Of a DNA stretch of 37,640 nt, positions 1 to 37,640 are shown one piece after another. Both the position numbers and the translations under genes were made by a program. The notes under the pieces are model-generated. The model saw nothing but the letters and a program-made list of their open reading frames with translations. It was not told the origin of the DNA and did not search any database. Position 1 is the stretch's first letter. Every line of letters starts with the position of its first letter. Source of the DNA: Dehalococcoidia bacterium (GTDB lineage: Bacteria; Chloroflexota; Dehalococcoidia; Tepidiformales; Tepidiformaceae); NCBI GenBank assembly GCA_020850615.1, contig JADZEI010000030.1:1-37640 (forward strand). The letters run 5' to 3'.

Positions 1-565
1 CGGGGGTGAGGGTCGCCGCGAGCCACTGCGCACCCTCACAAGCGCACCCTCACCCTCCCGGCCTCCCTCTCCCCTGCGGGGGAGAGGGAGGAGTTGGGCG
101 TCGCCGATCAGAACAGGGTTCGGGCGTGTCCGGCCGCATGTTGCCATGCTCATCCCCCAGCACGGCTCGGCTCCCCTCTCCCCCGCAGGGGAGAGGGGTC
201 GGGGGTGAGGGTCGCCCGCGAGCCACTGGACACCCTCACAAGCGCACCCTCACCCTCCCCGCAGGGGAGAAGGAGGAGATGGGCGTCGCTGACCAGAACA
301 GGATTCGGCAAGTCCGGCCGCATGCTGCCATGCTCATCCCCCAGCACGGCTCGGCTCCCCTCTCCCCCGCAGGGGAGAGGGGCCGGGGGTGAGGGTCGCC
401 GCGAGCCACTGCGCACCCTCACAAGCGCACCCTCACCCTCCCGGCCTCCCTCTCCCCTGCGGGGGAGAGGGAGGAGTTGGGCGTCGCCGAACAGAACAGG
501 GTTCGGGAACTCGGGCATCCCGACCGCGATGCTCACCAGCCAGCACGGGGGTGAGGGTTCGCCCG
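1..565. repeat. Tandem repeat array, 3 units plus a partial fourth
   Basis: Units begin with CGGGGGTGAGGGT at 1, 200, 384 and 546, giving lengths of 199, 184 and 162 bp plus a short partial copy. Each full unit carries one or two strong inverted repeats. In unit 1 these are a 12-bp stem at 63-74/79-90 with loop TGCG and an 11-bp stem at 173-183/188-198 with loop CGCA. Units differ mainly by deletions at the inverted repeats: unit 2 lacks about 17 bp of the first one and unit 3 lacks the second. No coding gene is supported here; the open frames are by-products of the repeats. The next gene starts at 613. The array may extend left beyond the window. Confidence 0.9.
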
Positions 566-612
566 CGATCCGCTATTCTCCCGCCCGCAAACGTAACGGG
601 AGGGCAGCAGAT

Positions 613-1404
613 ATGGGCAGGCTCAGTGGGCGCATCGCGATGGTGACGGGCGGGGGCAGGGGCATCGGGCAGGGCATCAGCACGGTGCTGGCGCGCGAGG
701 GCGCGAGCATCGTCATCGCCGACATCGACCTGGTGAACGCGGAACGGACCGCGGCGGAGCTGGCCGCCGGCGGCGCGGCGACGTTCGTGGTCCACTGCGA
801 CGTCAGCGACGCCGCCTCGGCGGCGGACGCGGTGAGCGCGGCGGTCAGCCGGTTCGGGCGGGTCGACATCCTCGTGAACAACGCGGGCGTGGTCGGCAGC
901 CACCTGGGCGCCGGCGCCACCGAGGACGACTGGGATGTCTGCTACGAAGTGAACGTGAAGGGCATCTGGAACATGACGCGGGCCGCGGCGCCGCACTTCT
1001 TCGAAAGCGGCGGCGGGCGCGTGGTGAACATCGCCTCGATCGCGGGGCGGAAGGGCACGGGTGGGCTGCCGCACTACTGCGCATCGAAGGCGGCCGCGAT
1101 CAGCATCACCCAGTCGCTCGCGCAGGAGCTCGGGCCGCGCAACATCAACGTCAACGCCGTCTGCCCCGGGCTGCTCTGGACCGACATGTGGCGCAACCTG
1201 GAGGGCATGATCGGCGCGAACGACACGCCCGAGGTGGTCGAGCGGCGGCAGATCTTCGAGCGCTACCTGGAGACGAACTGCCCCCTGCGCCGGGAACAGA
1301 CGCCCGAGGACATCGGCGAGGCGGTCGCGTTCCTCGTCTCCGACGCCGCCCGCAACATCACCGGCCAGTCGCTGAACGTGGACGGCGGGATCGAGATGAA
1401 CTGA
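613..1404 (+). CDS. Short-chain dehydrogenase/reductase (SDR)
   Basis: A 263-residue classical SDR, an NAD(P)-dependent oxidoreductase of unknown substrate. Visible motifs are the cofactor-binding TGGGRGIG near the N-terminus, the structural NNAG, and the catalytic Tyr-Lys pair in YCASK preceded by the IASIAG serine region. The C-terminus (GQSLNVDGG) is typical of FabG-like members. The frame is open far upstream through the repeat array, but the start is set by ATG 613, which has GGGAGGG at 598-604 and a TATTCT -10-like box at 574-579. It is followed after 54 bp by the serine hydrolase gene. The family is certain, the substrate unknown. Confidence 0.93.
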   Translation: MGRLSGRIAMVTGGGRGIGQGISTVLAREGASIVIADIDLVNAERTAAELAAGGAATFVVHCDVSDAASAADAVSAAVSRFGRVDILVNNAGVVGSHLGAGATEDDWDVCYEVNVKGIWNMTRAAAPHFFESGGGRVVNIASIAGRKGTGGLPHYCASKAAAISITQSLAQELGPRNINVNAVCPGLLWTDMWRNLEGMIGANDTPEVVERRQIFERYLETNCPLRREQTPEDIGEAVAFLVSDAARNITGQSLNVDGGIEMN

Positions 1405-1458
1405 CCATCGACATCCCACCCCGGGCGCGCCACAATCCCCGCGCACCAGGAGGGACCC

Positions 1459-2625
1459 ATGGAATCAGAGCTCGCCCGCCCCGAAGACTCCGGCATCGTC
1501 CCCGCCCGGCTCGATGCGCTCCTCGCCCGCGTGAAGCGCGATGTCGACGATGGCACGCTCGATAGCGCCCAGGTCGCGGTCGCCCGGCACGGGCAGCTCG
1601 TCGCGTTCGAAACGTTCGGCGCGTGTGTGCAGGGTGGCGAGCTCCGCCCGGCCACGAACGAGACGCTCTACACCATCTTTTCTAGCACGAAAGCGGTGGT
1701 CGGCGCGGCCACGTGGACGCTGCTCGAAGACGGGCTGCTGCGCACGGACGAGCGGGTCGCCGACATCGTCCCGGAGTTTGGAACGAACGGGAAGGACGTG
1801 GTCACCGTCGAGCAGACGATGCTGCACATCGGCGGGTTCCCGCGGGCGCCGCTCGGCCCGCCCGCCTGGGAAACGCGCGAGGGGCGGCTGGCGGCGTTCG
1901 CGAAGTGGCGGCTGAACTGGGAGCCCGGCTCGCAGTTCGAATACCACGCGACATCGGCGCACTGGGTGCTCGCCGAGATCATCGAGCGCCGCACCGGCCG
2001 CGACTTCCGCGAGTACGTGCGCGACCGCATCCTGCGCCCCTCCGGGGTGACGGACCTCTGGGTCGGGCTGCCGGAGGAGCTGGACGCGCGCGTGGCGGAG
2101 GTGCGCTACATGGAGGAGCCAGTGCCCCCGCCCGGCGGCTGGGGCGAAGTCACGCCGAACGCAATCCTGAACTTCAACGGCCCCTCAGCCCGGCGGGTGG
2201 GGGTGCCGGGCGGTGGCGGCATCGGCACCGCCCGCGGGCTGGCGATGTTCTACCAGCCCCTGGTCAACGCCGGCGTGGGGCCCGGTGGCACCCGCGTGAT
2301 GAAGGCGGAGACGATCGAGCTCGCCACGCAGGTGCGCACCAAGGAGTTCCACAAGGACCCGATCCTGGGCCACCCGGTGAACCGCGGCCTCACGGTGGTG
2401 GTCGCCGGCGGCGATGGGTTCTCGCACGTGCGCGGCTTCGGGCGGACCGTGTCGCCGCGCGCCTTCGGGCACGGCGGCGCCGGCGGCCAGATCGGCTGGG
2501 GCGACCCGGAGACGGGCATCTCGCTCGGCTACTGCACGAACAGCTTCGTCGACGAGCTGGCCCAGGGCCGCCGGATCACGGCGATCAGCAGCCTCGCCGG
2601 CAGCCTCCTGGAGCCGGCGCCGTAG
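1459..2625 (+). CDS. Serine hydrolase, beta-lactamase/EstB-like family
   Basis: A 388-residue protein of the penicillin-binding-protein-like serine hydrolases (class C beta-lactamase fold: esterases, DD-peptidases). The nucleophile motif SxxK is S75-S-T-K78. A tyrosine motif sits at Y162 (YHATSAHW, where YxN is usual) and a C-terminal HGG at FGHGGAGGQ replaces KTG. No signal peptide is visible, so a cytoplasmic esterase or lactonase is more likely than a beta-lactamase. The ATG is preceded by AGGAGGG at 1448-1454. It may be co-transcribed with the SDR at 613. The substrate cannot be inferred. Confidence 0.9.
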   Translation: MESELARPEDSGIVPARLDALLARVKRDVDDGTLDSAQVAVARHGQLVAFETFGACVQGGELRPATNETLYTIFSSTKAVVGAATWTLLEDGLLRTDERVADIVPEFGTNGKDVVTVEQTMLHIGGFPRAPLGPPAWETREGRLAAFAKWRLNWEPGSQFEYHATSAHWVLAEIIERRTGRDFREYVRDRILRPSGVTDLWVGLPEELDARVAEVRYMEEPVPPPGGWGEVTPNAILNFNGPSARRVGVPGGGGIGTARGLAMFYQPLVNAGVGPGGTRVMKAETIELATQVRTKEFHKDPILGHPVNRGLTVVVAGGDGFSHVRGFGRTVSPRAFGHGGAGGQIGWGDPETGISLGYCTNSFVDELAQGRRITAISSLAGSLLEPAP

Positions 2626-2652
2626 CCGCTGGGGGCTGACCGCACACGGGCG

Positions 2653-2658
2653 TACGAT
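2653..2658 (+). promoter_or_regulatory. -10-like box TACGAT, leaderless promoter of holA
   Basis: TACGAT ends exactly 6 nt before the GTG start at 2665 and there is no Shine-Dalgarno sequence between them. This is the spacing expected if transcription starts at the initiation codon. No convincing -35 is seen. Inference from position only. Confidence 0.5.
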
Positions 2659-2664
2659 GGGGCC

Positions 2665-3729
2665 GTGATCCACCTGGTGCATGGCGCGAACACGCTCGGC
2701 ATCCGCCGCCGCCTCGACGAGCTCAAGGAGGACGCGGACGGCGGCAGCGGCATGCTCGCGACGAACTACATCGCCATCGATGGGCGCGACGCGAAGCCGC
2801 ACGAGATCCTCGGGCCGTGCATGGCCCCGCCCTTCCTCGCCCCCCAGCGGCTCGTCGTGGTCGACAACCTGCTCGAGCGGTACGAGCAGAAGGGCGACCA
2901 GCGCGGCCCGCGCAGCCTCGAACCGGTGAAGCCGCTGCTCGAAGGGCTGAAGGGCGGGCTGCCGCCGACGACCACGCTCGTCTTCGTCGCGCACCACGAG
3001 CTCAAGCGGAACAACCTGTACCCGGAGCTCAAGAAGCTGCCCGGCGTCATCGACGAGCCCTTCCCGGAACTGAAGAAGGAGGAGCTCATCCGCTTCATCC
3101 GTGAAGAGGCGGCGATCCAGGGGATCAAGTTCCGCAGCGGGCCGCCCAAACAGAAGCACTTCGAGAGCGAGGAGTTCATGCGCGGCGAGGTGAGCGGCGA
3201 CCCGGCGGCCCTGCTCGCCCTCCTCACGAACGGCGACACCCTGCGCATCGGCAACGAGCTCCAGAAGCTCGCCCTCTACACGCTCGACCGCGACACCACC
3301 GTCGACGATGTCTACGAGTGCTGCGCCGGCGACCGCGAGATGCAGACGCTGCAGTGGGCCGATATCGTGATGGACGGCAAGCTCTACGAAGCGCTCGACG
3401 GCCTTCACGTCCTTCGCAGCGCCCGTGACTACCAGGGCGACGTCGTCATCGTGGCGCTGCTCATCGGGCGCTATCGCAGCCTCGCGACGATCATCGACCT
3501 GCTCGACCGGGGCGCGACGCCGGAGGAGATCGGCAAGGCGATGGGCCCGGCGGGGCGATGGCCGAACCTGCGCGATAAGGCGATCGCCCGCGCCCGCAAG
3601 ATCGGCCCGGATGGGCTGCGCCGCGCCTACGCCGCCCTCATCGAGGCCGAGCGAACGAACAAGACCGGTGAGGTCGAAGAAGAGATCGCGACCGAGATCC
3701 TCGTGGGGAAGCTGGCGCGGCGGGCGTAG
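2665..3729 (+). CDS. holA: DNA polymerase III subunit delta
   Basis: A 354-residue delta subunit of the clamp loader, which opens the beta sliding clamp during replisome assembly. The N-terminal part begins IHLVHGANTLGIRRRLDELK, the short P-loop-like region that is degenerate in delta. The middle and C-terminal part (WADIVMDGKLYEALDGLHVL, then LIGRYRSLATIIDLLDRG) matches the collar-domain pattern of HolA. Length agrees with the family (about 330-350). The GTG start has no SD but a TACGAT box 6 nt upstream, suggesting a leaderless mRNA separate from the hydrolase gene 39 bp before it. Confidence 0.88.
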   Translation: MIHLVHGANTLGIRRRLDELKEDADGGSGMLATNYIAIDGRDAKPHEILGPCMAPPFLAPQRLVVVDNLLERYEQKGDQRGPRSLEPVKPLLEGLKGGLPPTTTLVFVAHHELKRNNLYPELKKLPGVIDEPFPELKKEELIRFIREEAAIQGIKFRSGPPKQKHFESEEFMRGEVSGDPAALLALLTNGDTLRIGNELQKLALYTLDRDTTVDDVYECCAGDREMQTLQWADIVMDGKLYEALDGLHVLRSARDYQGDVVIVALLIGRYRSLATIIDLLDRGATPEEIGKAMGPAGRWPNLRDKAIARARKIGPDGLRRAYAALIEAERTNKTGEVEEEIATEILVGKLARRA

Positions 3730-3801
3730 GGCGGGGTCCGCGCCCATTCGCGGCGCTCTGCTAGTATCCGCGCGCTGAATCAACTCCGGAGGAGCCCAAC
3801 C

Positions 3802-4731
3802 GTGAACTTCCGCGTCGTCGCCGAAGACCTCGCATTCCCCGAAGGCCCCGTCGTCCTGCCCGGTGGCGACGTGCTGGTCACCGAGATCCGCACCGGGCAG
3901 CTGACCCGCATCAAGCCGGACGGCACCAAGAGCCTGTACGCCACCACGGGCGGCGGCCCGAACGGAGCCGCGCTCGGCCCGGATGGCGCCGTGTACGTCA
4001 CCCAGAACGGCGGGTTCCACTGGGAAGAGCGCGTAATGCCGGATGGCAGCATCCAGTACGGGCCCGGCGAGCGCCCGGCGAACTACATCGGCGGGCAGAT
4101 CCAGCGGGTCACCGCCGATGGCCAGGTGAGCACGCTCTACCGGGAGTGCGACGGCGAGCCGCTCAAGGGCCCGAACGACCTGGTCTTCGACCGCGAGGGC
4201 AACTTCTACTTCACGGACCTCGGGAAGCACTACGGCCGCCAGCAGGACCGCACGGGCGTGTTCTACGCCTCCCCGGACGGGAAGATGATCCGGGAGATCA
4301 TCTTCCCGATGAACCAGCCCAACGGCTGCGCCCTGAGCCCCGACGAGAAGGTGCTCTACGTGGTCGAGACGCCCACCGGGCGGCTGTGGGCGTGCCCGCT
4401 GGCCGGGCCGGGCGAGGTGGCGGGGCGGTACGTGCTCGCGACGGTGCCCGGGGCGCCGCCGATCAACCTCGGCATGTGCGACAGCATGTGCGTCGACGGC
4501 GACGGGAACGCGATCATCGCGACGCTGATCAACGGCGGCATCACGATCGTTTCGCCGGACGGCAAGGACGTGACGCACGTGGCCACGGGCGACCTGTTCA
4601 CGACGAACGCGTGCTTCGGCGGGCCGGACTTGAGCACGCTGTACGTGACGCTCAGCGGCCTGGGCAAGCTGGTGGCGTTCGACAACTGGCCGACGCCGGG
4701 GCACCCGTTGAACTGGGCGACGTACGGGTAG
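3802..4731 (+). CDS. SMP-30/gluconolactonase family protein
   Basis: A 309-residue six-bladed beta-propeller of the SMP-30/gluconolaconase/LRE family, which hydrolyses sugar lactones or related esters using one divalent metal. The metal ligands are recognisable: Glu in AFPEGP near the N-terminus, Asn in GPNDLVFD, and the catalytic Asp in CDSMCVD. Repeated G-P-D-G blade motifs are seen throughout. The start is supported by GGAGGAG just upstream and a TAGTAT box at 3762-3767. No signal peptide is seen. The substrate is unknown; the surrounding oxidoreductase and hydrolase genes suggest a catabolic role. Confidence 0.9.
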   Translation: MNFRVVAEDLAFPEGPVVLPGGDVLVTEIRTGQLTRIKPDGTKSLYATTGGGPNGAALGPDGAVYVTQNGGFHWEERVMPDGSIQYGPGERPANYIGGQIQRVTADGQVSTLYRECDGEPLKGPNDLVFDREGNFYFTDLGKHYGRQQDRTGVFYASPDGKMIREIIFPMNQPNGCALSPDEKVLYVVETPTGRLWACPLAGPGEVAGRYVLATVPGAPPINLGMCDSMCVDGDGNAIIATLINGGITIVSPDGKDVTHVATGDLFTTNACFGGPDLSTLYVTLSGLGKLVAFDNWPTPGHPLNWATYG

Positions 4732-4803
4732 GGTTCCCAGTTCCCGGTTCCCGGAGGCGAGGTGGGGCCGTGTCGCGGGCTGGCGCGGGGCCGTGGTGCC
4801 GGG

Positions 4804-4863
4804 GGTGCGCCTCCGCTCGCTAACGCGTGCGGCTCGGATGGTGCGCCTCCGCTCGCTAACGCG
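4804..4863. repeat. 24-nt direct repeat pair in the 4732-4937 gap
   Basis: The same 24-nt sequence (beginning GGTGCGCCTCCGCTCGC, ending TAACGCG) occurs at 4804-4827 and 4840-4863, with related GGCTCGGATG sequence after each copy. It fills most of a 206-bp gap that otherwise holds only the promoter of the next gene. Confidence 0.85.
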
Positions 4864-4901
4864 CACGGCCCCGGAGGGTGGGCTCGGATGGGAGCTGGCG
4901 A

Positions 4902-4930
4902 CTGACAACATCGCCCCGCACCGGTAGAGT
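4902..4930 (+). promoter_or_regulatory. Promoter CTGACA-N17-TAGAGT, probably leaderless
   Basis: A -35-like CTGACA (4902-4907) and a -10-like TAGAGT (4925-4930) are separated by 17 nt. The -10 ends 7 nt before ATG 4938 and there is no Shine-Dalgarno, so the transcript probably starts at or next to the start codon. Confidence 0.55.
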
Positions 4931-4937
4931 CCGCGCC

Positions 4938-6020
4938 ATGCTCACGCCAGCCGATGACTACCTGCTCCACCAGACGCCCTATCCCATCGACACGGTCTAC
5001 ACGACGGACCGCAACTTCTACGACCGCTATTTCTTCAACGGCTACCGGCGCGATGGCGAGGTCTACTTCGCCTTCGCGATGGGCCAGTACCAGAACATGG
5101 GCGTCTTCGATGCCGCCTTTTCGATCGTCTACCAGGGGCGGCAAAAGCAGGTGCGCGCCTCCCGCCGCATGGGCGCCGACCGCATGGACGCACGGGTCGG
5201 GCCCATCCGCGTCGAGATCGTCGAGCCGCTGCGCAAGGTGCGCGTCGTCATCGAGCCGAACGAGCACGGCGTGAGCGGCGACCTGCTCTTCGAAGCGCGG
5301 TCGCTGCCGAACGAGGAGCCGCATTTCAACCGCCGCGGCATGATGACGATGGACTACACCCGCATGACCCAGCACGGCAGCTGGAGCGGGACGCTCACCT
5401 TCGAAGGCACGACCTTCAACCTCGGCGATTCCACCTGGTGGGGATCCCGCGACCATTCGTGGGGCATCCGCGGGGTCGGGGGTCGCGACCTGCGCGGTGC
5501 GCCGCCCACGGCGATCCCCCAGTTCTTCTGGACCTGGGCGCCGCTTAACTTCGACAAGATCTGCACGCTGTTCACCGCCTCCGAGCTCTCCGACGGCACG
5601 CGCTGGCACCAGTCCGGCGTCATCCTCACGCCCTACCCGGACGCGACGGAGACGGAGTGCGCGATCGACCACGACCTCTCGTTCCAGAAGGGCACGCGCT
5701 GGATCGACAAGGCGACGCTCACGCTCACGCCGCATTCGGGAGAGCCGCTCGAAATCACGGTCCAGCCGCTCTACCACTTCCTCATGCAGGGCATCGGCTA
5801 CGGCCACCCGAAGTGGGGGCACGGCATGTGGGTCGGCGAGGACGTGGTTGGCGGCGACGAGTACGTCACGAAGGAGGCGAACCCGATGGAGAACCTCCAC
5901 GTGCAGACCGTCTCGCTGGTGCGCGCGGGCGCACACGAAGGCATCGGCATCTTCGAGCACATCATCATGGGGCCGCACCAGCGCTACGGCTTCCGGGAAA
6001 TGCTCGACCCGGCCCGTTGA
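4938..6020 (+). CDS. Uncharacterised AttH/CrtC-like (DUF7064/DUF7065-type) protein
   Basis: A 360-residue soluble protein with no signal peptide or membrane span. The motif W-G-S-R-D-H-S-W-G-I-R at about residues 168-178, and beta-rich sequence on both sides, resemble the lipocalin-like AttH/hydroxyneurosporene-synthase fold and the DUF7064/7065 proteins that sit beside lipid and steroid catabolism genes in actinobacteria. I recall that family by motif only; no reaction can be assigned. ATG 4938 is chosen because the promoter ends 7 nt before it; the in-frame ATG at 4878 lies inside the repeat. The CoA-transferase gene follows after 8 nt, so the two probably form an operon. Confidence 0.7.
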   Translation: MLTPADDYLLHQTPYPIDTVYTTDRNFYDRYFFNGYRRDGEVYFAFAMGQYQNMGVFDAAFSIVYQGRQKQVRASRRMGADRMDARVGPIRVEIVEPLRKVRVVIEPNEHGVSGDLLFEARSLPNEEPHFNRRGMMTMDYTRMTQHGSWSGTLTFEGTTFNLGDSTWWGSRDHSWGIRGVGGRDLRGAPPTAIPQFFWTWAPLNFDKICTLFTASELSDGTRWHQSGVILTPYPDATETECAIDHDLSFQKGTRWIDKATLTLTPHSGEPLEITVQPLYHFLMQGIGYGHPKWGHGMWVGEDVVGGDEYVTKEANPMENLHVQTVSLVRAGAHEGIGIFEHIIMGPHQRYGFREMLDPAR

Positions 6021-6028
6021 GCCGGCCG

Positions 6029-7198
6029 ATGCAGGCGTTCACCAACGTCCGCGTCGTCGAATTCGCGCAGGCGATCGCGGGCCCGTTCGCCACGGGCCTC
6101 CTCGCGAACCTCGGCGCGGACGTGATCAAGGTCGAGCCGCCGGGGCCGGGCGACCAGGCGCGCCAGCTCATGGACACCGGCGAGCTGGCCGCCGCCTACA
6201 TGTCGCCGCTCTTCCAGGGCATGAACGCCGGCAAGCGCTCGATCGTGCTGGACCTGAAGGACCCGGCCACGCGCGAGGTGGTGCACCGCCTGCTCGCGCG
6301 CGCCGACGTGGTCGTCGAGAACGCCCGGCCCGGCGCGATGGCGCGGCTGGGATACGGCTATGACGCCGTGCGCGCCATCCGGCCCGACGTCGTGTACTGC
6401 TCGGTCTCCGGGTTCGGCCAGGACGGGCCGCGCCGGGACGCGCCCGCCTACGATGGCGCGGTCCAGGCCGCCTCCGGGATGATGACGACCACCGGCCGCG
6501 CGGGCCAGGGGCCGCTCAAGATCGGCTTCCCCATCGCGGACGTGTCGTCGGCGCTGATGGCGGCGTTCGCCATCGCCGGCGCGCTCTTCCGGCGGGCGCA
6601 GACGGGCGAGGGCCAGTACCTCGACGTGAGCATGCTCGAAACCCAGCTCTGGATGCTCTCGCCGCTGGTGACCACGTTCGCGACCACGGGCAACCTGCCG
6701 GTGCAGCTCGGCAACGGCTCGCCGACCGGCCTCCCGACGGCGGATGTCTTCGCCACGGCGGACGGGCACATCCAGGTGAGCGCGATCACGCAGGCGCAGG
6801 TGCAGGCGCTCTGGGCGGCGCTCGACCAGCCGGAGGTCGCCGCCGACCCGCGCTTTGCGACGCAGCCGCTCCAGGTGGCGAACGCCGCCGAGCTGCGCGA
6901 GCGGATCGCCGCCGCGCTGGTCACGCGGCCGGCCGCCGAGTGGGAGGCGCACCTGAACGCGGCGGGCGTCTCCGCGGCGAAGGTGCAGACTATCCCGGAA
7001 GTGCTGTCCGACGCGCAGGTGACGGCCCGCGGCGCGCTCTATCGCTTCGCCGGGCGTGAGGGGCTGCCGGATGCGTACGCGGTGCGGGCCGGGTTCACGG
7101 CCTCCGTGGACGGGCCGTCGCAGCCGGGGCCGGCGCCGTTTCGCGGCGAACAGACCGCCGCGATCCTCGCCGAGCTCGGCTTCACACCGCCGTCGTAG
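6029..7198 (+). CDS. Class III CoA-transferase, CaiB/BaiF family
   Basis: A 389-residue family III CoA-transferase, which moves CoA between acyl groups through aspartyl-CoA and anhydride intermediates. The N-terminus (VRVVEFAQAIAGPFATGLLANLGADVIKVEPP) is characteristic, followed by GKRSIVLDLK. The catalytic Asp is D171 in GFPIADVSS, and the downstream GEGQYLDVSMLE is also typical. The start is set by the family N-terminus. It follows the AttH-like gene by 8 nt with no strong SD, suggesting translational coupling. The natural acyl donor and acceptor are unknown. Confidence 0.93.
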   Translation: MQAFTNVRVVEFAQAIAGPFATGLLANLGADVIKVEPPGPGDQARQLMDTGELAAAYMSPLFQGMNAGKRSIVLDLKDPATREVVHRLLARADVVVENARPGAMARLGYGYDAVRAIRPDVVYCSVSGFGQDGPRRDAPAYDGAVQAASGMMTTTGRAGQGPLKIGFPIADVSSALMAAFAIAGALFRRAQTGEGQYLDVSMLETQLWMLSPLVTTFATTGNLPVQLGNGSPTGLPTADVFATADGHIQVSAITQAQVQALWAALDQPEVAADPRFATQPLQVANAAELRERIAAALVTRPAAEWEAHLNAAGVSAAKVQTIPEVLSDAQVTARGALYRFAGREGLPDAYAVRAGFTASVDGPSQPGPAPFRGEQTAAILAELGFTPPS

Positions 7199-7305
7199 CC
7201 TTACCCGACTGTAACGCGTTCGATGGCTCGCCGTTCGCGCGCGAAACGGCGGCGCACGCGTCCCGCTCCCTACGGTGGATTCGACAAACCCACTGGAGGA
7301 CGGGA

Positions 7306-7821
7306 ATGCGACGATGGTTCATGTTCGGGGCGCTGGCGGCGGTGCTCCCATTCGCACTGGTCGCCTGCGGCGACGACGAGGACGCGGACGAGCTGCAGAA
7401 CGACATCGAGGACGCCGCCACGGATGCGGCGGACCAACTCGATGACGCCGCGGACGCCGCCGGCGATACCGCGGGCGATGCCGCCTCGGCCGTCGCGGGC
7501 GTGGCGCCGGTACAGGTCGACCTGAGCGAGCAGGGCGGCTCGGGGGTCTCGGGCGACGCCATCGTCACGCCCGAAGGCACGAACCGCTCGCGGGTCACGT
7601 TCACGGTCGACATCGAGCGCGACGCCGAGAGCGGCGAATACCGCGCCGGCATCTGGATGACCGACTGCGAGACCATGACCGGTGAGCCCGAGCACGACCT
7701 CGGCACGATCGACGACGGCCAGTCGACCGAGGCCGTGGGCGCCGGCATCGACGACCTGAAGGACGGCTACGTGCTCGCCATCATGGACGGTGACACCATA
7801 GCGGCCTGCGGCACGATCTAA
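7306..7821 (+). CDS. Small acidic lipoprotein
   Basis: A 171-residue predicted lipoprotein. Residues 1-20 form a lipoprotein signal with lipobox L18-V-A-C21. Residues 22-65 are an Asp/Ala/Glu-rich helical stretch (alternating DDAAD, AGDTAGDAAS) likely to be a spacer. From about residue 70 to the end there is a compact domain with two cysteines (MTDCETM and AACGTI) that may pair outside the membrane. GGAGG at 7295-7299 supports the start. I do not recognise the C-terminal domain. A bidirectional terminator follows at 7849-7871. Confidence 0.8.
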   Translation: MRRWFMFGALAAVLPFALVACGDDEDADELQNDIEDAATDAADQLDDAADAAGDTAGDAASAVAGVAPVQVDLSEQGGSGVSGDAIVTPEGTNRSRVTFTVDIERDAESGEYRAGIWMTDCETMTGEPEHDLGTIDDGQSTEAVGAGIDDLKDGYVLAIMDGDTIAACGTI

Positions 7822-7848
7822 GCGGCACGCCCGGAGGGCAGCACAGCG

Positions 7849-7871
7849 AGCCCGGCCCGCGTGGCCGGGCT
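7849..7871. terminator. Bidirectional terminator hairpin
   Basis: A perfect 9-bp stem, AGCCCGGCC (7849-7857) and GGCCGGGCT (7863-7871), with a 5-nt loop lies between the convergent lipoprotein and methyltransferase genes. The T-run is short, so strength is uncertain. Confidence 0.65.
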
Positions 7872-7876
7872 TCCTG

Positions 7877-8554
7877 CTACCTGCGTTCGAAGACGAAGAG
7901 CCCGTGGGACATCTCCCCGCGCTCGTACGCCTTGACGAGGTAGGCCATGAGGTCGAGCTGGCCCAGGTAGGGGCGGGAGCCGTAGCGGCGCTCGAAGTAG
8001 GGCCGGCGGGCGACGAGCTCGGCTTCGACGAAGCGCCAGGTCTGGAGCGCTTCGAGGCCGTAGGGCCGGTGCGCCGCGAGCGACCAGCCCAGCTCCGCCC
8101 ACTCGTCGAAGAACGAATCGAGGCCGCCGCGGGAATCGGCGGGCGCCTCGGCGCAGAGGCAGAGCCGCGCGCCCGGCGCCGCCACGCGCGTCAGCTCGCG
8201 CGGGACGATCGGGCTATCGAGCGACCAGAGGCTGGCGAAGCTGGCATCCGCGAAGGGGAGCCGCTGGGCGGCGCCGCACACCCAGCTCACGCCGGCGCTG
8301 CCCTCCATCCGCCGCCCGGCGGCGAGGAAGTCCGCGACCGAGTCGAGCGCGACCGCTGCGGCGCCCAGTTGCGCGGCCAGGCGGGCCGTACCGCCGACGA
8401 AGGCGCCGCAGTCCAGCATCCGGTCGCCGGGGCGGACGTTGGCCCGCGCGAGCAGCCAGCGCGTGGCCTCGATGCCGCCCACGTGGTTGTGCTCGCCGAG
8501 GAGGTCGACCCACCAGGTGGGGTACTCGTCGGCGAGCTCGGCGGGCAGCGTCAT
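7877..8554 (-). CDS. SAM-dependent methyltransferase
   Basis: A 225-residue class I methyltransferase. Motif I is MLDCGAFVGGTARLAAQLG (the glycine-rich SAM loop), followed by the acidic end of strand 2 (VALDSVADFL) and a motif around WSLDSPIVPRELTRVAAPGARLCLCAE typical of small-molecule methyltransferases (the UbiE/MenG superfamily). The ATG at 8554 is preferred because TAACAT sits 8 nt upstream; an in-frame GTG at 8575 would add seven residues. The acceptor is unknown. It is convergent with the lipoprotein gene. Confidence 0.8.
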   Translation of the reverse strand: MTLPAELADEYPTWWVDLLGEHNHVGGIEATRWLLARANVRPGDRMLDCGAFVGGTARLAAQLGAAAVALDSVADFLAAGRRMEGSAGVSWVCGAAQRLPFADASFASLWSLDSPIVPRELTRVAAPGARLCLCAEAPADSRGGLDSFFDEWAELGWSLAAHRPYGLEALQTWRFVEAELVARRPYFERRYGSRPYLGQLDLMAYLVKAYERGEMSHGLFVFERR

Positions 8555-8624
8555 GCCTGCGGATGTTACGGACACCGTGCTCTACAGGGCGAAGCGGCGC
8601 GGCGGGGCCCCTCTGCGTTCCCGG

Positions 8625-9815
8625 TCACTCCTCGGGCGTGTCGTTCGCGCGGCGGGGGGCGCGGAGCTCGGCGCCGCGCCGCAGCACGCCGTCGCCGAAG
8701 CGCTCGCGCAGCCCGGCGACGGTCTCGGCGAGGCGGCTGGTCTGCATCGTCTCGCCGAGCTGGAGCTGGCGCGCTCGCTCCTGGAGCTGGGTCGCGCCGA
8801 GCCCGATGAGCCGGACCGGCCGCCGGTCGTGCTCGGCCCAGGCGCGCTCGAAGAGGGCCGCGCCGGCCTGGAACAGCTCGTCCGCGAGATCCACCGGCCC
8901 GGGCAGCGTGACCGACCGCGTGAGGGTCTCGAACGGCGGGAAGCGCAGCTTGAGGGTCACCGTGCGGGCGCTGCGCTGTTGCTTCGCGAGGTCCGCGGCC
9001 ACGCGTTCGGCCTGGCCCCGGAGTACGGCGCGGAGCCGTTCGCCGTCCGGCTCGTCCTCGCCAAAGGTCATCTCGCGGCTGACCGACTTCGCTTCGCCGC
9101 GGCCGCTGTGCACGGGGGCATCGAAGCGGCCGTGGGCGCGGTCGTGCAGCTCCCGGCCGTGCCGCCCGAACCGCGCGACGAGCGTCGCCGCCGGCACGCG
9201 CTGGAGGTCGCCGATGGTGTGCACCCCGAGCAGGCGCAGCACCTCCGCCGTCTTCGGCCCGACCATGGGCAGCTCGCGGATGGCACGCGGGGCGAGGAAC
9301 TCCGCTTCGTGCCCTGCTTCCACGACGACCAGCCCGTCGGGCTTGCCCGCGTCGCTCGCAACCTTCGAGACGAGCTTGTTCGCAGACACGCCGGCCGAGG
9401 CGGTAATCCCGATTTCGCCGCGGACGCGCGCCCGGATGCTGGCGGCGACCTCGGCGGGGGTGCCGAAGAGCTGCTCCGTGCCGGCGACGTCGAGGTAGGC
9501 CTCGTCGGCGCCCGCGGGTTCCACCACGGGCGTGAAGTCACGGAGGATCGCGTGGAACTGGCGCGAGGCCGGCGCGTAGAACGTGAAGTCGCTTTCGAGG
9601 TAGACGCCGTGGGGGCAGAGCTGGCGCGCGCGGCTGACCGGCATCGCACTGCGGACACCGAAGCGGCGCGCTTCGTAGCTGCAGGTGTTGACCACGCCGC
9701 GCGGCCCGAGCCCGCCGCCGACGATGACGGGCTTGCCGCGGAGCTCCGGGCGGCGGAGCAGCTCCATCGAGACGAAGAACGCGTCGAGGTCCACGTGGAT
9801 GACGGTCGCGGCCAC
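8625..9815 (-). CDS. dinB: DNA polymerase IV (Y-family)
   Basis: A 396-residue Y-family translesion polymerase. The catalytic carboxylates are visible in HVDLDAFFVSME at the N-terminus and in ADEAYLD at about residue 100. The thumb HhH segment (LPMVGPKTAEVLRLLGVHTIGDL) and the little-finger domain follow. I place the start at GTG 9815 because TACCCT (9827-9822) ends exactly 6 nt before it. The in-frame GTG at 9821 abuts that box and could not be its leaderless start. The regulator gene ends 17 nt upstream, so dinB may have its own promoter or be read from the regulator. It would be error-prone and induced by damage in most bacteria; no LexA box is evident. Confidence 0.92.
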   Translation of the reverse strand: MAATVIHVDLDAFFVSMELLRRPELRGKPVIVGGGLGPRGVVNTCSYEARRFGVRSAMPVSRARQLCPHGVYLESDFTFYAPASRQFHAILRDFTPVVEPAGADEAYLDVAGTEQLFGTPAEVAASIRARVRGEIGITASAGVSANKLVSKVASDAGKPDGLVVVEAGHEAEFLAPRAIRELPMVGPKTAEVLRLLGVHTIGDLQRVPAATLVARFGRHGRELHDRAHGRFDAPVHSGRGEAKSVSREMTFGEDEPDGERLRAVLRGQAERVAADLAKQQRSARTVTLKLRFPPFETLTRSVTLPGPVDLADELFQAGAALFERAWAEHDRRPVRLIGLGATQLQERARQLQLGETMQTSRLAETVAGLRERFGDGVLRRGAELRAPRRANDTPEE

Positions 9816-9832
9816 GGCCACAGGGTAGCGCC

Positions 9833-10423
9833 TCAGCCGCCGGATGGAGGACCGGCCGCGTCACTCCACGGCGGCCCGTCGAGCGCGTCGACCGCGGCGG
9901 AGAAAACCTCGAGCGCGGGGTAGAGCGTGGCCGCGCGCTCGGTGAGCACGTACCGGCTCGAAGGCGGGTAGCCGGCGTCGATGCGGCGCTCGATCAGGCC
10001 CGCCGCGAGTGCCTCCTTGAGGGCCAGGGCGAGTGCGCGGGGGGTGACGCCGGGGAGGGTCGCGAGGAGCTCGTTGTAGTGCTCGCAGCCGTGCCCGACC
10101 TGGATGATGACGGGCATGGACCACTTGCGCAGGGCGACGGGCAGGGCGCCGAGCTCGCGCACGACTTTGCCGAGGCCCTGGCATCCCGGGGCGAGGTGCT
10201 CGCCCATGGCGGTGAACGCGTAGGGCCCGCGCGGGCCGGGCTGGCGGACGACGACGCCCTTTTCGCGCAGGTCTTCGAGCGCTTCGCGGACGGCGGCGCG
10301 GCTCGCGCCGAGGCGGGCGGCGGCCTCCGCGGCGCTGAGCGGGCGGCCCGCGTTCTGCATCGTCGCGACCACCGGGACGGCCCAGCGGTGATGGAAAAGG
10401 GCGACGCAGCGTTCGAGTGACAT
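9833..10423 (-). CDS. Tandem winged-helix transcriptional regulator (HxlR-like)
   Basis: A 196-residue protein with two winged-helix units. Residues about 5-65 (RWAVPVVATMQNAGRPLSAAEAAARLG, then AVREALEDLREKGVVV) and about 95-170 (RKWSMPVIIQVGHGCEHYNELLATLPG, then LIERRIDAG) each look like an HxlR/MarR-type DNA-binding domain. It lies divergent from the beta-propeller/MoaD pair, and a promoter for that pair is inside the 135-bp divergent gap, so regulation of 10559-11897 is the natural inference. Single cysteines (RCV, GCQ, GCEH) might sense redox, as in HypR/QorR, but this is speculative. Confidence 0.82.
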   Translation of the reverse strand: MSLERCVALFHHRWAVPVVATMQNAGRPLSAAEAAARLGASRAAVREALEDLREKGVVVRQPGPRGPYAFTAMGEHLAPGCQGLGKVVRELGALPVALRKWSMPVIIQVGHGCEHYNELLATLPGVTPRALALALKEALAAGLIERRIDAGYPPSSRYVLTERAATLYPALEVFSAAVDALDGPPWSDAAGPPSGG

Positions 10424-10430
10424 GGGGGTC

Positions 10431-10457
10431 TTGACGCCTTTGTGGAGTAACTATACT
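10431..10457 (+). promoter_or_regulatory. Divergent promoter TTGACG-N15-TATACT
   Basis: TTGACG (10431-10436) and TATACT (10452-10457) face the beta-propeller gene. On the minus strand the same site reads TATAGT (10455-10450), so the -10 boxes of the divergent regulator and target overlap. Binding of one protein here could control both directions. The 15-nt spacer is short. Confidence 0.5.
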
Positions 10458-10558
10458 TTCTGCCGCACTCCACGCGAGCGGACAGCTCGCCCGCACCTGC
10501 GTCCTGCGGGACGCGAAACCGGCGGCGCCCCCAACCCCACGCCGCCCGGAGGTCTGAC

Positions 10559-11629
10559 ATGGCACGTGTACTTCTCATGGTGGGCACGAAGAAAGGCGCC
10601 TTCCTCATGCAATCCGACGGCGACCGGCGGGACTGGTCGCTCGAAGGGCCGTTCTGCGCCGCCTGGCCGGTCCAGGACGTGGCCTGGGACCCGGCGACGC
10701 GCTCGGTCCTCGCCGCGGCGGGGAACGCCTGGTACGGCCCGGCCATCTGGCGCAGCCCGGACCTGGGCAAGACCTGGGAGCATTCGAGCGAGGGCATGGC
10801 CTATCCCGAAGCCGAGACACCCGTCGTCGCGGCCTGGAGCCTGCTCCCGGCGGGGGACACGATCTACGCGGGCGTGGAACCGGCCGGGCTCTTTCGCAGC
10901 CAGGACGGCGGCGTGACCTGGAGCCACGTCTCCGCGCTCCGCGAACACCCCACCTCGGCGTACTGGGGCCCGGGCGCGGGCGGGCTCATCCTGCACCACA
11001 TCGTGGTCGACCCGGCGGACCCGGCGCGCGCCTGGATCGCGATCTCCGCGGCCGGGTGCTACGCCACCGAAGACGGCGGCGCGAGCTGGGAGCCCCGCAA
11101 CAAGGGTGTCCGCACGGACTTCCTCCCCGACGTGGAGCCGGGCACGGCGGAGGTGGGGCAGTGCGTGCACTCGCTCCAGCGCGACGCGGCGGGGCGGCTC
11201 TTCCAGCAGAACCACTGCGGCGTCTACCGCAGCGACGACGGCGCCCGCACCTGGCAGGAGATCACGGCCGGGCTGCCGTCGCAGTTCGGCTTCCCGGTCG
11301 CCGTGCACCCGCGGACACCCAACACCGCGTGGGTGGTGCCGCTCGACGAGGACACGCGGGCGATGCCGGGCGGCCGGGCGGCGGTCTGGAAGACGACGGA
11401 CGGCGGCGACAGCTGGAAGCAGCTCACCGCCGGGCTCCCGGGCACCCAGGCCCATCTGAACGTGCTCCGCTCGGCGCTCTGCACCGACACGCTGGACCAG
11501 GTCGGGCTCTACTTCGGCACCGGGAGCGGGAGCGTCTTCGTCAGCGGCGACGAGGGCGAGTCCTGGACCGAGATCGCCCGGCACCTCCCCGCGGTGACGT
11601 CGGTCGAGACGGTCGTCCTCGAGGGCTGA
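10559..11629 (+). CDS. Asp-box (BNR) beta-propeller protein
   Basis: A 356-residue beta-propeller with six Asp-box motifs (S/T-x-D-x-G-x-T/S-W): RSPDLGKTW, RSQDGGVTW, ATEDGGASW, RSDDGARTW, KTTDGGDSW and VSGDEGESW. Such repeats occur in sialidases, in the plant photosystem factor HCF136 and in many proteins with no known activity. The sialidase arginine triad is not apparent, so a binding or scaffold role is as likely as hydrolysis. There is no signal peptide, so it is cytoplasmic. CGGAGG precedes the ATG. The MoaD-like gene starts 4 nt after its stop, implying co-translation. Confidence 0.87.
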   Translation: MARVLLMVGTKKGAFLMQSDGDRRDWSLEGPFCAAWPVQDVAWDPATRSVLAAAGNAWYGPAIWRSPDLGKTWEHSSEGMAYPEAETPVVAAWSLLPAGDTIYAGVEPAGLFRSQDGGVTWSHVSALREHPTSAYWGPGAGGLILHHIVVDPADPARAWIAISAAGCYATEDGGASWEPRNKGVRTDFLPDVEPGTAEVGQCVHSLQRDAAGRLFQQNHCGVYRSDDGARTWQEITAGLPSQFGFPVAVHPRTPNTAWVVPLDEDTRAMPGGRAAVWKTTDGGDSWKQLTAGLPGTQAHLNVLRSALCTDTLDQVGLYFGTGSGSVFVSGDEGESWTEIARHLPAVTSVETVVLEG

Positions 11630-11633
11630 CGCG

Positions 11634-11897
11634 GTGGCGACGGTGATCCTCCCGGCGTCGCTGACGATGCTCTTCCCGGGTGCGCCGCGGAAGGTGGAGG
11701 TCGCGGGTGCCACCGTGCGCGAGGTGATCGCCGGGCTGGACGAGCTCTGGCCCGGCATGGCCGCCCGCCTCTGCGACGAACGCCCGGCGCTCCGCCGCCA
11801 CATCACCGTCTTCGTCGCGGGCGAGCGGACGGACCTGCATGGCGTGGTGCCGCCCGGCGCGGAGGTGCACGTGGTCCCGGCGGTCAGCGGCGGGTAG
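11634..11897 (+). CDS. MoaD/ThiS-like ubiquitin-fold protein
   Basis: An 87-residue beta-grasp protein ending in S-G-G. The pattern (hydrophobic strand, TVREVIAGLDELWPGMAARL helix, ITVFVAG, V-P-P-G-A-E-V-H-V-V-P-A-V-S-G-G) is that of MoaD/ThiS sulfur carriers, whose C-terminal Gly-Gly is activated as adenylate and thiocarboxylate. There is no MoaE, E1-like (MoeB/ThiF) or pterin gene nearby, so molybdopterin synthesis is not indicated by context. Its close pairing with the Asp-box propeller suggests a dedicated partner or substrate. GTG start; no SD, since it follows the previous stop by 4 nt. Confidence 0.85.
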   Translation: MATVILPASLTMLFPGAPRKVEVAGATVREVIAGLDELWPGMAARLCDERPALRRHITVFVAGERTDLHGVVPPGAEVHVVPAVSGG

Positions 11898-11933
11898 GCT
11901 GCGGCAGGCGAAAGGCCAAAGACGAAAGGCCAG

Positions 11934-11956
11934 GCCGACGGCCGACAGCCGACGGC
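11934..11956. repeat. Heptamer repeat (G/A)GCCGAC x3
   Basis: Three tandem copies of RGCCGAC occur in the 58-bp gap between convergent genes. The same heptamer recurs at 25185-25215 and 28264-28277, so this is a dispersed intergenic short-repeat family. Confidence 0.75.
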
Positions 11957-12924
11957 TACACGCGCTCTTTGCCCGGCCGCTTCAGCGCCGCGCGCAGCCG
12001 GACCGACAGCCGCCGGGCGAGCTCCTTCGGTTCGAAGGCGGCCCGGACGAATGCACGGCCCTGCTCGTTGGGGTGCAGGGTGCCCGCGCCGTGCCGGTCG
12101 CGGAGGTCGCGCAGTGCGGCGACGACCGCCTCCTGGCCGTGCGCTTCGATGATCCCGTGCATCGGGTAGGTCCAGATGACGTAGCGCCCGCGCGACATTG
12201 CCTCCAGCGCCATGAACGAGGTGCCGTCGTGGCTCGTGAGCCGCACCACGGCCGCGACGTCCCGGTAGAGCGCGTCCATGGCCTCCACCCAGCCGGTGGC
12301 CGTGAGGTTCGGCGGCAGCGGCCCCGGCAGCGTCTCCGGCGGCGATGGGATGAGCACGAACTCGACGTCGGGCAGCTCGCCGGGCAGCGCGAGCAGCGTC
12401 TCCATGTCGAAGACCTCGCGGTCGAAGGCGTCGACGGGGAGGTAGAGGAGCACGCGGAAGCGCTCGGGGAGCGGGTCCACCTCCTCGGCGAGCCCGGTGA
12501 CCGGGAGCGGGAGGTACTCGGCGCGGATGCCCATCTCGGCGAGCTCCTCCGCGAGCCAGGGCGCGTCGCAGAGGTGCGTGGCGCGCTCCAGGAGCCGCCA
12601 GCTCGCCTTCCCGGCGCGGTAGGCATCGAGCCCGATGAGCACGTCCGTCCCGACCCAGTGGATGACCATCGGCTTCCGCCGCAACCGGGCGAGGACGGCC
12701 TGCGGCGAGCGCCGGTCAACGCGGCTGCTCACGAGGTAGACCAGGTCGGCGCGGGCGACGCGGGGGATGAGGCGCAGCCAGCCGCGCGGGTCGCGCCCGG
12801 GATGGGCGGCGTAGGTAGCGTTCCAGCCGCGCCCTTCGAGCACCTCTTCGAGCATCTTCCCGAAGTAGGGCAGGCCGAGGATGAGCACGCGCGGCCTGCG
12901 GGCGGACCGCGCTTCCGAGCTCAC
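11956..12924 (-). CDS. Glycosyltransferase, GT-B fold
   Basis: A 322-residue protein resembling GT4-like glycosyltransferases. The N-terminal Rossmann start is PRVLILGLPYFGKMLEEVL, then MVIHWVGTDVLIG in the linker region. The C-terminal nucleotide-sugar site contains VRLTSHDGTSFMALEAMSRGRYVIWT, equivalent to the E-x7-E region of GT4. No signal peptide or membrane span. Its start overlaps the stop of the acyltransferase gene by 4 nt (ATGA), so the two are translationally coupled. Together they point to modification of a cell-surface glycan or glycolipid; donor and acceptor are unknown. Confidence 0.82.
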   Translation of the reverse strand: MSSEARSARRPRVLILGLPYFGKMLEEVLEGRGWNATYAAHPGRDPRGWLRLIPRVARADLVYLVSSRVDRRSPQAVLARLRRKPMVIHWVGTDVLIGLDAYRAGKASWRLLERATHLCDAPWLAEELAEMGIRAEYLPLPVTGLAEEVDPLPERFRVLLYLPVDAFDREVFDMETLLALPGELPDVEFVLIPSPPETLPGPLPPNLTATGWVEAMDALYRDVAAVVRLTSHDGTSFMALEAMSRGRYVIWTYPMHGIIEAHGQEAVVAALRDLRDRHGAGTLHPNEQGRAFVRAAFEPKELARRLSVRLRAALKRPGKERV

Positions 12925-13520
12925 CGCGCTCCGCCCGGCTCGCCGGCGCGCGGCCCCACAACCGTCGCGTCCGCAGGGACATCCTTCGTGACCAGTGCCA
13001 TCGCTCCGACCGTCGCTCGTTCGCCCACGGTTACACCATGCAACACGGTGGCCCCCGCGCCAAGGTAGGCCCCCGCGGCGATGCGGACCGGCCCGGTCTT
13101 GCGCGGGCGGCGCTGCGAGAGCGGCCCGGGGCCGACATCAATGTGCGTGACCAGCGTCGCGCGCATCGAAAGCGTGGCCTCGTCCTCGATCGTGACGGCG
13201 TCGGCGAGGTCGATCAGCGCGTCCGTCCCGAGGTGGACGCGGTCGCCGATCCAGAGGCGGGAGAAGTCGCTCCCGGCGTTGACGATGTGGATGGGGCCGT
13301 GGATCGAGCAGTCGTCGCCGACGTGGGCGCCGAACTCGCGGAGGATGGCGGCGTGCTCGTGGGTGGTCGTGCGCAGCTCCATCGCGATGCCCTCGATGCC
13401 GTCGCGGAAGTAGCGGGCACGGCGGCGCAACCGGCCCCACGCGCCGAGCTGGCGCCGCACGGGGCGGAGGACGGGGGCGGCGAAACGTCGGAAGGCGGCC
13501 AGGCCGCGTGGCTTACTCAT
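12921..13520 (-). CDS. Hexapeptide-repeat acyltransferase
   Basis: A 199-residue left-handed beta-helix transferase (LbH family: maltose/galactoside O-acetyltransferase, WbbJ, NodL). Imperfect hexapeptide repeats run through GDDCSIHGPIHIVN, IGDRVHLGTDALIDL, ITIEDEATLSM-like segments, then IAAGAYLGAGATVLHGVTVGERATVGAMALVTKDVPADATVVG. The THIDVGPG loop and the GAGAT coil are typical. ATG 13520 begins the conserved protein; the longer frame to 13595 has no SD. No SD is seen for 13520 either; TACTAT about 21 nt upstream may be its -10. It is the first gene of a pair with the glycosyltransferase. Confidence 0.83.
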   Translation of the reverse strand: MSKPRGLAAFRRFAAPVLRPVRRQLGAWGRLRRRARYFRDGIEGIAMELRTTTHEHAAILREFGAHVGDDCSIHGPIHIVNAGSDFSRLWIGDRVHLGTDALIDLADAVTIEDEATLSMRATLVTHIDVGPGPLSQRRPRKTGPVRIAAGAYLGAGATVLHGVTVGERATVGAMALVTKDVPADATVVGPRAGEPGGAR

Positions 13521-13573
13521 CGTGTGAAGGTCGTTGAGGAGATAGTAAACTGTCCGTAAACAAATACGCGGAG

Positions 13574-13614
13574 GCCCCGGCGGAGTGCAAGCCACCTTGC
13601 CCGCACTCCGGGGC
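13574..13614. other. Long hairpin in the 13521-13667 gap
   Basis: GCCCCG/GAGTGC (13574-13579 and 13583-13588, with a 3-nt bulge) can pair with GCACTCCGGGGC (13603-13614). A second hairpin, GGGAGG...CCTCCC, follows just before the secreted-protein gene. No T-run follows. It may shape the 5' end of the next transcript; I could not match it to a riboswitch class. Confidence 0.45.
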
Positions 13615-13667
13615 GCTCCTAACCTGCTACGACAGGGAGGCGCGGACCTCCCGGTCAGTGAGGCAGT

Positions 13668-14117
13668 ATGAAGCGACGTTTTCTCGTTGGCATGGGGCTC
13701 GCCGGTGCGGCACTGCTCTCCATCCCCGCGGCCGTCTTCGCGCAGGGTGCCCCGCCGGACCCGCCAGCCACCTACTACGGCACCGTGACCGGTGCTTCGG
13801 TCGGCCAGCAGGTGATCGCGATCGTCTTCAATGGCGGCACGGGCACCGCCTGCGGCTACGGCACCATCCAGCAGGAATCCGGCAGCTCCGTCTACGTCGT
13901 GGACGTGGCGACGCAGTCGCAGACGCCGGGTTGCGGCGCAACCGGTCGCTCCGTGCGGTTCTACATCGCCGGCACGGGCAGCACCGCCGGCCGCTTCGCC
14001 ACCGAGTCGGCGAGCTGGAGCGGCGCCGGCCCGAAGCAGCAGAACATCAACATGACCGGCGCCCAGCTGCCGACGAAGCGGTTCGCGCCGTTCGTCGCTT
14101 CCGACGGCGTCTACTAG
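13668..14117 (+). CDS. Secreted protein, paralogue 1
   Basis: A 149-residue exported protein. Residues 1-26 form a Sec signal (MKRR, hydrophobic core, AVFA cleavage before QGAP). The mature part has an immunoglobulin-like strand pattern (YYGTVTGASVGQQVIAIVF, then VYVVDV) and the motif PGCGATGRSVRFYIAG. Two cysteines (ACGYG and PGCG) probably form a disulfide. The neighbour at 14133 repeats the same architecture, so this is a tandem gene pair. GAGG shortly before ATG serves as SD. Function unknown; similar PGCG-x-TG-x-x-V-x-F modules occur in extracellular proteins of Chloroflexota and related bacteria in my memory. Confidence 0.8.
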   Translation: MKRRFLVGMGLAGAALLSIPAAVFAQGAPPDPPATYYGTVTGASVGQQVIAIVFNGGTGTACGYGTIQQESGSSVYVVDVATQSQTPGCGATGRSVRFYIAGTGSTAGRFATESASWSGAGPKQQNINMTGAQLPTKRFAPFVASDGVY

Positions 14118-14132
14118 GCCACTCCAGTCGCC

Positions 14133-14633
14133 ATGATGGCCGCGATGCGGGGACGGTTTCGTTCAAGCATCGCGGCCTTTTTCGTGCTCGCCGTGGCAGC
14201 AGCCCCGTTCGCTGCTTCCCGTGCGCAGCAGGGCCCGCCCACCGTCCCGGACTTCTTCTGGCCCTACGGGCGCGTCCGCGTGGATGGCGCCGACATCAGC
14301 CCGGCCCAGCAGCCCGTGATCGCGTTCGTCGGCGGGCAGTACTGCGGCAACGACACGACCCGCGTCGCGACGGCCGACGACACGACGCCGGCCGAGGACG
14401 TCGGCCACACGGTCTACGTGGTCAACGTGATGGCGGCGGGCACGGCCCCCGGCCAGGCGCCGGGATGCGGCACTACCGGCGCGCCGGTGCAGTTCTGGTT
14501 CCCGGTTTCCGGCTACCTGGCGCTCCAGGTGCCGCTCTTCGCGACCGGCGGCCAGCGGATCGAGCTCGACCTCGGCACGCGGCTCGGCGAGCGGCGGACG
14601 CTGCCGCAGCTGGTCAGCGACGGGCTGCCGTAA
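14133..14633 (+). CDS. Secreted protein, paralogue 2
   Basis: A 166-residue exported protein with a Sec signal (MRGRFRSS, hydrophobic core, cleavage near ASRAQ). It repeats the paralogue-1 layout: YGRVRVDGAD, QPVIAFVGGQYCGND, VYVVNVM, PGCGTTGAPVQFWFPVSG. The conserved cysteine pair is kept. The gene starts 15 nt after its neighbour. There is no good SD, and three in-frame ATGs (14133, 14136, 14145) are possible. Its first codons contain a perfect terminator hairpin (14138-14182), which should lower its expression relative to paralogue 1. Function unknown. Confidence 0.78.
   Translation: MMAAMRGRFRSSIAAFFVLAVAAAPFAASRAQQGPPTVPDFFWPYGRVRVDGADISPAQQPVIAFVGGQYCGNDTTRVATADDTTPAEDVGHTVYVVNVMAAGTAPGQAPGCGTTGAPVQFWFPVSGYLALQVPLFATGGQRIELDLGTRLGERRTLPQLVSDGLP
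14138..14182 (+). terminator. Terminator hairpin inside a coding start
   Basis: GGCCGCGATGC (14138-14148) and GCATCGCGGCC (14167-14177) form a perfect 11-bp stem with an 18-nt loop, followed by TTTTT (14178-14182). It lies 20 nt after the stop of paralogue 1 and within codons 2-17 of paralogue 2. Form and position fit an intrinsic terminator or attenuator. Confidence 0.75.
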
Positions 14634-14636
14634 CGC

Positions 14637-15113
14637 CTATCCCTGGGACCTCCCGGTGATCTCCTCGGGCCGCACGCGGAAGAGCACGGCGTCCGCGAGC
14701 GAGGTGCGGTGCCCGTGGCCCGCGGTCACCGACATCAGGTTCCCTTCGAAGGCGCGGACGAGGAGCAGCCGCGCATGCTGCTTCTCCGTCTCGTCGTGGA
14801 TCTCCTCGTACCGGCCGCGCACCTGCACGCTCCGCCAGCGGTGGAGATTCTCGACCTCTTCGACGAGCAGCGAGACGTGCGGCCAGCGGCGCATGAGCGT
14901 GACCTTGCGGCCGGACGCCGCATGTCCGAAGAGGTAGCCGTTCGCGTAGACGTAGACGACCGTGACGATGTACGCGCCCTCGGCGTCGCGCATCGCGAGG
15001 TGGGCGATGCGCCCGCGCTTCAGGATCTGCTCGCTTTCGAGGAAAGAGAGCTCGCGCAGGTTCACGGCGGTCTCTCCGGGGAGTGGGGGTTCATTCGAGG
15101 TCGAGGACGACAT
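14637..15113 (-). CDS. PPOX-fold (pyridoxamine 5'-phosphate oxidase-like) protein
   Basis: A 158-residue split-barrel flavin- or F420-binding-type protein. The sequence LKRGRIAHLAMRDAEGAYIVTVVYVYANGYLFGHAASGRKVTLMRRWPHVSLLVEEV is the family signature, close to the nitroimidazole-resistance NimA-like pyridoxamine oxidases. The reaction is unknown. ATG 15113 has GGGAGG about 8 nt upstream and overlaps the 3' end of the GNAT gene by 23 nt; GTG 15065 with GGAGAG is an alternative start. It is probably co-transcribed with the GNAT. Confidence 0.85.
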   Translation of the reverse strand: MSSSTSNEPPLPGETAVNLRELSFLESEQILKRGRIAHLAMRDAEGAYIVTVVYVYANGYLFGHAASGRKVTLMRRWPHVSLLVEEVENLHRWRSVQVRGRYEEIHDETEKQHARLLLVRAFEGNLMSVTAGHGHRTSLADAVLFRVRPEEITGRSQG

Positions 15114-15603
15114 CGGACACGCCTCCCAGGCAGATGGACGACGAGACGCGGACGCCCGCGGCACGGAAATCGGCGAGTGGGTCATGGCTGTCGCGGGGGA
15201 CGCAGGCGGTGAGCCGGTGCACGTTCCGGGCGCGCGCTTCCTCGGCGATGGCGCGGAGGAGGCCGGGCACCAGTCCCCCGTGGCGCATGCCGGCGTTGAC
15301 GGCGAGGGCGAGCTGCGCCTCGCCGCCGGTCACGTGCTCCAGCCAGGCCGCGCCGACCAGCAGGTCATCCGGCGTGAAGGCGCCGAGCAGGGCGAGCGGG
15401 CCGGCTTCCGCGGGCGTGGCGCTGGTCCGGTGGCAAACGCAGTGGCTCGGCCGCGAAAGGAAGTGCGCCTCCGGGGAGCTGGCAAACGCGGTTACCGCGC
15501 TCCGTTCCGCGGGCGAAAGAGGCCGCACCTGCGCGCGCCGGCCATCGTGCATGGGGAACGTGCGCAGTGCGTCGGGGAGGACACTGATGATGGTGCCGTC
15601 CAT
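15091..15603 (-). CDS. GNAT-like N-acetyltransferase
   Basis: A 170-residue protein with weak but consistent GNAT features: an N-terminal strand-helix (AQVRPLSPAERSAV), a central AQLALAVNAGMRHGGLVPGLLRAIAEEARARNVHRLTACV corresponding to the acetyl-CoA pyrophosphate loop (R-x-x-G-x-x) and following helix, and a C-terminal strand. A TATCAC box ends 6 nt upstream of the ATG and GAGG lies in that gap, so the mRNA may be leaderless. It overlaps the PPOX gene downstream. Substrate unknown. Confidence 0.72.
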   Translation of the reverse strand: MDGTIISVLPDALRTFPMHDGRRAQVRPLSPAERSAVTAFASSPEAHFLSRPSHCVCHRTSATPAEAGPLALLGAFTPDDLLVGAAWLEHVTGGEAQLALAVNAGMRHGGLVPGLLRAIAEEARARNVHRLTACVPRDSHDPLADFRAAGVRVSSSICLGGVSDVVLDLE

Positions 15604-15841
15604 ACCTCAGTGATAGCACCGCGCACGCGCGATCGCGTGGCCGGTCGATCCCAACTTCCGGCCCCAACGGCCCAGCCCAAATTCGGGCGGAAAAGAAGAC
15701 AGTCTCCCTTTCCTGATCGGCATCATAGGCGCCATTCCACCCGGACGTTCGGGCCCCGAAGCTGCGACCATCGGTCATGGGAGGATCTGGCCGCAGGGGG
15801 CACTGTGGGAAAGGCGGGCCCCCCTGCCCGGAAGGTGTCGG

Positions 15842-16693
15842 ATGAACCCCCACGGCCCCATCCTCGTCCCCCTCGACGGTTCGAAGAACGCTGAAAACGC
15901 GGTACCAGTCGCCGCCAGGATCGCCAAAATGCGGCGCCTGCCGGTGCGCTTCATCCACGTCGTCGACGAACACCTGGCGCGCTCGAAAGAGGGCATGGAC
16001 GATGCGCGCGAGCTCTTCGCCGCCTACGCCGGCGACCTCGCCGCGCGCTACAGCGTCGACCTCGGCGAAGGCGGCATCGAGTTCGGCGTCGGCGACCCGG
16101 CGCGCGTCATCCTCCACACGGCGGAGTCGTGCAGCGAGATCGTCATCGCCACCCACGGGCGCGGCGGCTTCCGCGCGGCCTTCATCGGCAGCGTCGCGGA
16201 CAAGGTCATCCGTGGCGCCCAGCAGCCCATCATCGCCGTCCCGGGGACGTCCCGGATCGAGGACTTCGGCGAGGGGCCGGTGCTCATCGCGGTCGATGGC
16301 AGCGAGTCCTCCGCGCGGGCGCTGAGCGCGGGGCGCGAGTTCGCGACACAGGCGAGCCTTGGCGTGGTCCTCGTGCGGGCCTTCAGCGCGCCGCCGCCGG
16401 TCGGCGTGGAGTTCGCCTATTACCCGCCCGACTTCAACGCGACGCTCGAACAGGCGGCATTCGACTACCTCGAGGAGGTGGCCCAGCCCGGCGAACGGAA
16501 GGTCGTGATCAACGGCAATGCCGCGAGCGCCATCGTCCAGGTCGCGAAGGAGCTGAAGGCCGCGATCGTCGTCATCGCCTCGAGCGGCAAGTCCCTCCCG
16601 AAGCGCTTCGCGATGGGCAGCACCACCGACCGGGTCCTCCATTCGCTGCGACGCCCGATGCTGATCGTCCCGCCGCCCGAGAGCGAGGCCTGA
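15842..16693 (+). CDS. Tandem universal stress protein (two Usp domains)
   Basis: A 283-residue protein with two UspA domains. Domain 1 starts PILVPLDGSKNAENA and ends with the ATP-loop pattern ATHGRGGFRAAFIGSV; domain 2 starts VLIAVDGSESSARA and ends IASSGKSLPKRFAMGST. Both retain H/S-G-9x-G-S, so nucleotide binding is likely. GGAAGG precedes the ATG. The 238-bp gap before it (15604-15841) has no gene or clear promoter that I can see. A single-domain Usp gene follows 46 nt later. Confidence 0.92.
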   Translation: MNPHGPILVPLDGSKNAENAVPVAARIAKMRRLPVRFIHVVDEHLARSKEGMDDARELFAAYAGDLAARYSVDLGEGGIEFGVGDPARVILHTAESCSEIVIATHGRGGFRAAFIGSVADKVIRGAQQPIIAVPGTSRIEDFGEGPVLIAVDGSESSARALSAGREFATQASLGVVLVRAFSAPPPVGVEFAYYPPDFNATLEQAAFDYLEEVAQPGERKVVINGNAASAIVQVAKELKAAIVVIASSGKSLPKRFAMGSTTDRVLHSLRRPMLIVPPPESEA

Positions 16694-16739
16694 GCGCATT
16701 CCGGGACCTGGCGTCCCCCACCCGGAAGGAGTAGCTGCG

Positions 16740-17246
16740 ATGAAAGTCCTGGTACCACTCGATGGCGCGGAGCTGCTGGACATGGCGATCCCGGCGGCGA
16801 AGCGGTTGCTCTCCGCCGTGCCCGGTGCGGAGCTCCACCTGCTCCAGGTGCTGGACCCGCGCAAGGTGCACGGCATCGCCGAGCCGGAGCTCGTCGCGCC
16901 GTCGGCCGCGAGCGCCCAGGGCCCGACGATCACCGCGGTGGGCCCGCGCGTCGTCGAGAGCCACGGCGAGGCGCTGGAACGCCAGCACGCCGAGAGCTAC
17001 GAATGGCTCGAGCAGGTCGCCCTGCGCGAGTTCCCGGGTGAGGCCGCGTTCACCCACGCCGTCTGGGCGAAGAAGCCCGCAGACCGCATCGTCGAAGCCG
17101 CGAAGGAGATGGATGCCGACATCATCGTGATGGCCACGCATGGCCGCACCGGCATCGCCCACTTCGTCAATGGCAGTGTCACGGAAGAGGTCATCCGGCT
17201 GAGTGGACGCCCCGTCCTCGTCGTCGGCCCTTCCTACACGGCCTGA
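16740..17246 (+). CDS. Universal stress protein, single domain
   Basis: A 168-residue UspA protein beginning MKVLVPLDGAELLDMAIPAAKRLL and ending with the ATP loop MATHGRTGIAHFVNGSVTEEVI. An extended segment of about 45 residues in the middle (about residues 45-95) is longer than in the minimal fold. GGAAGGAG (16724-16731) supports the start. It is probably in an operon with the two-domain Usp before it. Members of this family are induced by stress and bind ATP; a specific role cannot be assigned. Confidence 0.92.
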   Translation: MKVLVPLDGAELLDMAIPAAKRLLSAVPGAELHLLQVLDPRKVHGIAEPELVAPSAASAQGPTITAVGPRVVESHGEALERQHAESYEWLEQVALREFPGEAAFTHAVWAKKPADRIVEAAKEMDADIIVMATHGRTGIAHFVNGSVTEEVIRLSGRPVLVVGPSYTA

Positions 17247-17300
17247 TCGAGCCCTCAACGCACCGAGTCGCCAGGCGGTGCGAGGGAACTTCTCCGGGCG

Positions 17301-17328
17301 GCCGGCCCCTTGTCCGTTCAGGGCCGGC
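17301..17328. terminator. Hairpin downstream of the Usp operon
   Basis: GCCGGCCC (17301-17308) and GGGCCGGC (17321-17328) form an 8-bp perfect stem with a 12-nt loop, 55 bp after the Usp stop. There is no T-run, so its role as a terminator is tentative. Confidence 0.4.
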
Positions 17329-17388
17329 TGCCCCCTCCTGGCGCCGGGCGGGTTCGACACCACCGCGGTACCCGCCGAGAATGGCCGG

Positions 17389-18210
17389 GTGCTGCCCGAA
17401 GCGATCTTTCTCCCCGATGGTGACCGTTTCCTCCCGACCGAAGGCGCCGCCTCTCCCTGGGGGCCGGGGCTGCTGCACGGCGGGCCGCCGGCGGGGCTCC
17501 TCGCCCGCGCCATAGAACGCGCCGCGGACCCCGAACTGCACCCGGTCCGCCTGACGATCGACCTCTTCCGCCCGGTGCCGCGCCAGCCGCTCACCTGCCG
17601 CGTGGCGCACCTGCGCACGGGCAAGCGGATCGCCGTCATCGAAGCGGCACTCATCGCCGATGGGGTCGAAGTCGCACGGGCGACGGGCCTCCTGCTGCGC
17701 CCCAGCTCGATCAGGCTCTCGCCGGACGTGATGCCGCCGCCTCCGCGGATCGAGCACCACGTAGGCGTGCCGGCGCTGCCGCTCGTGGAGGCGCTTCGCA
17801 TCGGCGCGCGCGAAGACCCGGGCGTGCCCATGCTGCCCGGCTTCCATTCGACCGTGGAGGCGCGGCGGGTCAGCGGCGGCGCGGGCACGGGCAAGGGCAC
17901 CGCCTGGATCCGCATCCCGGTCCCGTTCGTGGCGGGCGAAGAAACGAGCCCGCTGGTGCGCGTCGCGGCCACCGCGGACTTCGGCAACGGGCTCGGGCAC
18001 ATCCGCCCCTCCGAGACCGCGGGCTTCATCAACGCCGACATCACGCTCTACCTGCACCGGCTCCCCGCGGGCGAGTGGATCTGCCTCGAAACGGCGGCGT
18101 CGGCCCAGGAGCACGGCCTCGGCCTCGTCGAATCGATCATCCACGACCCCGAGGGCCCCGTCGGCCGCGTCGACCAGGCGATCATGGTGAACCAGCGCCA
18201 CTCCGGCTGA
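17389..18210 (+). CDS. Acyl-CoA thioesterase-like (TesB/TE4-type) protein
   Basis: A 273-residue double-hotdog protein. The sequence near the N-terminus (GDRFLPTEGAASPWGPGLLHGGPPAGLLARAIER) is a conserved feature of thioesterase superfamily proteins in actinobacteria and Chloroflexota; VRLTIDLFRPVPRQPLTCRVAHLRTGKRIAVIEA follows, and the second hotdog ends with WICLETAASAQEHGLGLVES. The frame is open from 17203, but GTG 17389 is chosen because GAGAAT (17377-17382) ends exactly 6 nt before it and because the family starts there. Its 3' end overlaps the convergent MFS gene by 29 bp. Substrate unknown. Confidence 0.82.
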   Translation: MLPEAIFLPDGDRFLPTEGAASPWGPGLLHGGPPAGLLARAIERAADPELHPVRLTIDLFRPVPRQPLTCRVAHLRTGKRIAVIEAALIADGVEVARATGLLLRPSSIRLSPDVMPPPPRIEHHVGVPALPLVEALRIGAREDPGVPMLPGFHSTVEARRVSGGAGTGKGTAWIRIPVPFVAGEETSPLVRVAATADFGNGLGHIRPSETAGFINADITLYLHRLPAGEWICLETAASAQEHGLGLVESIIHDPEGPVGRVDQAIMVNQRHSG

Positions 18211-19432
18211 GCGGCCCCGGGTGCCCGCGCAGAGCGAGCCACCCGGCCAGCGCCGTGACCATCAGCACGACCGCGGAGATGCGAAACGCGAGCTGGTACG
18301 TCTCCGGGTCCGACCCCACGGCGCCGACGACGGCCGGGCCGGCCGCGCGCCCGGCGGCGAGGAGGAGCGCCTGGATGCCGATCAGGCGGCCGAAGAAGGG
18401 CCCGTCGAACCATTCGGACATCACGAGCGCGCGGAGCGGGTAGACCGCACCGAAGACGGCGCCGAACACGGCCACGTACACCCAGACCTGCCACCAGTGC
18501 GCCGCGGAGCTCGCGATCCAGGCCGCGAGCCCGAGGAGGACCAGGCAGACGGCCAGCAGCGGCGAGCTCGGCGCACGCCCGGACAGCGCTGGCAGGATGA
18601 GCCGGGCCGGCAGGCTGACGATGCCGGTAATGGCGACGGCGGCCGCCACCGAGGACGGCTCGAAGCCGCGTGTTTCGAGCTGGGCGACCATGTGGAAGGA
18701 GAAGCCGCTGAGTGCGGCAGTGGCGGCGAAGAACGCCAGGGAGAACGCCCAGAACCGGGGCGTCGTGTTCCGCAGCCCGGCCACCGTCTCGCGGAGGAAC
18801 GACGCGCGGCCACGCGCAGCCCTTGCCGGCGGGCCCGCGGGCAGCAGGGGAGGCACCAGCAGGCCCACGGCGAGCAGGATGACGCCCAGCACGACGGTGG
18901 CCTCGCGCCACTCGAGCGCGTCCACCAGCCAGCGGGTGAGCGGCGTGAAGATGGTCACCGAGAAGCCGCTCAGGAGTGTGAGCACGCCGTAGGCGCGCGG
19001 CCGCTGGAATGGTTCGAACCAGCGGTTCATGAGCACGTAGACCGGCTCGTAGAAGGTGGCCGCCATGGCCGGGCCGAGGACGCAGGCGGACACTGCCAGC
19101 ACCTGCCACGGCTCCTGGCAGGCGGCGAGCAGCGCCAGGCCGGCGCAACCCAGGGCCGCACCACCGGCCATCAACCGCCGCGTGCCCCAGATGTCCGCGA
19201 CCGTCCCCGCCGGGATGGCGATGACGCCGGAGACGAGGAGCCCGAGCGCGAACCCGCCGGAGACGACGCCCCGGCCGAACGTCCCCCCTGCGGCGGATTC
19301 GGTGACGAGCACGCTGAAGGCGTAGGAAAGGGTGCCGTAGCTGGTGTTGATGAAGCAGGCGGCGAGGGCGACCGGCAGCCAGCGGCGGACGAAGGAGAGC
19401 TCGCTGGCCTGGGCGGCGGTATGGCTCGTCAT
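18182..19432 (-). CDS. MFS transporter
   Basis: A 416-residue major facilitator with about 12 hydrophobic spans. The loop 2-3 motif (GTVADIWGTRRLM) is visible after the second span, and the N-terminal sequence (LPVALAACFINTSYGTLSYAFSVLV) resembles the oxalate/formate-monocarboxylate group (OFA/MCT-like). The substrate is not defined. ATG 19432 is chosen at the first plausible start; no SD is seen, and TATCGT about 20 nt upstream is a possible -10. The stop lies inside the end of the convergent thioesterase gene. Confidence 0.87.
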   Translation of the reverse strand: MTSHTAAQASELSFVRRWLPVALAACFINTSYGTLSYAFSVLVTESAAGGTFGRGVVSGGFALGLLVSGVIAIPAGTVADIWGTRRLMAGGAALGCAGLALLAACQEPWQVLAVSACVLGPAMAATFYEPVYVLMNRWFEPFQRPRAYGVLTLLSGFSVTIFTPLTRWLVDALEWREATVVLGVILLAVGLLVPPLLPAGPPARAARGRASFLRETVAGLRNTTPRFWAFSLAFFAATAALSGFSFHMVAQLETRGFEPSSVAAAVAITGIVSLPARLILPALSGRAPSSPLLAVCLVLLGLAAWIASSAAHWWQVWVYVAVFGAVFGAVYPLRALVMSEWFDGPFFGRLIGIQALLLAAGRAAGPAVVGAVGSDPETYQLAFRISAVVLMVTALAGWLALRGHPGPLSRSGAGSP

Positions 19433-19641
19433 CGTAAAAAACCGATGGAGCGACGATACGGCGCACCGAGCAGGCACGTCAACCGGCCCGGGCCGGCGAC
19501 GGGTGCCCACCGACGCCTTCACGCCTCGAGCGCGCAGCTCTGGCGAGGCGCCGGTCGTCCGTCCTCGCGAAAATCGAAATCGAAAATCGCGGGGCTGCGT
19601 GGCCCGGGGGACGGCGCCTCTACGCCTGCGTTAAACCACGA

Positions 19642-19661
19642 GGCCCGGCGCAGGCCGGGCC
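19642..19661. terminator. Hairpin after the response regulator
   Basis: GGCCCGGC (19642-19649) and GCCGGGCC (19654-19661), loop GCAG, lies about 40 bp past the stop of the response regulator (minus strand). The gap 19433-19702 also holds an AT-rich stretch (19566-19591) made of CGAAAAT/CGAAAT units between CGCGA and TCGCG. Confidence 0.5.
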
Positions 19662-19702
19662 CCAGGAGGAGAGACTGGAGACAGTGCCGGGGGACGGGAC
19701 GT

Positions 19703-20494
19703 TCAGCCAGCCAGGACGCCGTCGTCGCCGCCGAAGTTCGCGAGCATTTTCTCGGCTTCTTCGACGCTTTCGAGGCGGACGATCCCCTTGCGGATGGCGT
19801 AGCGGATGAGGTCCGTGCGGTTGCGGGCGTGCAGCTTGGCCATGATGTGGGCCTTGTGCGCTTCGACGGTCTTGACGCTGATGAAGAGCGCGTTCGCGAT
19901 GCCCTGGTTGGTGTACCCCTCGGCGATGAGCTGGAGGACTTCCCGCTCGCGGGAGGTGAGGGCTTCCACGCCGGTGCGCTGGTCGGAGCGCTTCGCCTGG
20001 TAGAGCACCTCGGCAAGGTCGAAGCCTTCGCTCAGGGCGCTGGAGAAGTAGCTGTTGCCGCGGTGGACGGTCTGGATGGCGAGGACGAGCTCGGAGACGT
20101 CGGACTTCTTGATGATGTAGCCGGAGGCCCCGGAACGGAGCGCTTCGAGCAACTGGTCCTCGTCGACGAAGCCGCTGAGCATGACGACGCGGGTGCTCGG
20201 GCTGGAGCGGCGGATCTGGCGGGTGGCCTCGAGGCCGTTGAGGCCGGGCATGACGACGTCCATGAGGACGACGTCGGGGTTGAGCTTTTCCACCGCCTGC
20301 ACGGCTTCGCGGCCGTTTTCGACGTCACCGACGACCTCGAGCTCGGGCTGGCTTTCGAGCAGCATGCGCAGGGCCTGGCGAATGACGGCGTGGTCGTCCA
20401 CCAGGAGGATGCGGATCGGCGCGCGGCCGTTCACAGAGCCATTCGAGGAAACCGCGGCCCGGGTAAGGGGGCGGCCGGTGCGGGATGGGTTCAT
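19703..20494 (-). CDS. NarL/LuxR-type response regulator (orphan)
   Basis: A 263-residue two-component response regulator. Residues 1-26 are an unusual basic, low-complexity extension. The receiver domain follows, with acidic pair D33-D34, phosphoacceptor D79 (LMDVVMPGLNG) and conserved Lys at about 129. A LuxR HTH spans about 180-225 (LTSREREVLQLIAEGYTNQGIANALFISVKTVEAHKAHIMAKL). A short C-terminal tail follows. ATG 20494 has GGAGGAG upstream. No histidine kinase is next to it, so the partner is encoded elsewhere. The gap upstream (20495-20769) is rich in repeats of AGGGTT/AACCCT. Confidence 0.93.
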   Translation of the reverse strand: MNPSRTGRPLTRAAVSSNGSVNGRAPIRILLVDDHAVIRQALRMLLESQPELEVVGDVENGREAVQAVEKLNPDVVLMDVVMPGLNGLEATRQIRRSSPSTRVVMLSGFVDEDQLLEALRSGASGYIIKKSDVSELVLAIQTVHRGNSYFSSALSEGFDLAEVLYQAKRSDQRTGVEALTSREREVLQLIAEGYTNQGIANALFISVKTVEAHKAHIMAKLHARNRTDLIRYAIRKGIVRLESVEEAEKMLANFGGDDGVLAG

Positions 20495-20633
20495 GGGTGC
20501 TCCTCCGGACGGGTTCCCTGCGTGTGCTCCCTGCTCCTCGGCGGCTGGTCCCCGTTGGTCCTCTGGAGTGGGCGGCGGCTGGAAAACCCTTACAACACCC
20601 TGAAGTTTAGGCCCTCCAGCGGGGGGTCGTATC

Positions 20634-20656
20634 AGGGTTCACCCTTATAGAACCCT
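20634..20656. promoter_or_regulatory. Inverted repeat upstream of the response regulator
   Basis: AGGGTTC (20634-20640) and GAACCCT (20650-20656) form a perfect 7-bp inverted repeat with a 9-nt spacer containing TATAAG on the minus strand, about 140 bp upstream of ATG 20494. An operator or autoregulatory site is possible; further AACCCT-like copies are in the same gap. Confidence 0.4.
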
Positions 20657-20714
20657 CTCCGTAACCCCGTGAAACCGGGCCGCAACTCCCCCGCGACCCG
20701 GGACTTTACCCGGC

Positions 20715-20756
20715 ACGGCCCGGCGGTACCCCATTAGGGCAGCTCCGCCGGGCCGT
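20715..20756. terminator. Hairpin after the ABM-like gene
   Basis: ACGGCCCGGCGG (20715-20726) and CCGCCGGGCCGT (20745-20756) form a perfect 12-bp stem with an 18-nt loop, directly after the ABM-like gene on the minus strand. TTT follows only in the plus direction. Confidence 0.55.
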
Positions 20757-20769
20757 TTGGTCCCTGGCG

Positions 20770-21057
20770 TTAGACGGTGAAGAAGGCGCGCTCGACGTGC
20801 TTGCCGTCGGAGAGCAGGTTGATCTCGGAGCGGAGGTGGAGGATGTGGTCGGTGTTGGCGGCCTGCTCGGCGGAGTTCTCGTCGCGATAGATGGCCATGC
20901 GCGCCACTTCGCCGGAGTTGTCGTGCGGCTTGAGGACGTAGCTCTCGACGCAGCCCTCGGCTTCGGCGACGGCGGCGGCGAGCTTGCGCATGACCTCTTC
21001 GATGTTCTTTTCCTCCCCGCGGCGCGGGGTCACGATCGAGATACGGACGTACGGCAT
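20770..21057 (-). CDS. Dimeric alpha-beta barrel (ABM-like) protein
   Basis: A 95-residue protein of the antibiotic-biosynthesis-monooxygenase-like fold: YVRISIVTPRRGEEKNIEEVMRKLAAAVAEAEGCVESYVLKPHD gives strand-helix-strand, and GEVARMAIYRDENSAEQA begins the second strand-helix half. These proteins dimerise; some oxidise quinones or degrade haem, most are uncharacterised. No haem-binding histidine pattern is evident. GGAGG lies about 10 nt before the ATG. Separated from the zinc-ribbon gene by a terminator at 21121-21146. Confidence 0.75.
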   Translation of the reverse strand: MPYVRISIVTPRRGEEKNIEEVMRKLAAAVAEAEGCVESYVLKPHDNSGEVARMAIYRDENSAEQAANTDHILHLRSEINLLSDGKHVERAFFTV

Positions 21058-21120
21058 GGTGGCGGCCCTCCCTGTTGGCTCGGCGCATTCTAGTGAACCG
21101 TAGCGCCACGGGAAAAGGGA

Positions 21121-21146
21121 ACGCCCCCGGGGTGTCCCGGGGGCGT
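21121..21146 (-). terminator. Intrinsic terminator of the zinc-ribbon gene
   Basis: ACGCCCCCGGG (21121-21131) and CCCGGGGGCGT (21136-21146) form a perfect 11-bp stem with a GTGT loop. On the minus strand it is followed by TCCCTTTTCCC. It lies about 30 bp past the zinc-ribbon stop. Confidence 0.75.
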
Positions 21147-21174
21147 CACTGATATCGTCTTGAGAAACCGTGGA

Positions 21175-21393
21175 TCAGAGGCGCAGCTTGCCGTGCGAGG
21201 GCTGGCGGCGGCGCTGGCGCTGGGGCAGTGCGGCCTCTTCAGCGGCGAGGTCGACGGGCGGGCTGGTGAGCACTTCGTGCACGTAGCCGCACATGATGCA
21301 GCTACCATAGGTCCCGTGCCAGTCGCGCTCGACGATCATCGAGCCGCGGCACTTGGGGCAAGACTTGGGCGGGGCTTCCTGCAAAGCCGGCAT
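21175..21393 (-). CDS. 72-residue zinc-ribbon protein under a c-di-AMP riboswitch
   Basis: A small protein with one treble Cys pair: C12-P-K-C15 and C32-I-M-C35 (CPKCRGSMIVERDWHGTYGSCIMCGYVHE), a zinc-ribbon fold like those in FmdB or transcription-related proteins. The C-terminal 35 residues are Ala/Glu-rich, then basic. GGAGGG precedes ATG 21393 by about 6 nt. The 5' leader of about 250 nt carries a ydaO-type aptamer (21487-21599). It is followed by its own terminator, so it looks monocistronic. Function unknown; a nucleic-acid-binding or regulatory role is possible. Confidence 0.8.
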   Translation of the reverse strand: MPALQEAPPKSCPKCRGSMIVERDWHGTYGSCIMCGYVHEVLTSPPVDLAAEEAALPQRQRRRQPSHGKLRL

Positions 21394-21486
21394 ACGGTTC
21401 CCTCCTGCGGTCGCAAGCGACGGTTAGTTAGTACGAGTCACTCCTGGGAGCCTCGTCCGCGGGCGTCCTGCCCGCGAGGCCTTCTG

Positions 21487-21599
21487 CTGCGTACGGGGTT
21501 AGCTGACGGGTTCGGGCGGAAGGACGCCCTACCGGCTGAGAGAGGCCGGATTCACCCCGGTAACTGGTTCCCCCGTTGCGCATCAAGCGCATTCCGCAG
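21487..21599 (-). ncRNA. c-di-AMP riboswitch (ydaO/yuaA leader)
   Basis: On the minus strand the conserved blocks appear in the right order: GGGGGAACC, then GGGGTGAATCC, then CCGAACCCGTCAGCTAACC followed by CGTACGC. The outer P1 helix is CTGCG (21599-21595) with CGCAG (21491-21487). These match the RF00379 consensus that binds two c-di-AMP. Downstream of it, GCCTCG-CGGGC and GCCCG-CGGACGAGGC can form a hairpin, and GTCGC-TT-GCGAC lies next to the SD, so translation control is possible; no T-run follows. Confidence 0.92.
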
Positions 21600-21618
21600 T
21601 GCTGTGGTCCCGAGCGCG

Positions 21619-21636
21619 AGTTCGCTCACGCGAACT
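21619..21636 (-). other. Leader hairpin with GNRA loop
   Basis: AGTTCGC-GTGA-GCGAACT on the minus strand is a perfect 7-bp stem closed by a GTGA tetraloop, lying between the promoter (21648-21675) and the aptamer. It may stabilise the 5' end. Confidence 0.55.
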
Positions 21637-21647
21637 TCAATCCGGAC

Positions 21648-21675
21648 GCTATCAATCTGGTGACACGCCTGTCAA
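21648..21675 (-). promoter_or_regulatory. Promoter of the riboswitch transcript
   Basis: On the minus strand a perfect -35 TTGACA (21675-21670) is 16 nt from GATAGC (21653-21648), which matches the -10 weakly. Transcription would start near 21641 and include the full c-di-AMP aptamer. Confidence 0.6.
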
Positions 21676-21894
21676 TAAGTCCTTGGGAATTCCATCACAA
21701 ATTTACCGCCTAGTAAGCATAACAAATAGACCGGCTCCGGGACTTCCCCTACAGCTCACCGGATGCGAGGTCCACCCGGTCCGATTCTATTACCCCAACC
21801 GGCCGCTCCTTCATCACAGCGGGCTGCCCACGCCAGCACAGGATGAACGCCGCGCCCGGGACGTTCGTCACGATCTCCCGGCCGGGCCGGGCGC
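21676..21894. other. 219-bp AT-richer stretch, no gene seen
   Basis: This region, downstream of the GNAT stop on the minus strand and upstream of the riboswitch promoter, is less GC-rich than the rest of the window. I found no RNA gene, no coding frame with a ribosome-binding site and no clear repeat. Confidence 0.5.
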
Positions 21895-22437
21895 TCAGGC
21901 GCGGCCCTGGGCGCGGCAGTCGTACTCCTCGCGGAGCTGGCCCATCGTGACTTCGTCGTCGTAGCGCCCGGCGTAGTAGTAGGACTCGCGCCGCACGCCT
22001 TCGACGACGAAGCCGGCCTTCTCGTAGGTGCGCCGGGCGCGGGCGTTGGCGGCGCTCACGCGGAGCTCGATGCGGTGGAGGTTCATCATCTCGAACCCGA
22101 AGCGGCAGGCGACCCGCACGGTATCGGTGCCGAGCCCGCGGCCGCGCGCCTCCGGGCCGAGGAGGACGGCGAGCTCGGCGCAGCGGTTCTCCGGGCCGAG
22201 CGTCCGCAGGGAGACTTCGCCCGCGGGCTTGCCCGTCGCGCGTTCGAAGACGGCGAAGTGGGCGAGCTGGTAGCCGGGCGCCTGGAGCGGCCGCGAACGG
22301 AGCCCTTCGAGCGAGGACGGGTAGCGGACGCCGTTGAAGCGGATGACGTCGGGGTCTGCGAGCCAGCCGTGCACCTGCTCCCGCTCCTCGCGCTCAGCCG
22401 CGCGCAGATAGACCAGCTCTCCTTCGAGCGGGTTCAT
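21895..22437 (-). CDS. GNAT acetyltransferase, RimJ/RimL-like
   Basis: A 180-residue GNAT of the RimJ/RimL type, typical of enzymes that acetylate N-termini or small amines. The acetyl-CoA loop is LLGPEARGRGLGTDTVRVACRFGFEMMNLHRIEL, and the C-terminal ARARRTYEKAGFVVEGVRRESYYYAGRYDDEVTMGQL is the usual family ending. Its start codon overlaps the stop of the GNAT remnant upstream (ATGA). It forms a GNAT cluster with 22589-23122; the remnant between them shares the YExVGF and GRYVD elements. Confidence 0.9.
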   Translation of the reverse strand: MNPLEGELVYLRAAEREEREQVHGWLADPDVIRFNGVRYPSSLEGLRSRPLQAPGYQLAHFAVFERATGKPAGEVSLRTLGPENRCAELAVLLGPEARGRGLGTDTVRVACRFGFEMMNLHRIELRVSAANARARRTYEKAGFVVEGVRRESYYYAGRYDDEVTMGQLREEYDCRAQGRA

Positions 22438-22592
22438 GCCACATCCTCCACGAGCTCGCCGCGCAGCAGCCCCATGAGCACGCTATCCACGTACCGCCCC
22501 ACCGTGTACGAGGCCTGGCGCAGCGTCCCTTCGCTGCGGAAGCCTACGCGCTCATAAACGTGTCGTGCACGGTGGTTACGCGGCCCGGTCAC
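22434..22592 (-). pseudogene. C-terminal remnant of a third GNAT gene
   Basis: The 159-bp frame encodes only the last 50 or so residues of a RimJ/RimL-like GNAT: N-H-R-A-R-H-V-Y-E-R-V-G-F, then GRYVDSVLMGLLRGELVEDVA. It matches the C-terminus of its neighbour (NDRAQHVYEKVGF, GRYVDVLVMGLLEGEL). Everything upstream, including the acetyl-CoA loop, is missing and is replaced directly by the end of the previous gene, so this looks like a deletion after gene duplication. A GTG at 22592 overlapping the previous stop could still allow translation. Confidence 0.75.
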
Positions 22593-23122
22593 CGGAGCTC
22601 GCCTTCGAGCAGCCCCATGACGAGGACGTCGACGTAGCGCCCGAACTTGAAGTGCGCCTGCCGCCGGCGCGCCTCGACCTTGAACCCGACCTTCTCGTAG
22701 ACGTGCTGGGCACGGTCGTTGCCGGCGAAGACCTCGAGCTCGATGCGGTGGAGGTTCATCATCTCGAAGCCGAAGCGGCAGGCCGTGCGCATCGTGTCGG
22801 TGCCGTAGCCGCGGCCCCAGTATTCCTTGTCACCGATCATGATCCCGAGGTCGCAGGAGCGGTCTTCGGGCACGGCGTTTCGCAGGCTCACGTTGCCGAT
22901 GAGCTGCCCCTCGGCGAGCGTCACCACCGAGAACGTGGCGTTCTGGTAGGTCGACGTGAGCGACGCGAACTCGCGCTCCTGGGCGTGCGAATAGGGGTAG
23001 CGCGCGTTGAGATGCTCGGTCACCTCCGGGTCGTGGATCCAGCGGTGGAAGTACGGCTCGTCTTCGGGTTCGTGCGAGCGGAGCCGGATCAGCTCGCCTT
23101 CGAGCGGTGACTTCGGGGGCAT
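22589..23122 (-). CDS. GNAT acetyltransferase, RimJ/RimL-like
   Basis: A 177-residue GNAT. The N-terminus is LEGELIRLRSHEPEDEPYFHRWIHDPEVTEHLN, the acetyl-CoA loop is IGDKEYWGRGYGTDTMRTACRFGFEMMNLHRIELEV, and the C-terminus is ARRRQAHFKFGRYVDVLVMGLLEG. ATG 23122 has AGGAGAG upstream; the longer frame to 23311 enters rtcB and is rejected. It follows rtcB by 56 nt, with a hairpin between them. It may be co-transcribed with the remnant and the GNAT at 21895. Confidence 0.9.
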   Translation of the reverse strand: MPPKSPLEGELIRLRSHEPEDEPYFHRWIHDPEVTEHLNARYPYSHAQEREFASLTSTYQNATFSVVTLAEGQLIGNVSLRNAVPEDRSCDLGIMIGDKEYWGRGYGTDTMRTACRFGFEMMNLHRIELEVFAGNDRAQHVYEKVGFKVEARRRQAHFKFGRYVDVLVMGLLEGELR

Positions 23123-23145
23123 GTCATCTCTCCTGTTTCGAAACC

Positions 23146-23174
23146 GGGGAGGGGCCACCGCGTGGCCCTCCCCC
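23146..23174 (-). terminator. Hairpin after rtcB
   Basis: GGGGAGG(G)GCCAC and GTGGCCCTCCCC pair with one bulge between the rtcB stop and the next GNAT gene. On the minus strand a short GGTTTCG follows. Partial terminator at best. Confidence 0.45.
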
Positions 23175-23178
23175 GGCG

Positions 23179-24405
23179 CTATCCCTTGACGCAGACCACC
23201 TGGCGGAGCGTGTGCACCACCTCCACGAGGTCGCGCTGCGCTTCCATGACGGAGTCGATGTCCTTGTAGGCGGCGGGCGTCTCGTCGAGCACCTCCGCGT
23301 CCTTCCGGCATTCGACGCCGCTGGTGGCGGCGATGTGGTCGGCGATGGTGAAGCGGCGCTTCGCCTCCGCGCGCGACATCTTGCGACCCGCGCCATGGCT
23401 GCAGGACTCGAACGAATCCGGGTTCCCCAGCCCGCGGACGATATAGGAACGCGTGCCCATTGAGCCGGGGATAATGCCATATTCGCCGCTTCCAGCCCGC
23501 ACGGCGCCCTTCCGCGTGACCCAGACGCTCCTGCCGAAGTGCTGCTCGCGCTGCACGTAGTTGTGGTGGCAGTTCACCGCCAGCTCGCCGTGCGCGAAGT
23601 CGCGGCCCAGGGTCGTCCGCATCGCGGCGAGCACTGCGTCCATCATCAGGCGCCGGTTCAGCCGCGCGAACCGCTGGGCCCAGTGGAGCGCCTGCACGTA
23701 GTCGGCGAAGTGCTGCGTGCCCTCCGGCAGGTAGGCGAGGTCCTGGTCCGGCAGGTTGATGAACCAGGAACGCATATCTTCCTTCGCGAGCGCGATGAAG
23801 TACGTGCCGACCCGGTTGCCCACGCCGCGCGAACCCGAGTGCAGCATCGCCCAGACGGCGCCATCCTCATCGAGGCACACTTCGATGAAGTGGTTGCCGG
23901 TGCCGAGCGTGCCGAGGTGCGCCGCCGTCTGCCCGCGCCGCAGCTTCGGGTGCTTCTCTGCGATGACGTCCCACTCCTCGGCGAGCTCGCTCTTCCAGGC
24001 GGCGGCCTGGGGGTCTGGCAGGTTGTGCCAGGCGCCGCGGTCGTTGCGGCCGCCGTTGTCGGTCCGGCCGTGCGGCACGGCGGTCTCGATCGCGGCGCGC
24101 AGCCCGGCGAGCCCGTCCGGGAGGTCCTCCGCGCGCAGGCTCGTCTTCGTCGCCATCATGCCGCAGCCGATGTCGACGCCGACGGCGGCCGGGATGATCG
24201 CGCGCTCGGTCGGGATGACCGAACCGACGGTCGCGCCGAGCCCCCAGTGCACGTCAGGCATGGCGGCCACCCAGCGGTAGATGAACGGCATCTTCGAGAC
24301 GTTCTTGAGTTGGAGGACTGCCTCGTCCTCAATGGGGACGCCGCGTGTCCACGCCTTGATCGGGACGCCACCGTCGTGGATGACGTCGTAGTTCCGCTCG
24401 TCCAT
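23179..24405 (-). CDS. rtcB: RNA-splicing/repair ligase RtcB
   Basis: A 408-residue GTP- and Mn-dependent RNA ligase that joins 2',3'-cyclic-phosphate or 3'-phosphate ends to 5'-OH ends, acting on broken tRNA and rRNA. It has the length of the E. coli enzyme. Metal ligands D78 and C81 are in GVDIGCGM, with LGTGNHFIEV and HSGSRGVGNRVG following; H337 in SCSHGAGRKMSR is the residue that is guanylylated. The ATG at 24405 has AGGAGAAGG upstream. No rtcA or rtcR lies nearby. Control is likely by the leader ORF and terminator at 24430-24608. Confidence 0.97.
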   Translation of the reverse strand: MDERNYDVIHDGGVPIKAWTRGVPIEDEAVLQLKNVSKMPFIYRWVAAMPDVHWGLGATVGSVIPTERAIIPAAVGVDIGCGMMATKTSLRAEDLPDGLAGLRAAIETAVPHGRTDNGGRNDRGAWHNLPDPQAAAWKSELAEEWDVIAEKHPKLRRGQTAAHLGTLGTGNHFIEVCLDEDGAVWAMLHSGSRGVGNRVGTYFIALAKEDMRSWFINLPDQDLAYLPEGTQHFADYVQALHWAQRFARLNRRLMMDAVLAAMRTTLGRDFAHGELAVNCHHNYVQREQHFGRSVWVTRKGAVRAGSGEYGIIPGSMGTRSYIVRGLGNPDSFESCSHGAGRKMSRAEAKRRFTIADHIAATSGVECRKDAEVLDETPAAYKDIDSVMEAQRDLVEVVHTLRQVVCVKG

Positions 24406-24429
24406 GGTCCTTCTCCTTTCCCTGCCAAC

Positions 24430-24457
24430 AAAAAACCCACCCGGTGTGCCGGGTGGG
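24430..24457 (-). terminator. Intrinsic terminator in the rtcB leader
   Basis: On the minus strand CCCACCCGG (24457-24449) and CCGGGTGGG (24444-24436) form a perfect 9-bp stem with loop CACA, followed by TTTTTT (24435-24430). It ends 25 nt before the rtcB start, leaving no room for a promoter in between, so it must act on the rtcB transcript. Confidence 0.85.
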
Positions 24458-24485
24458 CTGCAGCAGATCCGATGACCCCGACCGG

Positions 24486-24569
24486 CTACACAGCACACAC
24501 CCGCACCCACGCCAGACCCGTGTGGTCTTTGCGCGATGCGTTGGCGGATGGCATGGGAAGCCGGTTCAT
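24486..24569 (-). CDS. 27-residue leader peptide upstream of rtcB
   Basis: A short frame that begins ATG at 24569 and ends A-W-V-R-V-C-A-V before TAG, 28 nt upstream of the terminator stem. TATCGT (24581-24576) ends 6 nt before its ATG, the same spacing as other leaderless genes here, so it may be the first codon of the mRNA. The GTG-CGG-GTG codons (24506-24498) can pair with CACCCGGCAC of the terminator 5' arm, allowing an antiterminator. The role is inferred from this layout; the peptide has no known relative that I recall. Confidence 0.55.
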   Translation of the reverse strand: MNRLPMPSANASRKDHTGLAWVRVCAV

Positions 24570-24575
24570 GGTCGA

Positions 24576-24608
24576 ACGATAGTAGAGTGCCGGCGGCCCG
24601 CCCGGCAA
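24576..24608 (-). promoter_or_regulatory. Probable rtcB promoter
   Basis: TACTATCGT contains two possible -10 boxes: TACTAT (24584-24579), 18 nt from TTGCCG (24608-24603), and TATCGT (24581-24576), 6 nt from the leader ATG. It lies just after the stop of the upstream small gene. Confidence 0.5.
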
Positions 24609-24622
24609 GCGGCGCGGCGGCA

Positions 24623-24841
24623 TCACTCGCGCGGCGGGTGCCCGTACACGACCTCGTCGATCCGGTCGGAGCTGGGCATCGTGAGCAGCTCTTCTTCGGG
24701 AATGCTCGCCGCAATGTCGTCGAGGAACCGTTGCCACTCGTCCCACGACAGCTCGGCCGGTGCGAGCGTCTCGAGCGCGGCGGCAGCCTGCTGCTCGGAC
24801 ATCGCGTCCACCATCGCCTTGAGCTGCTCTTTCGCGGTCAT
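24623..24841 (-). CDS. Small conserved-looking protein, MTAKEQ paralogue A
   Basis: A 72-residue acidic, mainly helical protein: MTAKEQLKAMVDAMSEQQAAAALETL, then IPEEELLTMPSSDRIDEVVYGHPPRE. It is a paralogue of the next gene at 24873, sharing MTAKEQL, the helix pattern and the ending P-S-S-D-x-x-D-E-V-V-Y. The layout resembles orphan antitoxins (DUF2281-like N-terminus L-x-x-x-V-x-x-L-S), but no toxin gene is adjacent, so no toxin-antitoxin function is claimed. TACAGT ends 6 nt before the ATG and there is no SD, so a leaderless mRNA is likely. The rtcB leader follows. Confidence 0.72.
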   Translation of the reverse strand: MTAKEQLKAMVDAMSEQQAAAALETLAPAELSWDEWQRFLDDIAASIPEEELLTMPSSDRIDEVVYGHPPRE

Positions 24842-24847
24842 ACGATG

Positions 24848-24853
24848 ACTGTA
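24848..24853 (-). promoter_or_regulatory. -10-like TACAGT, leaderless (paralogue A)
   Basis: Ends 6 nt before ATG 24841; part of a duplicated promoter-plus-start block. Confidence 0.5.
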
Positions 24854-24872
24854 TCAGAATCCCGAAACGCCA

Positions 24873-25094
24873 TCATCTGCGAGTAGTGCTGGCGTACACG
24901 ACTTCGTCCACCTGGTCAGACGACGGCCATCCTTCGAACGCCTCGGGCGGCATCGAGGCGACGATTTCGTCGATGAGCTGGACATGGCTCTTCGCCCCCG
25001 CCGCGTAGCGGGCGCGCATCTCCACGAGCCAGGCCTCCGCCTCGGCGTCGCTCAGTCCTTCGACGAGCTCGATGAGCTGCTCTTTCGCGGTCAT
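24873..25094 (-). CDS. Small conserved-looking protein, MTAKEQ paralogue B
   Basis: A 73-residue protein: MTAKEQLIELVEGLSDAEAEAWLVEMRARY, then IDEIVASMPPEAFEGWPSSDQVDEVVYASTTRR. It is paralogous to 24623-24841. The two upstream regions also match (CTGATA, a TANNNT box, then ATGACCGCGAAAGAGCAGCT), so promoter and gene were duplicated together. TATCAT ends exactly 6 nt before the ATG. The helix pattern fits small dimeric regulators or antitoxins, without a recognisable DNA-binding motif. Confidence 0.72.
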   Translation of the reverse strand: MTAKEQLIELVEGLSDAEAEAWLVEMRARYAAGAKSHVQLIDEIVASMPPEAFEGWPSSDQVDEVVYASTTRR

Positions 25095-25100
25095 GCGGAC

Positions 25101-25106
25101 ATGATA
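25101..25106 (-). promoter_or_regulatory. -10-like TATCAT, leaderless (paralogue B)
   Basis: Ends 6 nt before ATG 25094; part of a duplicated promoter-plus-start block. Confidence 0.5.
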
Positions 25107-25137
25107 TCAGGCCCGCCCCGGCCGACCGTGGCATGCA

Positions 25138-25171
25138 AGGGGCCCCGCCGCGTTTCCGCGACGGGGCCCCT
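25138..25171. terminator. Hairpin after the pyrophosphatase gene
   Basis: AGGGGCCCCG (25138-25147) and CGGGGCCCCT (25162-25171) form a perfect 10-bp stem; CGCG/CGCG extend it inside. It lies 50 bp past the pyrophosphatase stop on the minus strand. No T-run. Confidence 0.55.
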
Positions 25172-25184
25172 GGTTGGTACTGGT

Positions 25185-25215
25185 CAGCCGACAGCCGACA
25201 GCCGGCAGCCGACAG
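25185..25215. repeat. Heptamer repeat CAGCCGA/CAGCCGG x4
   Basis: Four tandem 7-mers directly after the pyrophosphatase stop. Same family as 11934-11956 and 28264-28277. Confidence 0.75.
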
Positions 25216-25220
25216 CTGCG

Positions 25221-27692
<2,472 letters not shown>

Positions 27693-28339
27693 ATGACCTC
27701 TCTCCCCATGATGGTTGGCCGGGCGTTTCTCAGGGCACGCCGAACCGGCGGCCGCCCTGTGTGACGCGCCGAAGCGTGGCGGAGTCTATCAGCCCGACCC
27801 TTTACGGCAAATTTCGTTTCGCGCCTTCTGTCGCCGCTGTCGCGCCAGGCGGCGAAGCCGGTAGTCCGCCGAGCCCAGCCTCGGCGGCGCGCCAGCCAAC
27901 CGGCAGAACACCGATAGGCGACGATGTCCCGGGGCCCCGAGGGCGGGAGCGCAGCAACAGCCCGGCTCGCGGCCAAAACGCGCGCCACCGGTGGTGTCTG
28001 GTGGGCGCCGCAGGCGTAGCCGCGCCCCTCGTGGGCGCTGGCGCCAGCCCAACGGATGCACCGCGGCAGCTCCCGGCCCGAGGGCGGGGGCGCAGCAACC
28101 GCCCGGCTCGCCGCGCGACACGCGTGCCCGAGCCAGGCCGGCAATGTCGAGCGCTGGCGCGGGGGCGTGGTACCGGGTCGCGGCCGAGCGCTCCCTCGGC
28201 CGGTCGCGCCACCGATGGCGTGCCACCGATGGCGTGCCACCGATGGCGCACCATCCTGCGCGACAGCCGACAGCCGACAAAGCCAACAAACCCAAAACCC
28301 CGTACAGTTCGACCCGCCGAATACATGGAGGTGGACGTC
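27693..28339. other. 647-bp gene-free region with short repeats
   Basis: No coding gene is supported. It holds a 35-nt direct repeat pair at 27936-27970 and 28077-28111 (33 of 35 identical), three 14-nt copies of GCCACCGATGGCG at 28208-28248, and two CAGCCGA heptamers at 28264-28277. The last 40 bp contain TACAGT (28303-28308) and GGAGG (28327-28331) for the SDR that follows. The repeats are likely to be dispersed intergenic elements. Confidence 0.75.
28208..28248. repeat. Three 14-nt tandem repeats
   Basis: GCCACCGATGGCG occurs three times with a T between copies. Each copy holds a GCCA...TGGC inverted repeat. Confidence 0.85.
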
Positions 28340-29182
28340 ATGGACGATTTCCAGGGCAAGGTGGCGGTGATCACCGGCGGCGCCAGCGGCCTCGGGTTCG
28401 CGACCGCGAAGGTGCTGGCCAAGGAGGGCATGCGCATCGTTATCGCCGACATCGAGCAGGGCGCGCTGGACCGCGCCGTCCCCGAGCTGCAGGCGCTCGG
28501 CGCCGAGGTCCTCGGCGTCCGCACGGATGTGGGCGTGCGCGAAGACCTGGTGCGCCTCGCGGACGCGACCTGGGAGCGCTTCGGCGGCTGCCACATCCTC
28601 TTCAACAACGCCGGCGTCGCGGTCGAAGGCCCGATCCAGGAGATGACACACCAGGACTGGGAATGGTCCATGCGGGTGAACCTCTGGGGCCCGATCCACG
28701 GCGTCGAGGCGTTCGTCCCGCGGATGATCGCGCAGGACGAGGGCGGCCACGTCATCAACACCGCGTCGTTCGCGGGGCTGGTGGCGAACGATGGCCTCGG
28801 CGTGTACTGCGTCACGAAGTACGGCGTGGTCGCGCTCTCGGAGTGCCTCTACCGCGACCTGCGCCCGCACAACATCGGCGTCTCCGTGCTCTGCCCGATG
28901 CGGGTGCTCACGAACATCGATGCCTCGGCGCGGAACCGGCCCGCGGAGCTCGGCGGCGGCGATGTGCCGATCCCGGAGCCGAACAGCTCGACGCAGCTCA
29001 GCGGCGCGCCGCTCGTCGGCAACACCCTCCAGGCGGACGACGTCGCCGGGATGGTCCTCGACGCCGTGAAGAACCGGCGGCTCTACATCCTGACGCACCC
29101 GGAGAGCCGCGGCTTCGTCCAGTCCCGCTTCCGCCGCATCGACCGCACGTACGACGACCAGCCTTGGACGAGTGGCGGATAA
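28340..29182 (+). CDS. Short-chain dehydrogenase/reductase (SDR)
   Basis: A 280-residue classical SDR. The cofactor loop is TGGASGLGFA, NNAG is present in FNNAGVAV, and the catalytic site is YCVTK, with the serine region NTASFAG before it. The C-terminal segment (about 190-250) is a longer variable substrate-binding part than in FabG. GGAGG at 28327-28331 lies 8 nt before ATG 28340, preferred to ATG 28325. It is convergent with another SDR at 29420. Substrate unknown. Confidence 0.92.
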   Translation: MDDFQGKVAVITGGASGLGFATAKVLAKEGMRIVIADIEQGALDRAVPELQALGAEVLGVRTDVGVREDLVRLADATWERFGGCHILFNNAGVAVEGPIQEMTHQDWEWSMRVNLWGPIHGVEAFVPRMIAQDEGGHVINTASFAGLVANDGLGVYCVTKYGVVALSECLYRDLRPHNIGVSVLCPMRVLTNIDASARNRPAELGGGDVPIPEPNSSTQLSGAPLVGNTLQADDVAGMVLDAVKNRRLYILTHPESRGFVQSRFRRIDRTYDDQPWTSGG

Positions 29183-29406
29183 CGTTGCCCGTTGTCCGAG
29201 GTGATTCGTCCCGGGATTGGGGCGTCACCGCCGAGGCCGGCTGATTTCGCCACATAACGGTGGTTCCCCTGCTGCGTGCGGCTCGCCCACGTGTCGTCGT
29301 GGTCCGGACAACGGAGGACGGAGAACGGCCAACGGACCAACGGGCAACGAAAACGGGGGTGAGCCATGCTCACCCCCGTTCGAATTGATCCGGACAACGG
29401 GCAACG
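29183..29406. repeat. 16-nt inverted repeat and AACGG-rich gap
   Basis: CGTTGCCCGTTGTCCG (29183-29198) and CGGACAACGGGCAACG (29391-29406) are exact inverted repeats bounding the gap between the two SDR genes. The stretch 29305-29350 repeats AACGG-type units. Confidence 0.75.
29352..29380 (-). terminator. Strong terminator between convergent SDR genes
   Basis: AACGGGGGTGAGC (29352-29364) and GCTCACCCCCGTT (29368-29380) form a perfect 13-bp stem with a 3-nt loop. On the minus strand TTTTCG overlaps the end of the stem, so it terminates the SDR at 29420 well. It may work in both directions. Confidence 0.8.
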
Positions 29407-29419
29407 GATAACGGACCGC

Positions 29420-30193
29420 CTATCCCTGGCCGGGGAGCGCGCCGCCGCCGTCGACTTCGATCCGCTGGCCCGTCATGTAGCCGGCGGCGTCGGAGACGAG
29501 GAAGCGGACCACGTCGGCGATGTCCTCCGGCTGGCAGACGCGGCCGAAGGGCGAGCTCGCGTCCAGCTCGCGGATGTCCTGTACGCCGCGGGTGGCGCGC
29601 GCGAGGCGGCGCCCCATCTCGGATTCGACCAGGCCCGGCGCCACGATGTTCACGTGGATGTTGTACTTGCGCTCTTCCTTGTACAGCGTCTTCGCGAGCG
29701 CCTCTTCAGCGGCCTTGCCCATGTTGTAGGGGCTGCCGTTGCCGCCCATGTGGCTGGTGGCAACGCTGGAGATGAAGATGATGTCGCCGCGCTCCTGCTC
29801 GCGCATGCTGCCGAGGACCATCTTGCAGAGGTAATACGGCCCGAAGGCGTGGGTGCGCACCACGCGCTCCATCTCCGCCGGGTCGGTGTCGAAGACGCTC
29901 TGGCCCCGGCTGGCGATGCCGGCGTTGTTCACGAGGATGTCGATCTTGCCGAAGTCATCGAGGATGGCCTTCACCATCGCCTCGTCTTCGTCCCAGTTGT
30001 CGACGGAGGCGTAGTAGGCCCTGGCCTTGCCGCCCATTGCCTCGATCTCGCGGACCGCCTGCTGGGCGGCTTCTTCGTCCCGCCGATAGTTCACAGCGAC
30101 CATCGCGCCGTCCTGCGCGAGCCCCATCGAGATACCCTTGCCGATGCCCCGGCCACCGCCGGTCACGAGCGCGACCCGTCCTTGAAGCGACAT
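29420..30193 (-). CDS. Short-chain dehydrogenase/reductase (SDR)
   Basis: A 257-residue FabG-type SDR. TGGGRGIGKG, NNAG (LVNNAGIAS), serine region FISSVATSHMG, and catalytic Y-N-M-G-K are all visible. The end GYMTGQRIEVDGGGALPGQG is typical. GAGGGA before ATG 30193 supports this start against the longer frame from 30259. Substrate unknown; it may reduce beta-ketoacyl or other carbonyl compounds. Confidence 0.93.
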   Translation of the reverse strand: MSLQGRVALVTGGGRGIGKGISMGLAQDGAMVAVNYRRDEEAAQQAVREIEAMGGKARAYYASVDNWDEDEAMVKAILDDFGKIDILVNNAGIASRGQSVFDTDPAEMERVVRTHAFGPYYLCKMVLGSMREQERGDIIFISSVATSHMGGNGSPYNMGKAAEEALAKTLYKEERKYNIHVNIVAPGLVESEMGRRLARATRGVQDIRELDASSPFGRVCQPEDIADVVRFLVSDAAGYMTGQRIEVDGGGALPGQG

Positions 30194-30320
30194 GCGTCCC
30201 TCTTCCAGTGTGGAATTCAAAGGGACCGGCGCTTCCCCTTGCTGCGCCGGCCAGCCCATGTGGGCGCGATTCTACGCGGCCCGCCGATAACGGGGCACTT
30301 GGGCTGGCCGGCCCGGCTCG

Positions 30321-30740
30321 TCACTGCACGCTGAGCCGCTGGTCCAGCTCGCGGACGCGCTGGCTCATCACATTCAGCATCTCGACCGCGAGGTCCGGGT
30401 TGTTGCGCAGCTCGGCCAGGAAGTCCGACCGCATGAGCGCGAGGCAGTCGGTCGGCTCGACGGCCTTCACCGTCGCGCTGCGGCGGTGCCCGTCGATGAG
30501 GGCCATCTCGCCGAAGAACTCGCCGCCGCCGAGGTCGTTGAGCTTGGTGCCGCCGCGCGAGGCTTCGACCTTGCCGCTGGTGATGAGGAAGAAGCCGACG
30601 CCCTCCTCGCCCTCCGCGAACACGGTGTCGCCGGCTTCGAAGTGCCGGTTGCGCGCGAACTTCTCGATGCGCTCGAGCGACTTGTGCGGCAGATCCTTGA
30701 ACAGCGGGACTTTCGAAAGGGCATCCATCGTGGCGGTCAT
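30321..30740 (-). CDS. Cyclic-nucleotide-binding domain protein
   Basis: A 139-residue stand-alone cNMP-binding (CAP_ED) domain without an HTH. N-terminal helices (LSKVPLFKDLPHKSLERI), the beta-roll FEAGDTVFAEGEEGVGFFLITSGKVEA, the phosphate cassette GGGEFFGEMALIDGHRRSATV (Glu and Arg that bind the cyclic phosphate are in place), and the C-terminal helix ALMRSDFLAELRNNPDLAVEML follow in order. It could be a signal-sensing partner of another protein. AGGAGG precedes ATG 30740. A consensus CRP-type site lies 99 bp upstream. Confidence 0.9.
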   Translation of the reverse strand: MTATMDALSKVPLFKDLPHKSLERIEKFARNRHFEAGDTVFAEGEEGVGFFLITSGKVEASRGGTKLNDLGGGEFFGEMALIDGHRRSATVKAVEPTDCLALMRSDFLAELRNNPDLAVEMLNVMSQRVRELDQRLSVQ

Positions 30741-30800
30741 GTCGTTCGTTCCTCCTGAATCGTTGCCAGGAGGATGACACGCCGCCGCGAGGAAGGACGT

Positions 30801-30817
30801 GAACTGGTTATCAGTTC
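30801..30817. promoter_or_regulatory. Inverted repeat at the cNMP-gene promoter
   Basis: GAACTG (30801-30806) and CAGTTC (30812-30817) flank GTTAT. GATAAC on the minus strand (30812-30807) could be the -10. Confidence 0.4.
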
Positions 30818-30838
30818 GGCTGACTTTCTGTTCGCGAA

Positions 30839-30854
30839 TGTGACCGGCGTCACA
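30839..30854. promoter_or_regulatory. Consensus CRP/FNR-family site TGTGA-N6-TCACA
   Basis: TGTGA (30839-30843) and TCACA (30850-30854) are a perfect match to the CRP palindrome with the canonical 6-nt spacer. Its centre (30846.5) lies about 46 bp upstream of the transcription start expected from the GATAAC box at 30812-30807, near the class II activator position. It faces the cNMP-binding gene. Confidence 0.6.
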
Positions 30855-30864
30855 GGGGCCCGGC

Positions 30865-31557
30865 TTAGTCCTGTTCGCGGATGATGACGCGGTTGCGCAG
30901 CGCGTTGAGCCGGAGCGCCTGTTGCGGCGCCGAATCCCGGGTCACGAAGCCGGAGCCGGGGCCGGCGCCCTCGAGCTGCAGGGGGAAGTCGCTCGCCAGC
31001 GTGCCGCCGCCATCGAGCCGGAAGCCGTGCCCCTGCGGGAGCTCGACCGTGATGTCGCCGTCGAGCACGGACACGACCATGTCGCCGAGCACGCCTTCGA
31101 CCGTGACCGGCCCGCTGCCCTGGTCGATGAACACGGTGGCGCCGGGCGGTACGCGTAGTTCGAGGACGAGCTCGCTGCGCCCTTCGACCTGGCCCGTGGG
31201 CGCGCTGACGATGCGGACATTGCCGTCGTCGCCGTTCATGCGCGTCTGGAGCGTGGTCAGGGCTTCGAACGCGTCGTTTTCGGTGTCGCCGATGCCACGG
31301 CGGGAGCCCGTGAGCACGACCCCGCTCGTCTCAGAGGCGATGATGCGGATGCGCCCGGCATGGCTGCGGACATCCACCCGGGGGCTGGCGCCGGTCTCGA
31401 AGGCGCGGCGCAGGCGGTCCTGGACCACGGCCTCTTCGTCGCGAAAGAGGGTGATGAGGACGAAGATCAGGCCCGCGAGGACGAGGGGAGGGCCCACCCA
31501 CCAGAACCGCCGCCAGTCGTGGGCAAAGTCCCACTCCTCGACGCGGCGGAGGTTCAC
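30865..31557 (-). CDS. Membrane-anchored DUF4097-like protein
   Basis: A 230-residue protein with one N-terminal membrane span (about residues 17-40, WWVGPPLVLAGLIFVLITLF) and an outside region of repeated short strands (VDVRSHAGRIRIIASETSGVVLTG, FIDQGSGPVTVEGVLGDMVVSVLDGDITVELPQG) that resembles the DUF4097/GIN-type beta-solenoid adhesin fold. GTG 31557 overlaps the purM stop (GTGA), so it is translationally coupled to purM. Function unknown. Confidence 0.72.
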   Translation of the reverse strand: MNLRRVEEWDFAHDWRRFWWVGPPLVLAGLIFVLITLFRDEEAVVQDRLRRAFETGASPRVDVRSHAGRIRIIASETSGVVLTGSRRGIGDTENDAFEALTTLQTRMNGDDGNVRIVSAPTGQVEGRSELVLELRVPPGATVFIDQGSGPVTVEGVLGDMVVSVLDGDITVELPQGHGFRLDGGGTLASDFPLQLEGAGPGSGFVTRDSAPQQALRLNALRNRVIIREQD

Positions 31558-32600
31558 AGCCCGCGGAGCTCCACCCTCCGCCCGGTGGCCGGCACCGCCT
31601 CGCCGATTCGGATCGCCTCGGGGATCGCCGCCATCACGGCCTCCACGTCGTCCGGGGCGACGAAGAGCGCGAGGCCGATGCCCATGTTGAACACCTCGTA
31701 CATCTCCTCGGCCGCGATTTCGCCGCGCTGGGCGATGAGCCGGAACACGCCGGGCACCTCCCATGCGGCCGTGTCGAAGACGGCCGTGAGGTCCGCGGGC
31801 AGGATGCGCGGGACGTTCTCCGTGTAGCCGCCGCCGGTGATGTGGGCCATGCCGTGGATGCGGTCGATCACCGGCAGGACGAGCTGGTGGTACGGCCGGT
31901 GGGTCGCCAGCAGCGCCTCACCGAGGGTCGCGCCGCCGAGGATGGCGGGCCGCTCCTCCAGCCGGGCGCGCGTCTCCTCCGCCGGCTCGCCGTCCCCGAC
32001 GTGGAGGACCTTGCGGGCGAGCGAGAAGCCATTCGTGTGCAGCCCGGAACTCGGGATGCCGAGGATCACGTCGCCCGCGGCCACCTTCGACCCATCGATG
32101 ATCCGGTCGCGTTCGACCACGCCGACGATGAACCCGGCGAGGTCGAAGTCGCCGGGGGCGTAGACATCCGGCATGTCCGCGGTTTCGCCGCCGAGGAGCG
32201 CGCAGCCGGCATCGGCGCAGGCGTGCGCCACGCCCTCCACGAGCGACGTCTTCTGATCGTTCGTGAGCCCGTTCCCGGCGATGTAGTCGAGGAAGAAGAT
32301 GGGCTCGGCGCCGCAGGCGAGGATGTCGTTCACGCTGTGGCCGAGGATGTCGGCGCCGCAGAGGTCGAGCCGGCCGGCGGCGAGCTGCAGCTTCACCTTC
32401 GTGCCGATGCCGTCGGCGCTGGCGGCGAGCACGGGATCACGGTACTTGCCACCGATCGCGAAGAGGCCCGAGAAGGGGCCGGCGTCGCTCAGCACCTCCG
32501 GCCGCCGCGCCTGGGCGAGGATGCCGGGCAGGCCGCGGGCGAAGACGCCCCGGGCGGCAAGGTCCACGCCGGCGGCGGCGTAGGCGCGTTCTTCGCTCAT
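31554..32600 (-). CDS. purM: Phosphoribosylformylglycinamidine cyclo-ligase
   Basis: A 348-residue AIR synthetase, fifth step of purine synthesis (FGAM + ATP to AIR). Motifs: YAAAGVDL at the N-terminus, DGIGTKVKLQ, SVNDILACGAEPIFFLDYIA, GGETADMPDVY and GIPSSGLHTNGFSLAR. The start is ATG 32600. It has no SD. A leaderless 10-codon uORF (32629-32597) ends in a TGA overlapping the purM ATG, so purM is probably reached by coupling. The downstream gene at 31557 is coupled in turn. Confidence 0.96.
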   Translation of the reverse strand: MSEERAYAAAGVDLAARGVFARGLPGILAQARRPEVLSDAGPFSGLFAIGGKYRDPVLAASADGIGTKVKLQLAAGRLDLCGADILGHSVNDILACGAEPIFFLDYIAGNGLTNDQKTSLVEGVAHACADAGCALLGGETADMPDVYAPGDFDLAGFIVGVVERDRIIDGSKVAAGDVILGIPSSGLHTNGFSLARKVLHVGDGEPAEETRARLEERPAILGGATLGEALLATHRPYHQLVLPVIDRIHGMAHITGGGYTENVPRILPADLTAVFDTAAWEVPGVFRLIAQRGEIAAEEMYEVFNMGIGLALFVAPDDVEAVMAAIPEAIRIGEAVPATGRRVELRGL

Positions 32601-32629
32601 GGGGCGGTGCTCGGCGGCAGTGCGGTCAT
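32597..32629 (-). CDS. 10-codon upstream ORF before purM
   Basis: ATG 32629 encodes M-T-A-L-P-P-S-T-A-P and stops with TGA that overlaps purM ATG (ATGA). TACCCT (32642-32637) ends 7 nt before its ATG. The layout suggests that ribosomes load on the leaderless uORF and reinitiate at purM. Inferred from position. Confidence 0.5.
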   Translation of the reverse strand: MTALPPSTAP

Positions 32630-32795
32630 CGATCGCAGGGTACAGCGGCGCGGGGGCTCGGGACAGGCGAAATGGGGCTTCACCCACTGGTCGCGCGCGC
32701 GAAAACGCCGATCCTCAACCTAAGCCACATAACCGCGCCGCCCCGCAGGGCGTCCTCCGCGGTAGAATCTGGCGACCAGGACGGGGAGGATTCGC

Positions 32796-33464
32796 GTGCG
32801 TTTTCGATTGCGCGCCAACGGCCATCAGTTGGAGCCCACGGCGGTTGCCGCACCGGTCGAGCCTGCCACCGCCCCGGCTGTCGATGAACCAGCTGCTGCG
32901 CCGGCCGCCACGGTCGAGCCCGCGGCGGCCGCGCCCATCCCCGCGCCCTTCGCGGCCCGCCCCGGCGCCCACGCGGCACTGAAGACACAGATGTCCGGCT
33001 CGGACGTGCGCACCGAGCGTGTCGCCCGGCAGATCCGCGGCGAGATCGACGAGCTCCGCCAGTCCGTCGCCGCCTTCCGCGAGACGCCCGATGAGATGAC
33101 CGCGCTGGACCTCGACGCCGTGGCGGAGAGCCCGGACGCGGCTGCCGCGCTGCCGCCTGCGCTGCTCGTGCGGGCCCTGGTCGAAGCGCGCGACCGCAAC
33201 GCCCGCCTGGAGAAGCAACTCGCGAAGCGGCGCGACCGCATTGAGCGGCTCGAAGAGCGCGTGCGCGAGCTGAAGCAGGAGCGCGCGTTCCTCCGCGGCC
33301 GCATGGAGACGTTCGACGACGTCATCGCCGCGCTCCATGCGAACATCCAGGACCTGCGCCTCCACCGCGACGCCCTCCCCGCCGGCGACCCGCGGCCGGG
33401 GCCGCGGGCGCTCCACGGCGCGCCCGGGCTGATCGAGCCCGCCGCCCGCGTCGACACCGCATGA
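32796..33464 (+). CDS. Coiled-coil protein with Pro/Ala-rich N-terminus
   Basis: A 222-residue protein. Residues about 10-65 are a Pro-Ala-Val-rich low-complexity stretch; residues about 125-185 form a long charged heptad coiled coil (LEKQLAKRRDRIERLEERVRELKQERAFLRGRM). Function unknown. GTG 32796 has GGGGAGGA upstream and TAGAAT at 32763-32768. It overlaps the next gene by 4 nt (ATGA), and ANIQDLRLHRDAL resembles EHIRDLQVEREAL in that neighbour, so the two may form a complex. Confidence 0.72.
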   Translation: MRFRLRANGHQLEPTAVAAPVEPATAPAVDEPAAAPAATVEPAAAAPIPAPFAARPGAHAALKTQMSGSDVRTERVARQIRGEIDELRQSVAAFRETPDEMTALDLDAVAESPDAAAALPPALLVRALVEARDRNARLEKQLAKRRDRIERLEERVRELKQERAFLRGRMETFDDVIAALHANIQDLRLHRDALPAGDPRPGPRALHGAPGLIEPAARVDTA

Positions 33465-33718
33465 GCAAGCACACGCGCGCACTCGCGCTGCACCGCCCTC
33501 GGCGAAACGAAAGCCCGGCCGAAGAGCTCCATCGCCTGCGCGAGGCCGCCGAACGGCGCTACACCGAGGTCGACCTCCACGTTGCGGCGCTGAAGGAGCA
33601 CATCCGAGACCTCCAGGTCGAGCGCGAGGCGCTGCTCGCGGAGGTGGGCCGCCTGCGCGAGGAAGCCGCGCGCGACGATGCGACGTGGCTCTGGCGCGGC
33701 CTGAAGCCGCCCCGGTAG
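33461..33718 (+). CDS. Small coiled-coil protein
   Basis: An 85-residue charged coiled coil (HRLREAAERRYTEVDLHVAALKEHIRDLQVEREALLAEVGRLREE) with a basic start. ATG overlaps the preceding stop, so the two are translationally coupled. Its helix repeats a segment of the upstream protein. Function unknown. Confidence 0.7.
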   Translation: MSKHTRALALHRPRRNESPAEELHRLREAAERRYTEVDLHVAALKEHIRDLQVEREALLAEVGRLREEAARDDATWLWRGLKPPR

Positions 33719-33836
33719 CGGCTCCGCGTTCTGCGATTCTCCTGTAGCGGCTTTGGCGCATACGCCGCGCGCGCCCGCGACCGGCGGCGCCGTACGGTGA
33801 GCCTGCCGTCCCGGTAGACCGCGCGCGAGGACCCCA

Positions 33837-33896
33837 ATGACGAACACCGCAGCTCACCGGCCGTGCCGCGCCGGCAGGGCGGCCCCCCATGCCTGA
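33837..33896 (+). CDS. 19-residue uORF overlapping the membrane-protein start
   Basis: ATG 33837 has GAGGA 5 nt upstream and reads 19 codons to TGA at 33894-33896, 8 nt past ATG 33889 of the membrane protein, which itself has no good SD. Translational coupling or overlapping reinitiation is possible. Not known to be made. Confidence 0.35.
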   Translation: MTNTAAHRPCRAGRAAPHA

Positions 33897-34665
33897 CGCA
33901 CCCGCCCGCGGCCGCGTGCGCGCGCCGGGCATCTTCCGCGGGCTCGCGGTCGGGCTCACGCTCTCGTTCGTCAACCTGCTCGGCGCGTTCCTGACCATCG
34001 TGGCGCTCGGCGGACTGGGCGAATGGACGGGCACGCAGTTCGTGGGCATGTTCGGCGCGATCGAAATCGCCACCGGAGCTGCGTTCATCATCGGGCCGAA
34101 CATCTGGCGGCTCCCCGTCGCCGAGGCGAAGCTCAGCGACACGCCCCACGACGTGGCCTTCGCCGCCTCCACCATCCTCATCCCGCACTGGGGCGGCGGC
34201 GTGAAGTGCATCGCCGGCGCGGCGTTCGTGGCCTACGCCGCCGTGGTCGAAGGCGTGGGGCCGGCGACGCTGCTGCTGCCGCTCGTGGTTGTCCTCGTGT
34301 GCGCGGCATCGGTCGGGATTTCGATGCTGTTCGCGCGCGCCGGCGTTGCCCGCCCCGACATCGACGTCCTGGAGATCGTGGTCAAGCGGCCCGGGCACAG
34401 GGATGCCGCCCTCCCAGGGCTGAGCATCGGCGCGTCGTTCGTGCAGCTGCTCCTGAACGTCGCAACCTTTCCGACCGTGAAGCTGCTGCCGCCGGACGTA
34501 ATCTACCGGCCGGAGATCGGCCCGTCGTTCGCGCTACTCGGCTGGATGACCGTCACCGGCGGTGGCCTGCTCGCGCTGGGGTTCGCGGCCTGGTGGGGGC
34601 GGGTTGCCTGGCGCGCGCCGCGTCCGCAGCAGCGCGAGGCCGAGGAGTTCGCCGGCGTCAGCTGA
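33889..34665 (+). CDS. Multi-span membrane protein, unknown
   Basis: A 258-residue hydrophobic protein with about six spans (LAVGLTLSFVNLLGAFLTIVAL, FGAIEIATGAAFIIG, AGAAFVAYAAVV, LLLPLVVVLVCAASVGISMLF, LSIGASFVQLLLNVATF, MTVTGGGLLALGFAAWW) and a polar loop (IDVLEIVVKRPGHRD). No family is recognised. A uORF overlaps its start. It is convergent with the PHP-domain gene, which ends just inside its 3' end (8-bp overlap at 34658-34665). Confidence 0.7.
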   Translation: MPDAPARGRVRAPGIFRGLAVGLTLSFVNLLGAFLTIVALGGLGEWTGTQFVGMFGAIEIATGAAFIIGPNIWRLPVAEAKLSDTPHDVAFAASTILIPHWGGGVKCIAGAAFVAYAAVVEGVGPATLLLPLVVVLVCAASVGISMLFARAGVARPDIDVLEIVVKRPGHRDAALPGLSIGASFVQLLLNVATFPTVKLLPPDVIYRPEIGPSFALLGWMTVTGGGLLALGFAAWWGRVAWRAPRPQQREAEEFAGVS

Positions 34666-35680
34666 CGCCCGGCTCGTGGCTGCGTGCCCAGGCGAGCAAC
34701 TCGTCCGCGCTCCAGGCGTTCACGATCCGGTCTGCGGTCACGCCACACTCGGCGGCGCGACGCGTCCCGTAGGGCTGCCACGCGAGCTGGCCCGGCGCGT
34801 GCGCGTCGCTATCCACGGAGAACCGGCACCCGAGTTCGACCGCGCGGCGGAGCAGGCGCCGCGGCGGGTCCAGACGCTCCGGGCGGCTGTTGATCTCGAC
34901 GGCCTTGTCGAAATGCGCACAGGCGGCGAACAACAGGTCCGCGTCGAACTCGGACTCGGGGCGCGACCGGCCGACGACGAGCCTGCCGGTGCAGTGGCCG
35001 AGGATGTCCATGTGCGGGTTCGCGACCGCGGCGATCATCCGCTGTGTCATCTCACTGTGGTTCATCCGGAGCTTGCTGTGGACGCTCGCGACGACGATGT
35101 CGAGCCGCGCGAGCAGCTCCTCCTCCTGGTCGAGCGCGCCGTCGTCCAGGATGTCGACTTCGATGCCCGTGAGGATGCGGAACGGCGCGAGCCGCTCGTT
35201 GAGCAGCGCCACGAGGTCGAGCTGCTGGCGCAACCGCTCGGGGCTCAGCCCGTTGGCCACGCGCAACCGCGGCGAGTGGTCCGTGAGGACCATGTATTCG
35301 TGCCCCAGCGCGATGGCCGCCTCGGCCATCTCCTCGATCGGGCTGCCGCCGTCGGACCAGTTGCTGTGCGTGTGGCAGTCGCCGCGCAGCGCCGCCCGGA
35401 GCGCGCCCCCTTCGGGGATGCGGGGCGTCTTCGGCTCTTGGAGCGAGCGCAGGTAGGACGGGACCTCGCCGCGAAGCGCTTCCGTGATCACGGCGGCCGT
35501 GACGTCGCCGATGCCGGGGAGGGACTTCAGCCGGCCGCGGCGCGCCAGCTCCTCGAGCTCGTCGGGGGCGATGCCGGCGACGGTCGCGGCAGCGTTCCGG
35601 AAGGCGCGCACGCGGTAGGTCGGCTCGCCGTTCGATTCGAGGATGTAGGCGATGGCGCGGAGCGCTTCCACGGGTTCCAC
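34658..35680 (-). CDS. PHP-domain phosphoesterase with N-terminal HhH
   Basis: A 340-residue protein like the C-terminal half of PolX. Residues about 1-70 hold a helix-hairpin-helix region (LARRGRLKSLPGIGDVTAAVITEAL); the rest is a PHP phosphoesterase with the metal motifs CHTHSNWSDG, LTDHSPRL, GIEVDIL, VASVHS, DILGHCTGR and DSDAHAPGQL. The nucleotidyltransferase palm of PolX is absent. It may be a 3'-phosphatase or exonuclease in DNA repair. GTG 35680 is chosen because GACGAT (35692-35687) ends 6 nt upstream. Divergent from the GGQ gene, 42 bp apart. Confidence 0.85.
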   Translation of the reverse strand: MEPVEALRAIAYILESNGEPTYRVRAFRNAAATVAGIAPDELEELARRGRLKSLPGIGDVTAAVITEALRGEVPSYLRSLQEPKTPRIPEGGALRAALRGDCHTHSNWSDGGSPIEEMAEAAIALGHEYMVLTDHSPRLRVANGLSPERLRQQLDLVALLNERLAPFRILTGIEVDILDDGALDQEEELLARLDIVVASVHSKLRMNHSEMTQRMIAAVANPHMDILGHCTGRLVVGRSRPESEFDADLLFAACAHFDKAVEINSRPERLDPPRRLLRRAVELGCRFSVDSDAHAPGQLAWQPYGTRRAAECGVTADRIVNAWSADELLAWARSHEPGVS

Positions 35681-35686
35681 GCAGCG

Positions 35687-35716
35687 ATCGTCAGGCCCCG
35701 CGCGCCGGGTGACAAT
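35687..35716. promoter_or_regulatory. Divergent leaderless promoters of PHP and GGQ genes
   Basis: GACGAT on the minus strand (35692-35687) and GACAAT on the plus strand (35711-35716) each end exactly 6 nt before GTG 35680 and GTG 35723. The whole intergenic space is 42 bp, so the -35 zones overlap and the two genes probably share control. Confidence 0.5.
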
Positions 35717-35722
35717 GGCGGG

Positions 35723-36232
35723 GTGCCGGACTACCTCGCCCTCAGCGACGACGAGCTGCTCGCCCGGTGCGAAGTGGACACCTTCCGCGCGTCCGGCCCG
35801 GGCGGCCAGAAGCGGAACAAGACGGAGAGCGCGGTCCGCCTGCGCCACACGGAGACGGGGCTGCAGGCGCAGGCGTTCGAGCACCGCTCCCAGCACCGCA
35901 ACCGCGAGCTGGCGCTCCACCGGCTGCGCGCCGAGATCGCGACTACGATGCGGCGGCCGGTCGACCTCTTGTCGTATGCGCCGCCAGCCGGGCTCGTGGC
36001 TATTCTCCCCGGGCGGCGCGACCAGCTCGGCGCGTCGCACCCGCGGTTCTGGGCGGGCGCGCAGGCGCTGTTCGACCTCTTCGTGGCGTGCGACTGCTCC
36101 GTCTCGGCGACGGCCGTGCACCTGGGGCTCAGCACGGGGCAGCTATCGCGGCTGCTCACGGGCGAACCGGAGCTCCTGCGCGTGGCGAACGCGCTCCGCC
36201 TCGCACGCGGGATGCGGCCGTTGCGCGCCTAA
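35723..36232 (+). CDS. GGQ ribosome-rescue/release-factor-like protein
   Basis: A 169-residue class I release-factor-like protein with G-P-G-G28-Q29 in FRASGPGGQKRNKTESAVRL. It lacks the codon-recognition domain, like ArfB/ICT1, which hydrolyse peptidyl-tRNA on stalled ribosomes. The C-terminal half (about 85-169) ends with a helical SVSATAVHLGLSTGQLSRLL segment rather than ArfB's short basic tail. GTG start with GACAAT 6 nt upstream and no SD. Its stop overlaps the stop of the convergent gene at 36229. Confidence 0.85.
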   Translation: MPDYLALSDDELLARCEVDTFRASGPGGQKRNKTESAVRLRHTETGLQAQAFEHRSQHRNRELALHRLRAEIATTMRRPVDLLSYAPPAGLVAILPGRRDQLGASHPRFWAGAQALFDLFVACDCSVSATAVHLGLSTGQLSRLLTGEPELLRVANALRLARGMRPLRA

Positions 36233-36603
36233 CGCTGGTTCGAAAACTCGACGTTCCAGCGCCAGGCGCTGCCGTCCTCGGCGTTCCACCACGCGCGCAG
36301 GATGCCGGCTTCGCCACCGGGAAGGATGACCGGGCAGCCGATGTCTTCCGCCACCGGCCACCCGTCCTCCCGCCGCACCGTGCTGCCCTCGCGCACGAGC
36401 CGCGTCATGGGGAAGGAGTCGCCTTCGCGGGAGAGCTGGTCGCCGAAAGCGACGCGGTTGCCGTCTTCGCCGCTCACCTCGACGCGCAGTGTGTCCGGCG
36501 TGGCGTGGACGAGCAGCCGCGTGGCCGGCGCGATCGCCGCGCGCGCGAAGTGCAGCCCCCGCGAGGCCGCGTTGGGATACCAGATGTCCCACGTTTCTGT
36601 CAT
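36229..36603 (-). CDS. Hypothetical protein, aromatic-rich
   Basis: A 124-residue protein beginning MTETWDIWYPNAASRGLHFARAAI, with repeated beta-strand-like parts (LRVEVSGEDG, CPVILPGGEAGILRAWW, WRWNVEFSNQR) and many Trp. No family recognised. Convergent with the GGQ gene; the two stop codons overlap by sharing CTAA (36229-36232). CATGCT 6 nt upstream is a weak -10 candidate. Confidence 0.65.
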   Translation of the reverse strand: MTETWDIWYPNAASRGLHFARAAIAPATRLLVHATPDTLRVEVSGEDGNRVAFGDQLSREGDSFPMTRLVREGSTVRREDGWPVAEDIGCPVILPGGEAGILRAWWNAEDGSAWRWNVEFSNQR

Positions 36604-36665
36604 GGATCGAGCATGCCGTGCGGCGGGTAGAACGCGAGCCGCGCCGCAGCGGGCCGGTCTCGCAG

Positions 36666-36671
36666 TACGCT
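36666..36671 (+). promoter_or_regulatory. -10-like TACGCT, leaderless
   Basis: Ends exactly 6 nt before GTG 36678. Confidence 0.45.
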
Positions 36672-36677
36672 TGCAAG

Positions 36678-37028
36678 GTGGACCTGGACGAGCGCTTCCA
36701 CGAGAGCCTGGCGACGCTCGAGACGCTGCGGGCGGAGCTGCTCGATGCGCGCGAGCTGGCCCGCGAGGACCCGGCGAGCTGGGGCGGCTGGGCGCGGGGC
36801 TTCGGGCAGCGGCTCCGCGGCGACCGCGTGCGCATGGCCATCCTGCTCGAGCCGCCGGACGCGGACCCGCGGCTCGCCGCTCTCTACGAAGCCGGGGCCA
36901 CCCTCCGCGCGCTCTACGATGAGATGAACCGCGCGCTCGAAGGTCGCACGGCCGACATCGCCCGCCGCCGGGTCGAATTCGAAGCCGCACTCCACCGCGC
37001 CCGGGACGTGGTCAACGGCGGGGGCTGA
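36678..37028 (+). CDS. Hypothetical helical protein
   Basis: A 116-residue charged alpha-helical protein (LDERFHESLATLETLRAELLDARELA, then RRRVEFEAALHRARDVV). No family recognised. GTG 36678 is chosen because TACGCT ends 6 nt upstream; the longer frame to 36489 runs through the minus-strand gene. Convergent with the Uma2 gene (stop at 37030). Confidence 0.6.
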   Translation: MDLDERFHESLATLETLRAELLDARELAREDPASWGGWARGFGQRLRGDRVRMAILLEPPDADPRLAALYEAGATLRALYDEMNRALEGRTADIARRRVEFEAALHRARDVVNGGG

Positions 37029-37029
37029 A

Positions 37030-37638
37030 TCAGTCGCCGAGCATCTCGCGGAGCGCTTCGCGGACGGGCGGCCGGGTCCAGAACCAGTCCGTCCGCACCC
37101 AGAGCCCATCGATGACAACGCTCCGTAACACGCCAGCGGTGGTCTGGATCGGCTCGAACTGCCCCGACCGCGCGAGCGCCCACGCCTCGGCCTGTTTGCG
37201 CGCGGGGTCGATGAGCCAGTACTCGCGCACGCCGCCATCCTGGTACTCGTAGAACTTCTCGCCGCGGTCGCGCCCTTCGCCGCCGGGGCTCATGACTTCG
37301 ACGACGAGGTCGGCGGGGCCATCGATGTGCGTGTTCCTCACGCGGTCCATGTGCTCGTTCAGGAGCACCATGAGGTCCGGCGAGCGCCCCGAGGATGGTA
37401 GCCGCATCTGCATCGGCTCGTAGAACAGCTCCCCGAGTTCCTTTCGGACGAGGAACTCGAGGAGCAGGTGCATCAGGAAGCGCGTGCAGTACTGGTGTTC
37501 GAGCGAAATACCGGGCATTACGCAAACCTCGCCGTCGACCCACTCGGCGTGCAGGTCGTCCGGCAGCGCGAGGAACTCCTCGTACGTCATGCGGGGGTAG
37601 CCGGAAGCGGTCCGCTCGGGGGCGTGTGGCTGTGCCAT
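37030..37638 (-). CDS. Uma2-family (DUF820) PD-(D/E)XK protein
   Basis: A 202-residue protein with the restriction-endonuclease-like core: YEEFLALPDDLHAEWVDGEVCVMP, then SPDLMVL and LVVEVMSPGGEGRDRGEKFYEYQDGGVREYWLIDP carrying the D-x(n)-E-x-M/K residues. Uma2 proteins are widespread in Chloroflexota and Cyanobacteria and mostly have no known target. ATG 37638 is next to the window end, so a longer N-terminus cannot be excluded. Confidence 0.85.
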   Translation of the reverse strand: MAQPHAPERTASGYPRMTYEEFLALPDDLHAEWVDGEVCVMPGISLEHQYCTRFLMHLLLEFLVRKELGELFYEPMQMRLPSSGRSPDLMVLLNEHMDRVRNTHIDGPADLVVEVMSPGGEGRDRGEKFYEYQDGGVREYWLIDPARKQAEAWALARSGQFEPIQTTAGVLRSVVIDGLWVRTDWFWTRPPVREALREMLGD

Positions 37639-37640
37639 GC

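Follow-up and report, generated by a model that had tools for sequence, protein, structure and literature searches.

Based on a covariance-model search and on the comparison of homologous loci throughout the class, we propose that a gene for a small zinc-ribbon protein is, with good probability, a core member of the c-di-AMP regulon in Dehalococcoidia, being expressed from a dedicated one-gene transcript under a genuine c-di-AMP riboswitch and possibly encoding an effector of this second messenger. Many bacteria cannot live without c-di-AMP, whose riboswitches are known to control transporters, osmolyte genes and enzymes of the cell wall. The gene lies in a stretch of 37,640 nucleotides (the window) from a genome of 4.17 Mb in 95 contigs, whose one-family order includes Tepidiforma relatives (Tepidiformaceae, Dehalococcoidia, Chloroflexota). 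This genome carries seven RF00379 aptamers and, as regards the DisA- or CdaA-like cyclase whose presence was to be checked, one DAC domain (141.2 bits), judged by eye to be of the CdaA type (apparent N-terminal membrane segment, with a YbbR/CdaR-like gene adjoining). At the level of gene content, the host would therefore be able to make c-di-AMP.

The preliminary description of this locus had placed a ydaO/yuaA aptamer with its P1 helix on the minus strand, and the RF00379 covariance model recovers it there over its full length (model positions 1-134), well above the gathering score of 38; the same single match is returned when the window is searched with permissive filters. In the P1 helix, UGCG (21598-21595) pairs with CGCA (21491-21488). 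Additionally, a loop strand and the strand located 3' of P1 are complementary and co-vary, forming the expected pseudoknot: in 62 distinct leaders the mean number of pairs is 5.8, against 4.9 after permutation (none of 20,000 permutations was as high), with pairs such as CCUUCC/GGAAGG, GCCUUUC/GAAAGGC, CUGAUC/GAUCAG and CUGUUC/GAACAG, among others. The locus thus combines a full-length aptamer above threshold, the pseudoknot between loop and 3' tail, and a position in a same-strand 5' leader downstream of a promoter (Table 1). Given the RF00379 score and the recurrence in dozens of genomes, a chance match is excluded and, as far as sequence can establish it, the riboswitch is genuine; the RNA of this locus is a predicted c-di-AMP binder of a known riboswitch class.

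Table 1. Features of the riboswitch locus and its neighbourhood, with coordinates in the window.
Feature	Coordinates	Strand	Basis
Promoter, sigma-70-type, TTGACA-N18-TAGCGT (TTGACA 21675-21670; TAGCGT 21651-21646; spacing 18 nt)	21646..21675	(-)	sequence; kept upstream of gene in relatives
c-di-AMP (ydaO/yuaA) riboswitch aptamer, RF00379	21473..21608	(-)	cmscan, 88.6 bits, E 1.3e-19
Pseudoknot loop strand CCUUC	21519..21523	(-)	pairs with GAAGG 21484-21480; covariation
Pseudoknot 3' strand GAAGG	21480..21484	(-)	covariation
Hairpin GCCUCGCGGGC/GCCCGC..CGAGGC, at the terminator-stem position of relatives, U-tract absent	21450..21480	(-)	-19.2 kcal/mol
Alternative hairpin ACGAG/CUCGU, antiterminator-like, overlapping the 3' arm of the 21450-21480 hairpin	21433..21456	(-)	-8.9 kcal/mol
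Shine-Dalgarno AGGAGGG	21400..21406	(-)	sequence
72-aa zinc-ribbon gene, C-terminal RQRRRQPSHGKLRL near-invariant	21175..21393	(-)	ORF; conservation in relatives
Terminator hairpin 3' of zinc-ribbon gene	21119..21147	(-)	-27 kcal/mol, then CCCUUUU
ABM-domain (PF03992) gene, conserved neighbour, probably transcribed separately	20770..21057	(-)	domain match; recurs in loci
NarL/LuxR-type response regulator, conserved neighbour	19703..20494	(-)	domain match; recurs in loci

The remaining elements of the transcript were also largely as first described. A TTGACA promoter is found upstream of the aptamer and, from the position of the TTGACA and TAGCGT boxes, the transcript would be expected to start before the aptamer and not downstream of it. 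The open reading frame for a 72-residue CxxC...CxxC protein was confirmed, and the gene's own terminator is located just 3' of the segment originally considered; a simple promoter and terminator scan of the region gave no match and missed this terminator, and the comparison of relatives was needed instead. The distance of 93 nt between aptamer and gene becomes 79 nt when measured from the Rfam aptamer end to the ATG, since the value depends on how the end of the aptamer is defined. The idea of a single small gene holds for the transcript, which is closed by the 3' terminator, and has to be widened in two respects: the same riboswitch class also precedes other small zinc-ribbon families, and a conserved neighbourhood follows the gene in many genomes. 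In particular, 52 of 136 loci have an ABM-domain gene on the same strand, at a distance of 49-216 nt from the end of the zinc-ribbon gene, and 50 of 136 have a match to a NarL-type response regulator (rough counts, given that contig ends truncate many of these loci and that certain genomes are present in both locus sets). An operon of the zinc-ribbon and ABM genes in the window is unlikely, because the terminator hairpin separates them. On the other side of the riboswitch, the window contains tandem GNAT acetyltransferase genes (21895-23311, minus strand), and a GNAT gene is found near the zinc-ribbon gene in 26 of the 136 loci; in six loci (L060, L061, L062, L073, L079 and L086) cobalamin riboswitches lie within a few kb of it.

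In many relatives the leaders look like transcription attenuators, in which c-di-AMP binding would select between intrinsic termination and read-through. Of 76 homologous leaders, 35 have a hairpin (-8 kcal/mol or better) followed by a U-run directly 3' of the aptamer, and many order-level leaders have UUCGAGG/CCUCGAA around the U-tract, an apparent antiterminator, whose counterpart in the window is the 21433-21456 hairpin. The U-tract terminator that defines a ydaO-type terminating OFF switch, present in those 35 leaders, is absent from the window copy, where no intrinsic terminator with a U-tract was found between aptamer and gene (the hairpin at 21480-21450 is followed by UCCCAGG); control at the level of translation, or by another termination route, would therefore be likelier there than U-tract termination. 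Translational control by a c-di-AMP riboswitch without terminator has been reported in C. glutamicum (PMC9960051), and the C. glutamicum nlpC and S. coelicolor rpfA riboswitches (PMC9960051) resemble the window copy in having no canonical terminator, although they differ from it in their cell-wall targets and in that relatives of the window copy often do have a terminator.

As for the sign of control, the published c-di-AMP riboswitches are OFF switches (PMC5575661, PMC6488665, PMC9960051) and, by this precedent, c-di-AMP would switch the zinc-ribbon gene OFF, so that the protein would be made as c-di-AMP falls (at low K+ or turgor). The architecture of the leaders would also fit an ON switch: the terminator 5' arm overlaps the pseudoknot 3' strand by at least 4 nt in 21 of the 25 leaders whose terminator is clear, which makes terminator and pseudoknot mutually exclusive, and c-di-AMP, by stabilizing a pseudoknot that co-varies across leaders, would sequester the 5' arm and let transcription proceed, with the protein made at high c-di-AMP. 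We regard this as a possibility of limited weight, considering that the characterized riboswitches all act in the opposite direction (a comparison made by sign, and not by overlap) and that some order members have a separate antiterminator-like hairpin; OFF control by analogy is the reading that we tentatively prefer.

The promoter is itself conserved, the gene being preceded by TTGAC(A/G) and TAnnnT in 33 of 33 order loci with enough upstream sequence and in 47 of 56 other class loci. Outside the order, a TCACA(A)-type site (TGTnn-N6-TCACAA-like) follows immediately after the -10 box in 43 of these 47 recognized promoters, and the site is also found at riboswitch-less copies (L069, L071). The site is Crp/Fnr-like, and was seen in upstream regions of the L054-L104 set (e.g. 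L097, L069 and L071). If the zinc ribbon were a transcription factor acting on its own TGTnn-N6-TCACAA site, with the riboswitch as a second input, then both the frequency of the site (including its persistence at copies without riboswitch) and the near privacy of the combined promoter and site pattern, which, over the 12 genomes searched, matched the promoter of the gene itself in 9 and gave 4 matches elsewhere in total, would be accounted for. We nevertheless find such autoregulation improbable: the order of the window has a site at the corresponding place in only 2 of 33 loci, a 17-bp palindrome is rarely read by monomeric zinc ribbons of this size, and the uniqueness of the pattern may merely reflect its strictness.

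The pairing of riboswitch and gene extends far beyond the window. Among the 29 loci fetched from the order, 27 have RF00379 upstream of the zinc-ribbon gene; outside the order, it is upstream in 40 of 51 loci whose protein has the conserved C-terminal tail (described below), versus none of nine tail-less relatives. In a census of 119 sampled Dehalococcoidia genomes (many of them metagenome-assembled, and searched with stricter filters, which weak RF00379 matches may escape), 45 had RF00379, with 124 matches in total, and 47 had a DAC domain. The protein is present in 34 of the 119, all 34 with a DAC domain, and in none of the 72 DAC-less genomes (Fisher p ~2e-19, with genomes treated as independent and kinship uncorrected). 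The zinc-ribbon gene is the most frequent recognized target family, following 24 of the 124 aptamers, and its riboswitch is the sole RF00379 match in five genomes (G070, G140, G099, G114 and G142). Listing the genes that follow the riboswitch in related genomes, as had been suggested, thus shows this gene recurring class-wide, which strongly supports the initial proposal of a new c-di-AMP regulon member.

The riboswitch is not indispensable, since 10 of the 34 protein-bearing genomes have no RF00379 before the gene (f21, f50, G053, G092). A permissive Rfam recheck of L056, L069, L071, L086, the f21 members, L033 and L037 found no riboswitch, which means that it is either truly absent from these loci or decayed. 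Aptamer-less gene copies were seen at L033, L037, L056, L086 and L096-L102, the promoter being recognized in the first four, and appear to be riboswitch losses. That the pairing is a mere accident of descent, the riboswitch standing in front of a conserved housekeeping gene that is functionally unrelated to c-di-AMP, is compatible with the retention of the gene in those ten genomes but very improbable, given a pseudoknot that co-varies despite sequence divergence, a gene never found without the cyclase in the sampled genomes, the absence of the riboswitch from the nine tail-less relatives checked, and the five genomes whose only c-di-AMP riboswitch found precedes this gene.

Zinc-ribbon-like targets are not limited to this family, given that 17 further RF00379 aptamers precede other small paired-cysteine proteins (our own count, on predicted ORFs), which brings the total to 24 + 17 = 41 of 124 riboswitches. 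The other recognized target clusters, named by eye, are glycosyltransferases (17) and trehalose synthesis (OtsA/OtsB, 12), again out of 124; the largest raw cluster (31 loci), in which unrelated and out-of-frame ORFs had been chained together, was set aside from the ranking. The trehalose targets fit an osmotic role, and such genes were noted after riboswitches at L201, L209, L214, L217, L221, L231, L249, L255 and L257. A second family of 58-60 aa, ending CPxCHxxxPEWRFG (...CPxC..YE.RDRYCPGCH..PEWRFG), directly follows c-di-AMP riboswitches in several genera within the Tepidiformaceae (L008, L243, L248, L266, L271; L008, with the feature at its positions 5225-5644, is from contig C64 of the host genome). 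A third one, with C..C/CN.CA motifs (e.g. CDIC..CNDCATDYEI), occurs in three other families of the class (L199, L203, L222, L241, L242), a CDMWG family follows riboswitches at L236 and L262, and L205, L206, L207, L250 and L011 are singleton paired-cysteine targets. Short DUF2171/PRC-like proteins were also seen after c-di-AMP riboswitches (L013, 3493-3807, below the Pfam cut-off, and L279).

The protein itself is strongly conserved. Of 38 genomes from the window's order, 35 encode it, covering 17 of 18 genera; these copies are 81-100% identical, often with 72 of 72 residues shared between genera. Full-length copies from the class are 48-70% identical and all end [RK]QRRRQPSHGKLRL, substitutions in this motif being rare. 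Across 83 distinct coding sequences the C-terminal peptide RRRQPSHGKLRL, and with it the final 12 residues of the protein, is practically fixed, while the synonymous codons of the tail vary freely and all three stop codons are used, which rules out conservation at the DNA or RNA level as the source of the invariant tail. Order members differ from the window gene by 12-33 synonymous and 0-6 nonsynonymous codons. This codon pattern indicates that the peptide is under selection at the protein level. In a scan of genome contigs of 84,980 species with the pattern RRRQPSHGK plus a ribbon pattern, 152 stretches were found, of which 126 were recognized as relatives; the 80 relatives kept, Tepidiforma flava among the matches, all come from Chloroflexota or from unnamed-bacterium records, to which the tail appears confined within this set. 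Some oceanic matches, judged by isolate name, look like SAR202-type MAGs, and the spread through the class probably includes marine lineages of this type. Outside the class, a sample of the phylum yielded the ribbon half alone; the tail-less Chloroflexota relatives (L105-L113, motif CPRCKGD..DRDxYGWYEQCLQCGY) are homologous, but have neither the RRRQPSHGKLRL tail nor the riboswitch.

C12, C15, C32 and C35 are invariant in the alignment of homologues, and the predicted model places the two CxxC knuckles on a beta-hairpin, as in a zinc ribbon (the metal itself being predicted). The model (mean pLDDT 75.3, pTM 0.45) has strands at 18-24, 27-32 and 38-40, with block pLDDT values of 83-90 for residues 11-40; a short helix at 46-55 follows, and the tail is poorly ordered. 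No Pfam or NCBIfam family matched the protein above cut-off, the nearest being TFIIB, RPB9 and similar ribbons; the TFIIB zinc-binding family PF08271 reached 21.9 bits (E 1.3e-4), below its gathering value of 29. The CxxC-x16-CxxC arrangement is common to the TFIIB, RPB9-TFIIS and RPC10 ribbons, from which the window protein differs in being bacterial, in standing free as 72 aa and in its unique near-invariant tail. A PDB sequence search gave no match below E 0.07, and Foldseek none at E <= 0.001 (best E 0.07). The structural neighbours are all weak (VIA Z at most 4.0) and include RNA-polymerase and other transcription and translation ribbons, ZifS and MqsA; the nearest zinc-ribbon structures are mostly transcription-machinery ribbons, a similarity too weak to give much functional information. 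The best VIA match, ZifS (TTHA0897 from Thermus thermophilus, PDB 8yoz), is likewise a small free-standing zinc protein (Z 4.0, rmsd 4.5 over 58 residues), but at 17% identity may share only a common arrangement. An effector role is plausible: the protein could be a non-enzymatic effector whose RRRQPSHGKLRL tail docks it on RNA polymerase, the ribosome or nucleic acid, which is the weakest step of the proposed mechanism.

In comparison with the RF00379 systems already characterized, such as B. subtilis ydaO/kimA and B. thuringiensis kdpFABC, the locus has the same full-length aptamer, pseudoknot, upstream promoter and host cyclase; the intrinsic terminator that follows the aptamer in those systems recurs in many relatives, but not in the window copy, and the target is a small zinc-ribbon protein instead of a K+ or osmolyte transporter or a cell-wall enzyme. 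Among the papers searched, none joins a c-di-AMP riboswitch with a zinc ribbon (a supplementary table of the original riboswitch gene surveys might already list some of these genes) and none joins ydaO with Chloroflexi, the single Chloroflexota match concerning KdpD. The riboswitch class is known, whereas the target family is new and deeply conserved.

The most frequent class-wide target in the sampled genomes is an undescribed protein of ~70 aa with nearly unchanging last 12 residues. Such constancy points to a fixed partner, and identifying it, by pull-down or from a structure, could uncover a new output of c-di-AMP. The other small zinc-ribbon proteins under riboswitches of this class suggest that the strategy is general, and we tentatively put forward that Dehalococcoidia may use c-di-AMP largely to set the levels of small zinc-ribbon adaptors binding the transcription or translation machinery, with the RRRQPSHGKLRL-tailed protein as the conserved core of the regulon. 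If true, c-di-AMP would have an output of a new kind here, different from K+ and osmolyte transport and from cell-wall enzymes.
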